From Perkinsus olseni (Eukaryota > Perkinsozoa > Perkinsida > Perkinsidae): 64,000 nt of DNA. Position 1 is the stretch's first letter. Every line of letters starts with the position of its first letter. The notes below the pieces were generated by a model. That model was not told where the DNA came from. It was given only the letters and a program-made list of their open reading frames with translations, and did not search any database. A program made the translations under genes and the position numbers. Shown here one piece after another: positions 1 through 64,000 of the stretch. The DNA is taken from NCBI GenBank assembly GCA_013115135.1, contig JABANP010000051.1:124001-188000 (forward strand). The letters are read 5' to 3'.

Positions 1-26
1 TCAACTCCTCAGGAGTAGTCACCAAC

Positions 27-1908
27 TCAAGCGTCATCGATATCGGGGAAGTTGACCCTCCTCGGGCGGCGATTACCATATTCGTCCACCCCTTCGAGCT
101 CTTCTCCATTCTCTACGGAATCCTCATCGCCCTCCTCGAAGTCATCAGACCTGAACACAACCGTTCAGTTTTCACCGACGCCTAGCACTGAGAACGTATC
201 CACAACGTCATTATTAACCTACGCGAAAAGAAAGATACGGCCTCAAGACCACTCTGTAACACAGGAAGTACTCCATTCAATGACCGGCAACACCGCCAAC
301 TCTCGGAAAATTCACTTGATACCACACCTCGCCCCATTCTACTCTCGAAATTGCTCCAGCCGAACGATGACCTCAACCAGGCAAGATACGAAATCCCTCC
401 CAACAATCCCTCACAAGATCGTTCTCAAATCGCCCCGACCGATGCGGGCGAGAAAGACTAATCCAAACCTACCATTGGACGCTGACTCCAGCACCCTTTC
501 TCCTCAACACATGCACACCCCCACCATCCGCTAGAGACCGGCACATCTTGTCGTATCTTTTCTTCGTCTTTGGATACATCGGAAGAAGCTTGATAACCTC
601 CGACCTCTTCAAAGCCACGGTCTCGCTGAATCTGATGCACCTAGCGGTCCCTTCCTCGTAGACCCTCCAGAAACAACGCCAACTCGCCAAAGTAACCACC
701 AGCATCGACAAACTCCTCTCGCTCGGCTCCTCCGACGTACACCACCTTAACTCTACCGCTTACCAAAAAGTACATCGACGACGCCAACTCGCCTTCCTCA
801 TAGACGACATCACCCGGAGCATGCGCCGCCTTCGGTCAAGCATCGCTCGCACAACCTCCGCAGCATCGACGATGGTATGTCCGACAGAAATGGGGTAATT
901 TTGATGGAGCTTCCCAGCAACTGCAGCATCACCTCTCCCTCGGAGATGGTTGCTCATCAACCCCAAAATCCCCTCATCTCGATTTTTGTTTTCCTTTCCG
1001 AAGTCCCTCCCGTTCGCCCACAAAAATTGCAAATATCTTTTAACCTTCGTTTGCAGCGGGAAAGGAACGTCGCGTTCCACCAAGAATTTCTTTATCGCCT
1101 TATTCTTCGCTCGAAACTTGGCCGACTCAGAATCCAGCGACCGAATCAAACCACCGATATTACCGATAAAAAATGCAAAGACTCCGCAGGCCAGCAGCAT
1201 CGTCAGCATTCCAAAAATTTGCTCTCGGGAATTTACGGGATGGATTTCGCCGTAGCCGACCGTAGTCATGGTCGCGAACGACCAGTACAGAGCGGCTATG
1301 TAGACCTCCAAGATAGGTTTATCGCGGTAACCGAAAGCATCCAGCCAGGTATTCTCATGAGGGCTCTCCGAAACCGCTACGATGTACCAGACGCAAGCGA
1401 TCCAATGGGCGATGAATAAAACAACTAGAACCAGTCTTGTCAACTGTAGGAGTACCGATACTGCCGCTGAGCTCACGGTGTCTTCAATCTGATCGCAAGA
1501 GATGAGTAATTTCCGAGAATCAGCGCACTCCCTCAACCCACCTTAGTTAGAAGCTTCTTTAATTTGAAAACCCTCAGCAGTCGCAGGACCTTCAACAGTC
1601 GAATGAACTTTGAAGAATCGTAGCAATTGGACGCCCTCGAGATCCGAATCTGGCGCGACCCAATCGTAAGGGAAGGAGGCGACGAAGTCAAGCAGGAAGA
1701 GGGTCTCTATGTAATGCCTGGCGATCGATCTGAGACGGTACTCCTGAAAATAAGATGCCATCATTGTAGCTCGGAGGTAGCCTCTTACCAGCATCCCTGA
1801 AGCATAGTAGGCTGTGAAGAAGGTGAGTAGAACGTCCAGAATGAAGTATAGCGTGATGAGGGTTTCCCAGGCATGCCATGTCCCTTCAGGTTTCTGGTCG
1901 AAGCTCAA
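27..1908 (-). CDS. Cyclic-nucleotide-gated-type cation/potassium channel, frame-broken
   Basis: Expected role: six-transmembrane membrane channel gated by voltage and/or cyclic nucleotide. Seen in order on the minus strand: S2 and S3 helices (1908 to about 1640), an S4 helix with regularly spaced Arg/Lys (RLLKVLRLLRVFKLKKLL, about 1550-1605), S5, pore with selectivity motif TVGYGE, S6 and a C-linker (1536 to about 815), a cyclic-nucleotide-binding domain (GDVVYEEGELASSMYFLVSG, then EEGTARC, about 815-480), and an acidic tail whose TGA is at 27-29. The parts lie in different frames: breaks fall near the S3-S4 link (about 1630), just after S4 (about 1540), before the binding domain (about 820) and inside it (about 665). 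The shifts sum to zero. A real pseudogene and assembly indels are both possible. The S1 exon is not identified; a hydrophobic stretch at 1921-2110 may be upstream coding. Confidence 0.8.
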
Positions 1909-1920
1909 GCCGGTAGGGTA

Positions 1921-2110
1921 TTATGATACACTGAAAATGGACAACGATGTGAACATGACCGAGAGATAACTGACTATCGACAACCCCATATTCAACATGG
2001 CGCCGAGTTGAACAGTTCGACTGCCGAACAAGACCATGCCCTCGAACCAAGTCGACACGGGAAGGGCTAGCGTCCAGAGCAGTGCTTCGGATGGACTATA
2101 GGATTTCTTG
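1921..2110 (-). other. Hydrophobic open stretch upstream of the channel
   Basis: On the minus strand one frame reads through about 60 residues rich in Leu, Val, Met and Ser with two helix-like hydrophobic runs (around LWTLALPVSTWF and LSIVSYLSVMFTSLSIF) and stops at 1921. It lies just before the S2 segment of the channel, so it could be an N-terminal exon, or the end of another membrane-protein gene. No splice pair joining it to the channel in frame was found. Confidence 0.25.
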
Positions 2111-2540
2111 GACAGAACAAGTGGCTACAGTGGAACAACGAACAATGGACCTAGTAACGCACAGTAGTGCTACTTCATAGAGGATGAGTATCATTCCAGC
2201 GAGGTCCCATGCAACATGGCCGAGACTCTCGGGCGACATGATATACCAGGGCTTCTCCGACCCAGCAACGGCCGCGTCGGTAGCGACACCTGATGGACAG
2301 GCACTCGAAGGGGTTGATACAGGACGATAATACTGGCGACTGGTGGTGGTTCTGTGTTGGCCTGCTCCTCTATGTAGAGGGAGCTGCTACGCCCGGTGAA
2401 GAGCGACATGTTGGTCCATGATCGAGAGACTAGGCTCATTAAAGCGAGACCTATGTGGTCACTGGAAGAGTCGGAAGCAGTCACAAGGCCTTCGCGACAA
2501 ATGGGCGTACCTTGCGCTTGCGAATTTCCGCGAAAGATGA

Positions 2541-2577
2541 GGTTCCCAGGTTCGAATCCCACAGCTGTCATTTCTAA
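2541..2577 (+). other. tRNA B-box relic
   Basis: The 12-mer GGTTCGAATCCC (2549-2560) is the T-loop/B-box consensus and is followed a few bases on by CATTT, as in the copy at 26 kb. The flanks do not form a 5-bp T stem, and no D arm or acceptor stem pairs with it, so it is not a working tRNA gene. Confidence 0.4.
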
Positions 2578-2875
2578 CGCAAGTAATCTGTCGGCGGCGG
2601 TTTCTGGCCAGCAGCAGATCATCTGCTGCAGATGAGTTGCTCGAGTACATAGTGATTCGTATTTTTTGTGAGATCCTCAAGACGCGAGCCTTCGAATGGC
2701 GCGCTATTCGTTAAACGAATTTCGTTTTCATATCTATTCTGGAAATCCAGGAACTGAATGATTCGGACGGAATCGGGCGGGACAAGTGTATATGCATCAT
2801 GCGTAACGCATGCACGCACGCATGCACATAGTTATCGTGAAAAGGGCCTCTGTCGCCTTTCTGTTAGAATGCAAG

Positions 2876-4834
2876 GTTTGCCTGGCAAGGTTCGCCACTG
2901 GCGAATCGCCAGCTATAAGTAACAACGAAGGTTACTGCGTCAAAGCTTTACGAGCAAACTAATTCTAGTGATTGAGTGGCGACATAATGTCGCCGACATT
3001 TGGATCATCTCTTAGTGTCGTAGATTCTACGACATAGAGGTTTTCGATGCGCGCCTTTACCGAGAAAGGCTTCCCCGACCTTGAAGGTCCGAAGTTCGGT
3101 AAAAGTTTTACCTTAAAACCTTCGGGCCTTCTGCTGCCAGCAAATGGTGCCTCCGCCGGAGAGTTTCCTATCGTGGAGTTTCTCTCCCGCCGGCGGACTA
3201 TCGCTCGAGGACGCCGTCGAGTTTCAGTGCCGGTGGACTGTCCGGTGTCAGACTAGCATTGCCAGACACCTGGTCGGGGCCTCAACGTTAACGTGATCAA
3301 CGCATACGTGGCCGCAACCATTGAGTCAACACAGCTCTCCACTATCTCAAAGGTACGAACCGATAACTGCGCATCGCAGTCTCACCGGGCACTCTCAACC
3401 TTCAACAACACAATCACTAACCAACTCTGCAGTGGGCAATTAATTTCCATAGTGCGATGCTAATGCCATAAAAGGCCCAGAAGGGGCACGCTTACTAGCA
3501 AATGTACTTCCGCCGGCGCATTATCACTCGCAGTCACAAACTGCGGAGACCAGGTCAAACTTGGACCGTCCAAGTCTTGCGGAAAGACTTGAACTCCGCA
3601 CACATCTCCAAACATAACCCGACTTCCCAAGGCAACACCAGAGGGCACACCAACTCTTGCTCGAATACGACGCCTTCAAGAGCGATGTGACGAGCGATAG
3701 AATGATATTCATTAGAATATTATCAACATCCTGAGGAAAGAGATCAATCGACTCGAGTTTAGACTAAACTGTGTAGTCACTCGATCGAACAGTGTCTAAG
3801 GGTCATAGTATGACCCTCTGAGTACGGGCCGTACTGTACGGCGGCAGTACTCACAGTTGATCTTGCCTTCTTCGACACCATGTCCAGCACTGGTGGACCA
3901 CCAGTGCACAAGTAGGCCGGAGCCAATACCACTGGCGAACCTCCTCATAGCATTTCGCCTCGGAGGCGACTCTTGCCTCTTGACTCAACGCCTGGGAGTC
4001 CCAGAAGTTCACGGTCTTATATATCTTTGCCATTGGCAAATTGCCAACCGGTTGTCCCTTCCCGGAGGGAGATTTGGTGTGAATACCACTCGTGAGTTGC
4101 CCGACAGCGAAGGACCATGGACCAACTGTTTCTCAATAACCAGAGCATACTCGGTACGTGGCACGTACTACGTGCCCGCGCCGAGGTGATACCCCGGCCC
4201 GGGGTCCTCTGGGGAATTCCGTTCGCTCCGTATTAGTAGCCGTCACGGTCAAAGAGGAGGTGGCGTTGCCGCTGGCGGCTCCAGGGCCTGGAGTCCAGGC
4301 CCCGTCGGTCGAATGATGCTCTCCTAAGCCTTAGAGACTCTCATTAGGAGAGTCTCCTTCGCCAGCGGGATCCTCCATCATCAACACGTCTCTCAGATCA
4401 CTATAAAGTTCGAATAAACTCGTCTCAAATACTCCCCGATTTCTGGCTCGGCCGCACCCCCCATCGTCGATGGGCCATCGACGGTCGACGATCGATCCTC
4501 CAAGTCGGAGGGTCCAGCCATTTCGTGATCACCCCTGAGGTTGTAGGCTTCATTCGCCACTCCACCGCTGAACATTTTCAGCCTCATAACTGCGTGCACT
4601 GCCCTCGCACGATCAGCCGGGCTAAGCTTGCCCGCCACTCGCACATGCCTCAATGCGTCTCTCGTCAGCTGGCTGCCACGCAAAAGGGCAGCTAGAAGGA
4701 ACCACTGGTTCGAATCAGCTACCAGTTACACATTTCCAATTTGCAAGCCTCTATACGGTTCTGCTCATACAGTCTAAGGCTCTGAATCCCAATCTCGAAC
4801 TATGCTGTAGGCTACAGCCTGTAGGTTACCTACA
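2876..4834. repeat. Field of perfect one-base-loop hairpins
   Basis: No convincing gene lies in 2.2-4.9 kb. Instead there are at least 16 perfect inverted repeats with arms of 7-10 bp and exactly one base between the arms, for example at 2978-2994, 3016-3034, 3098-3112, 3560-3574, 3799-3817, 3887-3907, 4154-4168, 4191-4205, 4465-4483 and 4820-4834, plus 5-6 bp ones between. Several are chained, the right arm of one being the left arm of the next (2891-2911, 3821-3841, 4026-4047, 4279-4302). Under equal base use about 0.1 one-base-loop hairpins of 7 bp or more would be expected per 2 kb. Confidence 0.9.
4393..4683 (-). CDS. Small hypothetical ORF
   Basis: A 96-codon ORF with a plausible helical N-terminal half (arginine- and alanine-rich, RDALRHVRVAGKLSPADRAR). 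It resembles nothing I know and it overlaps the hairpin field, including the 9-bp hairpin at 4465-4483, so it may be a chance ORF. Confidence 0.2.
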   Translation of the reverse strand: MRGSQLTRDALRHVRVAGKLSPADRARAVHAVMRLKMFSGGVANEAYNLRGDHEMAGPSDLEDRSSTVDGPSTMGGAAEPEIGEYLRRVYSNFIVI

Positions 4835-4976
4835 ACCGTTACCGTACCGAACTGAACTCGAAAGAGGGTAATCGAGCGGGAAAACAGAACATGCCAGCGA
4901 GCCAACGCCACCACCATGCGCTTACAATTGTGAGGGAACACGATTAGATGACATAGAACACAAAACTAGCTTACCT

Positions 4977-6056
4977 TCACAGAAGTGCCAACTTAACCAG
5001 TTCATAGTTATCTCGGCTCCCCATTGCGACAATAACACCCCAGTCACTGGTCACGGCCATAAATCTGATGTGGCACCCCAGGAAAGAGTCGCTCGTACAC
5101 AGAATTGAACTCGAGTAGAGGTCGACGAGGCAGACGGACCACGGTGTTGCTCCACGCAATCGCTGATCAGCAGCAGAAACTGCACAGGCGAGCCCATCCG
5201 TGTTCGGAACGAACTTGCAGCTCCACGCATTGGCCAGAGTAGTGACAAGGACTTCACCACAGGACCGCCTGTAGTGGATCTCGTGAGGGCGGCTGCCAGT
5301 GCCGTGCACTATGTAAAGAAACTGACTCCGCTCATCAGAATCAGATCCGCCCGTCGCGTCGAACGATCGAACACCCCCTTCAACATCGAAGAGACATTGC
5401 CATTCCTTCTGGTCCAAAAGGTAGGTGTAAATCCGACACCTCTCAAGAGTTAGCAAAAATAATCTCGAATTCGACACACAAACATCTCTAGGATAGTCGT
5501 CATCTTGAAAGAAGGGCAGACCGATGGTTGAGAGCCGCTTGCCGTCCTCAAGGCGTCTGCGAAGGATACCCCAGCCGGCGAGGTTGATGCAGTACAGCAC
5601 GTCGCCGTCGCTGCAGGCGCCACCGGCTTTGCGGATTCGTGAGGTCTCAGGGATCAGATCTTGGACCACTCCGTCCTGGTTGAATTCCATTACGCGTCTA
5701 TTCGCCTCATCACCGCTACGCTCCACGAACACGGTAGAACTCTGACGGCAAGGGGCAAGTGAGGTTATTGAGCCCTTCCTGGTGTAGCAACTCTGCAGGG
5801 AGACCCTCGCCGGAGTCCAGCGACGGATGAACCGCCAAATAGTCCAGTATAGATCAGGACCGCCCTTGTCGCTGGATCTGGACAGCAGATTCAACTGGGC
5901 GAAGAAGACGAATCGACGAGTAGACGCTGCGGCGCTCTGCTCTCGGGCGGTGGTGGTCATCTGTGATTTGTGATAACGGAGGACCTCGTCGATAACTGAA
6001 GGATAGTTACTGCATCTTTCTAGCACTCTGCGAAAGTACTGCAACAGAACCATCAC
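4977..6056 (-). CDS. Hypothetical protein, about 359 aa, single exon
   Basis: A long uninterrupted ORF with ordinary codon use and no intron, unlike most genes here. The N-terminal third is helical and basic (LQYFRRVLERCSNY); the start may be the ATG at 6056, the next codon, or an internal Met near residue 33. From about residue 100 the protein alternates short hydrophobic strands with Gly/Asp turns (DVLYCINLAGWGILRRR, RDVCVSNSRLFLLTLE, FLYIVHGTGSRPHEI), the rhythm of a beta-propeller of NHL/WD type, though I see no diagnostic repeat. There is no signal peptide or membrane helix. Function unknown; a fold search would be the useful next fact. Confidence 0.6.
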   Translation of the reverse strand: MMVLLQYFRRVLERCSNYPSVIDEVLRYHKSQMTTTAREQSAAASTRRFVFFAQLNLLSRSSDKGGPDLYWTIWRFIRRWTPARVSLQSCYTRKGSITSLAPCRQSSTVFVERSGDEANRRVMEFNQDGVVQDLIPETSRIRKAGGACSDGDVLYCINLAGWGILRRRLEDGKRLSTIGLPFFQDDDYPRDVCVSNSRLFLLTLERCRIYTYLLDQKEWQCLFDVEGGVRSFDATGGSDSDERSQFLYIVHGTGSRPHEIHYRRSCGEVLVTTLANAWSCKFVPNTDGLACAVSAADQRLRGATPWSVCLVDLYSSSILCTSDSFLGCHIRFMAVTSDWGVIVAMGSRDNYELVKLALL

Positions 6057-8071
6057 TCGCCGTTTTTACTCAGACAAACATTCGGACACAATCGCATGGA
6101 AAACCCAACAAGGCTTATCCAGAGTCAACCACAGTGTACTGGCCGTTTCGGGCATCGCTTCCCTCTCCAGTCCAATTTCTCTTCATCCCGCGAGCCCGCA
6201 ATAGGGTAATTTACTAACACCAGCCCTCAAATGCGTTATTGGGAAGCGTCCAAGTAACGTGTTATTGAGCAGGCATTCGGAGTGAGGCGTCCAATTAGGG
6301 GTGGCAGCTCTCGGCTGACAGTGATGAAAATCGATGCTGATGCAAGCAAAGAATATTCAAACTTTGAACTTCAAATCTCAAAGGCAGTAGTGCAGTAGCA
6401 CAAGCTGGCGTAGATGCAGACAAAGAACGTTCAAGTGAGTACTCAAACGAAGCATTCGGTGGTTGGGCATACACTGAACAGACATTTCACAGGGGGCAGA
6501 GCCGCGTGCAAAGGTTGCACGCATGCGCATAGTGTGCAGAACGCGCGACAACGAGTTGTGTCGGCTCCTAAAGGTGTAACGTCTCAATGTGGCGTGGTAG
6601 TGGTAACGAGAAGCTGAACCGAATGCAACGCACTCGACAATCACCGTCCAGGTACGGTCCGAGTGAAAATTGCCACAAGTTATGCATGACACCGGTCGTC
6701 AGTGGGGCGAGCGAGATTCGAAGTTCGAAGAAATACGGCGCATTAATCTATCTCCTTTGAAAATACGATCTGATTCGTCCGGACTTCGGCTCTGTGCACG
6801 AAGGCTTTCCGGGGCATACTCGACGGGTGGCACCCATCAACGTCTAACCCGGAAGGGACTCGCAGAGGTCTATTTCTGCACCAATAGTGCACCGTTTTTG
6901 ATTTGTGACCTACCCTCCGTGTGTAGATCATGTTCTCCCATTATCCCCAGCGCACTGTTAGCATTCGCTCAACCACTACGCAGTAGAAGGCACCGAGAAG
7001 AGCGTTGGCCTTGTGACTATTCACAATGTACCCGCTACGACTGGATCTCTGAGGAGTTCCATGCATACTCGTTCACGATCGTCACAGCGTAGCCGAATGC
7101 TCAGAGTCGTGCAGTTCATCCGGATGAAGCCCCTTGTTGCCATTCAAGCCTCTCACCAGTGGTGGCGATGAGAGTATCCAGGGTTGAAGCTGGCATGCAG
7201 CAAATTCCTAGTTCCCTCAATACCGTGCGATAGTTGGCGTGCTTCAGCAGACCGCTAGCAACTGCGCTCGAATGAGACCTGTTGGACTCGGTCGAAGGTG
7301 CTCAGCTCTTCTACAGTTCTCCGTTTCCGCTTTCGATGCTGAGGACCTCCATCAGGCGGCTTGCGAGACGCAGCACACTCGTCGATGAGCTTGGTACTCT
7401 AGCGACCCTGCCTGGTTGTAGTCGGGGACTAGTGCCTTCATCAGGTGCCAAGCGTCGGGATCCCTACGCCACGGATGGGTTCAAGCCCCTGGATGACAAC
7501 TACGTCTGGGCCTACACGAGGAACATTCTGGATGGCACTGTGTACACCAAACACAGTGATGGGGTGAGAGGGTGTGAGGGCAGGCTCGCTGGAGGCAGTA
7601 GTGCTATGGCCATCAACAGGGTGCCGCCAGAGGGACGTCCTCCTCCACGCTAGGGCTGACCCCAACTCAGGGCAGAGAGGGAGGCTTTGGACTCGGCAGC
7701 AACCCCAAGACATTTACTGTGATCGACGTAAGGCGCCGCTGCTGATCGCTATCGGACTGTGTGGCCCGATACCTATGTTCTCTTTCTTGTTGTATTCTCT
7801 ATCCTTCCCACTATGTCTGGGATCAATGAGAGCTCTAGTAGTTCCGTCCTCTCCCGCAAGATGTGTTTCAGTCCGTTCCCTCGTCGCAAGCCTCTAGCAG
7901 AGCGCCTCCCCCTCCCCCGCCTTCCGCCCGACCGCCGCCTCCGCCCCCGAGAGCCACCCCGGTGATCGCGCATGAGCTGTCTTCGTTTCCGTGCAGTTTC
8001 AATACAATTCATTCTCCCTGCCGGTTGCGTTCTAGTAGTGGGTTTCTCTATCACCAGTACTTCTGGGATCA
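6057..8071. other. Stretch without a supported gene
   Basis: Nothing firm. An ORF of 140 codons on the plus strand (6670-7092) and one of 123 codons (7282-7653) lack recognizable motifs and coding-like composition. At 7905-7960 a plus-strand frame gives a proline-rich run (PPPPPPSARPPPPPP), possibly an exon of an unresolved gene or simple low-complexity DNA. Confidence 0.3.
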
Positions 8072-9773
8072 ATGACCATCGTCTCTGGTCGGTTGGTCGG
8101 CACCCGTTCCACTTTTCTCCGTTCTCTCACGACGGCTCGGCAACAGCTACAACGGAAACCCATCTCGAGGCAGGCCGAGGTCAGCCAGCGAATAGCGAAA
8201 TGCCGGAGCCTTGAGGAGGTGAGCTGCCGCCTTTCCTGACGGTACATGGTCATGAGTGCATCAGGTTGAGGGCTTTCTTCGGCGCTCCGACATGCCGCTG
8301 GAATCCTTCGACCTCATCACAACATGCACGGCCCTTCACCGGCTAGCCCGCTACTCTTCGACGTCCCCACACCTCCTCCAGGAGGACTGTTGACCGCATG
8401 ACCGACCTCCTCACCGAACGGGCGTCCTCCGTTCACCCTCGGGTGATCTCCAATGCCCTGTGGAGTTCAGCTCGGCTGTCGTGTCACACCGACTGTCACC
8501 ACCTCGTCCGCTCCCTCGTCACAGTTATCAGTTCCCTACCTTCTTTAGAAGCCTTCGAGCCCCTGCACATCGCCAACTGCCTCTGGGCCTGCGGGTCGCT
8601 TTATGACTGTCTTTCCGACGCCCCGACGAAGCGGAGCGTGCTGGCTGCAGTCTCGCATCTGGTCAAGTGTCTGCTCAGCCGAAGGCCTTCCGCTGACTTC
8701 ACGGAGCAGAACATTTCTAACATCATCTGGGGTCTCGGCGTGATGGAGGTTCTCCAACCCTCTGGCCTCCTGCTGCACCTCTCTACTCTGGCGGAGGCCC
8801 ATCTCAACCATCACGCCGCTGCCACGCAGTCACAAGCGAACGCCGTCTGGGGTCTGGCCAAGCTGCTGCAGGCGGTCGAGGACGGAGGGGCCCTCAGCGA
8901 CATCGAGAAGCAGCAAGTGAGGAGAGTCATTCAGAACGTATCCTTCAGAAGTGTGACCAGATGGTCATCGTCACCGGGGGTCTCGGCTCGACCCGAAGAG
9001 CTCGGCATGGTCGTGTGGGCCCTGGCGGTAGCCCTCGGTGGTGTGACGGACGCCAGCCGAGAGACGCTTACTCAACTCTCATCAGTGATACGGTCGAACG
9101 CGGCGTCAATAGCCGCTCTGCGAGGCAGCGACCGTCTCGTGTCGAATATTTTATGGTCAATCGGCATCCTGCGGTACTGGGATGATAACCTCCAGCACTT
9201 CCTTCACTCCGTCTCCCCAGTGCTGAGCAGCCCCGCTGCGCAGTCCTCTGCCAGGAACGCCTGTGCCAGTGTATGGGCCCTGGCCGTGCTGGACCTCCCC
9301 TTCCCCCTCTGGCCTCCTCGAGGCTGCTGTCGACCAGTGCCTCGCTGGCGATCCCGAGCCCCGGGCCATCACAGCCCTCCTCATCGGCGTCGCGGCCAGC
9401 ATCAAACGACCGATATTATCATCACGCAGCATAGAAAGTCTCTTTCGAGTCGCCGAGAGTGTGATCGACGCAGAGCACTTGCCCCCCACCCTCGCTGCCC
9501 AGCTCTTCACAGTCCAACTGTGGGGTCACTGTTGCCTCCCTCGACCATTGTACTGGTCAGAACGTCTCCTGCAGAAGACAGTTGAGTGCGGCGTGAAAGG
9601 GCCTTCCGTCCGATACTCGTATTGTTAGCGGCATGCAAAGCGCAGTGAGAGAAGCCCTGGAGAGGGCCTCACCCCTGTCGAGAGTTCTGGTCGAGCCGAC
9701 AGCCGTGCGGGCCGGTTGGGACGTCGACTTCGGCGTCGGTGGTGAATTAGGTGTTGATTGGATGATAACCTAG
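8072..9773 (+). CDS. OPR-like helical-repeat protein, probably organelle RNA-binding
   Basis: Start ATG at 8072 gives an Arg/Ser/Thr-rich N-terminus suited to an organelle-targeting peptide. Exon 1 is 8072-8218, then a 46-nt GT-AG intron (8219-8264), then exon 2. The body carries repeats of the form N-x-(L/I/V)-W-(A/G)-(L/C/I)-(A/G) about every 38-45 residues: ANCLWACGSL, SNIIWGLGVM, ANAVWGLAKLL, GMVVWALAVAL, SNILWSIGIL, ASVWALAVL. Octotricopeptide-repeat/RAP-family proteins with such motifs act in mitochondrial or plastid RNA processing and translation. The frame breaks three times by one base: at about 8376-8395, at the C-rich run near 9300-9312 (CCCCTTCCCCC) and near 9600; the C-terminal part ends at TAG 9771. 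The breaks at homopolymers suggest assembly indels, but decay cannot be excluded. Confidence 0.7.
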
Positions 9774-10362
9774 TGTTTCTGATATCGTTACATCGATTGT
9801 GTTGATGCTAGTAGGAAGTCGGGCGGTGAACGAAGAAGTCAACATCCTTATCTTGATATATTATTTCATGCGTTAAAGAGTGCTGGTTAATGTGTATAAT
9901 AATATAGGAAGGGACTGTATGGTTGAAACGTCACCGCAAGACGAGGAATACCGTTGAAAACTCGTGTTCGATGGTTTCTGCAGGGGTGAGCAGATCAAAA
10001 AGATCAAATACAAGAAGGTGACCTCATTGCTAGATGTTATGGTACTTCCCTTCCGCTCTTTGTGGCAGCAGAGTTCAAGCTAGTTGGATAACGCGGGACA
10101 GAGCTGATCGTTAGCTTGCTGGCTCATCGGCGTCGAATCTTCACTAAGCCGGGGACGGCGTCGGACTTGAAACTCACACACACTCGGCTATGATGGGCCT
10201 CTCCGACGGAGAGTCTCCGTCCCATCAAACTGTTCACTCAAGCACATCATCATCAGTAGAAACAACTACATGCATTGGCAGCCTGTCCGAGGATCGCCAC
10301 GAGACCGCGTGATCATCATGTCCCTGACAAGAACATCCTGAAGTTTACCTTCTAGGAATGTG
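9774..10362. other. Intergenic, with one hairpin
   Basis: No gene seen between the OPR gene (plus) and the next gene (minus); the two converge here. Contains a one-base-loop hairpin with 7-bp arms at 10199-10213 (left arm CTCTCCG), enclosed by a further GATGGG/CCCATC pair. Confidence 0.6.
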
Positions 10363-11497
10363 TTACTCGTCAGCGCCGAGAGGCCGGTTGTCCTGGGCCG
10401 GCTCCATGTATTCTGGCTGGAGCTCGGCGGTCGGCGCCACGCGTGGCTCTTCCACAGGAGCTTCTGCAGGCTCACTAGCCTTCGTCTGAGGCTCGGCAGC
10501 GGGCCCAGTCCCGTCAGATGGCGCTGGTGGTGGAGGGTAAGGCCACTGGGGGTAGGGAGGGACCCCATAGGGTATCATAAAGGGGACCATCGGTGGATAC
10601 CCGACCGCTGGTTGGGGTGGCTGTCGAGAACTCCTCCCTCGAGACCTTCTATGATGCGAATATGATGACCCGTCCGTGTCCGACTCGGACGACTCGACAC
10701 GACGTCGCCTGCGAGCCATCATCATCCCTGGAGTTCTCGAGGCCGGCCCTGACCTGTCATGCTTCCTCCCGGGCCTCCTAGACACAGTCTGGCAACCCGC
10801 CTCGGTAACCGCTTTCCCTCCAGTGTTGTCGGACAACTGCTGCTTCTGCCTTTGAGTCGGTCGTTCGGGGTCCTGATCAACAAGGGCATCCCATTTCTGA
10901 TAGAAAAACTGTAAAATCACCCTCGCCGCTTTAGGCGTCTTCTCCTCGGCAGTCGACACCACAGCAGCCTTTCTCGCCAATCGCTTCTTACGAAATGACG
11001 AGCAGCTCTCCATCGTCTCATGAACTGCCTGCCTAAGACAAACAAACTGACCGAGGAATACTTTTCTCCTGTTTTGGCCTCAACTCAACCTCCTCTCGAG
11101 CTCTCTCCTCTTCCTCCAGAGCGTTCCGCAGGTGTACGATACTCTCCTTCACATCTTCGAGCTCTCGAGTTTTCTCGCCGATCCTCGCCCGAAGAGCCTC
11201 AATACGTTCGCGGTCCTCCGCCGTGACTTCGCCGAGAGGTCCCTTCGAGGAGGCCACGTCCCGACCATCGGCTGCTCCGATTCTGCTGCGTTCAAGCTTC
11301 CAACGCCTACTAAGGGCCACGGGTTGACGCCTGATGGCAGTTGTCGTCCTTGCCTGTCTCTCCTCATCAAGTTTTTTCCTCTCTTGTCCGAGCCACGCCT
11401 CGAAAGCTGCCTGCTTTTCAACGAGCTTCAGCTGTTCCGACCGAATCATCCTAACCCGCTCAGCAACACTGCATCGCTTCCACCTTCGTTGTGCCAC
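10363..11497 (-). CDS. Coiled-coil protein with Arg-rich and Pro-rich tail, about 365 aa
   Basis: Two exons: 11497-11062 and 11024-10363, separated by a 37-nt GT-AG intron (11025-11061); removal keeps one open frame of 366 codons including the stop. Residues 1-145 are strongly helical and charged, with heptad-like stretches (KLVEKQAAFEAWLGQERKKL; EDVKESIVHLRNALEEEER). The middle has an Arg cluster followed by Ser/Asp/Arg-rich sequence (MARRRRRVESSESDTDGSS), then a Pro/Tyr/Pro-rich segment (GVPPYPQWPYPPPPAP) and an acidic end. Such composition is common in RNA-processing factors, which is inference only. It lies 3' of, and on the same strand as, the histone gene, about 180 bp from it. Confidence 0.7.
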
Positions 11498-11680
11498 GAC
11501 TCAAACAAGTTGTATATAATATTCCGCAATTTTCTCGTAGTGTTACTCTCTCGACGCGACTTCCGTCATAAAACACAAATACAACCTCTTGGCTTGAAAT
11601 AAAACTAGTCACTATGAGAGTAAATTACGCCGCTTCGACCGGCAATGGCGATCAAACCGTCGAGACCAGACTGAAGGATC

Positions 11681-12282
11681 TCATGTATTGGCGCTCGTGT
11701 ATTTCGTCACAGACTTCGTCCCCTCACTGACAGCATGCTTCGCCAACTCCCCTGGGAGGACCAGGCGGATTGCCGTCTGAATCTGACCAGACACTCTACC
11801 ACACTTTCAGGAACTCACAGCCCTACTTCGCGGCTCGACAGGGTTCCTTTGGTCGAGTACTTGCACAACTTAGCGGCTTCAGAGACGATCTGACCAAGGC
11901 CAATTAGAAATTGACGACACCCTCTCGCCTACCCTCTCGAAAGTATCGTTAACGAATGAATTCATGATCATCATGGACTTCTTCGAAATACCCGTATTAG
12001 GATGGACCTGGCCAGACACATCACCATTGAGCGCAGCACGAACGACTACCTGCTTCAACACCCGGAAAATGTATGTGTTATAGGTCTCCGCGTGACGCCT
12101 TCTCCTCTTCTCTGAACGACACAGACTTCAAGGCAGACAAGACCTGAACACCTACCGCCAGGCTTGCGGCCTTTCTTCTTAGGCGAGCCAGAACCCTGTG
12201 TTTCGGACATGGGCGCAGCAGCCGGCGGTGGGGTAGGAGGGGCAGCAGCCGGCATAGCAGCAGGCTTCTTCTTGGGAGCCAT
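11681..12282 (-). CDS. H2B: Histone H2B, five exons
   Basis: Core nucleosome histone. Exons (minus): 12282-12156, 12111-12050, 12007-11933, 11889-11827, 11782-11681, with GT-AG introns of 44, 42, 43 and 44 nt. Spliced length is 429 nt, 142 aa, no frame break. The core is unmistakable: [67 protein letters not shown]. The N-terminal tail is long and Pro/Ala-rich ([18 protein letters not shown]) before a Lys/Arg block ([14 protein letters not shown]). Four introns in a histone gene imply polyadenylated expression rather than the intronless replication-dependent type; that is inference. The nearly equal intron lengths make this the best calibration of splicing in the window. Confidence 0.97.
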
Positions 12283-12475
12283 ATTGGAAGGCTAGTACGG
12301 GTTGGGGTGCTTCAACAGTCCTTCACGACTCAAGTCAACGAACAAAATAACGAAAATGCGCAGAGACAAAAGCGCGCGCCCAGATGATCGATTCGTCTCC
12401 AATTTACTACACAACTTCACGAAGTTTGCTAGAATGGTACAGAAAATGAAATAAAGAATGATGGCAGAAATGCAA

Positions 12476-12939
12476 TTATAGATCGTGACTTGCGTTGCTG
12501 GGTGTGCTGAAGCTGCTGAGACGTCTGTGATAGATTCTGTCGGGAAGATACCCTCGGGGCTTCACCACAGACGACTTGTCCGACATTATAGCCGACACCG
12601 TATCCTGAAGGGAGGTAGAGTTGATGTCAGGAAGGAGGAGGTGTACTGACCTCTCCTGTCGGGGCATGCTCTATGAAGTTATCAACCCAATCCTTGCGAG
12701 TCCACTTCGGTGGGAGCTTGCAACCGGGGACCTAATAACGGCAATGGGGGAATTTCGTGGCGCAGCGGTCATACCTGTTCCCTCAGCCAGTCGGCCAAGG
12801 CCTCGTCCTCTTCGTATGACTGAAGCACCTTCACTGATAACGCTTGACCAACGGGGATGCGTCGACGGAGAGATGAGCACATCTGCTGAGCCTGGACGGA
12901 GTCGAGCTCAGAGAACGCTGTCGTCGTGGGGATATGGTT
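12476..12939 (-). CDS. C-terminal exons of an unknown protein
   Basis: Three exons in one frame: 12939-12775, 12731-12651 and 12604-12476 (stop at 12476-12478), with GT-AG introns of 43 and 46 nt. They encode 100 residues: a helical stretch (RIPVGQALSVKVLQSYEEDE), a Trp/Lys-rich segment (KLPPKWTRKDWVDNFIEHA) and a basic Ser-rich end (DRIYHRRLSSFSTPSNASHD). Upstream exons are likely: a short in-frame candidate at about 13129-13155 (KYLKDYPNM) precedes a consensus GTGAGC donor. It could be the cytosolic end of the large membrane-protein gene to the right, or a separate gene. No family recognized. Confidence 0.6.
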
Positions 12940-13441
12940 CTGAGCAGCACAAGGGATGGATACTCATTCGAAGTGGAAAAAGAATGAGAGATCATAATTG
13001 GTACAAGTTTGGTGGTAGCTAATACATACGGCTCGGGCTATGGAGAAGCATACAAACTGGACGGGCAATTTTATCGTCTTCTGGCCGAGTCCGAACCTGT
13101 TTCTTCCTCAACTCAGCTCACCATGTTCGGGTAATCTTTCAAATATTTCTGTACGGGGCGCGCACAAGACGAGCAAAAAAAATCGCCCAAAGTTGTAAAA
13201 AGTGAAGAGCATTACATTTATACTGTTTCGAAACATCAAAGCATCACATCTACCAAACGACAATATTGCATGGAAACTCCCATGGCGTCTGCATGCCCAT
13301 AATCACCGCAAAATGCATCAAAATCATCGGCGTGCGCACAGCGATGATTTTGTTACGATAAAAAGGCGGGTAATATTGTATTCAAGCGACCCCCAGCAGG
13401 GAACGCTGGCGTATAAAACATGAAGACGAATCCCCCCTCAC

Positions 13442-16400
13442 CTCCAGGCGGGACTCAGAAATGTGTCTCAACGCGCAATTCCTGAGGAGCCTTTTCCAGC
13501 GGCCACGTCTGAAACCGTTGATAAAACGGCTGAGGACGTAGAAGTAGAGGAGGGTCGACACTGGTACGAAGTAGAGGACAATGCACGCACCGATCAGGAC
13601 CTGACCAGCAGTGGTTGAAGAATCACAGAACAGGATGGCTCTGATGCAAAACAATGCATCCAATTTTCAATCATTCTCTTACCTTCTACAGTAAGATAAA
13701 TAGGGAAAAGTGTGGTATCGGTAAAAAAAATGACAATATTACTACGATGTACTATGGAGCATGAGAGCCCCCACCCGACCGCTGTCGGAGACAACAAGAT
13801 GCACACAGTCCTGGTCTTCTACATTTGAGCGGAGCGATGCAGAGAGGCATATAAATTCCACGCCTCGAAATGAATATACGTCCTCAATTTCAGATTCAAA
13901 TCCGTTTAGTAGACAAAAAAAATCATCGTTTTTCCCGATTTTCCTAAAAAACGCACGCTGCTTAGCTGTCCGAACGACCCTGCAGGATCGAAGAAAAACG
14001 ACTATATACCACTGAAGGAGGCCACCGCACGGAAGCGCACCGAGTTGAGTTCGAGAAAACCTAGGCTCGTGATTTCACGGCCACCGACCTACATCATATC
14101 GGAGTTGGACGACATTTCCAAAAGTGAATCATACAATATCACTAGCAAACATATTCTTATTCCCATCAATACCATAAATCATACTACGTGAAAGTACTAT
14201 AAGTAAGCGTCGAAAAAACTGTTTAAAAGTCCTCAGGAGGAGCCCCAACAACTTCCACATCACCATTGCGCCACAAAGCAGAGAACGAGATCATCACATC
14301 GGTCTATGTACCCACACAAAACAGCACGGCTAACGATATGCATTCACCCCCCGAAAATTTTCTTTCTGTCAAATCATAATTTCTATAATATTTTCTTAGT
14401 GCCTTGCTATCGGTTCAACTTACTATAGCCATAGTATGAGTAAGGCCTTTGTCTCGCCAGCAGAAGAGGGACACCGCTCTCTCGATATCCTCACAAAACT
14501 CCGCGATTTCGACCTGGGCTTTCCACGCTACTTCTCGGAAGTCTTTCCACATTCGTCCAACTCCACCGATCAAACTGAAAAAATAATCATCAGAAATCGA
14601 GCATGCGTGATGCAGGAAAGAAAGTATCGTAGATTTGCTCTAACCTCCGCGTGAACATAATAGAGGGAACAATAGAAATATAACAATATCTATTAAAATC
14701 GCATAATATCAATAACTAAGTACTATTAATCATCATCTACTATTTTTGTTATCCTATTTATTATTGCGCTACTTTCTGAGATCAATAAACAGAAATGGTT
14801 ATAAATAGTTCACTGGTTTATTGAGTTTATGTATCTTCTTGAACTCAGAGAGATGACTCATCTCTCTTGAAACAAGATACGCCGTTGCTAGCCCGACTGA
14901 GCCGGTTTTCGACGTTGGACTTGGCACTCACACACACGATGCGCAGATTGACAAGTAGAGGTCGATGAACGCCTCACCTCGGCTGCGACTCCTCAGTGGC
15001 CATGTCGTACAGATCGTAATCGAATGTAGCTGGGGAAGGGCTGCTGGTATCCAAGCTTGATCTCGGCCCTGCATGAGAGGCAACAGGAGAAAATAACCAG
15101 CCGTGAAAGGGCGCATCTTAGGTCGAAGCTGGGTTGAGACACACAAGGAAGATTCTCTTACCATATCCAAACAGCTTGCGCATGTACGATGAGTCATCCT
15201 TCCTCGCCGAGGAAGGTTCACCAGGAGAAGGCAGCCCAGGCGTAGACGGTTCCGGCGGCGTTTCCGAGGACACCAACGATGCCGGGTCTGCCGAGGTCGC
15301 TATTGTTGGCAACCATCTCCGCCGACGTACAAAATCATACCTACGCCAACCTCTTGCGACGCAGCAGTCTTCCTCGCGAGGAGGCCTACCGACTGTAAGT
15401 GGACTTCCAGGCGGAGGAGCCCCATCGCCAGGCATACCTCCAACCATTATCATCGGTACCACCGGGGCCGGGCACAACATCGATTCGCCAAGTAATCTGA
15501 TATCAAGAGGACCGCCATAAGCTGCTCGGTCGAGGAAGAGTTGGGGTCAGCGGTGAATTCCGAGCTTATATTACGATCGTTCGTTCAGAGTGGAGACTAA
15601 TCAGATATGGCAATGCGACACTGCCACTAGGAAGTCCACCAGGCGATCTGATACCAGGAGAATTATAAAAGAGCTGCGCGTGGATGGCAGGAGGCGAGAG
15701 GACGCCGCCAGTTGAGAAAGAGAGAGATCGAGCAAGCCTAGCTTACGGCCTATCCTACAGAGCTAAAGTAACCCGAATAATCTGTAATCTATGAGACAAT
15801 GAAGGAGTGTTCCTCAGAAGCCCCTAATACCAGGCAATGCCCACTCACATTAGAGCTTGAGGTCGGTGGATCGAGAGTGATCTTCCCCGTCACGTTGCTC
15901 CAGCGAGGTCGATCCATCACCAACAAATTCACCGGAGAGAACGTCTTCCCTCCGAACAGTCGCCTCTGGTTCTCCCAGATCTCAGAAACGTAACTGTGCG
16001 CACAGCGGATGCTGCCAAGGCCGCCGTGGAAGCTGTCATCGCCTTACTCGGTATCCTCGACGCCCTCGGCCTGCTCCAGCTCGGGGATGAGCAACGGCGT
16101 GAGTTCAATCTGCTGAACATCTTTCGACGCTGATGCTCTCAGAAAGGACAACGGTCTGAGAAGAATTGATACCCGGGTTCGATCCCTGGTTACGGTATTT
16201 TTACCTCACTTCAGATAACCGTTGCTTCACGTACTCGGCGTTGATATCGAAGGAACGCGTCAAGGACCGAGACAGACCAGAACGGACGGCCGGGTTGCAG
16301 TAAATGCAGTAACTGTCGCTCAGAATAAATCCACCGCAGAGCCGAAGCACAGTCCACATAACAGCACCGCGTGATCCCATCTTCAGCATACCCTTAAGAA

Positions 16401-17705
16401 GCGCGCATTTTTCCGAGGCAAGTCCGAAAAACTACGGTTTTCTCCTTCACGAAGGCACTTGAGTCTGGGGTGGTACACACATTTTGAAGCGTGGAATTAA
16501 TCGATATATCGATCAACCGTTTCATCGACCGTTTCAGCGCTGTGATTTCCCGCCTCCGAAGCGTGCAATTTTCTTAGGAGAATCTCCTGTTGTACGCCCT
16601 CACTAGTGATAGAAAATACTAGCGGAAAAATGCTCGTTATCAACTCTCTTCATCTAGAGTACTCACCACCCTTCATCAGTTTTATTCCGTTCCCTATGAG
16701 CCCAACCTACGCTACGTTCTACTCGACATTCCTTACAACGACATTGACTGTCCAACGGAACGGCCCCCTTACAGAGTGAGATGAACGCAAAGTAGCCAAT
16801 GACAGCGCTGAGGGAAGACCACCAGAAGCAGCGTGCAATAGACTAGCCAGGCTGAGGACCTGAGGAGACGATCGAGATGAGAGAGAAGATCGCTCCTGGC
16901 CACCTGAAGGTCCATCGCCATTCGACGACGTCGTTGTATTTGGCCTTGACCATTTGGAAGAGATCGACGAGCTTGACAAAGCGGGAGATCTGCGTCTTGA
17001 AATATTCAAACTCCAGTCGCCTGGTCGTCTGTTGTGATTCCGACAAAGGCGAGAAATACCTGAGGAGCGTATCCAAGGTTGATGATGGCTCGACACGGAA
17101 GCCCATCACCACCAACTCACTCGGTCAAGCCACCAGTGAGGCGAGGCACCACCTTCAACGCCGTGACGTAATGGGAGGGGGGCCTGTGGTCAGCGGCGGT
17201 TGGCTGCTTGCTGCCCGGCGCCACAACGGCACACCATCTGAAGGAGAGGCGATCCCTACTGATACTCCCACTAGATTATAATAATAACGAGGGACATGAG
17301 TATGATAATGATACATCTCCACAGCCTAAATAGTAGATCGACAACTATCAGTATTACAATGGAGTTTCACCCGTGAATTGTGAAGGGGCGTTTTTTCACG
17401 AACCAAAAAACACGAAAATCACGATGTGAAATAAATTCCCTTGTGGCCCGCGAAATACACATCGCCGTGAAGACGCTTTCGCGAAAAATGTAATCGCGAA
17501 AGACAAAAAATAATTTCCAATATCTTCATCTAATCATAATTGATAACAACATAACCCACAGAGGGCCACTCTCCTTCACCCACCTCGCTCCTCCAAGCTG
17601 GTCGTCCGAGTCCCTCGTCCACGGTAGATTCCTGCGCATATCGTACTTCATTATTGCAGTCTCGCCGATGAGGTAGCCCGTCTCGGGATGGAAAACATAG
17701 AGTAT
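13442..17705 (-). CDS. Exon cluster of a large membrane-protein gene
   Basis: Minus-strand exons with good splice sites: 17705-17584 (YVFHPETGYLIGETAI), about 17110-16860 (helix ISRFVKLVDLFQMVKAKYND, then WRWTFRWPGAIFSLISI) followed by a hydrophobic exon (WLVYCTLLLVVFPQRCHWLL), about 16380-16208, about 15302-15162, 15068-14978, 14574-14424 (AEFCEDIERAVSLFCWRDKG) and 13600-13442 (LIGACIVLYFVPVSTLLYFY, then basic). The pattern of a helix, a WRxx block and a paired membrane hairpin recalls the C-terminal membrane region of MCTP-type multi-C2 proteins, but no C2 domain is certain. Introns here are long (hundreds of nt) and hold repeats. Whether all exons belong to one gene is inference; 15.16-15.30 kb is also open on the plus strand. 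Confidence 0.4.
15799..16132 (+). CDS. Unknown plus-strand coding stretch
   Basis: Two open frames on the plus strand. From ATG 15799 the first encodes a Cys-containing N-terminal part (TRQCPLTLELEVGG); the second, in another frame and ending at TGA 16130-16132, is clearly protein-like and helical (DAAKAAVEAVIALLGILDAL, then GDEQRREFNLLNIFRR). A short intron or a one-base break near 15880-15960 would join them; I could not decide. It sits among minus-strand exons, perhaps in an intron of that gene. Confidence 0.35.
16165..16205 (+). other. tRNA B-box relic
   Basis: GGTTCGATCCC at 16176-16186 with a paired 5-bp T stem (CCGGG/CCTGG, one G-T) followed by TTACGGTA and a T run. No matching acceptor or D arm upstream, so it is a tRNA fragment, not a gene. 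Confidence 0.4.
16508..16524 (-). repeat. Dispersed 17-19-bp repeat, copy 1
   Basis: ATCGATCAACCGTTTCA is shared with 17831-17849 and, in reverse orientation with one change, with 18809-18827 (TGAAACGGTCGATCGATTA). It is followed at once by a partial second copy (TCGACCGTTTCAG). These look like ends of a small inverted-repeat element. Confidence 0.45.
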
Positions 17706-17830
17706 CTGTGGACAGGAAAATTTCCGACAGAAAAGAATTTTTTTGATATATGAAAATACGGGAAACAGGGCAGCCGTACGCGACGGCCTCGCTTTGACGG
17801 ATACTCGCTAGTGAGTTTTATAGAAAGCAA

Positions 17831-17849
17831 TAATCGATCAACCGTTTCA
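17831..17849 (-). repeat. Dispersed 19-bp repeat, copy 2
   Basis: TAATCGATCAACCGTTTCA; reverse complement of the sequence at 18809-18827 except for one base. The two face each other about 1 kb apart. Confidence 0.45.
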
Positions 17850-17869
17850 TTCAACCGAGGGGTAGTCAC

Positions 17870-20800
17870 TACTCACTACCCGGTAGTGGGTAAATAAGGA
17901 TGATGGTCCACACGCGAGAGTGTGAGAACCCTACCAGTCTGTCCCGAGGCTTGCGCTGGTATAAGGGTATCTCGACTGGCGGATCTAGTGTCGGCTCGAC
18001 CTGTCCATGACGAGCATGCTTCGACCTTGGATACTCGACAATGCTCACCTCAGAGTACGTGCCTCCAAGCCTGTCACTGGTGGGGGACAGCTGCTCCTCG
18101 CCGGGGACGACCGAAATCTCCGAGCACCGACGCTGTCTCAAGTAAGAGAGATCGTCAGCGGCGGGCTCTGAAGAACGACAACAACCGAGTTGAGCTGGAA
18201 TCTGTCACGAGCAGGGTTCGACCTAAGATACTCGGGGACTCCAGCGTGGTCGGGTCCGCGTCCAAGTGGTAGTCAATGACGGGAATCCGAGCTGAACAGA
18301 AAAATTCCGAATGAGCGATCGCAGGCAGCCGCGGTACTTAGTGTTGACTCCAATTCAGCGAAGACGACCGGAGGCAGTAAACAGGCTGGCCGAGCCGTTG
18401 ATACTAGATAGTCGACCACTCGGACGCTGGCCCTCATCAAAGGCCGATCCCACGGCGGTAGGGGTGGCGGCGGACCTGGCAAGCCAGGCTGCGATCATAA
18501 TAGCAACGCCAAGGACTCACCCGTCCGCCTTTCCTCAGAGACTGATTCGTCGTTGCTGATGAGAGAACAGAATACAACAGAACCTTCACGGTTTTTCGAG
18601 GTTGAATTGCCGTGGGGTATGGTATGTTAAAAAATGAGGGCGAAACTCCCAGCAGTCACGGCGAGTTCAACCTTTGGGTGTATATTCCAAATCAATTTGG
18701 ACCACCATACGCTGAGAATCTCCGCGGAGAGCCGAGCGCTAACCCGGATAGTCCTACGAATTGGCACGGCTACCTGGTGAGGATTTTTCTCGCGCGCCCT
18801 CAGGTAAGTGAAACGGTCGATCGATTAGCTGATATCAAAAGACTTAATCATAAATATAATAGTGCATATCATACTCAAGTTTCAGCCTCAAACACGTAGT
18901 ATGTGCTGAATCAGACTGATTTTTGTGATTTGCATATCGAATTGGAACACCCTGTAGCTTCTTGAATAACTCACGCACCTCGGAGTTACTCAAGTCGATG
19001 AATGTTACATTCAGAATGTACCATCCGAACGAAAGTACCGGTAAGACCCTCACAAAATCTCACTCCAAGAGAACAGAGAACTCAACTCTGAGAATGGTGG
19101 AGGCTTAGTCAAGGAGGTGGGCTAGTACGCGGATGGACGTGAGATCCAAGAAGGGTGGGATCTGCATCGACCTCCTGTTGAGTTATACCCCACGGGTTCC
19201 CCGCTAACATCTGCCGAGTCTCGGCAGCCGTGGAAGTACGAACACGGCTGGCCCAAACGATCCCTGCCCATGGAGTTACTCAAATCCTCAAGCATGAGGT
19301 CGATGATGTTTTCGGAAGGATGCTCCTTTTTGAATACCACTATTCTAACGCAAAGACACGCTTCGATAGCTTGAGCAATCGTAGTTGATGGTCCTAATAG
19401 TAGTAGCTCAAGAACGAGTAGTGGTCGAGCTAGTCACAATCACAGAATCTATAATAGGCTAATAGCTAGTAGTGCGACGGTCTCTGTAGCACCACAATAG
19501 TACAGATGACCCGAGGTACCAAACACTAGTTAACTAGTCTACCGATCGTCGAAATATAACCAACAATTATAGCAAGGTAGTAGTTCAAGGGAAACCGTCA
19601 ATCGTTTCGGATGCGCTCATCCTGGGCGTTCGCTACCGCAGCCTCTATGCTGCGCATTTAAGGTATCAGCACTTAAGACCCAGCAGACAATCCCTCGCCG
19701 TTAATGGTTCCTGTTTTAGAATCGACGCAAGATGCAGTCATCGCCCATTTTTCACCGCACGCAGAGCACTTCTAGTAGAAGTCTTCTACATGACGAATAA
19801 ATAACGGTACGTAGTGTAAGTTGCCGTAGTTGTACAAGTAAAATGTTTATACACTTCTTCTGCTATGTATTCTCCACGAAGAGTGAAGTGACCATCCTGG
19901 CCAGCGTGGCTACGTCCGGGCGAACGGGACAGCCCCAACTTCACTTCCAACTGACGATATAGACCTGCGGAGGCGACGGAAGGGTAACCCTCCGAGGGTT
20001 AGTTTCGCTGAGCTAACCCTGACAACCGCCAGCGTGCCTCTCAGGCAGGACTCCCTTACCGATCAAGTGGCGGATAGATGTGTATCGAGCTTCTTAATCT
20101 GTTACCCTTCCGTTCCAGGCGTTGGGTGGTGGGCCAGCAAGCCTGTGGCGCGCGCCAAAGAGGAGCCGGGTGCCACGGGCTCGTCTGGCCTGTGCGAAGG
20201 TTACCCAGCGGGTTGCTGGCAGCAACGCACCGCATGGGTGGGCGGGTGGTAAAAAACAACTGCCCAGCTGTGGGCTTATGTCCGCTACTAGCGGCTTCCT
20301 ACGGCCGGGTTTGCAGGTGACCGAGTCACCCTCGCAGCTACCAGCTGAGATTCTCTCGCCGGCCGTAGGATTATCATCATCATCCGATTTCATTATTCCC
20401 GCAGGGGGAATTTTCGAAGCACCCGATTGCGCGTGCGGCACCGCATACCGAAGGATTCACGGTCCTGCAACGGCTACACGCAGGTGACATCGGTTCCTGT
20501 CAATCGCCGCTTAACGACGAGGAGGGGAAAAGTAATACTGCTCTGTAGAATTTCCAAAAAAATCCATGAAGACTTTAATTTACAGACTCGCCGATTTATA
20601 TCTCGCATTTACCGACTGACGTATAGCCATTCTTACTGTATCCTCGGCTGCACTCTGATAGGCTTCGCTCCGCCTCTCGGTACTGCTGTTGCTGCTGACT
20701 CCGTGACGTGCTTATCATGGTCACTCAGTGTGACGGCTTCAGAAGGGGAACGAGGCGTCTTACGACGGACTGGTACTGCAGCCATTGCGAAGTGAGGGAT

Positions 20801-23800
20801 AAAAATGACTGGGAAACAGGGAATCGAATATCAGGGCTCACTTAACGCTAATTTATGTCGGAAACGATAGCGCGCATGCACATGATCAATCTCGTCGTCT
20901 ATCCCTCGTCCATCGACTGCCAAACCGGCCCACGTAGTCCTTGATGTATTCACCTGATGGAACTCGATCATCATAGCACAGATGTCATCCCAATCACGAA
21001 ACATTCTCGCAGCGCCTCTCATGATTGAATCAATAAATTATTCTCCACAGTGCTAGTCGTGGCTAAGGATGGCGGACGCCGTCCGCCAGACGGCATAGTT
21101 ACGACCCACACATGCTAGCCTAGCATTTCTAGAGAAGCTTCTCACGGACGTTCGCCGCTGAGCCAGCTGCAATGTCTTCCTCCCTAATACTCATCGTTAA
21201 CTACCAACAGAAGTACGGGGCAAGTTACAAAATCTACCAAGTTGTTCCTCACACTAGATGAATCCCAGCAATTATCGCAGCGGCCCTGAGAGTTACTCGG
21301 AACAACCAAAACCAGAGTTTCACGGACGTCACTGCGTTTTTCCAGCTGAGCGAAGCACCCTCCCTTCTTACCGTGATCGCTGTACCCGACACTCGACTCA
21401 AGCAAAGTGAAGTACTTCTTCCAGTAGTACTGCAGATTATCGAAACCGACGGCGAAAGGGATGGACACCATAAGTATGATGAACCACAGCTTGTTGCCCT
21501 GAAAATCTTGCTTATCTTGTACCTTCTTGCATATCCTCAAATCCCACCCGAGACCTACCGTAGGTATAGCCAGCTCTCGCATTCGCTCGGCCATTTTCAC
21601 TTCATCATACATCTCCGGTGTCGTCTTCGACAACAGCTGCACGACGGGCTGGTGGAGGTAAATCGGAACAAACATCAGATACACGGGGTTGCCTCGCCGT
21701 TCTTGTAAACCTCCCTTGCCGTGCTTGCGACCCACATCTCGGGGCTGAACTCAGGAAGGAATTACAGCGTAGAGTCCACGGCCGTGTGCCAATGAAACGA
21801 GCCCCTGTACGAATTCTCCTTCTATGCAGTTTCGTCGCGCAGAACTGTAGTCTACGAATAACAGTCGAGTAACGCAAAAATACAAGGGAAGTGATAACAG
21901 CCCCCCCCTCAGATAGATATCTTCTACAGGCGGTAGAAGAATCTTCTAGGACCTTCCGAACGAATAGATATCTTCTAAGAAGATAACTATTCGTTCAGCT
22001 CGGTGCGCCGAAAACATGCGAGGCAATGGCCAGTAAATATTTCAGCTGTCACAATGCCAACAAAAATCTCCTTTCCTGACGACCTCCGCCCCCACCTTGT
22101 GCTGGTTCAACATGATGTTGTAGAATGCTTCGCACACTAGATACTCCGCCGTTTCACGGTAGAAGACCTCACTACTAGCAGGAAAGTCCTTCTCGAATAT
22201 CCTGAGTAAGTAGACCTTGACAAACCGCATCGGATAGCCTGTCAGGAGCTGATAGACAAGCACCTTCACGGCAACTCACTCAAGGCCTCGGAGAGTTTCA
22301 ATTCGCAAATGCTTCGAATGCCAGATCATGTGATAGAAAAACCGGGGCCACTCCCTAGGGTGTTTGTAGAAGGCCTGGGACGTCCTGAAGGAACAACGGG
22401 TGAGTGCGCCTCGCTTCGACTGATTAATACGACAAAAGAGTCTGATCAGCATCACCTGCCGTTGGTAATGGCTGGTGGTCGGCCGAGACCAGCCGTAGGT
22501 ATGCCGTGGATATCACATAATTGCATCACTGGGAACAGGGAAAACCATATCCGACCAGTGAGGTCACCCGAAGCCTCGGGCTTCCCACCTGAAGCAGTGA
22601 TTAGTGGAAGGAGTGGTATCGGAGAAAGCATAAGGGCGACAGCTCTAGATCGTTCTAACGAAGGACGGCATCCGTCAAACGAGCTGAGGCTTCCAATGAA
22701 GAGGAAGCTCCATGCGCCCACAGCCAATATCCGCAAGATGCGTGTGCCGCAAGATCGCTTCCCACCTACGCACTTGCTTTGATAGCCTCCACGTCATAAG
22801 TTTTCCGCATGCCCATGTAGCCCTGCTTAGTAACACCGAAGAACGCCATTCGAACGGGGTCTCCTGAAAAATGAGGAAATACCCACCTACTTCGAGTGAC
22901 CGAAACGGTAGCATTGCGAAACACTGATAGTCTGTCGAGAATACTTATCGTATCTCGTAATTAAGTCGTATTCCATGAAGAAAGCTCCCGGAATGTGCCC
23001 CGGTCAGAGAACACACTCAAACTGCCGCCCATCGCCTTCGAGAATACACCTTCGATGGACTAGCCACTCGCTAATCCACTGCCTTTAGCCGCTCTAGACC
23101 AGAAATAGTACAGCCTCCAGTCGAGAAGAAAGCTTCGATTGGAATCCGCCATCGACTGGGAACACCGTTATAAGTTATTGCAGTTCTCACATATAACGTC
23201 GACGATATAAACAACCCTCCTATTTCCAATGCGAATTATCTATGGTACAGTAAACTAGAATAAGACCCTCGGCATCACCCTGATCCCGGAGGCCATGGAA
23301 GAGTTTGATCGTCTCCTCAGCGGCGTCTATCCCCACGAACTTCTTCTCGTACACACCAACCACAGCAATGGACACGCCATCGGCATCCACAGGGTCGCTC
23401 TTGTTCTTTGCGGGAAACGGAGGCAACCTCACCTACCACAACTCCCGCTATTCACACCCCATTCGCCGGAGAGATCGCGGAATCGCCAGCCCTAATACAA
23501 ACTGCGTGATTCTCCGCAACCCTCCCTGTGCCACCAATCCCGTCCGCCCCTTCGCTGTGGACTCCAGGACGCTCGTCACCAGCAATGGCATGAGAGCATA
23601 CAGCGAAGTGAAAACTGACGTTCGACTGAGTTACAAGTCGTTCCGCCAGAGGACAGCGAGCTGAAAGAAACTTTCTCGCAAAAAAATTGGCAAACGCTTC
23701 GATAGTTCGGCGCTCGCTCATCGGAAGACAATAAAGATTCTCCATCAAAATGCCCCCAGGGGAAGAGGACCTCGTCCCGCCAACTATGAATAAACTCCAA

Positions 23801-25952
23801 CCCAAAACCTTCGCTGTGCGCGTTAAAGATCTCTCATTTACGAGAGTAGCAACAGCACAAACTATTGTGGTGAAAGCATGCATAAAAAATGGTGAAATTA
23901 TCGAGTAGTGTACGGACGGAAAAATACAACTTCGATGAACGTAACAATTCTACATTCCCTCATGCTCTGACAGACTCGAGCAGAAGGAGGGAAGGGAGGC
24001 TACGGATAAAATTGGCTCCCTCAGCGGAGCGAAGCGATTCATGTTTCTACATTTTCACATATTCATGCTCTATCTGCTCGCAACTTCACTTGTAAACAAC
24101 TCGCCGTTAGACTGAAAAAAGACGTAGAATCCGCACAGCAGAATTCTATTCGCAGTCGCCTGAGGCAATTCTTATTTCGAAATGGAGGAGTCTCGGCCCA
24201 CAAGAAGGAAAATTTACCGACAAAAAATTTCAGTCCCCCCCCAAAAAATAAGCCAAAAGATTCCGATTACATCTATGGAGGGCCGAAGTTGAGCCGCTTC
24301 TCCGTCGCGAAGACCTCGTAAGTCCTCCTTGGTGACATCAACTGGACTTCGTTGTACCTGAACGATCGATAATCACTGATGAGCGACTAGAAAATTTCTC
24401 GCGCGCCCCAGAAATGGCGGTCGTCGGCGAAGAATAAAAATTGTCAAATAAAGAAATTGTGAAACTCAGAACCGATCCTGGATCTTATTTTTACATAGAT
24501 TTTTTCATACTGTTTTTACAAAATGCGGTTTCAGAATAGGTTTACTAAACGACCCCTTCCTGTAGTTCGAAAAACAGTGGCAGGCGGAGACGCCAGCGAC
24601 CTACGGTGAGAATTGGACCCGAGCCCTCCTTTTCTTTCCGGTAGTAGCGGACCTGCTGGCTGATGATGCTGGACACGTTGGGGACCTGAGAATTCCGGGA
24701 ATAGCCACCGTACTCACACTGAAATCGCCAGAACAACCCACAAGACGAAGGCCTCACCTCGCCTGACCAGAGACCGTCGGAGAAGAAGCCTCCGAGTCCA
24801 AACCGGCGGGAGCATCCTCATCCTTGGCGGGCGGACAGATGCTGAGAACACTACCATCATTCTAGGGGAAAGCACGAATTGATGCCGAGGGAATCGACAG
24901 CTTCCGAGCTCCCCCTCGACGAGAGAAAGTTCGTTTCAGAGACCATTCTCTTTAAATTATACAAATTTCACCTCCATAACTATTACTGACATTCATATAT
25001 AAGTTTATGCCTAGATTACCGCTTGTACAATCATTACTACCGTAAATATCTAACCTTACACTCCATGAATAGTGAAACCCCGCCCCTCGTACCTAGTCCT
25101 GCGCTTTGCCTTGCTCTCAGTGACTCCCTCGAGCGACCCACTCCGCCGTTTCTTCGCCTGGCCTTCTTTCGCCGATTTTGCTCCACTCGATTGCGCGCTG
25201 GGGCTGTCACCGTACGCGGAATCTCGCCTAAGAGAACGTCAGTTCGGCTACGGAAACTCTGTCACAATAAGATTTTACGCTACGAAATATGCCCGGGTTC
25301 GAGTCCCAGGAGAGACATTTCTACCTCAATATTGGTTTCACAGCGCCGTCGCCATCCACTGCACTCCCTCGTCTGAACGGACTCTTGAATTTCGACGACA
25401 CTAGGGCTTCTTTCACAGAAATCAGCCAGAAGTTGCCACCTGCATCAGCGGGAGAATAATCATCATCTTGCGACTTGGAAGACTCCACGTGACGGGAAAA
25501 GCCCCAATGGCCGCCGAGCCCATCAACAGCTAAAGAGACGCCTCACCAAAGACAGCCTACATCAATCGCGGCGATAACAAACGGCAGTTCCTCGACGCCC
25601 GAGAATTCTCGGAAGATTTAATCAACACCGGGCACCTCAACCTTTCCCGATATCTTAGCATAACCCCATACCACACCATCCGCGAATCAGCATGAGATCT
25701 CTCGTAGTACCAGGCGCTGAGTAACTCCTCAACCCGACGGCTGCATCCCCACTGACGTCCATTTCCTCATGCCACGCCCTCAGCCGAGTTATGAGCTCCC
25801 CCCGATTCCCCGTGGACTGAAATAGAGAAAATCTTCGCCGTGCGCGCAGAAAGGGATCTTTCTGACACCTCTAGTTGTCTTACCTCTAGACTAAGCTTCC
25901 GACATAAATCCCTGAGACTCTCCTCAGACCAGTACCGCGAGTGGTCCAGCAT
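17870..25952 (-). CDS. Further minus-strand exons, gene unresolved
   Basis: Protein-like minus-strand stretches: about 18135-17880 (EISVVPGEEQLSPTSDRLGG), 19040-18880 (ILNVTFIDLSNSEVRELFKK), 21020-20835, 21700-21300 (NPVYLMFVPIYLHQPVVQLL, then a membrane helix WFIILMVSIPFAVGF), 22265-22060 (YPMRFVKVYLLRIFEKDFPA), 23430-23250 (DGVSIAVVGVYEKKFVGIDA), about 23640-23465 (YALMPLLVTSVLESTAKGRT in an alternative frame), 24720-24600 and 25950-25790. They suggest one or two large membrane-associated proteins. I could not join them with confidence and recognize no family. Hairpins, mobile-element fragments and long introns separate them. Confidence 0.35.
18809..18827 (+). repeat. Dispersed 19-bp repeat, copy 3 (inverted)
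   Basis: TGAAACGGTCGATCGATTA; inverted relative to copies 1 and 2. A more diverged relative (GAAACCGTCAATCGTTTC) is near 19597. Confidence 0.45.
19778..19799. repeat. Chained one-base-loop hairpins
   Basis: Two overlapping perfect hairpins with 7-bp arms: ACTTCTA-G-TAGAAGT (19778-19792) and GTAGAAG-T-CTTCTAC (19785-19799). The right arm of the first is the left arm of the second. Confidence 0.85.
19800..20830. other. GC-rich stretch without a supported gene
   Basis: Both strands are open for about 115-120 codons around 20.1-20.5 kb, which reflects high GC rather than a gene; no motif was seen in any frame. Contains a TAACCCT/AGGGTTA hairpin (19985-20001) and further short inverted repeats near 20.3 kb. 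Confidence 0.4.
21070..21143. repeat. Hairpin cluster
   Basis: A 9-bp-arm hairpin with one-base loop (21070-21088, left arm TGGCGGACG), a 7-bp-arm one (21112-21126, left arm ATGCTAG, loop C) and the even palindrome GAGAAGCTTCTC (21132-21143), in 75 bp. Confidence 0.85.
21910..21993. repeat. Hairpin pair, one 16-position stem
   Basis: TAGAAGA-A-TCTTCTA at 21934-21948; then 21961-21993, whose arms pair over 15 of 16 positions (CGAATAG outer, TATCTTCT inner, one A-A mismatch) around a single A. Related TATCTTCT words recur in both. Confidence 0.85.
24457..24556 (+). mobile_element. MITE-like repeat, copy A
   Basis: About 100 bp sharing its start (AATTGTGAAACTCAGAA, then CGAT-CTGGA) and its end (GTTTCAGAA...AACGACCCC) with 60937-61085. 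In copy B the ends form a terminal inverted repeat TGAAACTCAG/CTGAGTTTCA; here the right end has drifted. No ORF, T/A-rich centre. Non-autonomous DNA element is inference. Confidence 0.5.
25288..25320 (+). other. tRNA B-box relic
   Basis: GGTTCGAGTCCC at 25296-25307, then AGGAGAGACATTT. The T stem is incomplete and no other tRNA arm is present. Its 3' CATTT matches the relics at 2.5 and 26.2 kb. Confidence 0.35.
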
Positions 25953-26084
25953 CCCCGGGTTGAAGGATAACTGAAAAATAACAGAAAAAATTAACCAAAC
26001 TATACAGAAGGACGATGTGAAAGCGCTATTCAGTAGTGTTTTCCATATAAGAAGACAACTTGCAATGAAGGTTCTTAGACTAGG

Positions 26085-26195
26085 CCTTCGTGACGAAGTG
26101 GCGGAGCTTGCTCCGCGAGGCCATAAACTCTAGATAGTTAAATATTCACTGCACGCGGAGGGTCCCCGGTTCGAATCCCAGGCCCGCCATTTGTC
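26085..26195 (+). other. tRNA-derived relic
   Basis: GGTTCGAATCCC at 26168-26179 followed by AGGCCCGCCATTT; 80 bp upstream lies GGCCTTCGTGACGAAGTGG, closely similar to a sequence about 60 bp upstream of the relic at 2.5 kb (GGCCTTCGCGACAAATGGG). The shared head and tail suggest a tRNA-derived short element; arms do not pair as a tRNA. Confidence 0.4.
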
Positions 26196-26391
26196 TGCAG
26201 TACGATAGACTTCCTTTCATCATTTTACTAACACCGGTTACACGACATCAGCTAAACTATGAAGGGCATAATATTCAGATATTGAGTACATCTGACCACT
26301 ATACATAATCGCATTGTGTATCTTTCTAAGCGACCCTGAAGGCTTCCAAGCCAGAGGCCACAAAAAAGCTCATCATTCCGGATGCTCAAAA

Positions 26392-27460
26392 ATGGCCACT
26401 ACCCATCTTTGCGCGGTTCCTCCATCGCCACCTCCTTCCTCAGAACAACCCAGAAAGTATTTTTTATTGTTACCAAGAGTATCAAAACTCTCCCCGGCCC
26501 CCGACCAATCCCTAGCTATTACATGCCGGCTGTACCGCTTCAACAGCACCGTGTTCGGAGTGTCGCTCCCTCTCTTAGCTGGAGGCGCCGTGTGCACTTC
26601 CCTATGCTTTGCGGTCGTTCCTGACATCACTCCCCCCTTGCCAACCGGAGTGCCTGAAGTCAATGACACGCACAATCAAATGGAAAAAGTGCGACCGAAG
26701 AGTGGCTAAAGGTGTCAGAAAGGCCGACCACCACCGCCTACTGTGTATCCCTTCTGTCGTGCTCTCCGGAAGACCATCGTAACTGGCTCGACGAGTAGTT
26801 ACGGGCATAGGGGAAGGAAGTACTTCAGTTGCAATTCGCCATTCGCCCTCTTGTATCCAGCACACCGATGCAAGATGATACAGACGCTGGCGCGACGATG
26901 GTCAAAAACCTTCCGTCATCCTCCCCAAAAAGGACCAGCATGAGCAGCCTATCCCCACCTCCACGGAAGCAACCCATCAGTTGCCTACACTCAGTCGGTG
27001 ACGTCCAACCTAGCACTTGGTCTTAGCAATCCTCACAATGGCAACGGGGCCTACGAAGACGCGTTCGAACTGAAACTCTTCTGGAAGAGCGCGGAGTATT
27101 CCCGAAAGGCTACTACCGGAGTACCATTAGCAGTCACTGAAAGTCTTGCTGCTAGTGGACCCCTTTCGTGCGAATATTGTAAATAGCAATTGGGATGGGC
27201 CAATCCCGTGACTGACGTCAAGGCTTGTCGAGTGAGATTGCGCACGAAAGCCGACAGTCCCGAGAGTGGCGATGAGCAGCTCCACGAAGTTATTCAGTCA
27301 GGTCCAGAATCAACACGAACACCAACTGAGGGTAGTGAGAAACAAGGACGTTATAGTACAGCTTCACGTGAACAACGGAGCCCGACTGCCGCTACGACGA
27401 TGCACTGGTCGATCGGAGAAGGCGTCGTCATCATCAACATCATCTTCAGATGAAGAATAG
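26392..27460 (+). CDS. Hypothetical plus-strand gene, multi-exon
   Basis: Candidate exons: about 26392-26709 (with a hydrophobic run FGVSLPLLAGGAVCTSLCFA), 26829-26982 (basic, Ser/Pro-rich, NLPSSSPKRTSMSSLSPPPR), about 26993-27183 (AYEDAFELKLFWKSAEYSRK) and 27270-27460, which ends in a Ser-rich acidic tail (SSSTSSSDEE) at TAG 27458. The exons are protein-like, but their joins are not proven and the first one may be chance. No family recognized. Confidence 0.35.
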
Positions 27461-27477
27461 ACTGAAGAGAGCGAAGG

Positions 27478-27552
27478 TACCGCTACAACGAACTGAACTC
27501 ACGACCTCCCGAAAGTGAGCATAACGCACTCCCAACTGAGCTACTACCTGCC
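27478..27552 (-). other. Degenerate tRNA-like sequence
   Basis: Minus strand reads GTAGCTCAGTTGGGAGTGCG, a standard D arm/A box, then a 20-nt spacer and GTGAGTTCAGTTC where a T arm should be. Anticodon and T stems do not pair and there is no acceptor match, so it is a decayed tRNA or tRNA-derived repeat. Confidence 0.45.
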
Positions 27553-28074
27553 CTTTTCGCCTGTCGCAATTCCCGCAGTAGTTCCCTTGGCACAGTAGCC
27601 CTCGAGTTCTCGCCGGACTTGCTCGTCAACCAAAATGCTGCATTGTACGATATCACCAAGCCGAAGCACAACAACATCTGACGAGGCATCAAAGTGCCAC
27701 GCGGTGAACGTGGTAAACGTAACAACTATCCTGCACAGGCAGTACTTAACGCAGGCGAGTTCTATAGGGAGCAACCCGACCACCCAATATACGACCCTCA
27801 AAATTATCAACCGGCTTCTGCACCGGAACCCTTCCTGCATTCGCGTCCCAGCAGCCGGGACCGTCACAGGATCAATTAGAGAGTTAGAACTGGCTGATGC
27901 CGTAGAATCATTAACGGGGGGGGGTCGAGAAGTAGCCTCACCGAGTGCTCGAGTGACGTGACGGACCAACAGAGACGACGCACTCGACGACACTTGCACG
28001 CAGAAAGTTCACTGCTAGGCAGCCAAGTTATGATGTGAGAGAAGAGTTGATCACTGCGGGCCGAAAGAGCATCC

Positions 28075-29779
28075 TCAGTCGCCCTCCACTACCAGACAGG
28101 CGATGGTCTTCCAAGTCAACTTCTCGAAGAATCCATTTAAACTCTCTCCGAGTGTCTCCATAGTAAAGTTACTCCTCTTAGCCACCAACACCGGGTCACG
28201 CGCCATGCACTGCTCCCACATACGACAGGCTGACAACAACGAAGGCAACCACTGAGATGCCGCCTCCTCCCGCAGAAAGGTACTCAGAAGTTTTGGGCCC
28301 GAATTACATAGACGCAATAACATTCAGGTGCGATTCATTCACGTATCAAGTCAATACCACTTCGACAGAACTTGTGCGCGGCTTGCTCATCTTACTTATA
28401 CGACATTTATTGACTTCACCGATCCATGTATTCACGGCAAAGATAGACTCCATCAGATATTGTATTCACACGAAGCCGATTCAACAAGTATACCCTCCCC
28501 CCCACCTTGTTCAACAGCCGGTACTCGGGTAGACGGGTCACACCTATTCTCTCGATAGTCCCTCGAACACTGACTGATCTGATCCATCACCTCGTCCGAA
28601 TATATACTCATCTGAGCAAGACGACGATGGCACGCATGCACATGACGGATGACAAGATTCACCTTTTCGTTAATATCGGAAGAGATGGTATTGGCCAGGG
28701 AGTAGAGCATGTATAGCCAGAAGATGCCAACAGCTACATTCAAAGCCAACTGGACGTAACCTGACCGAGATCACCACATGAGGAAGATATTGTCGGAGCA
28801 GGGCAGGCCATCGTCTTTTAGTTAACCAACACAAATATATTCTCAGATTTTCGACTCCTGATTTCCGCAAACAGCAAGAAATATATGAAGACCAATGAAT
28901 GACTCCGAGAAATTGCAGTTCGCCTAAAGCCGCTAATCTCAGGCCTCAGAATCTATGCTGGCCGCGCGGAAGCGTCTCGCCGTCCGGTTTTGAGCGAGCG
29001 ATTGAGAAAAGAACCGTGCAAAAACGGAAGCTACTCACCAGAAAGGACATAAGGCATCACAATTTGCCGTCTGACTTGGGCATACTCCGAGTCCCTCTCC
29101 TTCCGACTGCCACAACGCCTCCCAGTTGAGCTCCCAATCGCCGCCAGCTGTCGGTTCCGAGTAGTCACGGGGTCGTTCAGCGGCAGCACCTGTAGAGCAC
29201 GTCACAGTGGACGGGCAGCACCTCCGCATTCGTTCGCTCCTACCGCCGTGTTATCCGGTGACTGAGCGTCTGTCGGTGAGGAACCGCCATCTGAGAATAT
29301 AAATTGGCATCTTTTTCCGAAGAATAAGCCGCGCATGAGACAAAGGTGGATAATCGAACGTAATTGGCATGGTGCTAGATCTCGACCGTTGGTGAACTCG
29401 TAATGAAGACAGTCAGCGCCACCCGGCGAGAAAGAGGTATACAAAGTAACAACTACACGCGAGTGGCATTTCCTATTCAGAATGAGACGAATCCGCGGAG
29501 TTACTCATTGAGGACTTTTCACCTAAGGAAACGTTAAACCGCCACTTCGATTGCTTTCGGACACTTACGAGTATCTCAGCGAAGCAACCCAATCAACTGC
29601 ATCATAGGCTCCCCTGACGCTCCCGCAGCCCCAACACTACCTAGATGTAACGATTCCATATTCCTGAGTAGATCCTCTCCTCCTGAACGCTGTGCCGCCA
29701 TCATGCTGCACCCGTCAACCTCCATCGGCTCCGACGTCGAGGCCGTAGATGTTGAGCGATGGAAGCTCGAGAGCATCAC
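28075..29779 (-). CDS. BRR6: Brr6/Brl1-like nuclear envelope protein
   Basis: Brr6/Brl1 proteins are membrane proteins of the nuclear envelope that assist nuclear pore assembly; their signature is a paired-cysteine luminal domain. Exon 28760-28506 has a membrane helix (VAVGIFWLYMLYSLANTI), then QCSRDYRENRCDPSTRVPAV. A GT-AG intron (28505-28230) leads to exon 28229-28093 with ACRMWEQCMARDP and LNGFFEKLTWKTI, the second half of the signature; the join is in frame. The last helix should follow; a GTAGTG donor at 28092 suggests more exons (a possible end is near 27.95 kb). N-terminal exons are likely at 29779-29576 (MEVDGCSMMAAQRSGG), about 29300-29215 and 29200-29040, disordered and poorly conserved, joins unproven. 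It follows PRP4 on the same strand, with about 500 bp between. Confidence 0.75.
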
Positions 29780-29819
29780 AGATGTGATGGGGAGGGTGAG
29801 GAGATGGGCAAACTGACAG

Positions 29820-30275
29820 ATTATGGCTTTAATTACTCTACGTAATATCTGACTATCATACTAATACTATAATATATAAATATCTATATACCCACATTTC
29901 AATAACAACCTATCGGGTCAATAACTATCCTATTCTTACCGTCAAATAACGGTAATTTTGGGGGGAGAGAAAATCTGATAGAGTAAAAACAGCGGTACTG
30001 CGCGATACTAATGACTACACACTAACCTAAATATGGGCCTCCTCCGAGACGTCACCACAACAGCACCCCTAACTCCATTCACCGAGGAGCCCGTGGGACT
30101 CTCGGTGACCGAGTGAAGCGATAACTGCAGGTCCTCTCACCAAAATTAACGCCATCCATTCGATAAGAAGCCACTACTCGAACAACTCAACCTCACTTCA
30201 CTGTCAAGATGCCTGCAAAAGTATACACAATAGTACCGCTAATATTATATAAAGGAGTGGTATGCACCCACACAC
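29820..30275. other. AT-rich intergenic gap
   Basis: Between the 3' end of the PRP4 gene and the presumed start of the Brr6-like gene, both minus strand. A/T-rich at 29830-29960; no ORF of note. Likely holds the terminator of the first and promoter of the second, but no motif is clear. Confidence 0.5.
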
Positions 30276-32606
30276 CTACACCAGGACCTGGGACGTGAGG
30301 AACGGGTGCTCCAACGCCTCCTCTGGAGTAATTCTCTTTCGGGGATTCAGCTCCGTCATTTTCTCCAACAAATCGATCAGCTCCTCGGTTTTCTTATCCA
30401 GATGCTTTTTATTAACGTCATCATCAGCCAGCTTTCGCGTGCCCTGCAGAACCTTCGCCCGAATCGTATCACACGAGGGATTCGGCTTGAACGCAGTTAT
30501 CGTCTTCGCCGACCCATTCTTCTGCTGCCAGACAAAATCACAGTCCTCGTTGAAGTGTCCTCTGGTCTTCACGAATTTGCTCGATCGTATCTGGCTATGC
30601 GGAAACTTTCCCTTAACATCCTGAATTTGCTTCAGCATATCATTATTATTTCGACCTTGGAAAAGTATCTTTCCCGTCCACAACTCAAATATCGTACAGC
30701 CAATAGCCCACATGTCGATCGCATAAGTATAACTCTGATAGCCCATCATAATCTCGGGCGCGCGGTAAAACCGTGAGACAAGATACTCCACAATATCTTC
30801 GCCTTCGTGAATCTCGCACGCACTGCCAAGATCGCATATTTTAAGTAGGGCGTGGTTCTTCGAGATCAGAACATTATCCGGTTTGATATCAGCATGAATA
30901 ATTTTACACTCCTTCATGTGCTTCAATCCCAACACCAGCTGCCTACTGTACGACCACACCGCCCGAGGCGCCAAACCGCGCACGCCCGGCCGAGCGTACT
31001 TTTTCATAGCGTCTCGCAGATTGCTCCACATAGCTTCGAAAACCAGGCACATATGGCCATGATAACCAAAGGTCCTGACAAGCCGAATGATGTGGCTGCG
31101 GTCCCTTCCCTTTGGGTCCTTCGCGCAAAGATTGTCCGCCTCGTCGTTCAAACGACGGAGGAGTTTAACCTCCTTCTCTGCTGCTTTGGTCATCGTCTCA
31201 TTCTTACGGATTATCTTGATAGCGACATCTTCCATTCTGAGGAACATACAGAATTATAGTCCTTAGTAGTTGCTAATTAGTAACTAATATTATGTTGGTA
31301 ACATAGTAGCTTATTATAAGTTCCTAATACCGTCTACACTTCCATCAAAAATACTACCACTGCCCGATTCAGGCAACCCGAGCAATCCACTACAGCCAAC
31401 GACACTCCGTCCACCCAACAGTGAATCTTACGCAAAGCGCGCTCGAACCAAGCTCTGCCACTATGCACAGGTGGAAGCAGCGAGTCTGCATTTCCTCAAA
31501 CTACTGCCAAAGAATACGGCGAAATCTCGGCAGGCCCGACTTGAATAAAGTCCCGACGTGATAACGAGACCAAAAATTGTCGAAAAATCTCAACGAAAGA
31601 TACTCATTTCACCAACGCGTCCCACCCGACTTACGTCTTGCTATCTTTGCACTTCAAAACGTTCGCAAACACTCCTTTACTTATATTAGAACTCTCTGAA
31701 TTCAAAACCACATACCGCCCATCTAGTGTCTCCAAGTGGGACGGTACAAAATACCTACCACAACATCACCAACTCCCTTCAACGCACCAACCACCTACCC
31801 TTCAGTATCATCCCTCTCTCCTTCGATATCATCCTTCCCTCGAGACTGCTGCAGCTCCTTGGCCTTCTCGAGCATCACCTTCACGTGCGCCTCGCTGGCC
31901 TCCCCTGCCGTGTCGCTGACCATCTGATGAGCGGTCTCGGTTACCTAACAGAGTCGACCGATTCAACTCGACCAACTAGATGAAATCAATACCTTTCTAT
32001 GCACAACTTCTTTAAGGACGTTAACCTCGGCCAAGGCTTTCGCCTTATCCTGAGCCATCTTCGCCTTCAACGCAGCCAAACCGACTGGAAGGGACTTAGC
32101 CTCAGTTGTTTTTTCCGTTGCTGTAGTGTTAGACGACCCTTCATGAGCAGACAATGACAAACTGGTGCTTCCCTCGCTATCTGAAAGAACCGGTTCAACC
32201 TATGGAAACCACCCTCAATTGCCCCACCTGCTGGCTTCTCTCTTTCTGATTTCGGCAATTCCCTCTTCGTCTCACGACTTCGTCTTTCCATACCAACTTC
32301 TCTGTGACGACTATAATCACCATCGCGAGATACCGACCTCCGACGTCGTCTCCTCAGCTCAGGGCTTCGCTCACTTCTGCGCCTGTCGTCCTCATAACGC
32401 CTTTCTCTGTGATGCCGTTCAGGAGAATAGTATCTTCGGCTCTTGCGGGACGGCGAGTAGTGGTCCCTCGACGGTCTGGGGCGCTTGATGTAACCGTCTC
32501 CAGCGGAGTCCAGGAATCGATGAGGGCGGTCGTAGTCGTGACGGCGGCTTCGACGGCTCGGATAGCTTCTGTCGTTGTAGCGGGGGGATGATGGTGAGGG
32601 CGACAT
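30276..32606 (-). CDS. PRPF4B: PRP4-type pre-mRNA splicing kinase (602 aa)
   Basis: Serine/threonine kinase of the CMGC group, associated with the spliceosome. Exons (minus): 32606-32213, 32180-31993, 31944-31799, 31754-31635, 31236-30276; GT-AG introns of 32, 48, 44 and 398 nt; one intact frame. Residues about 1-130 are Arg/Ser-rich (RRSRRHDYDRPHRFLDS). The kinase domain shows DTEGYF, LDGRYVVLN, a divergent glycine loop (SKGVFANVLKCKD), VAIKIIRK, catalytic HADIKPDN, DLGSACE in place of DFG, SRFYRAPEIM and DMWAIGCTIFELW. DLGSA and the loop sequence are PRP4 traits. An alternative start at 32636 would add 10 residues. The only break-free large gene besides H2B and the intact WAP genes. Confidence 0.95.
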
Positions 32607-33037
32607 TGCCACTTTCCTTACAGAAAGTAAAGTCACAAACGGAATCAGCTAACGACAGGCAAATCTCGAAGAGCCGACCACACGCAGCAACGGGCGAGTC
32701 TTTACGGATCTTACCACTACGACCAACGGTGGCAGCGGCCTTTGTATTGGTGATGAGTTACATCAGAGGGAATCACCCAGGAGCTGTAGCCAACCTGGTT
32801 CAATGAGGGGACGAGTGAAAAGAAGAGATGAATAGAAGCCGCAAGATGGTTAATGAGCCCACGTACTTTAATAACGAACAGCCTCAGGGCAATCACATCT
32901 AGAGTATCTGCAAAGTGAGCGACGGTCACTAAGCGTGCAAAACCGTTTCGCGACCAACACTCCAACTTGACCTATTTTGCATCTTGCCAGAGTCAACCCA
33001 AAGATTCCCTAGCGACCGTGCCCTCCCACTGACTTGA
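32607..33037. other. Divergent intergenic region
   Basis: About 430 bp between the divergently read PRP4 kinase (minus) and GAF/coiled-coil gene (plus); likely a shared promoter region. No TATA box or named motif was recognized. Confidence 0.4.
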
Positions 33038-33224
33038 ATGACATTAGCGGGGCATCAATCCAATCCTGAAAACGTGAAGAGAATTCGAAGGAACACGCAA
33101 CCCGCTCAAGCCTTCCTTTCGAGTGAACTCCAAAAAGTTGAGGAAACCCAAGAAGTTATAAGAGCGCGAGATGACTCTTTGGACCGCGCGCCGCGTATTG
33201 GCGCTCCCCGTTTGCGTCGACACG
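33038..33224 (+). pseudogene. 5' coding part of the GAF/coiled-coil gene, cut by insertion
   Basis: ATG 33038 follows directly after an in-frame TGA. The frame encodes a basic, helical N-terminus (NPENVKRIRRNTQPAQAFLS; then ELQKVEETQEVIRARDDSLD) and is open up to the target-site copy at 33213-33224. The same frame resumes at 39063 on the far side of 5.85 kb of transposons: the codons for Arg-Arg-His within the duplicated 12-mer are in phase on both sides. The insertion therefore interrupts a coding exon. If the uninterrupted allele is absent, the gene is probably a null. Confidence 0.7.
33213..33224 (+). repeat. Target-site duplication of the LINE, left copy
   Basis: TGCGTCGACACG, repeated at 39061-39072. 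The preceding T also matches (13 bp if counted). Confidence 0.85.
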
Positions 33225-33367
33225 CCCTCACAGGTCTCTACGCGTCAACGTCGCGTGAGGGTGGCCGGGGTTTTCCCGGTACGAAGTAGAGATCGAACCT
33301 GCCATACCCATACGTCCCCCTTGCTGGTGACTCGGTATTGGTTGGGCCCTCCCTTACTACACATCCT
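33225..33367 (+). mobile_element. Truncated LINE, 5' part of the copy
   Basis: Starts straight after the left target-site copy and runs to the LTR-element insertion point. It continues at 38703. No ORF kept. Total LINE-derived length is about 500 bp. Confidence 0.7.
33364..33367 (+). repeat. Target-site duplication of the LTR element (TCCT)
   Basis: TCCT precedes the left LTR here and follows the right LTR at 38699-38702; a 4-bp duplication is normal for LTR integrases. Confidence 0.7.
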
Positions 33368-33541
33368 TGTAAGATAACCAATAACACTACAACCAGTTTA
33401 TAGTTGAGACTTCGTAACAAAGGGGTTACAGAAGTATATGTAGTATGAGTATCTACAACTATGAATGGTGCTATAGCTGAGCATAGCTCGGAGCTAAGAT
33501 ATGGGACTGATACAACACACGACACAACGCATCCTATTTCA
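33368..33541 (-). repeat. LTR, 3' copy for the element
   Basis: 174 bp. The first three bases on the coding strand (TGA) also serve as the stop codon of the integrase ORF. Reads base for base like the other LTR. Confidence 0.95.
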
Positions 33542-35929
33542 CTCCTCCTCCTGTTGCATATAACGCTCAGGCGGTCGAAGAACGGCGCGAGGGCGTAAAC
33601 TGTGGCCACCGACATCACGCGGAGTAGGAGGTTGAGAGGAAAGAGCGGAGCGTTCAGAATTCGAATCATCCGGAGACAAAAAACCACCGGAAGTACGAGA
33701 CGAAGACGATGAGGAAGAAGACGATGAATCAGCAGACAACAGGGGTGACTCAACATCACCTGGTGATTGGACATCACCATCTTGAACGCCATACGAAGAA
33801 TTAAGAATAACATACACGTCATCGTCATCATCATCATCATCTTCATGATGTGCATCATCATCATCATCATCATCACGGGTAGCAGACAGAGGCGACGAAC
33901 CCGTAGGACGCGTAATGGCGTCAGTAGAGTGTGTCGGCTGGGGCGTATCAGGGAGTACTTGTGAGATGTGTGCATCCATAGTACGGCGTGAAGAAGGCTT
34001 CGCTAGACGGACCATCGTCGGAGCCATCTGTTGAACCACACGATACCCTCGTTCATAAGGCGGCAGTAACTTGTTACGTCTTTCTGAACGAAGTAACATC
34101 ACCGAATCACCGGGCATAAAGGCCACTTGAGGAGGTGATGAAGGTACCGAAGGAGACTGTGGTGAGAGCACACCATCGATATAATCACAAAGTCGTGCTT
34201 GACGGTCTTGCAGCATCTTAGACCACGTTTGTACATCCCACTGGTACCCTGAGTAGTCAGCATCCGACAACGTACGGTCTTCCCAACCGCACATACATAA
34301 CATAGGAGACAAGCCAAGGGTACTAGTTGGCCGACATCGATAATAATGGACAGCCTCGAGAAACACTCGCTCAAAGTGTTCGCTATCCGCATAACGATCG
34401 CACAGCTTACGGAGAATGAGCAGCAAGCTGCGATGAGCTCGTTCTACACCTCCCTGCGACTGGGGATGTCGCGGAGTACCACGACGAACCTTCACATGAT
34501 AATTATCGAGAAGAGTCCTCGTTGTAGAATTCCACATCTCAGGACCAGAATCTATGCGAAGCACTTGGGGCGGACCCCATCGCAAGAAGGCTCGGCGTAA
34601 TCCGGAAGCCACGCAGATACCATTATTCTTCTGCAAGAATTCGACCTCAATCCACTTGGTAAAACTATCGAACATCACCAGCACCGCTTCAGTACGGTGC
34701 GCAGTAGGGTTGAAGGAAATAGTATCGGCAAATACAATAGACCAAGGACCATCACCAGTAACGGCAGTAGCTCCCGTAGTGGGAGCAATGGGATTACGAC
34801 GAGTGGTAGTAGCTGCAGCACATTGCGAACAATGGTCAACAAAGTCACGGCAATCCTGGGCCATTCCAGACCAAAACGTACGCTTTCGCAATACACGCCA
34901 CATACATTCCCAGTTTGGGTGACCATAGGCTTCATGACACCATGACAAATACCGACCGGTAAACTGAGAGGGGCACAGGGGAACATTCACAACGTCATCA
35001 GGCGGAACTTTAACTCTCCTACAAAGAACGCCATCATCTGAACGAACATTAATCTGTGGCAGTATACGAGCATACGCCGGAGGAAGTTGTGATGTTGGGA
35101 GTGAACGGTCATGTACCAACTGATTAATATCAGCTAAAATAGGGTCCATCAATTGGTCACTCAACGTAACAGAAGGCTGCTGACCAAAGACCGTAATATC
35201 GGTACCAACAGCAGCAGAAGCCAGAACTTGTGCTGGCGATCCTCCGTCTTCCTCTCCTCCTCCAGATGAATCATCTTTCGCGGAGGGAGCACTACTCAAC
35301 TCTCCACGAGGATCGACGTTGGGACCTTCCACCAAAGGGTGAACCTCAACAGATGTGGTTATACTACCATGATCTCTGGGAAGAAGACATATATCATCGC
35401 AGTTGTCGAAGTCATTACCAGGCAGTCGTTGAACATTAGCCGTGATACCATCTTCATCATCAATAGCAGTGTCTGAGGGCCATGAAGGGAAAACCCTTGT
35501 TAAGCGATCAGCTACATTAGCAGATGAAGGAAGCCAACAAACCCGAAGATTCATTGAACATTGCGCTACAACATCATTAATAATAGACAGCCGTCTACTC
35601 ACCAGTGTCTGGTACAAACCGGACACTTTAACCTTAGCAGTATCATTCAGCAGAGAACTCAGCCAGCCAACCACAGTGCGACTATCGTTGTACAAAATGA
35701 TGTCCTTGGCGCCCCAAGCAACTGCAAGGTTGAGGGCACGGATAACCGAGTTTAATTCCAATATATTTATATGAAGTTTACTTCTTTTAGCGACCAGCCA
35801 GCAGGAATCTTCCAACGGCACAATAGTACCATCGCCCTTATCGACAGTGATGACCACGCCTACAGCGAGAGACGACGCATCACAATGAGAGAGAAAGTGG
35901 GATTGGAAGACAATGATGGCGGAGACCAA
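33539..35929 (-). CDS. RNase H and integrase ORF of the LTR element
   Basis: RNase H residues: HCDASSLAVGVVI (Asp), ILELNSVIRAL (Glu), LYNDSRTVVGWL (Asp), SANVADRLTR (Asp). Integrase: zinc motif with HEAYGHPNWECM and DHCSQC, then the catalytic Asp (VFADTIS), Asp (RIDSGPEMW) and Glu (GGVERAHR), all present. A C-terminal barrel-like segment (MPGDSVMLLRSERRNKLLPP) follows. The end is low complexity: Asp-rich runs encoded by a GAT/ATC repeat, a Ser run, and QQEEE. The true N-terminus is joined by frameshift to the reverse transcriptase, overlap 35860-35929. Confidence 0.95.
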   Translation of the reverse strand: MVSAIIVFQSHFLSHCDASSLAVGVVITVDKGDGTIVPLEDSCWLVAKRSKLHINILELNSVIRALNLAVAWGAKDIILYNDSRTVVGWLSSLLNDTAKVKVSGLYQTLVSRRLSIINDVVAQCSMNLRVCWLPSSANVADRLTRVFPSWPSDTAIDDEDGITANVQRLPGNDFDNCDDICLLPRDHGSITTSVEVHPLVEGPNVDPRGELSSAPSAKDDSSGGGEEDGGSPAQVLASAAVGTDITVFGQQPSVTLSDQLMDPILADINQLVHDRSLPTSQLPPAYARILPQINVRSDDGVLCRRVKVPPDDVVNVPLCPSQFTGRYLSWCHEAYGHPNWECMWRVLRKRTFWSGMAQDCRDFVDHCSQCAAATTTRRNPIAPTTGATAVTGDGPWSIVFADTISFNPTAHRTEAVLVMFDSFTKWIEVEFLQKNNGICVASGLRRAFLRWGPPQVLRIDSGPEMWNSTTRTLLDNYHVKVRRGTPRHPQSQGGVERAHRSLLLILRKLCDRYADSEHFERVFLEAVHYYRCRPTSTLGLSPMLCMCGWEDRTLSDADYSGYQWDVQTWSKMLQDRQARLCDYIDGVLSPQSPSVPSSPPQVAFMPGDSVMLLRSERRNKLLPPYERGYRVVQQMAPTMVRLAKPSSRRTMDAHISQVLPDTPQPTHSTDAITRPTGSSPLSATRDDDDDDDAHHEDDDDDDDDVYVILNSSYGVQDGDVQSPGDVESPLLSADSSSSSSSSSSRTSGGFLSPDDSNSERSALSSQPPTPRDVGGHSLRPRAVLRPPERYMQQEEE
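33542..33552 (-). promoter_or_regulatory. Polypurine tract
   Basis: AGGAGGAGGAG on the coding strand, directly before the 3' LTR; it would prime plus-strand DNA synthesis. It also encodes the last Glu residues of the integrase ORF. Confidence 0.8.
33817..33875. repeat. ATC trinucleotide microsatellite inside the integrase ORF
   Basis: Two runs of ATC on the plus strand separated by TTCATGATGTGC; in the coding frame they give Asp tracts. All changes appear to be in triplets, so the frame is kept. Confidence 0.85.
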
Positions 35930-36860
35930 ACTCCACGAACGGGATCATCTACTTGAAGTCGCTTTACTACATCATCGCAGCACTTCTTAACGTCAGGTAA
36001 CACCGGACGATCCCAAGCAACATTAGAACCAAGGCCTTCACAGCAGATGCGCTTCAAATAGGAAGTAGCCGGCCTAAGCCAGTCACATATAGGATAATGG
36101 CTGGTCAGCCTCCCACACCACTGAAACAAGGAACGTTTCGTCAGCGGGGAAGGAAGAGACAAGTCTACATCAGGCCGACGAGTCCAACATAAGTCACCAT
36201 GGTCATCAACGAGCTCAAGACCTAAGACTCGAGCTCCAGGACCAAGAGGTTCAGGCTCCTTACAGGGCAGTCCGAATAGCCGGAATTGCTCTATAACCTT
36301 GGGCACCAGAGCCTTATCGGCCACATATATGTCATCCACATAGGAATCTGCAAGAGAGACGGGCAGTCCCGAGCGTTGTAATATATATGCAACAATGCAG
36401 GTAAGCACCCGAGGCGATGTGCAAAGTCCAAAACACATGCGAGATAGAACATACCGGGAGCCTCGATATCGCACCACTTGATAAGGATACAAAGAAGGGT
36501 CCAAGCGCACCTGAAGGTACGCTTTGCGAAGGTCCACCAAAGCACCTTCATGATTTTGACTACATCGAAGCCGCCATTGCCGCAATTTATCAGGGCAAGA
36601 TATGGTAGAATAACCAGGCGTATTAATGACCAGGTCATTCAATCGGCGAGCATCGACACAAGCCCGTAACGGGGATGAGCTTTTATGGGCTTGAACCACT
36701 GGCAGGAAAGGCAGTTCTACCTTAACCGGACCGAACTTCTTCTCATCGTACGGTATGAGCCAACCGCTTGAGATCCATGATGACAGTTCTTGATCATATT
36801 GCTGCTCCTGCTGCGCAGTCAACTTCACCGGATACTTGGCTAACCGAGGAGTAAATAGGG
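35860..36860 (-). CDS. Reverse transcriptase ORF of the LTR element
   Basis: Copies element RNA into DNA. Motifs in order: PLRACVDARRLNDLV, ALVDLRKAYLQV (first catalytic Asp), YVLSRMCFGLCTSPRV, SYVDDIYV (catalytic Asp pair) and VLGLELVDDHGDLCW. The ORF has no good ATG at its start; the frame opens near 36860 (PRLAKYPVKLTAQQEQ) and is entered by frameshift from the upstream linker. It ends at 35860 where the RNase H frame takes over. The LRACVDARRLN box differs from classical Ty3/Gypsy (LNKVT-type) sequences. Confidence 0.92.
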
Positions 36861-37250
36861 TTCAGAGGTGGCTGGTCATCTTTCCAATGCCACCTGAAAG
36901 TCCAGTATCCATCGGACTTAGACCACCAAGTATCAAAATCTTGCATAGACAATTTGACGCTCCTCAAATCGTTCTTACCAGAAGCTTCAGAAGTTCCTGA
37001 AAACTCTTCCTGGACAGCTACATGACGAGATAACCGTACTGCCGACGACGCCTCAGAAGAAAACGACAGTACACTAGGAAGTGCACCTGCGGGGCGTTTT
37101 TCCTGCTCCGCACCAGCAACAACCGAACCATTACTCACATTAGTGGTAGTAGAAACATGAGCTGCCACAACGCCAGATAACCGGCCACCAGAGTAATACA
37201 ACTGAATACCATGGAAGCACTCTGAGATAATATCAGCGCCGATTAGGAGC
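36794..37250 (-). CDS. Protease C-terminus and linker of the LTR element
   Basis: Frame containing CQLLIGADIISECFHGIQLY, which is the conserved C-terminal LLIGxD part of a retroviral-type aspartic protease, followed by a Ser/Gly-rich linker with a Trp-rich end (DTWWSKSDGYWTFRWHWKDD) before the reverse transcriptase. It is out of frame with the DTGS half at 37233-37598; the join lies within about 37235-37255. Confidence 0.8.
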
Positions 37251-37598
37251 TGACATTTGAGAAACCTCCAATGAACTTACTACATGGAAATTCCATGTGA
37301 AATCACCAAGTCGAACCGAATCACTATCGCGTTGAACCTTCAGTGATACTTCACCGAAGCACCGTAAAGAAGTCCCATCAACAGTACATAACCTACAATC
37401 ACCAGTAGCATGTCGTTGAACTGACCCTGATAAACCTAGTCTACTCACCGTCTCAGATGAGACCAGACTAACAGCGCTTCCAGTGTCTAATACAGACACA
37501 CACTTCAGCTTCGACTGGACTTGAACATAAACACGAGGGGATTTACTATGACTAATGGGGCCTGAAGCACCTATAGTACATCTGACGGACTCTCGCAC
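37233..37598 (-). CDS. Aspartic protease ORF of the LTR element
   Basis: Contains the active-site motif VLDTGSAVSLVSSE and typical beta-strand sequence to SLEVS, after which the frame must change to reach LLIGAD. It overlaps the end of gag (37571-37598) in the -1 frame, as in elements that use -1 frameshifting between gag and pol; no standard slippery heptamer is evident at the overlap. Confidence 0.88.
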   Translation of the reverse strand: MRESVRCTIGASGPISHSKSPRVYVQVQSKLKCVSVLDTGSAVSLVSSETVSRLGLSGSVQRHATGDCRLCTVDGTSLRCFGEVSLKVQRDSDSVRLGDFTWNFHVVSSLEVSQMSAPNRR

Positions 37599-38473
37599 CC
37601 CTGAGCACGCGGGAGTCCCTGACCGTTTCCCGACTCAGTAGACTGAACAGGAGCATCACCTTGAGAGGTGCTAATAGCAGCAGTAAAGGGAGTAGAGGGA
37701 ACTTCATCACGGGGAACATTACCAGCAGCAGAATGCCTTGACAAAGGACAATTCCGACGAATATGTCCGGGTCGACCGCACTTGTAACATATCACCTTTG
37801 ACGATCTCGAACTCTGAGACCGATTCCTATTATCCTTCCGTGAACGATCGTAGGGATGGCCAGCTTGACGAGAGTTAGTACCAGCAACCACAGTAGCAGA
37901 ATGCATATTCTGAGGAAGCAAAGTTCGTGCACGCAACACGGCTTTAGACAAGTCAAGCTCACCTTCTGGAGCCGCAAGCAGACGAATCTGTTCGGCAGCA
38001 GAAGAGGGCAAACCAGCGACAAAACGTTCCGCCAGGACGCTAGGGGCAGTGGAAGGATCAGTCCCTGACAAGCGTAATAGTCTCCTCAACTCGCTCAAGT
38101 AGGTGTCGACTCCTTCACCTTCCCTAAAATCGCGGGCTTGGAACTGGACCCAAGCATCCGATTTAGTAGGGCTAAACGCGGCTTCCATCGCCGTAACCAG
38201 AGCTCCTTTAGTAGCAGTAGTAGCGGCAGGAAGAGACTCATAAACGTCCCAGGCGGGTCCCTCGAAAAACAAGGGCATATACTCGCGCTGCTTCTCCTCG
38301 TTCCAACCCTGGATACCACTTACCAGCTCAAACTTGGTGAGCCAGTGCTGAAACGTGTCCCCCTCCTCTTCAGAAGTGGCACCGTAATACCTTTTAAGAA
38401 CTTGTTCAAACTTAATGGCAGACATAACACTACAGCACTCACGTTGAAGAAGACTAACTTGACCACTAACCAA
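37571..38473 (-). CDS. Gag-like ORF of the LTR element
   Basis: About 300 aa; a likely start is the internal Met at 38425 (MSAIKFEQVLKRYYG). Helical capsid-like region (FQHWLTKFELVSGIQGW; PLFFEGPAWDVYESLPAATT) and a C-terminal CCHC zinc knuckle CYKCGRPGHIRRNC, preceded by a basic Ser/Arg stretch. It packages element RNA. The ORF is intact. Confidence 0.93.
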   Translation of the reverse strand: MVSGQVSLLQRECCSVMSAIKFEQVLKRYYGATSEEEGDTFQHWLTKFELVSGIQGWNEEKQREYMPLFFEGPAWDVYESLPAATTATKGALVTAMEAAFSPTKSDAWVQFQARDFREGEGVDTYLSELRRLLRLSGTDPSTAPSVLAERFVAGLPSSAAEQIRLLAAPEGELDLSKAVLRARTLLPQNMHSATVVAGTNSRQAGHPYDRSRKDNRNRSQSSRSSKVICYKCGRPGHIRRNCPLSRHSAAGNVPRDEVPSTPFTAAISTSQGDAPVQSTESGNGQGLPRAQGCESPSDVL

Positions 38474-38504
38474 ATCTCAATAACTTCTAAACTGTTGCAG
38501 TAGT

Positions 38505-38522
38505 CCTGGGTCTGGGCACCAA
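38505..38522 (-). promoter_or_regulatory. Putative primer-binding site
   Basis: On the coding strand TGGTGCCCAGACCCAGG starts 3 nt after the 5' LTR. It opens with TGG, complementary to a tRNA 3' CCA. The matching tRNA is not in this window (the tRNA-Cys here ends GCGCCCT). Confidence 0.65.
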
Positions 38523-38524
38523 AA

Positions 38525-38698
38525 TGTAAGATAACCAATAACACTACAACCAGTTTATAGTTGAGACTTCGTAACAAAGGGGTTACAGAAGTATATGTAG
38601 TATGAGTATCTACAACTATGAATGGTGCTATAGCTGAGCATAGCTCGGAGCTAAGATATGGGACTGATACAACACACGACACAACGCATCCTATTTCA
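38525..38698 (-). repeat. LTR, 5' copy for the element
   Basis: 174 bp, TG...CA, same as 33368-33541 by eye. Likely carries the element promoter. Confidence 0.95.
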
Positions 38699-39060
38699 TC
38701 CTCTCACCATCTAATGATTAGATTCTAATCATCTGGGTTTCCGCAATCGCAGTTGTTGGTCCTGGGACTACTTAATCCTCTTTTCACCTTCTTTCTCCCT
38801 CATGCCTAGTAGGCTGCCCAGTGTGGCATGCCTCCCTCCCCGCCTTTCCTGGCTGCACGACGTAGTTGTGACGAAGTTCCTCTCAAGAGCCTCCGAGTTG
38901 ATGATGACAGATTGATTAACCTCTGTTGTTTTAAGGCTCTATGGTTGGGTCTAACCATATCGGGATCCGCTTGCGCGGGTCGTGTGATGGGCGATAAGCT
39001 TTGAGCTTGTAATGCCCAGGCAATAAAGTTTGAATTGAATTGAATTGAATTGAATTGAAT
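38699..39060 (+). mobile_element. Truncated LINE, 3' part with (TTGAA)n tail
   Basis: Ends with AATAAAG and about five units of TTGAA, the simple-repeat tail of many non-LTR retrotransposons, right before the second target-site copy. The first four bases are the LTR element's own target duplication. No coding capacity; a 5'-truncated, dead copy. Confidence 0.8.
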
Positions 39061-39072
39061 TGCGTCGACACG
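39061..39072 (+). repeat. Target-site duplication of the LINE, right copy
   Basis: TGCGTCGACACG, identical to 33213-33224. Confidence 0.85.
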
Positions 39073-42000
39073 GTACTCTCAGAGGTGATGCAGTGGAAAC
39101 CTCTCGGACCCCTAACGGTCTATCGGACAGTCCTGGTCTGCCGTTGGTTCAACTCATGCCCTCCCCTCCCTCCTCGTTGCCTGTTCAGAAGACGGACACT
39201 GAAGGACCTCGTAAGTTTCATATCCGCGCTCCACCCCCTGTGCTGATAATTCCGAAGGGCGCTCGCCTTCAACAACCGACCTGCTCATCTCTCGCGGGTT
39301 CTCAACCTTCGCTTCGGGTCGCGTTCACTTCTACATTCTCTTTCACAGCATTCTCGTTATTTTTCGGCCCACCCCTTGGTGTCGTTGGGGACCTCTTACG
39401 AGAAAGAGAGACGAACCTTCTCAGAATCTGTCCCAACTTGGCCCTTTTCGAACCATGTTCATCATCAACTCTTCATCAGTTGGTAAACCAGTTTATCATC
39501 ATTTCGGATCTTCCTCAGACCAGAAGCCTTTCTTCGACTTCCAAAAGAGCCTGTCGGACGAGATGTTGCAAAAGTTGGAGGACAAGGTCATCAACCGTAT
39601 TCAGGAAGAACCCTGATTTGACGTACAGGTGAGGTGGCACTTGGCCATCGAGCAGTTTAGTGAGTCTCCGCCAACTTGAAGGTTTGGTCTTCCTTTAATC
39701 CTTTTTCCGTTTCCAAGGTTTAACCAAGTCATGCGAGGGTTCAGAACGCTCTTGGAACGTGACCGACGCGGTGCCGATAGTAAGCAGAAACTGGCCCGCT
39801 TGGTCGCGGAAAACGAGGCCTTACGAAAGCGTAGCGCAGGACAGGCGGACAAACTGCAGGCGCTGAGGTGATTCACGCCATCTCAGTGCCACTGAGAAGT
39901 GCTCGGCTCAGGGCCGAACACCAGCGAACGAAAGAAACAAATGACATCCTCGCCGCCGAACTTGTCATGTTGAAAAACAAGGCGCTTGAGAGGGACAAAA
40001 AACTGAACGTACTGGAGGCAACAGTAGGGCACGAAAAGGGTGTCCCTGTTCGATACCCGCCCACAGTCCAACCTTCTAGTGGACTCCCTGGAAGAGATGG
40101 AACTCGCTGGCAGCGGCGCTTCAGGTGGCGATGGGCTCCTCGTTGCCTTACGGCAAATACGAAGGTGAATGGGGGAGCCTACCATCGTTGAACTTTTGTG
40201 GATTTCACAAATTTGCAATATTGTCAGACAGCTTGCCCGGAACTTGCATCAGCAACTAGTGGACGAACAAGAGTGGCAACGGCTGGACATGGAGCGCCAG
40301 TTGGTGCTAGCTAAGAACAAAGCATTGGTTAAGGAACTCGCACTCGCAAACACCAATACTGGTAGGAAAACCAGACCGGTGCGGGGAGGCATCGAACTTA
40401 GTGATGAACTTAGGAACACATGTGGCAACTTCTAACGACCTTCTATCGGATGCCCTGAGTAAGGTAAGAGCTGCGAGAAGGATCTCTTGTCACCATGCTG
40501 AGCTCTTTATGAGTCCATGCGACGCGGAAAATGAGTCCGCGCCGGAAGAAGAGGGTAAGCATGCACAGCCCAGCCCCTGTGATGTGCCATTCCAGACTCG
40601 GTCAGCAGCATTGCCGAAGATGCTCCGACAGACCTTGCCCAGTGAGTCTTATGACACAACCGAGCTAGAGTCAAACTGTTGATTGCAGCGTGACGGTTCA
40701 CGCGGCAAACGATAAAGGCGATTCTGAAAAAGATCTGGCATTCGAACCGATCTATGCTGAGGCCATCACGGAGCCACACAAGTGGGACCAGCTGTGGCCG
40801 GCCAAATTTCGGCTACCAATGAATTGTCAGACATTTTCTTGAGCGACTTTTTGCGGCCCGGGGTGAGTACTTATTCGAGCACCTTCATTGCAGCGGCATC
40901 CCGGAGGACCAACGTCCACTAGCCCTCCAGCTTGTCGCCAAGGAGATGTAGGCAACACGGCACCTTCGACCCGGAATGAACTGCAGGTTTGGATGGGCCA
41001 TGCGAGCTATGCGAATAACGCGGCTGGTCCAAGAGCAAGATGAAATAATGAGGCTCGGAAGCCTTGATCAGGTCGGTGGCTGAAATGGCGCGGCCTATCT
41101 TACTCCTTCCGATTTTGAATTTGCATGACGATGCCGCAGGTGTTTTCGGATCTACTGAGCGAGATCTGCTCCTGCCTGGAGTGCGATCGGGCCACGCTGT
41201 GGATAGTCGACGCAGTACGGCGAGTGCTGTGGGCTCGCGTGCCAAAAGGAGGTGCTAAAACTGCCAAACCAGGGTCACTAGTGACGCTGGAGGTCCCTAT
41301 CCCATCGGATGGAGTTAATGAGAAGGTGGGCCTTCCAATGGCCACTTGTGATGGGATGGTTACTCCCAGGTTGGCATCATTGCTAGCGCTTATGCTTCCC
41401 GAGAGGTGGTCAGTATCTCGGACGCGTACGCGGACCCGAGGTTCAACCCGCAAGCCGACCTTGCCACTGGGTTCGGTGCTTCCGTACTACTGTTATTCGG
41501 TAATGATGGAATAACAGGTACCGAACGAACACCATCCTGGCCGTCCCAGTAATGCAGGATGACAGAGTTGTCGCTGTCATACAGGGAATAAACAAGAAGA
41601 CGGCGAAGAAGTTTGATGACGATGACCAGTTGGTCTCGACAAAACTGTTGTTGCTTCCTCACCACTTCAGTCGACTCTATCAGGTTCCTCTTGAAAATGT
41701 GGGGTTCAGTGGCAAGTGCCATCGTCATACGAAATGAACGTCTCACGAGCAGCGCATGGCGACTTCACCGGATGGCTCTTCTCGTGAGTATACCGTATCT
41801 TCTGTACGTCGACGAATGAGATTAATATCAGGCCAAGTTTACTAAGGACTGCAGCGAGTCCACCAAAGGCGTGCAGGATATCGTTTCGAACTTCGAGAAG
41901 AGCATGCGTGCTCTTTTCGGGGCCGACACAACTCGAGTTCACCTCGTTTATGGCGACCATACAGCTCGAATCATCGTGGATGTTGTGAACAATTCTTACG

Positions 42001-42953
42001 TGAGTTTTGCTCTGCGGCTTGGATGCTACCGATTCTGATATCCGAATCCATATGACGCAAACGTGAAGTCCGTCCATTTTATTCAGCAACGGTGGAATAC
42101 AGCAATACCTCCCTCGTATGGTATTGCAGTAGTATAGTTTTGGAGTTGAATAAAATATCAATGTAATCAGATAAAACCTATTAATAATCTTGTTTCTAAA
42201 TATGTATAATATACTAATATAGCAACACCTCGGTTTATCACAGTCAGTAGCCGAGTCGCTCTCCATTGACGTTGTTACAGGAGTTGGAAGAGAGCGAGGG
42301 GTTCCAGGGCCTCGTCGGACTGGCGACTCGCTCGCGATGTCCGCATGCTACGTCAAGCTCTGGAGACGGTTCCCCATGCGACCCCGACTTCGACGCAACT
42401 GTGAGTGCAAGCAACCAAGCTCGTCGGACCTTGGTATCTTTTTCGTGGTGTCAGGTCGATATACGGATCCCTAATCACAGTCCCGTCAAGCTATTCACAA
42501 TACCCCTTATTGAAAACCAAGCGACAAGTCTCGTGATTCAATTCTCGTGGCGCGATGATCCGCCTTCGTCGAACCAGATTATTGCTTCGCAAGGAAATAA
42601 GAGGCTGAACGAGGTGGAAGTCGATGCTCTAGCCCCTCGGCCGTCGGGGGCGATGAACTCTTCTACTGAGGGTATCTATGACCCTAGGAACGAGGCTCAC
42701 ACCGGCATTCTCCTTCGGTTGGCTCAGGTGAGACTATCACCTTCTGGTCGTTGAGTGAGGGTTGCCTCAGGTTCTGGATGGCCAGCTTTCGCGGTTCCTG
42801 CCATCTAGTGCTGAACGAAGAAGGCGCTACAAGCGACTTCAAAAAGTCGCCAAATTGCGAGAGGTGGTGGGCCTTTTCAAATTTACAGGCGGCGTGAGGA
42901 AAGCTGAAGAACCGTCGCCAGCTGTGAGCATGACAGTTCCGTCCGATGAATGA
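39073..42953 (+). CDS. GAF-domain coiled-coil protein (body of the split gene)
   Basis: After the insertion the frame continues to a GTAAGT donor at 39211 (47-nt intron). Coiled-coil exons follow: 39718-39867 (RLVAENEALRKRSAGQADKL), 39897-40039 (NDILAAELVMLKNKALERDK), 40080-40164, 40228-40361 (RQLVLAKNKALVKELALANT), 40402-40463, 40503-40554, 40596-40641, introns down to 29 nt. The last eight exons (41140-41325, 41370-41470, 41518-41628, 41684-41783, 41832-41999, 42281-42400, 42455-42727, 42771-42953) form one continuous frame of 413 aa. They hold a full GAF domain (LLSEICSCLECDRATLWIVD, VSISDAYADPRFN, TILAVPVMQDDRVVAVIQ, SAIVIRNERL) and a second, weaker GAF-like region. GAF domains bind small ligands such as cyclic nucleotides; no catalytic domain is visible. 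One-base breaks occur near 39613 (CCC) and about 40840. Confidence 0.8.
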
Positions 42954-43429
42954 CTGGCCGCATCTCGATGTGTTCGATGTATTGTCACCAGCATTCATCT
43001 TTTGCGTTACGAACAGCTTGGGAAGTGTCTCTCCCGGAGAGGACCGAGTATATAATAACGATTGATAACCACCACAGATCCTACTAGACGATTCAGATTT
43101 TGTTACAGCAGATCGTCCTATGTTGCAAGTGGCCCTGCCGACCTGGTAAAGAACAACGTATACGAAGGTTGTCACTTTACACGCTGATCCGTCTCGAGAC
43201 GTTGTTCGTAATGAGTGTGGCTTGCTAAGCCTCCTAATTTCAGTAGGTGGCTTCTAAGCCTAGCTTCGCATGCTAGGAACTGGATTGATAGTCCTTAGCC
43301 AGATAAGTATGATCTCATCGCAGCACCTCTAGTTGAGTTATGGGCTTGGTGAGCTAATCTGCACCAGCCTGATACCCCGACGAAAAAGAAATGGTGAGTC
43401 GCCATTAGCGACGATCCACCCCGTCAGAA

Positions 43430-43501
43430 GGGTGTGTAGCTCAGTGGTAGAGCGGCTGACTGCAGATCAGCAGGTCCTCGGTTCAAATCCGGGCGCGCCC
43501 T
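43430..43501 (+). tRNA. tRNA-Cys (GCA), copy 1
   Basis: 72 nt folding as a full cloverleaf: acceptor GGGTGTG/CGCGCCC with two G-T pairs, D arm with AGTGGTAGAGC, anticodon loop CTGCAGA (anticodon GCA), T arm GGTTCAAATCC, discriminator T as expected for Cys. No intron. Confidence 0.96.
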
Positions 43502-44653
43502 ATTCCGCGCAGTCGCGCTTGTGCTGCTTGATACGCCGCAGCACCTACTGCCGGTGTTGGCAACGGCGCGTTGCTGAGATGTTCGAAGGAGGGACTACGT
43601 TCCGCTCGAGAGGTCTAACTAGTCTCGGCCTTGGACCACGACTGGAGCAGCTTTGAGCTGGCTGTACGCTTTGGAGCAGTACAGCACGAGCCTGTTCAGG
43701 CCATACGACGCCTGGCTCTTGCTCGAGGCCTCTTGGCTGCAAGAGCTGATGAGGTCTGCCGATATCTTCCAGCTGATGTGGAGGTGCTCAAGAATAAGCA
43801 GCTCCACAGCAGTGACTTCAGTGATAACTAGGGACGTCATAGGTGACGCGTAGAAGAATCAACATCAAATCAACACGCTAAAATACGGGAGACAACTCTT
43901 CAGAGAGACATGAACTGTCACTTCACGACCACATGGGCTTGCTCTTCGGATCGGGCAGATCCATTCGCGTCCGCAGCACTCGACGGAGCTTCTGTAAGTG
44001 ATCCAATTTAGTATCCAAAGACCTGAATCCAGCGACGAATGTGATAGATATTCCTCGTTCACGACTCATCGACCTACTTAGTGCTGTTGATGAAGATGTT
44101 CCTCTCATCGTTCCACCGGACCAGCCCCTCCATTGCGAAGTCGCTACGCGGAGGCCGGCGTGACCCGTCCGGTGACCTTCAAGGGTACTTGAAGTGCAAG
44201 CGTATACCGAAACCAAATCTCGCTACCTCGAGTACGAAGACATCAGCCCCGACGCGCTCAAGTCGTTGGTAGTCATCACTCTCGATCTAAGACGATCCGT
44301 CCTGGACGAAAAGAACTCTCGAGGGCTAGGTTCAGTGGATGGAATGTCCGAAGCTAGCCTCACCAATCTCGTGCAAAGGCAACCTTCTCAGCCACCCCGG
44401 GGCACTCGTCCAGCCCTGCCAGGGCTTCTTCAACCTGAAAAGTCAGTCATCAACGGCATGAAAGACGTACATGAAAGCTACCTCACGAGCTCTTGATCCT
44501 GGCGTATCCGGCTGATCATACTGGTGAAATCCATGGAGATCTCGGCGAGTTCATACTCCAATTGAGTTATGAGCTCAACAAGTTCACTGGTGCCAGCTCG
44601 ATACTACGAGGAGAAAAGGCGTGACACCTACTACTGCAAAGCAAAAACTCGAA
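43502..44653 (+). other. Spacer between the tRNA-Cys genes, possible exons
   Basis: Plus-strand frames with protein-like runs: about 43650-43850 (LEQYSTSLFRPYDAWLLLEA) and about 44197-44496 (RYLEYEDISPDALKSLVVIT). No family recognized and no complete model. The 16-mer TCGAGGCCTCTTGGCT near 43722 recurs near 44893, so the unit with the tRNA may be duplicated. Confidence 0.3.
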
Positions 44654-44725
44654 GGGTGTGTAGCTCAGTGGTAGAGCGGCTGACTGCAGATCAGCAGGTC
44701 CTCGGTTCAAATCCGGGCGCGCCCT
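44654..44725 (+). tRNA. tRNA-Cys (GCA), copy 2
   Basis: All 72 nt identical to copy 1, 1,224 bp away, same strand. Flanks differ apart from a few bases, so either only the gene has been kept identical or the copy is recent. Confidence 0.96.
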
Positions 44726-44992
44726 TATTCATGCTACTTGTGTGCGCTTATATCCGACGGCACTCAGTGATCCGGGGGCAGAGCGCTTCGAACGAGGCAC
44801 CCCATTGCGCGTGAGAGAGCGAGTCGATCTCTGGCCAGTCGCCGCTTGACGAGTCTGGTGAGGCAAGGCAATACCCAAGTCGTGGTCGAGGCCTCTTGGC
44901 TCCTGGTACATCGACTGGAGGGCAGACAACGCCTGAGTAGAAATACGGGATGGCAGTCATTGTAAAGAGCGACGTTCGGAGGGCGAGGGGCT

Positions 44993-46154
44993 CTACACAC
45001 AGTCGATGTAACGACCACATTGTGATTCACATCCCGAGCAGGGTTGAGGTGCGCTCACTTCGACGAGGAATGACTCTATTGTGTTCCTCTCCGCCATGAG
45101 CTCGATAACAGCTGAGGAGGTGTGATGCAAGTCCGCCCTAGAAGCCGTGGAGTCGCTTGCGATGTTTCGCAGCTCGACCTCAAGATCTCTGCCAGCAGCG
45201 AGCACCCTTATGAACTCAGTCTCCGGAAAGACGAATGGCACCTTATCCGAACTTGCTGAGCGTCACATCGCGTTTGAAGATCAGTCACTCTTTCCCTGCT
45301 CAATAGGCCATCCTTCTCTCTGTAAGAATAGTGACCTCATCGACCGACCGCGCTCCCTGGCCTCACGAGCACTGCCGAAGCTCCTTGAGTTCTCGTTCTG
45401 CCTTGGAATCTCTTGCTCTCGGCCTCCGTCACCTCCATCCGCAGCTGGTGGTTTTCCCGCCTGCCATATCCCGGCGATTACTCCAAGGATAAACGATTCT
45501 TTCTCACCGCAAGTGCTCTGCCTCATGCTCCAACCGTTGCCGATCATCGCTAACCTTCTGTAACTAAGTAGGGGCTTTCCAGCAACGCTAGCACACTGCC
45601 CGCAGACCTCCTTCGTGGCTTCTGAGAGCCGCCCAGCTAGCTCCTCTTTCGACAGAAGCAAATTCTGACATCGATCCTGAGACTTCCTCAAGGCCTGCAC
45701 CAGAGCTGAAGAAAGGGATTTTAGCGGAAGTCTCCCACTGGAAGTGGAAGAACCGACATCACCATTGTCGCTGTCAGTGGTCAAACCAGCGGCCGAACGG
45801 TTCGTCGATGAGCGCGGCCACAATGCTGGATCATCGAACTCGGCCCGGTGGCAGCTTGCACCTTACAGACGGAGAGATAGTTTCCGACTCTCCGCCCGAG
45901 TCGGGTGACCCGACGCCTACCCTTCGGCGTGTGACTCCGGCGTATAGGCGATGCGTCGAAGGCATACGATGGTGATGACGAATGTACCTAATGGGCGTTG
46001 CTGCCCGCTTTGGGAGGCAGTTAATACCTCCCTTGCTAAAGCCTCGTCCCTTCTCGTCAGATATTCTCGAGTTCGATGTAGGAAGTCGTCCGATAGTAGG
46101 TTCTCAGACATACCGCAACTACGGTGGATTGCGTTTGAGTTCACAACTCGGTAA
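44993..46154 (-). CDS. Coiled-coil protein, multi-exon
   Basis: Candidate start at Met within 46154-46030 (MSENLLSDDFLHRTREYLTR), then an intron beginning GTACAT. Exons: about 45840-45610 (SLSSALVQALRKSQDRCQNL, KEELAGRLSEATKE), about 45560-45510 (DDRQRLEHEAEHLR), about 45466-45380 (ENHQLRMEVTEAES, then KAERELKELRQC after a one-base break), about 45330-45260 (RERVTDLQTRCDAQQVR) and about 45230-45000. Introns are 45-50 nt class. Long alpha-helical rod-like protein; no further domain. It resembles the coiled-coil genes at 53-64 kb in style only. Confidence 0.5.
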
Positions 46155-46740
46155 CGAAACTCCACGACCTTGTCGGAGCGAGTGATAATACGGCACGTGT
46201 CCACGCGCGGCGGCCGAGCAATGACAACAATCATTCATTGAATAAAACATTTGCATCTCCACTGACGAGCGCTCCTGCTGCGTGGATGATATCGATGGTC
46301 ACGGATTTCGACGATCTTATCGCGATATAGCGTCGCCCGTGATGGGAAGCCAGCTTGGACTAAACTCTAGACTCGAGAGTATTTAGCAATCAACTGCCAC
46401 CGCCAATCTCTTCAAGAGTCATCCATGAGGAGCAATGAGGAGGAAAGATGATCTACAGTGGCACGATAGTAGTACTCCCCAGCACCTTGACTCTGCATCT
46501 TCCTGAAGCCGGAACACCACAACGCCTTCAATTATGGAACACTGCAGCCTTCGTCTGATAAGCCTCGCGAGGGATTCGCTAATAGATTCTCTACCGAGAC
46601 GCAATCTGCGATGTGGTGGTCACAGACCCGCACGAAGAGTGACCACGACGAACGCTAATAGCTGAACGCGTACATTGGGAACTTCATTCGCATCCTCATC
46701 TTCGCAGTGGTTGCGCCGAACAAGTATTTGGGCTTAAGGA

Positions 46741-47290
46741 TGCCCTAGTCTAGGGTCCCTAGAATCTAGGGCCTAGAATGCCCTTCTGCGCTTGTTCCTA
46801 GTCATGGCGGAACCTTGGCGAGAGGGCCGCACCGTGCGGCCCACAGATGGCTACGCTGAGATTTTATTTGTCAAATTTTGATTGCGCGACCGGGACCCGG
46901 TCACCGGGTTTTCAATACAATATGCTTATGAGAGTTTGAGTTTAAAGTTTGAGAAAGTAATTCGTCTTAGTTGAGGAGTCCTCGTGCCGAACAGTTTCCA
47001 CATTCTCTAGATTGCGCGTACTGTAGCTCATTCACTACCAATTCAAAGTTTGGAATTCACACTGAGGAGGCGACACTGTCGAGATTTTATCATTGATAAT
47101 CGCGACTCGTCACGAGTCCCTCGTGAGCCGAACGATTTCAGGGCGGGCGCCATTGCGTGCGAAGTCTCGCTCGCCCATTCTCGAAACGGTTAGATACGCG
47201 CCGGCATTGCCGGGGTTTCGGGTTGCCGGGTTCAACGGGTTGCCTAAACCCGAAACCCGCGCCACCTTGTGGCGCGGCGCCACAAGGGCG
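46741..47290. repeat. Second hairpin field, with a five-step reflection chain
   Basis: Gene-free DNA. At 46743-46777 one arm family (CCCTAG and its complement) is reflected five times: successive perfect hairpins share arms, each pair separated by one base. Then a 9-bp hairpin at 46824-46842 (left arm GGGCCGCAC), 7-bp at 46888-46902, 6-bp at 47201-47213, an 8-bp one with 3-nt loop at 47258-47276 and, overlapping it, an 11-bp hairpin with one-base loop at 47265-47287 (left arm CCTTGTGGCGC). A similar pair lies at 45895-45914. Confidence 0.9.
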
Positions 47291-47405
47291 CATGTTCGGT
47301 AACGGCGAAAGAGTTCATCGGTGTCACCGATTCGGTGGGGTTGAATGCGGCTCTAGTATATTCCCTTCTTAGGCTATTTAACGTCCACTAGTCTTTCGAG
47401 ACCCA

Positions 47406-48041
47406 ATGAATCTCACCCTTCTACTGGCTCCCTTTTTCCAGAACGCGGACCCGATCGCGGAAGAGAAGCCGTTGGTGTGCCCCAAAGTGCTGCCGGAGTT
47501 CGCGCGTCTCTGCGTGAGGCAATGCTACGAGGACAGCGACTGCGGTAGTAGCGTGGCTTCTCAGAACTCTTGTAACTGGTTCACGTATCGTTTTTTCTCC
47601 AGAGGGCGACAGAGTGTGCTGTGGCACTGATTGTGGTGGGGTTTGTATTGACGGCGTGCCTCCAGAGGAAGTTACGACGCCTCAGCCGATCGTCGAGGAG
47701 CTCTTGGTATGTCCAGTGGTCTTCCCCGACGCTTCGAGTGGTTGTGTAGAGGCGACCTGCTCGGAGGATATGCCTTGCGGTGAGTGAGGGCTTCTTGGCC
47801 AGTCAACACACGTTACGCTTAGCCGTCGAGTCTATGGGACTTGTTTTCCTCTTCAGGTGGCAATGAGCTGTGCTGTCACAACGGCTGCGTGAGCACTTGC
47901 GTAGCCGGTATCAGGGCAGAGGAGGCCTTGAAGGACCTCACACAGAGCACCATGGCCATCGAGGAGAACCCATCTGGAGCTACTCGTGAAGTATCACTAT
48001 TTGTAGGCGTGCCCCTTATCGGCCTTTTATTCCATTATTGA
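47406..48041 (+). CDS. Secreted protein with two WAP domains and GPI-type tail
   Basis: WAP (four-disulfide core) domains commonly inhibit serine proteases or kill bacteria. Exons 47406-47544, 47604-47779, 47857-48041, GT-AG introns of 59 and 77 nt, each splitting a WAP domain at the same place (after Cys 4). Signal peptide MNLTLLLAPFF. WAP 1: LVCPKVLPEFARLC through VCCGTDCGG; WAP 2: LLVCPVVFPDASSGC through LCCHNGCVSTC; eight Cys each. The C-terminus NPSGAT then a hydrophobic end fits a GPI signal. Exon 2 is one G short at 47637-47641 (GGTGGG where the motif needs GGTGGGG), breaking the frame; a homopolymer miscall is likely. First of the cluster. Confidence 0.8.
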
Positions 48042-48150
48042 TTGAAGTACCATGATCGAATTAATCGCGATTGCAAAGTTGTCTCATGATGATCAACTCT
48101 TGTCTGTTGCGTTGAAAAGCGTCGATCACCTTTTGGCAGATTATATTCCA

Positions 48151-48803
48151 ATGAGATCGTTGCCATATTTTTTGTTGAAAATCATTGATATCGCTGCCTC
48201 ACCGGACGCCCTCGTTTACCCGGCAGCCATGTCACATGGCTCATGTGGTACTGAGTTGATGTGGGATAAACGTGACTCACGTAACGTGAATGCCGATTCT
48301 ATTTACGTCATCCCTTCAATTTCGTGAGTACCATTTCATCAGCCCTTATCACCACTAGCCAGTCACTGACCAGTTCGCCACTGTGTCGAATCCCTGCTTT
48401 CTAAACGATAGCGGTTCTGGGTGAGCCTCCCGATTTGCCGCAGTCTTGTGACAATGCCCTGCCCCTTTGCCTATCTCCCAGCATGTGCGGCCGGCATATT
48501 CGGTGGAGCCAGGAGTGCTGGCAGCTGTAGATCATCGATACTGGACCTATTCAGCGACCATGAGTGTGGTTGGGTAGTCGTGATTGGGGGTTGCTTCTTA
48601 GACGGGTCATATTATTCAATCTCAGATCTGTTCCGCTGCTGGTGTTGGGGATTCGGGACCTCGCGAATGACAAGTTGCCATTCACTCATCGATCGATGGC
48701 TTACCTAGCAGCGGGAAGCATTAGCCTGGTTATGGGGGCGTATCTTCTAGTCAGGAAGCCATGGTTGCGCACAGCGAAGAATTTACAGGATGACACATGG
48801 TGA
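48151..48803 (+). pseudogene. Decayed WAP-family paralogue invaded by hairpins
   Basis: The leader MRSLPYFLLKIIDIAASPDA matches that of the gene at 49416, and about 100 bp of upstream DNA matches too, so it is a duplicate. Where the paralogue continues LVCPPL, this copy reads LVYPAA and then runs into one-base-loop hairpins at 48226-48240 and 48270-48289. No WAP cysteines follow. Downstream there is Cys-rich sequence on the same strand and a possible membrane anchor (MAYLAAGSISLVMGAYLLVR) ending at 48803; this may be a diverged secreted protein rather than debris. Confidence 0.5.
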
Positions 48804-48825
48804 AGGTGGTATGATTGGATTCTGT

Positions 48826-48853
48826 TAGGAGTCCTATCATAGGAGTCCTATCA
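48826..48853 (+). repeat. Tandem 14-mer of a palindromic word
   Basis: TAGGAGTCCTATCA twice in a row; each unit contains the palindrome AGGAGTCCT-like core. Confidence 0.9.
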
Positions 48854-48943
48854 GCCATTTCACAGTTTTTTCTCATGCATTCTCGTCGAGTTGCTGAGAT
48901 TGGAGAGAGCGCTTTTCCCAGGATACTTGTTGCCAATCGCTCC

Positions 48944-49302
48944 ATGAGGATCGCACTCCTTTTGCCTCTAATCTTGAAGACCATCACAGCCGCTGATGAT
49001 GCCGGGTCGGAGCCATTGGTGTGCCCGCCGGTGCTGTCAGGCACAGCGGGGATCTGCGTGGAGATGTGCTCGGAGGAGCAGCCCTGTGGTAAGAGAGTGG
49101 CTTCTCTTAATTGTTGACGGTATTCTCCGCAGGTGGCGAGGAGATGTGCTGCCCCAATGGTTGTGGACACTTGTGCATGGCCGGCGTCACAGAAGAGGAG
49201 GCTGAGCAGATTCGCCAAGCTCAGGACAACCCATCTGGAGCTACTCGAGCGGTACCATTACTCGTAGGCGTGTCGGTTATCGGCCTTTTATTCCATCTCT
49301 GA
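48944..49302 (+). CDS. Secreted single-WAP protein with GPI-type tail, 104 aa
   Basis: Intact. Exons 48944-49088 and 49133-49302, 44-nt GT-AG intron, splitting the WAP domain after Cys 4 as in the neighbour. Signal peptide MRIALLLPLILKTITA; WAP: LVCPPVLSGTAGICVEMC, then EEMCCPNGCGHLC, all eight cysteines. The tail DNPSGATRAVPLLVGVSVIG with a short hydrophobic end suggests GPI anchoring. The last exon and 3' flank are near-copies of the first WAP gene. Probably a surface or secreted protease inhibitor; target unknown. Confidence 0.9.
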
Positions 49303-49415
49303 TCGAAGTAGAATGATCGAATTAATCGCGTGAATGCAAAGTTGTGTCATGATGATCAACTCTTGTCTGTTGCGTTGAAAACAGCATACAGCAACTTCTT
49401 GCAGATTTTAATTCT

Positions 49416-50501
49416 ATGAGATCATTGTCATACATTTTGTTAAATATCATCGTGACCGTCGTCGCTGCCTCCTCGAATGCCCTCGTCTGTCCACCGCTCA
49501 TACCGGGCCAGGGAGGCATTTGTATGGAGGCTTGCTCGGAAAGGCAGCCTTGTGGTAGTCAGGGTGGGTGACTGGGTTGATGAGGGCAAACGTGAGCATG
49601 GACGTAACTCCGTCGCCAAGCGGGGGGTCTTCTCTCGATGCTCGTCGCTGTTGACAACTGGAAATGACGCGATCGTCCTTCACTGCTGTTCTCGTTCGTG
49701 GTAGTAGTTCGCTCCCTCCGAGCATTCGTTTGCGGTACTCCCTCAGCAAGGGGCTTAGCCTAGCAGTGTCAGGCGTGTTGGAGCTAGTGAAATGGGTAGG
49801 TCGTCGGAATGAGGATGGTATCATCGGTCGCTCTTGGTACCATCATCCAAGGATCATAGAGTAGATTTGTCGGTCATCTTGTTTTGTATTCAGCCCAACC
49901 AGGAGAGTTGTGCTGTTCCAACGGCTGCGGCAAAGTGTGTAAGGTTGGTGTAACACAGGCGGAGTATGACAAGCTTGCCGACTTCAATAAGCGCAGTATC
50001 ACCGGATGTAAGCTTCAACCTAAGATACGCTGCTGAGCTCGTCACTTTCAGTCTCGTTGATGATAGACTTCAACGACAATGCTGATTTGGATGAGATTGC
50101 GGCCAACCTGGTATGTTTATTCTAGTAGGGATGTCAAAGTAGCTGTGTTCGTTGCAGAAGTCTGAGAAACTAGGCAAGATCTTCCCTGCCTCGACGGAAT
50201 CTCCGAACGTGAGCATTCTGCATGCTCTCAAAATGGCCATTGTTAAAGTCAAGGTAAGCTCCAAACCTAGGATGTTCTGCATCGTGGCTTATTGGGTTGG
50301 TCCATGCAGACCTCGGAGCGGGAAGATGCGGATGCTTTGGAAGACTTTGTGAAGGGTATTCCGGCCGTCAGCGCTGCGACTAAGTCTATGGAGATCGAGT
50401 GGGACTACGCGAAGGACTCGGCGGTCGTTGGACGGGGTAGTAGTCCTTCTTCATCTCACACCGAAGGCCGACAAAAGGTTGGCCAGGAGGCGCGATTCTA
50501 A
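49416..50501 (+). CDS. WAP-domain protein with a different C-terminal module, 196 aa
   Basis: Intact. Exons 49416-49554, 49903-50007, 50052-50110, 50158-50253, 50310-50501; introns 348, 44, 47 and 56 nt; all joins in frame. Signal peptide MRSLSYILLNIIVTVVAA; WAP: LVCPPLIPGQGGICMEAC, then ELCCSNGCGKVC, eight Cys. Instead of the GPI tail of its neighbours it continues about 140 residues: acidic/hydrophobic (MIDFNDNADLDEIAANLKSE, SILHALKMAIVKVK) and a Ser/Lys-rich end. That half looks unrelated to the neighbours, so the gene is a chimera made by exon joining, or the others lost it. Function of the tail unknown. Confidence 0.88.
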
Positions 50502-50689
50502 CCAGCCTTGGCGTGGCTTGAGCATTGATTTCTCTCTGGCCAGGACCCGCGGAAGTTGAAGAAATGTGATTCATCCTCTCCGGCAGAGAGCGGTCCATTT
50601 TGGATTGAAAGGCGCCTGTTATTATTAGGACTTGAGAATGTTGCGTTGAAGTTGTTAAGTTAGTTGGCACTCGACCCGCCAAGTCCTGA

Positions 50690-52738
50690 GCAAATACGAA
50701 CGTCAAAGTGGTGATAGCATCTATGCATTCAATGGCGCCTCGGCACCGTAGAGATACGCGGTCATGGGGGATGACTGGAAAGTCTATCAGCTTCCCTTCT
50801 CTCCCCTCTACGAGGTCCATTGACGATACCTTAGACGTTCATCAACGATACTGACTCTGGTTGACTCTGAGTACCCTCTTCTTTTACTAGGTTATCACGA
50901 GTCCCTTCTTTAATAATTTTCTATACTTCAGCCTCGCGTCTGACCAGTACAAAGATTCTCCGGATAGAGTACTTAAAGCTGTCCATCTTCCCTGCAATTT
51001 CGCCATGGTGTTGGAGCCCGGCTGATTGAGACCAACGCAACACCCGAGTTTTGCCCTCTGGAATCCGATCTGCTGTCTCCTTGCCATCCGCCGCGTAGCT
51101 TCTTATCGGAGCGAGATAGGACATGGGGAATGTACACCAGAATGATATTCAGATCCAAGGCTTTAGACTTTTTTCGTAACTGGGGTTCACGATACGCGTC
51201 TAAGGATCGATTATAGGCCATAGCATTGCGCATGCGTGCAAACACGTTTTGGCTGAAGTCACTGGTTTGGGTCAGCCTATTAGTCCTTCCCTTGTACTCA
51301 CTTCTAGTCCATACTTTGTCGGCTATTACTTCCAGTGCGATCCAACGGCTACCCGCGCGAGCAAAAGAGTGTGGAAGTTCGACAAGTCCTTCACTTTAGT
51401 CGATAATTACTTGTCACTGCAAATTTGACCACCGCCGCCGGTCTTCTCGCTCCTCTAACGGCGTCCCTAGGTATACACACGCGGAGCTACTGGCTGCGGC
51501 GGGCGAGTCTGACTCCCTTTGCAGAGCATCGGGCGAAGACAAGTTGTGTTCACTCGATGCTTCAAGAACCGCGCAGCCTACTTCAAAGGCTACTGTCTCA
51601 TCTGTACATATTCGAAGGGGAGAGTCCACACCAGCGCCTCGACGGAACTGGGGACGATTAAAGTGCTGAGGCCTTCCGGGCTCCGAGTCCAAGTGCTCGG
51701 TCCGCAAGTTCCGAGCCTTGGATTCCAAGAGCTCATTGATTTTAGTGTAATCCCTCGGAGAAGTCGATCTCCAGTGCTCTTTCGCCGAGGACTCGGTCCG
51801 AGTTAGTTTCCTCGATTTAAAACGCTACCACCGATATCAACTCCACCTCGGGAAGGCACTCACTTGTCAGATGTGTCCTGAGTAATTCGTGAGGAGTTCA
51901 CGTGGCAGTTGCCCCGCGACTCGCACGAACTTTTTGGGATTCCGTGGTGAAGGCTCGCTGGTTTTCTGCAGTGAGTGTCCGTTGTTGGCGTGGCCTTGGT
52001 GGGGCTTGGAAAAGCTTTCGTGGGAGTAGAAAGAGTCCGAGAATTTTGTGAACTCGGGACTCTCAAAACTTGGCACTGTACTCGAGAAACGGGAAATCCC
52101 CTCACTCGGAATCGAGTTAAGGAAATTCCGAGCTCGAGGAAGAGCGCAGATTTTTTAGAGCACTTTCATTCGTCCTTTCCATCCGAGCTCGATGAAGCAG
52201 CTCTCCGGAGTACTTCAACTCGGAGCACTTCCATCGACGCTGTACTATCGGGGCAGCGCTAGTGCCCAATTCGTTTGTACTGATTCGGAAGTTAGATCGC
52301 TCGAACGAAGCAACAGTAGTGCTGCTGCTGGGGTAACCTGGAGATCCTCGAGTCGCCTAGTTATTCGGCTACTGTTGCCGTGCCCGCTGTCGCTCGCCGA
52401 TGTATTGTGATACTGTCCACTGCTAGGCATTAGTGATCTATCATTCAACTGTGGATGATGAATTGAGATTTGATAAGCGATTGAGATTAACCTCCTATAT
52501 CTGGGTATTGTGTTCCCTGGATTACAGCTACTCACTCGCTGCCTATCCTTTCTTCGTGCCCTTGGACTTCAACATTTTCTCTCCACAGTTTTGCCATCCT
52601 TCCTAGCTGTGATGCCGATATCAGGTGAAAACCTTGGGCACGCGTGCCAGGATCGATACCATCGATTCCGCTATTATGACTCAGTAGTCCACTAATGATG
52701 AGTTGAGGGCCTTGCTGCCGTTCTGGGGATGTTCGCAT
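50690..52738 (-). CDS. Possible minus-strand gene, disordered protein
   Basis: Minus-strand open stretches with Ser/Thr/Pro-rich, low-structure sequence: 52738-52532 (SQLGRMAKLWRENVEVQ), 52535-52300, 52080-51867 (FPSPTKATPTTDTHCRKP), 51728-51414 (ELLESKARNLRTEHLDSEPG) and 51245-50973. They may be exons of one gene, but splice joins were not established and plus-strand frames are also open in places. A GC-rich block with many CTCGG/CCGAG words lies at 51.66-52.2 kb. Confidence 0.25.
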
Positions 52739-53547
52739 GCAGTAAGATTCTCACGATTTCTAAAGGTTGAGGAGAACGCCTTTACGGCTATCCTAAAATC
52801 ACCGAAAGTCCCCGACTCGCAGTGGTCCGAGTGGAACTTGTTATCTTGCGTTATTTCGAGCGCGAGTCTTTTTCCTCATCGGTGGAAGCATCTAGTGGAC
52901 TGCGCGGAGGAGGGCTGAGAGATGCCTGGCCCAAGTTTCATCTCCAAACACTCATTCCTGACGGACGAAAACGCTCCCAGAGTTTGGAATCCAAACTCAC
53001 TCGCGGCGAAGTGGAGCACCTTTGCGTATAGCCGACGTGCATGAGAAATTCTATTCTCAGCACAAGCCAACGCTCATCCTTTCCGGTGACAATCTCACAT
53101 TCGCCGCGATCATCATGCTGTTGTAGTGCAGTGTCCCCAATCGTTTCCAGTTCCGATGTCTACCAAGCAGGTGATGATTAGAGCCTCAGCTGCTCTCGTT
53201 GTCGGACTGCTTTCTAACCTGCCCTCCTCAAGGTGAGCGGGGCAGTCTGCGGGATGGGCTGTGTGAGAACTCTAGTCGTTGAGGAGTTATGGCGCTTGTA
53301 GCCTGGCCAGGTCCCTTTCGAAGCTCTGACTAGAACTCGTCCGTCAGCAGCATCCTTCCTGAGATAGTTTGTCATCATATTGATCAGGGCTACCCAGAGA
53401 TGGACTACACCAGTGGCTTCTACGCGGACAGCAATACCACAATTTGTCGTTTTCACAATTATCGCTTCGCTACAGAGCAGTATGAAGAATTGAAATTCAC
53501 CGTGAGGGAGGACGCCGTGAGAACACGATCAATCCACTGTCCCACGA

Positions 53548-54039
53548 ATGGCGGTCGGAAAGCGTTCTCGGCTGTGTAAGGGGTGGATCAATAGCATCTT
53601 CCCGACCATCAATCCCCTCATCGTCATCGTTCTTCTCTACGATTCAGGTGGTCTGAGGAAACCCACCCTCCAACGATATGATCCTCACTACCCACACCCT
53701 GGCCCAATTTGGGATGCTAGAAAACATCCTCCCCTCCCTGTTGATGTCGGCCTGGACCCATTCCATGGCGGCTACGCGGCTTCTTATCGCACTCAGAAGA
53801 ACATACTCTACTCGGCTACTAGGGAACACCCACAAGTATTCGTGAACTCTCAGATTGTGTTGGCGATGGTGTACTCGGAGGCGTATAGAGACCTGGCAGA
53901 CACCATTAAGACCATTGAAGAGGTATGCACGAACGTTCTCGACGACATTAGCAACCATTTCGGCATGTTCGACCAACTTTGCCAGAAAGTCCACCGAATT
54001 GCCGAGAGAGCTTCGTCGAGGTCTCCTAGGAGGTGGTGA
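53548..54039 (+). CDS. Unknown protein exon(s), plus strand
   Basis: Open frame of 163 codons. The N-terminal 25 or so may be intronic (an acceptor at about 53646 ends in CAG). The rest is a Pro/His/Tyr-rich region (QRYDPHYPHPGPIWDARKHP) followed by a clear amphipathic helix (AYRDLADTIKTIEEVCTNVL, ISNHFGMFDQLCQKVHRIAE). The opposite strand is open for longer (257 codons) but with poor composition. Part of a larger plus-strand gene is likely. Confidence 0.4.
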   Translation: MAVGKRSRLCKGWINSIFPTINPLIVIVLLYDSGGLRKPTLQRYDPHYPHPGPIWDARKHPPLPVDVGLDPFHGGYAASYRTQKNILYSATREHPQVFVNSQIVLAMVYSEAYRDLADTIKTIEEVCTNVLDDISNHFGMFDQLCQKVHRIAERASSRSPRRW

Positions 54040-54899
54040 ATGAGAGCGTAGCAGGCGCTTCAGTGGTACCTCAATCCACAGCTGCCAGCACAGAGTCATC
54101 AGCTGAACTGAGCGACCAGGAGGTACCATTATCGGATTGTCATTAGTCAGCTTCCTATCGTCGATGATGCTCATCCTCGTGATGTTGTTGTCGATGATGA
54201 TGATGTTGTGGAAGCTCTTGACCTGTCGGGTTTTGAAGTTCGAGGTAGACCTAGATCGTAGTTGCGTAACTTCACTTGAGCTTACTCGATTTTCACAAAA
54301 ATATGATGCCCAAAGGCGTCTTAGTGCACCATCTTCGGGGATCGGGGCACTTCTAAAGTCTCTGCTGCGGACGCGCTTGCCAGGTCGGATAAGTTCAGTT
54401 GTGCTGCGAGTGCGCAATCATGGAACCTTAGCTCAGCTTGATGGTAGCGGAGAAGTTTATCAGTGTGATTGCAGATGTACGTTCGGTACTTCAGTAACCG
54501 TCGACCGCTAGAGCTTCCTCATGGTTAACAATAAGTTATACATCGTTTCAAAAACGTCGCTGTATTCCAGTCGACTTCGACGAGTCGAGTTTGCAGTCTC
54601 CAGAGTTGGAGGGCTTTCGCTTTGAAGCCCATTTGGCTGAGCTGTTGTCTCTCGTACACTCGGACAGTTCCGCCGTAGTTGTCTAGTGGGGGATTCTCGC
54701 ATGCACTCGTAGCTTTAAGGAGACTCTGAGAAGAACTGCATCCAGTACGATTGGTATCGTGGCTCGCGGGGACCGCAGATTTCTCATAACGACTGCCATG
54801 ACGTCGTCGCTGACATTCTCCGACACCACCAGATCGACATGTCTGAGTAGCTGTGACCCCGACACTAGACGGAGAATCACCGAGTACGCGAGCAGCAGT

Positions 54900-56970
54900 C
54901 GAAGGTGCGGGGCCATTGCCGCTCGCTTGTGGCGGATCAAAGATTAAGAACGTGTTATCTGTGCAGCACGACCGTTCTCGGTCCCGATCGGGTTAGGCGA
55001 AGCATAACAAGTATCGGTTCACCGAGAAAAGACGCCTGCGTCCTACTGGCTTCTCACACTAGCATCAACCGTGGATTTGACTAGTCATGAAACTCTCCAT
55101 CATATGGCATTCTCAATTTTCTGCGTCTTTATTAGACACTTCATCGCAAAAATCGGTCACCCGTGGACTGTTATCAGATCCGTCAGAGATGGTTCGGCGG
55201 GAGACGTCGATATTTTCCTCGAATCGTTGAAGACTCGTGAGCAGCTCAGAGAGTCACAAGCTAAGCTCCAGGTTAGCCTCATCGTTGCATAGAGAATCTT
55301 TGATTATCGTCGATCGTAATTAAGGCGTACAATACTACGTTGCTCCACTCGCAACACTTCCGCTGACAGTGAGTTCAGCGGCATGCCTCATTTCTGTGGA
55401 GGTACACGTATAAACATTCGTAGGAGTTTGCTCTTCGAATCTGTTCTATTATCACCAATCGGTCAATTTTCCTTACTCCTTCCCGGGTCATAGCCGTCCG
55501 TGACGAAGAAACTCAGGAGGGCCTCCATGAGGCACTGGTTGGCAACTAGCGACGTGATAACTTATCAGCATAGCATTTCGGTCAACGCGCAAGGGCTCGG
55601 CTCGGACTGGACCTTGCTCTTCGATATTGTTAGTAATTACCGAAGTGGCTATGCGGCTGAGAAGCTTAGAAACTTTCAAAGCTCCCCGGGTTGTCTCTAG
55701 GCACATGAAAAAGGCACTCGAGCACGCGAAGCTGAAGTGGCCGATTTGAAACGAAGGATAGAGGAAGCTCAGCAAACGTCAAAAGATAAGATCCAGAAAT
55801 TGCAGCAAAAAGATTCGGAACTTGGTGGATGAGAACGGAGAACTGAAAGAAGTGGGTGGAGAGAGGTCGTCGACTTTCGGGTCTTATGAAACACTATTGT
55901 TGAGTATCTCGCAATTCCTCATACCACATCTTCGTTATCAATTCTGATCAATCAACCAGCGTATAGTTGCTACAAAATATAACGAGCCATCATCAATAAT
56001 CTGAGTGAATTATGATGTATAACTATATAGAAAGATCCGTCGAGAAGTGAACCCTCCGACAGGAAAGTTGAACCGTTGCCACCGCCAAGTCCTCTCCCAG
56101 GGCTGAATGGTTGGCTAGTATCCAATGGAAGTTCATCATTTGGATACCTCACACACTCCCCTTCGCCAACGACTCCTGATCGCAGATGTTGTTGAGGCAA
56201 CACTTAGGTGAATTTCGATTTTGGGCATGCTCTCTCAACACGATGGTGGCGCCCCTTTGGAGTCTGGGTATTTTGAGAGTTGCTCGGCGGTTAGGGCAAC
56301 GAGATGAAGTCGTTGACGATAGAATCTTTGAGGCGAGGACAGAAGGAATTACAAGAGAGAGCAACGAGTCTGGAGAAGCATCGCGAGCGGCTTCGGGAGG
56401 TTGTTGATCATCTCGCGGGACAGCTAGCGACCAAGGACGCCTCCTTGAGGTAGCTGGCCACGACTTCCAGCCCAACTCAGAGCTCATATACCATTCCTTT
56501 TCAGGCACAAAGAGGTCTACAAGCTGACTGAGCATTTTGAGGATCTCATGGCTTCTCCTCGACAGCAGCCGCGCCGGGACGGACCACGTGTGAGTCGACC
56601 ATACTGGCTTGAGTGCTAGTTGCCTGGTCACTGTAGAGAATCTCTACTAGAGCTGCTAGGTCCATGACTTGGGCGATGTTGCAGCGGCCCAGGCCCTGGT
56701 AGGGTTGATGCCGAAAGACGTGGCTGCTCATATAAGAAGGTGAGAATGAAGTCAGGTCGGCAATAGTCGGCCGCGTCACTGAGATGGAGACGGCGGGGTC
56801 GCGAGCCCACGAGATTATTCCTGTGTTGAATGTGAAACAGTGAGCGGGATGATCGCTCGAAGTCGCTCGTGAAGAACGTTGCTGATTCGCACCACTTCTG
56901 CTTTGTGGAGTGCGGACCTGGCCCCACGAGGTATCCGGGAATCTGCAAAATTGCCGCTGGGAAGTTGACC
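54900..56970 (+). CDS. Coiled-coil gene exons, plus strand
   Basis: Exons seen: about 55700-55830 (AREAEVADLKRRIEEAQQ), about 56307-56450 (RRGQKELQERATSLEKHRER; VVDHLAGQLATKDASL) joined through a GTAGCT..TTTTCAG intron to about 56504-56589 (HKEVYKLTEHFEDLMASPRQ), about 56685-56750 (AAQALVGLMPKDVAAHIR), then a stretch from 56790 rich in beta-like sequence (SHHFCFVECGPGPTRYPGIC). Intron sizes 25-50 nt. One-base frame changes are again needed between some exons. No family named. Confidence 0.4.
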
Positions 56971-57169
56971 TCAAGTGGTTGTCATTGATCCTCGAGCAAC
57001 ACTAACATCTCCTGACGTGACTTCCGAGTATAACATCACTCACGAACCGCGGAGGGCGGCCATCGATCTCAGGAGAAGGAAACTTAGCTCATCCGACGGT
57101 TCATTTGTGGTTCATATTCTCCCCGATAGAAGTCGGTCAGGTGTGAATCAGAGATACTCACGCTGAAGG
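56971..57169 (+). CDS. Downstream domain of the same or next gene
   Basis: Open frame to TGA at 57164-57166: VVVIDPRATLTSPDVTSEYN, EPRRAAIDLRRRKLSSSDGS, FVVHILPDRSRSG. It continues the preceding exon after a one-base shift near 56965-56975. The strand-and-turn pattern may be a small beta-domain. Confidence 0.35.
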
Positions 57170-57290
57170 CACGAAACTCTTCTTTGGAGGCATCTAACGC
57201 GAGACTGGTCAGCAAGGCTCGGGCGGCACATTACCGCGGTCTCGAAGCCAAACACTATAAACATGTGGATACCGCGGCGCGGACAATACT

Positions 57291-58254
57291 GTGATGTCTC
57301 CGCTGGGGAGGGGAGATCATCGGGAGTGGGGGTCTGGCAGGCAACTGAAGCGGCAACTTGAAGGAGAGCAGAAGAAACGCGAGAAGCAGGAGGCGTATAT
57401 AAGAAGACTCGAACGCAAGTTGCTAGAAAAGACCACGAGGGGGTCCACAGACAGGAGTCTGAGTCGGGGTAGGGTTGGCAGGTGTGCTGTGATGGTGTTA
57501 CAGACCGAGTTATTCAGTGGTAACAGGTAAAGAGAATCCGACAGCTATCTTGGTTCACTTAGTAGTGATGAAATTGAATACTAGCGACCACGCTAGAGAA
57601 TCGTCAGTTCAACGCTTTGCCGAAAGCGGCGCAGTTTTGCCGTCTAGAATCCAATCTTTCATCTGCGGTCTTCTTGTCATCCGCCACTTAGCTTCAGCGT
57701 CGCTTCTTATCGGGAGCGGAAAATACTCAACAATTCGCTTATGATCTCAGTAGGGGGACGAAGCCTGGACGCCGGAGCGGTGATCAAGATCGCTGCTGCC
57801 GAGCTCGGAGTGACCACCGCGAGTGATGATACGAGTATGGACGTTCGGTCGGGTCTATTTTCGGAAGGATTCGATGACCCTGAGGCCTTCGGTACGGAGC
57901 ATACGCTGCATTTTGAGTTAATCACTGTGTGATCAGATCCTCGACTGTCCTCTGATTTGGCGCCCCTTCTCGAGGCTACGGATGAGACGACGGAGCCGAG
58001 GGAAGTGCCAAATCATCATTCACCCTCAACTGTGAGTAATTCGTCGTCAACAGGGAACTGGACCGCTAGAGCAGGTGTTGGACCGCTGGGAGAAGGCCCA
58101 GAGGGAGAAAAGGGAGAAGCTGAAAAACGAAGTATCTTTTTCGCGTTCAGTTCAGCCGTCTCGCTGTGGTGCTCTGTTTGTCAGCCCCGAGCTCGCTCGA
58201 GCACACCTCCACTTCGGAAGGATCGCACCGGAGGGTCGGAAGATGGTCTTTTAG
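57291..58254 (+). CDS. Coiled-coil protein, C-terminal exons
   Basis: Exons on the plus strand: about 57340-57425 (RQLKRQLEGEQKKREKQEAY), 57747-58031 (RSLDAGAVIKIAAAELGVTT; then LSSDLAPLLEATDETTEPRE) and 58054-58254 (EQVLDRWEKAQREKREKLKN, PELARAHLHFGRIAPEG), stop TAG 58252. The middle exon has an in-frame TGA at 57930-57932. The last two exons join only if a 22-nt GT-AG intron (58032-58053) is removed, or if a base is missing. No family recognized. Confidence 0.4.
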
Positions 58255-60640
58255 GCGGAGTATCAGCTAGTCAGCGAGGTGGCCATGATGTTAAGTGCTC
58301 GGCCTGACCGATCGGTGTTTCATCATTATCTGTTATTTTTGAGGCTAACCGCGTTGAGTGTTCGAAGCTCCGCTGGAGAAGCACCACCACCTCCTTCAGA
58401 ACCATAACATATCAGGATTCAGGAACGGACAAGATCATTGATACAAACGCAGATCAGAAACGAATTCTTCACATTCCTGCCCGCAATCGATTGGGGCAGC
58501 AACTGGAGCTGCATGATAACCATGCACCGCCGTTCTCGGCTACCAAAGGGTGCAACGGACCTCTCTCGTCCATCCAGTGGGGTGAGATGCCGCCGGTGCT
58601 GCTTCCCCGCTCACAACGTTCGCGGCAGGACTCGCCGTACTTCAGCTAGGAACTTGAAATTGTCCCTCAACCTGAGGATCCAACGGCGCCTCCTATTCTT
58701 TAAATAATGAGTTGTTGATCATCTTTGAAGGAATTGTGGAATTCGTTAAGTTCTCGGGGCCAAACTTGCGTTCGTAAACTTAGTAGGATCAAGCTCAGGT
58801 GGAAACAGAATATCGATCGTTGTTGGTCCCTGGCATTTGAGTTATGAGTGGGTAGTCGGCAGCAATTGGTGCAACCTTGAACTTTCCGTCGGGTAAAGTT
58901 TGACGTCGAGCGTGATCTGTCAGTTTTATAGTTCAGCTCATTTGAAGCAGACCGTCCGTTTGTATTTCCCGATATCAACACAACAAGTGAAGTGTTCACA
59001 GAGTGTCCATGTTTGAACATGAATGTCAGCTCAGGATCGTGTACCTCAGACCATTGCCACCACCAGCCTCGGGTAGGGAGAGACTCAGCGGTTTGTCTAC
59101 AACGGAAAAACTGTTCGAAATAAACGGCGGTTGAAACGACTCACAGCCAACCGCACCACCAGCCGCCAGGAGGGACTCGTGAGTGCTCAGAAGGAGCGTC
59201 TCGAGATTGAACAGCTCTCGGCCGAGCTTCAATAGCGACGCCTGAACAAGCGGCGGTGGTCATGAACAATGCGCACTGTCGATGGTATCTTTACCTCATG
59301 CATGTTCATCGTAGATCGGGTTCGTTGACCCCACTGTAGCAGCCTAGCTTGGCCTCGGTCCACTAGAGAAGGAAGATGCGTAAAAACTGTCAATAGCAAG
59401 AAACCTACACTTATGTGTTTCCGCCAGAACGAACGACGACCATCCATCCATGTTCCGAAGCCACGTGTTGAGGCTCTTTACACGCTCGTCGAACTTAGCC
59501 TGAGCCAACTGATTCAAATCAAATCGGTCGAAACTGATCGGGCAGTTTGTCTTTTCTGCGCGAAGAAATGCCATTGCAAAACTTTATAATTCTCGCGCAG
59601 TCCTCTGCAACGGAAAACTAGCGTTATTTCGTGCGTCCCAGAATAAACGGTGAGAATGAATTTTTGACTAGTGAATACATTCGTTATCTTAATCCAGTAC
59701 GCTACCGTCAATATTCCTACGGGATATGTGGGAAATGTGGTAACTCAGCATCAATACGAAGAACGGTGGAACAGAAACCTACCAAGTCAAGCTGCATGCG
59801 TCTCTTCACCTTGTTGGCTACATCCTGCAACAGCAGAGATACTCATTCTCACGATAAACCGGGGCGTGAACCCACCACATCGGCATTGATTCCACCAGCA
59901 CCGTTGATCATATCGCTTAGCAAGCTGTTCAGAGCGACCGAAAGGTGATTGTACGAGGCCTGGAGGAAGCACAACTTGCCGTCGTGAGTGTCGCAAGGAT
60001 TAACCTACGATACAGGCCTGCCTGCTGGCTTCGTTGTTCTTCTGTTGCTCTCGGGCACGATGCAAGGTGAGATGTGTTCTGTTCACCTGCAGTGGCAGAG
60101 TTAATAGTCCGTTCTGGTGTTCAACCGACCTCTGAGAAGTGCCCAGTCTCTATCATTTGTAACACGTTCAACTTCTCTTTGAGAACCTCAACCTTGTTTT
60201 CGAGTACTGGGAGAGACTCTGTCGACCTGATGCGATATCTCAACTTGCTGTGAGTGGAAGAAGGGAGCTGTGCTGGATCAGTTCGAAGAGTCCCCTCTCT
60301 GCTGGTGCACAGGGAAAGATATGAGAAAAAATATAATTGGCCGAGAGCGACGCCTTCTCAGTTGCGAAGATACAGAAAGAAAGTGCTACAGAAAGTCTCC
60401 AACTGAGCACATTGGCAAGAGTCTAACTAAGCCGGAACCGGCGTTAGACTATAAACTCACAAACACGAAGATACACAAGAGGGAGTGTTCAATAGAAAGA
60501 TTCTGGAGCTGCATTCGGCGGAATTATCTTCTCCGGCTTACGGCGTTGCAACTGTATTATTGTCATCACTCATCAAGTACAGTCTCTGAGAGTGCTGAAG
60601 TCCCTCGATGATGGAGTCTAGCGAGGACCTGGCAATAAAT
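58255..60640 (+). other. Poorly resolved stretch with isolated exons
   Basis: Clear small pieces only: an exon ending at TAA 58704 (ELEIVPQPEDPTAPPIL, acceptor at about 58650) and an exon at about 60186-60250 (NLNLVFEYWERLCRPDAISQ) before a GTGAGT donor. Other ORFs here (for example 60270-60611, 113 codons) show no coding-like sequence. Probably introns and short exons of plus-strand genes. Confidence 0.35.
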
Positions 60641-60642
60641 AA

Positions 60643-60715
60643 CTACGGTCAGGATTGAACCTGGATCGTTACGTGTCAAGCCCGATGCTCTTATCCGCTC
60701 GACCAGAGCTTCCCC
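60643..60715 (-). other. Degenerate tRNA-like sequence
   Basis: Minus strand: D arm GCTC...GAGC with AGCGGATAA, and a T arm CAGG-TTCAAT-CCTG one base too short; the anticodon stem and acceptor do not pair. A tRNA pseudogene or tRNA-derived repeat. Confidence 0.5.
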
Positions 60716-60936
60716 TATTTAACGATAAGCAGAGCGTTGCTGCAAGCAGGAGCATGCTCAGTCAGACATTCAGGAAAGTAATAGCTGAACCATAAACTAT
60801 TCGATGGCAATGACCCCTGCAGATACTGGTAAGTTTATCGTCGCAAACTCGGTCGGGCATGAGGATTGATGCGTGAGAGGTCGTCGTCGGCAAACAGAAC
60901 GATTCTTCGTTACGGTATCTCCCTGTTCCATAAACT

Positions 60937-61085
60937 AATTGTGAAACTCAGAATCGATTCTGGAATGAATTTTTACACGTTTTCTTGTGGAAATGAAAGT
61001 ATACACGTCTAGCATGGTAGCTTAAACGATTTGTGCCATAAAATAATTCAACCTGAGTTTCAGAAGTGGTCTATTGAACGACCCC
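60937..61085 (+). mobile_element. MITE-like repeat, copy B
   Basis: About 149 bp with near-terminal inverted repeat TGAAACTCAG/CTGAGTTTCA; head and tail match copy A at 24457-24556. No ORF. Confidence 0.5.
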
Positions 61086-61177
61086 ATAAAATGCGCCGTG
61101 TTTCGCGCGCGCCATCATGATCGATTTCTTTCAATCAGAAAAGTGAAAGATACGGTTCAGCAATCTTGGAGTCCCTA

Positions 61178-62308
61178 ATGGCTCTATTAAGGAGGTATCT
61201 GTCTAGATGGCTGGCTCCAATACTCCACATACTGTATCGGTATCTGTCACATACCATCTCTAACCTTGGATACTTTTTTGGCATTCTGTGCGGGTCGAGC
61301 AGTGAAGAGGACGAGAAAAGCCAGCTGCCTCCTATATCGGTGGGGCTGATGGAGATGCCGCTGTGGTTGGATATCGGCCTTTCGGAGCGGTAGTGAGATG
61401 TGGTCGTACGCGAAAACTATTCACAATTACTGAGGAGATATTTTGTCGTTTGACAATCCCGTTGGACGTTGCTGCGATGCCTCGGGTTTTATTATTTGTC
61501 GTTTCCACGCTGTTCACGGGGGGGAATCTTTGCTCCGCCGACCAGCATAACAAATCGGCTTCGTAGCATCAATTTCGTCGCTGCTACAACCGCCACAACT
61601 GCTGCTTTCTGGAATGAGGAAACGGCACCACTCCCGCTGAATGAGAGAACTCTTTCGTTGAACCGGGAAACTTGACTCCCTAGCGTCAATAGAACAACGT
61701 TCGCCATCCAGACAGACTCCGTTCGATGGATAGTAAATACTTCGTCCATGCTAGTCATCTGAGCGAACTTTTAACCGCCTTACGCGACTTGAAAGCAATC
61801 CGATACCCTTTCTTCGTGGTTTGATCTGGCCGGGGCGCCTCTATCTCTAGAATCATCTCCAGACGGTCAGGAAAGTAAGATTCATTTCGCTTTCGTCAGG
61901 TTAACTTCAACTCTCCGACCCCTACGCAGCGTCGTTACTGAGGTGCTCTGCTCCCTTTGCGACTTGATCGTGGCGTTGCACGATCTCCAGGAATATATTC
62001 TGCTGGTTATTGACGAGAATGGACAGCGGAAACTACAGCCCTTCATCGATAATATGATGTGAGATCGCGAGAGTATCTTCCGCGCACGGCGAAGAATTTT
62101 CATCACCGCCACGAGTATCTTAGGTCCACTCAGGTATTTCTCAATGTCATGGATATCCGCGGCCTGTGACCCAAGCAGTGTATCTGGAAAGTTAACAGTG
62201 ATGGATATAGTAGCCGGATGCCGACCACCTGCTCCGGTGCTGCCGGATTCTGCGTACTATGCAATTCTAGTGTCCCCAATAAGGGAAGAGATACGTAATA
62301 GCGGGTAG
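61178..62308 (+). CDS. Unknown protein with N-terminal hydrophobic hairpin
   Basis: ATG 61178 opens a frame with two hydrophobic stretches (LAPILHILYRYLSHTISNLG, YFFGILCG), then an acidic Ser-rich loop, to about 61390. The 3' end is firmly modelled: exon 61900-62058 (RSVVTEVLCSLCDLIVALHD, LQEYILLVIDENGQRKLQPF) spliced by a 75-nt GT-AG intron to exon 62134-62308 (SGKLTVMDIVAGCRPPAPVL, YYAILVSPIREEIRNSG, stop TAG). Middle exons (61.4-61.9 kb) are uncertain. A membrane-attached protein is likely; family not recognized. Confidence 0.5.
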
Positions 62309-63398
62309 AGGCTCGGACCACTGCCGTGGGAAAGGTGTTTCCTTTTTGTTACCAGTTAGAGTTCAACAGGTCGTATTTTTACTCGCCAATGGTTTTGAAT
62401 ACTCATCTCATTCGATAATCATACCATAACTTTCGCGAATCGTGCGCGCGAATGATAACAGATGAAGGATCACATCACCGCTGCCTTCTTCTCGACATCA
62501 GTCCGGTTGGATAGTCATACCATAACTTCCGCGAATCGTGCGCGGTCGCTCTGCTCAATGAAGCTCGTTGCACCGTTGGCTTCGTGTGACATGTGAAATC
62601 CATCTTTCGACCATGGCAGTGACGTTAATGCCTTACGAGTTTTATTTCCTGGCTGAAATCTCTCCGGTCCGACACCAGCGGAGGAATGCAGAAATCTTAT
62701 CAACTTATAATTTTTGAACTCTCGGAAATCTCGTGGTAGTGAAACGTTTGACAACGGCAGTATTGGCATTCTCGACGCCCAGACGAAGTCGCTCCGATAG
62801 TTGCGCAATTCTGAAGACATCTGCCTGTTCGGTACGGCAGGTCAGCTGCACGCTTCCTTCCATCCCCTCTGTCATATCGGAGTTGTATCTCCCAGTGGGA
62901 GTATACCCACCTCGATGCGGTCTGGCGATGAGAGGCTTGTCTTAGTTGACTGCAAGCATGTTGATGAGAAGGGTAATGGCAGCTGGGGGCCAGGGAGGGG
63001 AGCGCGACGTCGGTGAAAACTGTAGTGATGGGATATTTGTCGTCCCTGAGAAACTTCGGGCAAGATTGGATCGATTGGGGATTGCGTGCGAAACTATGGG
63101 ATCTCGCTGGAAACCTTCTGGCGAAGTTTCCTGTCGGGTAGTATGCATGGGCGTGTAAACGACGATGATTAGTAACGAGTGACGGGTCATAGGGGATTCG
63201 ACCATTCGAACTTTTCAAAACGGGAGATAGAAGATTCTCACTGCGCAAGCAGGTCCCTTCAGTAGACTGGGGAGTGTGCTCAGCGAGGGAGCGGAAGGTA
63301 TCTCTTTCCTTCGAAACTATCGTTGGAGCTCCCTCTTGTTTACACTTGAAGCATTCGGAGGTCGCAGGTTCGATCCCTCCCGAGGACGTTAATATTAG
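62309..63398. other. Intergenic or intronic stretch
   Basis: No supported exon. The minus strand is open for 290 codons (63572-62700) but without recognizable protein features, and its end overlaps well-supported plus-strand exons, so I read it as a shadow. A repeated word ATCATACCATAACTT occurs at about 62418 and again at about 62515 (ATAGTCATACCATAACTTCCGCGAATCGTG-type 30-bp repeat). Confidence 0.4.
63345..63390 (+). other. tRNA B-box relic
   Basis: GGAGGTCGCAGGTTCGATCCC (variable loop and T arm of a tRNA) ends at 63377, followed by TCCCGAGGACG. No D arm or acceptor match, so a fragment. Confidence 0.4.
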
Positions 63399-63890
63399 AA
63401 TGCAATTGAGGATCGAGCAGCTCAAGCGGTGTATGAATAGATTAGCCCGAAGCTGCGCCGAACTGGACATAGAATTCCATCGGGTAGTAGTGGCGGTTTG
63501 TGCCTGCGTGCTGTTTGTCATACCACTCCTTTCCCAACTCTTCAGAGTGACTTCTTGCTGCAGTATATTCACAATTGCAAGCAGGACTTCCGGATCTTCG
63601 GGGGCTATGCCATAAACGAGATACAGTCATTACAGCTGGAAGAGTACCAAACTCGCAATGTGAGTAGCGTTGAGGAATCGTAAGAGAGCGCAAGATTAGC
63701 AAGATTACCATCTCAGGCCTGGACACGGATCCTCCAGCGGGCCAATTCCTCTGAGGCAGCGGTCTTCGACCCCGATTGCCGTCAGAAATTAGTCGTAGCG
63801 ATGTATCGCGTTTTAATATACTCAACGACGGTCATGAGACTCGCGTCCATTGCTGAGTTCGCTGTAGGGGAGTGCGAGCGAGCACACGAG
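63399..63890 (+). CDS. Coiled-coil protein, continues past the right edge
   Basis: Three exons in one frame: 63399-63483 (QLRIEQLKRCMNRLARSCAE), 63546-63659 (FLLQYIHNCKQDFRIFGGYA; SLQLEEYQTRN) and 63717-63890 (RQKLVVAMYRVLIYSTTVMR, AEFAVGECERAHE), with GT-AG introns of 62 and 57 nt and a GTGAGA donor after 63890. Helical and mildly hydrophobic; no family recognized. The 5' boundary of the first exon is a TATTAG acceptor; earlier exons are not known and the gene is cut by the window end. Confidence 0.6.
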
Positions 63891-64000
63891 GTGAGAAAAT
63901 CTTGCACTCTTGCGTTTCCTCAACGCGTTCCGTTGTCAGTTTAGCAATCCCTCAAGTGGTGTGAGTAGTAACTCTCACAAGAAAGCGGCACCGCAGGGAA

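Follow-up and report, generated by a model that had tools for sequence, protein, structure and literature searches.

Zigzag palindromes of 22 nt in the Perkinsus olseni genome as probable excision footprints of hAT transposons

Results

The locus and its longest chain of reflected arms

We analysed a window of 64,000 nucleotides, which is part of contig C457 of the Perkinsus olseni genome (61.5 Mb, 968 contigs). On the minus strand, a kinase frame at 30276-31247 had a PRP4 kinase of P. olseni as its best named match, at 72% identity, and matched an unnamed sequence at 87%. At 33539-38473, also on the minus strand, lies a retroelement whose frames are gag-like, reverse transcriptase, and integrase; three near-complete further copies exist at 94-99% identity. 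The segment at 38697-39062 is the end of a repeat with at least 36 further copies (97-99% identity among the matches listed), some of them paired on one contig, and resembles an LTR or a short element flanked by LTRs. Two tRNA-Cys genes with an identical anticodon lie 1224 nt apart (43429-43502 and 44653-44726).

At 46743-46777 a preliminary description of this DNA had noticed one motif reflected five times in a row. The five alternating arms are present and form four hairpins with 1-nt loops and arms of 6, 7, 7, and 6 nt, an arrangement far above the chance level. When chains were defined by an arm of at least 6 nt, a loop of at most 4 nt, and a share of at least 6 nt, the window contained 15 arm-sharing chains of two or more hairpins, as compared with 0.13 per shuffle in 30 dinucleotide shuffles. 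The possibility, raised in the same description, that such chains are equally common in shuffled sequence was thus dismissed.

Hairpins and the 22-nt unit

The statistics were obtained from 261,183 bases, comprising the window, the rest of its contig, and six other contigs represented by 10 kb apiece. When perfect hairpins in this sample were tabulated by arm and loop, a strong excess was observed at a loop of 1 nt only. With this loop the counts rose sharply to a peak at arm 7 (120 versus 14 expected), with 102 versus 53 at arm 6 and 41 versus 2 at arm 8; at other loop sizes, arm-7 hairpins numbered 7-20 for 8-12 expected. Loop-1 hairpins with arms of at least 7 nt amounted to 191, where ~17 were expected by chance. 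All 191 are distinct in sequence, which points to a process rather than a repeat family and rules out a repeat family or a mobile hairpin as their source. The suggestion that an element spreads as hairpins is not supported, in view of this diversity, of the fixed unit length and the centre base described below, and of the paralogs, which at 13 sites carry nothing but the 8-mer of an empty site.

Most of these hairpins (139/191) fall within a larger figure of 22 nt, and 52/191 lie outside it. This unit combines two loop-1 hairpins with arm 7, the centre of one lying 7 nt from that of the other; 14 base pairs were scored, and up to two mismatched pairs were accepted in this assignment. Strict units numbered 45 in the sample versus 0.0 expected from 20 shuffles, 36 of them on C457 (201 kb) and nine on the six other contigs (60 kb). 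Units with at most two mismatched pairs numbered 112 versus 1.0 expected, and those with exactly three mismatches 56 versus 9.9. The same geometry with a centre spacing of 6, 8, 9, 10, or 11 nt did not occur in the 261 kb. Sorted by target length, the 45 strict units at 8 nt were accompanied by none at 7 and 9-12 nt and by two at 6 nt (0.1 expected), and zigzag geometry at a target length of 5 nt was found 12 times for 4.0 expected. In 100 kb of E. coli, no strict unit of length 8 was found, and arm-7 loop-1 hairpins were at 9 versus 6.2 expected. If the sample is representative, the genome would carry ~10,000 strict units and ~26,000 with at most two mismatches.

The units of the window discussed below are as follows; none has a strand assigned, and the word footprint anticipates the interpretation that we consider very probable.

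46742-46763, no strand, first putative footprint of the longest chain, 8-mer GCCCTAGA, one mismatched pair
46757-46778, no strand, second putative footprint of the longest chain, overlapping the first, 8-mer CCCTAGAA, one mismatched pair
46888-46909, no strand, strict 22-nt unit, 8-mer GACCGGGT, bare 8-mer in two paralogs, by eye
38709-38730, no strand, strict 22-nt unit in a many-copy repeat, 8-mer ATCTAATC, 20 copies read (15 bare, 5 of 22 nt)
4026-4047, no strand, strict 22-nt unit, 8-mer TTTGCCAA, three paralogs shorter by 14 nt
2613-2634, no strand, strict 22-nt unit, 8-mer AGCAGATG, one paralog shorter by 14 nt
2706-2727, no strand, strict 22-nt unit, 8-mer ATTCGTTT
2891-2912, no strand, strict 22-nt unit, 8-mer TTCGCCAG
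2979-3000, no strand, strict 22-nt unit, 8-mer GCGACATT
3821-3842, no strand, strict 22-nt unit, 8-mer AGTACGGC
4154-4175, no strand, strict 22-nt unit, 8-mer GTACGTGC
4279-4300, no strand, strict 22-nt unit, 8-mer CTCCAGGC
4460-4481, no strand, strict 22-nt unit, 8-mer CCCATCGA
10199-10220, no strand, strict 22-nt unit, 8-mer CTCTCCGT
18999-19020, no strand, strict 22-nt unit, 8-mer TGAATGTA
19768-19789, no strand, strict 22-nt unit, 8-mer ACTTCTAC

Arm-sharing had previously been noted at six further places. Those at 2891, 3821, 4026, and 4279 each proved to be a strict 22-nt zigzag. The one given as 19778-19799 is a genuine zigzag, but it lies at 19768-19789, so that the coordinates were off by 10. 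At 47258-47287 the arm-sharing was reproduced (an 11-1-11 hairpin at 47265-47287 with a 7-3-7 hairpin), but this place holds no 22-nt unit even at three mismatched pairs. The tally itself was too low: the window has 40 units with at most two mismatched pairs of 14.

The units are clustered, with a variance of 1.26 per kb for a mean of 0.43 and 10 units in the densest kb. In the window, 18 units (at most two mismatches) are packed into ~2.2 kb at 2600-4830. None of the 112 units lies inside an open frame of at least 200 codons, where 19.4 were expected, although this depletion is partly built in because the scar itself breaks a frame. Outside the units, L006 9038, L009 4646, L017 2981, and L022 4063 (L numbers denote loci) are perfect palindromes in which a 1-nt loop separates arms of 17-21 nt; they may be one-sided products of a hairpin opened farther out.

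The longest chain can be read as two overlapping 22-nt units, 46742-46763 and 46757-46778, and thus looks as if it had grown stepwise, a mode of growth that the preliminary description had suggested looking for. Removal of 14 nt, twice, leaves GCCCTAGAATG, and two successive events would therefore explain the five arms. Among the 112 units, seven pairs have starts at most 30 nt apart. No paralog of the longest chain was found in the genome of 968 contigs.

Empty sites in paralogs

If a unit arose at a target T1-T8, it should read T1-T7, the complement of T8 to T1, and T2-T8, and an unaffected copy should read T1-T8 only and be shorter by 14 nt. Loci of at least 300 bases were compared pairwise, and 25 rows had a unit with at most two mismatches well within the alignment. 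At 11 sites, at least one paralog was shorter by exactly 14 nt; at one of them (L038 442), a second paralog has a different gap. Twelve of the 25 rows, representing six sites viewed from both sides, had both copies identical in state. The other two were L021 4888, in a 71% alignment, and L026 1968, which is the only one of the 25 that resembles a plain tandem repeat, the form that the preliminary description had named as evidence against reflection.

Together with window positions 38709 and 46888, a bare 8-nt empty site was thus found in paralogs of 13 sites. The unit at 38709 lies in the repeat of at least 36 further copies described above. Among 20 copies read, 15 have the bare ATCTAATC and five have the 22-nt form, a proportion that is not a frequency because the five were picked for matches reaching past the site. 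Three of these five share one A-to-C change. At 46888, 111 nt from the end of the longest chain, the bare GACCGGGT was recognised by eye in paralogs L081 and L082, the automatic alignment having put the gap elsewhere; of three further paralogs read, two look empty but changed. The several empty copies at window positions 4026 and 38709 support a change from 8 to 22 nt as the probable direction.

The empty 8-mers give the bases at the border of the target, and the centres of the palindromes are their complements. A list of gaps between paralogs held 11 entries of 14 nt, corresponding to nine sites (seven strict units and two with one mismatch). A 13-nt gap at L047 (two entries) reads as a footprint one base short, and by eye the other 13-nt gap and the 12-nt gaps were not footprint-like. 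The list also held two 22-nt gaps and one 24-nt gap.

Target preference and decay

The target consensus was derived from 126 distinct units with at most one mismatch. T was favoured at position 2 and A at position 7 (T2/A7, 93/252, p=4e-6), as was G1/C8 (90/252, p=4e-4), and G2/C7 was avoided (34/252, p=1e-6). The hAT transposons Hermes and hobo are described as preferring nTnnnnAn (PMC10368747, PMC8961557), and the T2/A7 preference fits this target choice.

Since each inner target base is present three times in a unit, changes can be read from one genome. Comparison of the three copies in 176 units gave 102 changes among 3066 base positions, a count lowered by the cut at two mismatches. These were 56 transitions and 46 transversions; C-to-T plus G-to-A changes equalled the reverse (28 versus 28), so that there is no C-to-T excess.

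Candidate source elements and repair proteins

The hAT dimerisation domain had at least 21 matches in this genome, as compared with none in any of 14 control genomes. Two hAT copies with 8-bp duplications were found. That at L026 measures 1431 bp and ends in perfect repeats of at least 12 nt; its duplication is GTCCGGAG, continued on one side as a short tandem repeat. The second, at L002 982-2845, has GTCTGATG flanking both sides. Within this copy, a segment of ~448 bp (L002 1778-2225) recurs on several contigs at 97-100% identity. A structure search for 8-bp duplications with end repeats over the loci examined gave one match, the L026 element. Across 84 kb of loci around hAT domains and other repeat loci, 37 strict units were counted, some of them being one site seen in several related copies.

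None of the loci examined in this one genome showed an occupied site where another copy has a scar. From the large insertions between paralogs, four candidate places were inspected and rejected as occupied sites, as they are not simple elements with 8-bp duplications. In searches ignoring introns, the genome gave a single weak Ku match (contig C523, 70226-70354, 28.3 bits) and a single match to DRMBL, the Artemis/Pso2-type domain (contig C623, 83117-83323, 64.2 bits). Judged by these domain matches, the two are candidates for a role in hairpin repair.

Discussion

A proposed model of hAT excision

We consider it very probable that the 22-nt zigzags were each left behind by the excision of a DNA transposon of the hAT superfamily. 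The element would insert and thereby duplicate an 8-bp target, T1-T8. In hAT chemistry, the first nick is made one base out in the flank, and the geometry observed here matches this. The transposase would nick each flank one base outside the element and join the end to the opposite strand, leaving hairpin-capped flanks in which T1-T7 runs on into the complement of T8 to T1, with the counterpart on the right, that is, two 7-1-7 odd palindromes. A nuclease may then open the two hairpins, cutting level with or past the distal end of the 8-bp copy, and the two overhangs, which would carry the same 8 nt in complementary form, could anneal, whereupon non-matching tails would be trimmed and the joint sealed. 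The product would measure 7+8+7 = 22 nt, which is 14 nt more than the empty site. Annealing and trimming would give exactly 22 nt whatever the positions of the nicks, and the fixed length would thereby be explained. If an element later inserted into an old scar and was excised in turn, a longer chain such as that at 46743-46777 would result. An origin by way of hairpins, as proposed earlier for the reflected arms, fits this scheme.

The states of 8 and 22 nt, the rule for the centre base, and the target bias are direct observations. They agree with hAT excision in the unit length of 8 bp (45 strict units at this length and 13 empty sites of 8 nt), in a centre that is the complement of the base bordering the presumed element, and in the preference for nTnnnnAn (93/252); elements with 8-bp duplications also exist in the same genome (two copies, one running into a tandem repeat). 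Several observations count against the hAT reading: hAT genes are few (at least 21 matches) for so many scars, 52 of the 191 hairpins lie outside units, the length-5 class is in excess (12 versus 4.0), the duplication of the L026 element runs into a tandem repeat, no occupied site was found at scars in the loci examined, the longest chain itself lacks a paralog, and Ac/Ds footprints are reported to be varied.

Another superfamily whose duplications measure 8-9 bp, such as MULE, is an improbable source of the footprints. The MULE domain has 38 matches in the genome, and the MULE Muta1 is described as making 8- or 9-bp duplications (PMC5225508). However, duplications of 8 or 9 bp chosen without sequence preference do not correspond to the units, for which no line appears at length 9 and the T2/A7 preference fits hAT. 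Muta1 is reported to have shown no sequence preference and to have excised precisely in ~90% of cases in yeast, and the paper nowhere uses the word hairpin (PMC5225508).

The scarcity of resident hAT genes relative to the many scars would suit a domesticated or free hAT-type transposase that cuts with an 8-bp stagger, followed by fill-in and hairpin repair, with no element ever resident. Kat1 of Kluyveromyces lactis is described as a domesticated hAT transposase making hairpin-capped breaks, but it is also described as requiring transposon end repeats (PMC4763223), whereas the scars here sit at many different 8-mers. This scenario needs an extra fill-in step that nothing here demands, and we regard it, too, as improbable.

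Polymerase strand switching, one of the origins first suggested for this DNA, supposes that a replicating polymerase turns back on the nascent strand repeatedly and writes alternating arms. Reflected arms with short junctions would indeed result. However, this process predicts neither an arm of exactly 7 nt, a single line at length 8, a target consensus, nor an exact 14-nt difference between paralogs, and zigzags of three arms (5-10 nt) with zero junction were absent. The length spectrum, with the unit fixed at 8, the centre base that complements the border base of the 8-mer, and the 8-nt empty sites at 13 sites make it very improbable. Tandem duplication of short palindromes plus point mutations would likewise read as a zigzag, but it is hardly credible given the empty sites, the paralogs' 8-mer that is not itself palindromic, the gain of 14 nt at all 11 sites, and hairpins that differ in 191 of 191 cases.

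Uniformity of the scars and their use

Under the hAT reading, the uniform 22-nt form needs a host-specific reason, because reported Ac/Ds footprints are varied. Tentatively, and with greater doubt than the hAT reading itself carries, we suggest that this protist may repair hAT hairpin breaks along a single, almost invariant pathway, in which opening beyond the duplication and annealing of complementary 8-nt overhangs would yield uniform scars. Excision may be highly efficient, conceivably controlled by the host, which would leave the genome with thousands of scars and only tens of elements, and each scar, as three copies of six target bases, may be self-dating and record mutations without an outgroup.

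Transposon excision is usually hard to see afterwards; here one genome suffices to count the probable scars, with very few chance matches. Most have one exact 22-base form, so that past jumps, and the way in which this organism repairs cut DNA, could be read from them like a fossil record. They make past transposition rates, the choice of targets, and the repair of hairpins directly testable in a group of protists that has been little studied, and a mutation spectrum can be drawn from one genome because each inner target base is present in triplicate. The scan is applicable to other genomes and to any target length.

Comparison with known systems

In V(D)J recombination, off-centre opening of hairpin-capped ends leaves short palindromic additions (P nucleotides). 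The additions described here would likewise arise from hairpin-capped ends opened off-centre, but both sides would be retained and fused via the 8-nt repeat. A link between V(D)J recombination and hAT elements has been named (PMC1978519). Hairpin-capped flanks after hAT excision are stated for Hermes (PMC4763223). Kat1 resembles the system proposed here in being a hAT-type transposase with hairpin-capped breaks, but is described as acting in mating-type switching at its own end repeats (PMC4763223), whereas the scars here occupy many dispersed 8-mers. Hermes and hobo share the 8-bp target with nTnnnnAn, although the preference is weaker here (T2/A7 at 93/252) than in the published descriptions (PMC10368747, PMC8961557).

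A close parallel is Ac/Ds in yeast, Arabidopsis, and Candida albicans, for which inverted repeats centred on the complement of the element-adjacent base, an explanation by hairpins on the flanks, and microhomology joints are described (PMC5873905). Long palindromes also occur there: Ds footprints in S. cerevisiae include palindromes of up to 20 nt, with 88-89% microhomology, and in C. albicans 28 kinds were distinguished among 128 Ac/Ds footprints, with a longest palindromic addition of 3 nt (PMC5873905). In contrast to these varied products, one full 22-nt form dominates the hairpin-type scars here and is spread through the genome. A literature search, with most subscription journals outside its coverage, recognised neither a uniform 22-nt hAT scar nor such scars in Perkinsus. 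Thus, the geometry of the footprint is already known from Ac/Ds, and what appears to be new is its uniformity and its abundance and density in this lineage.
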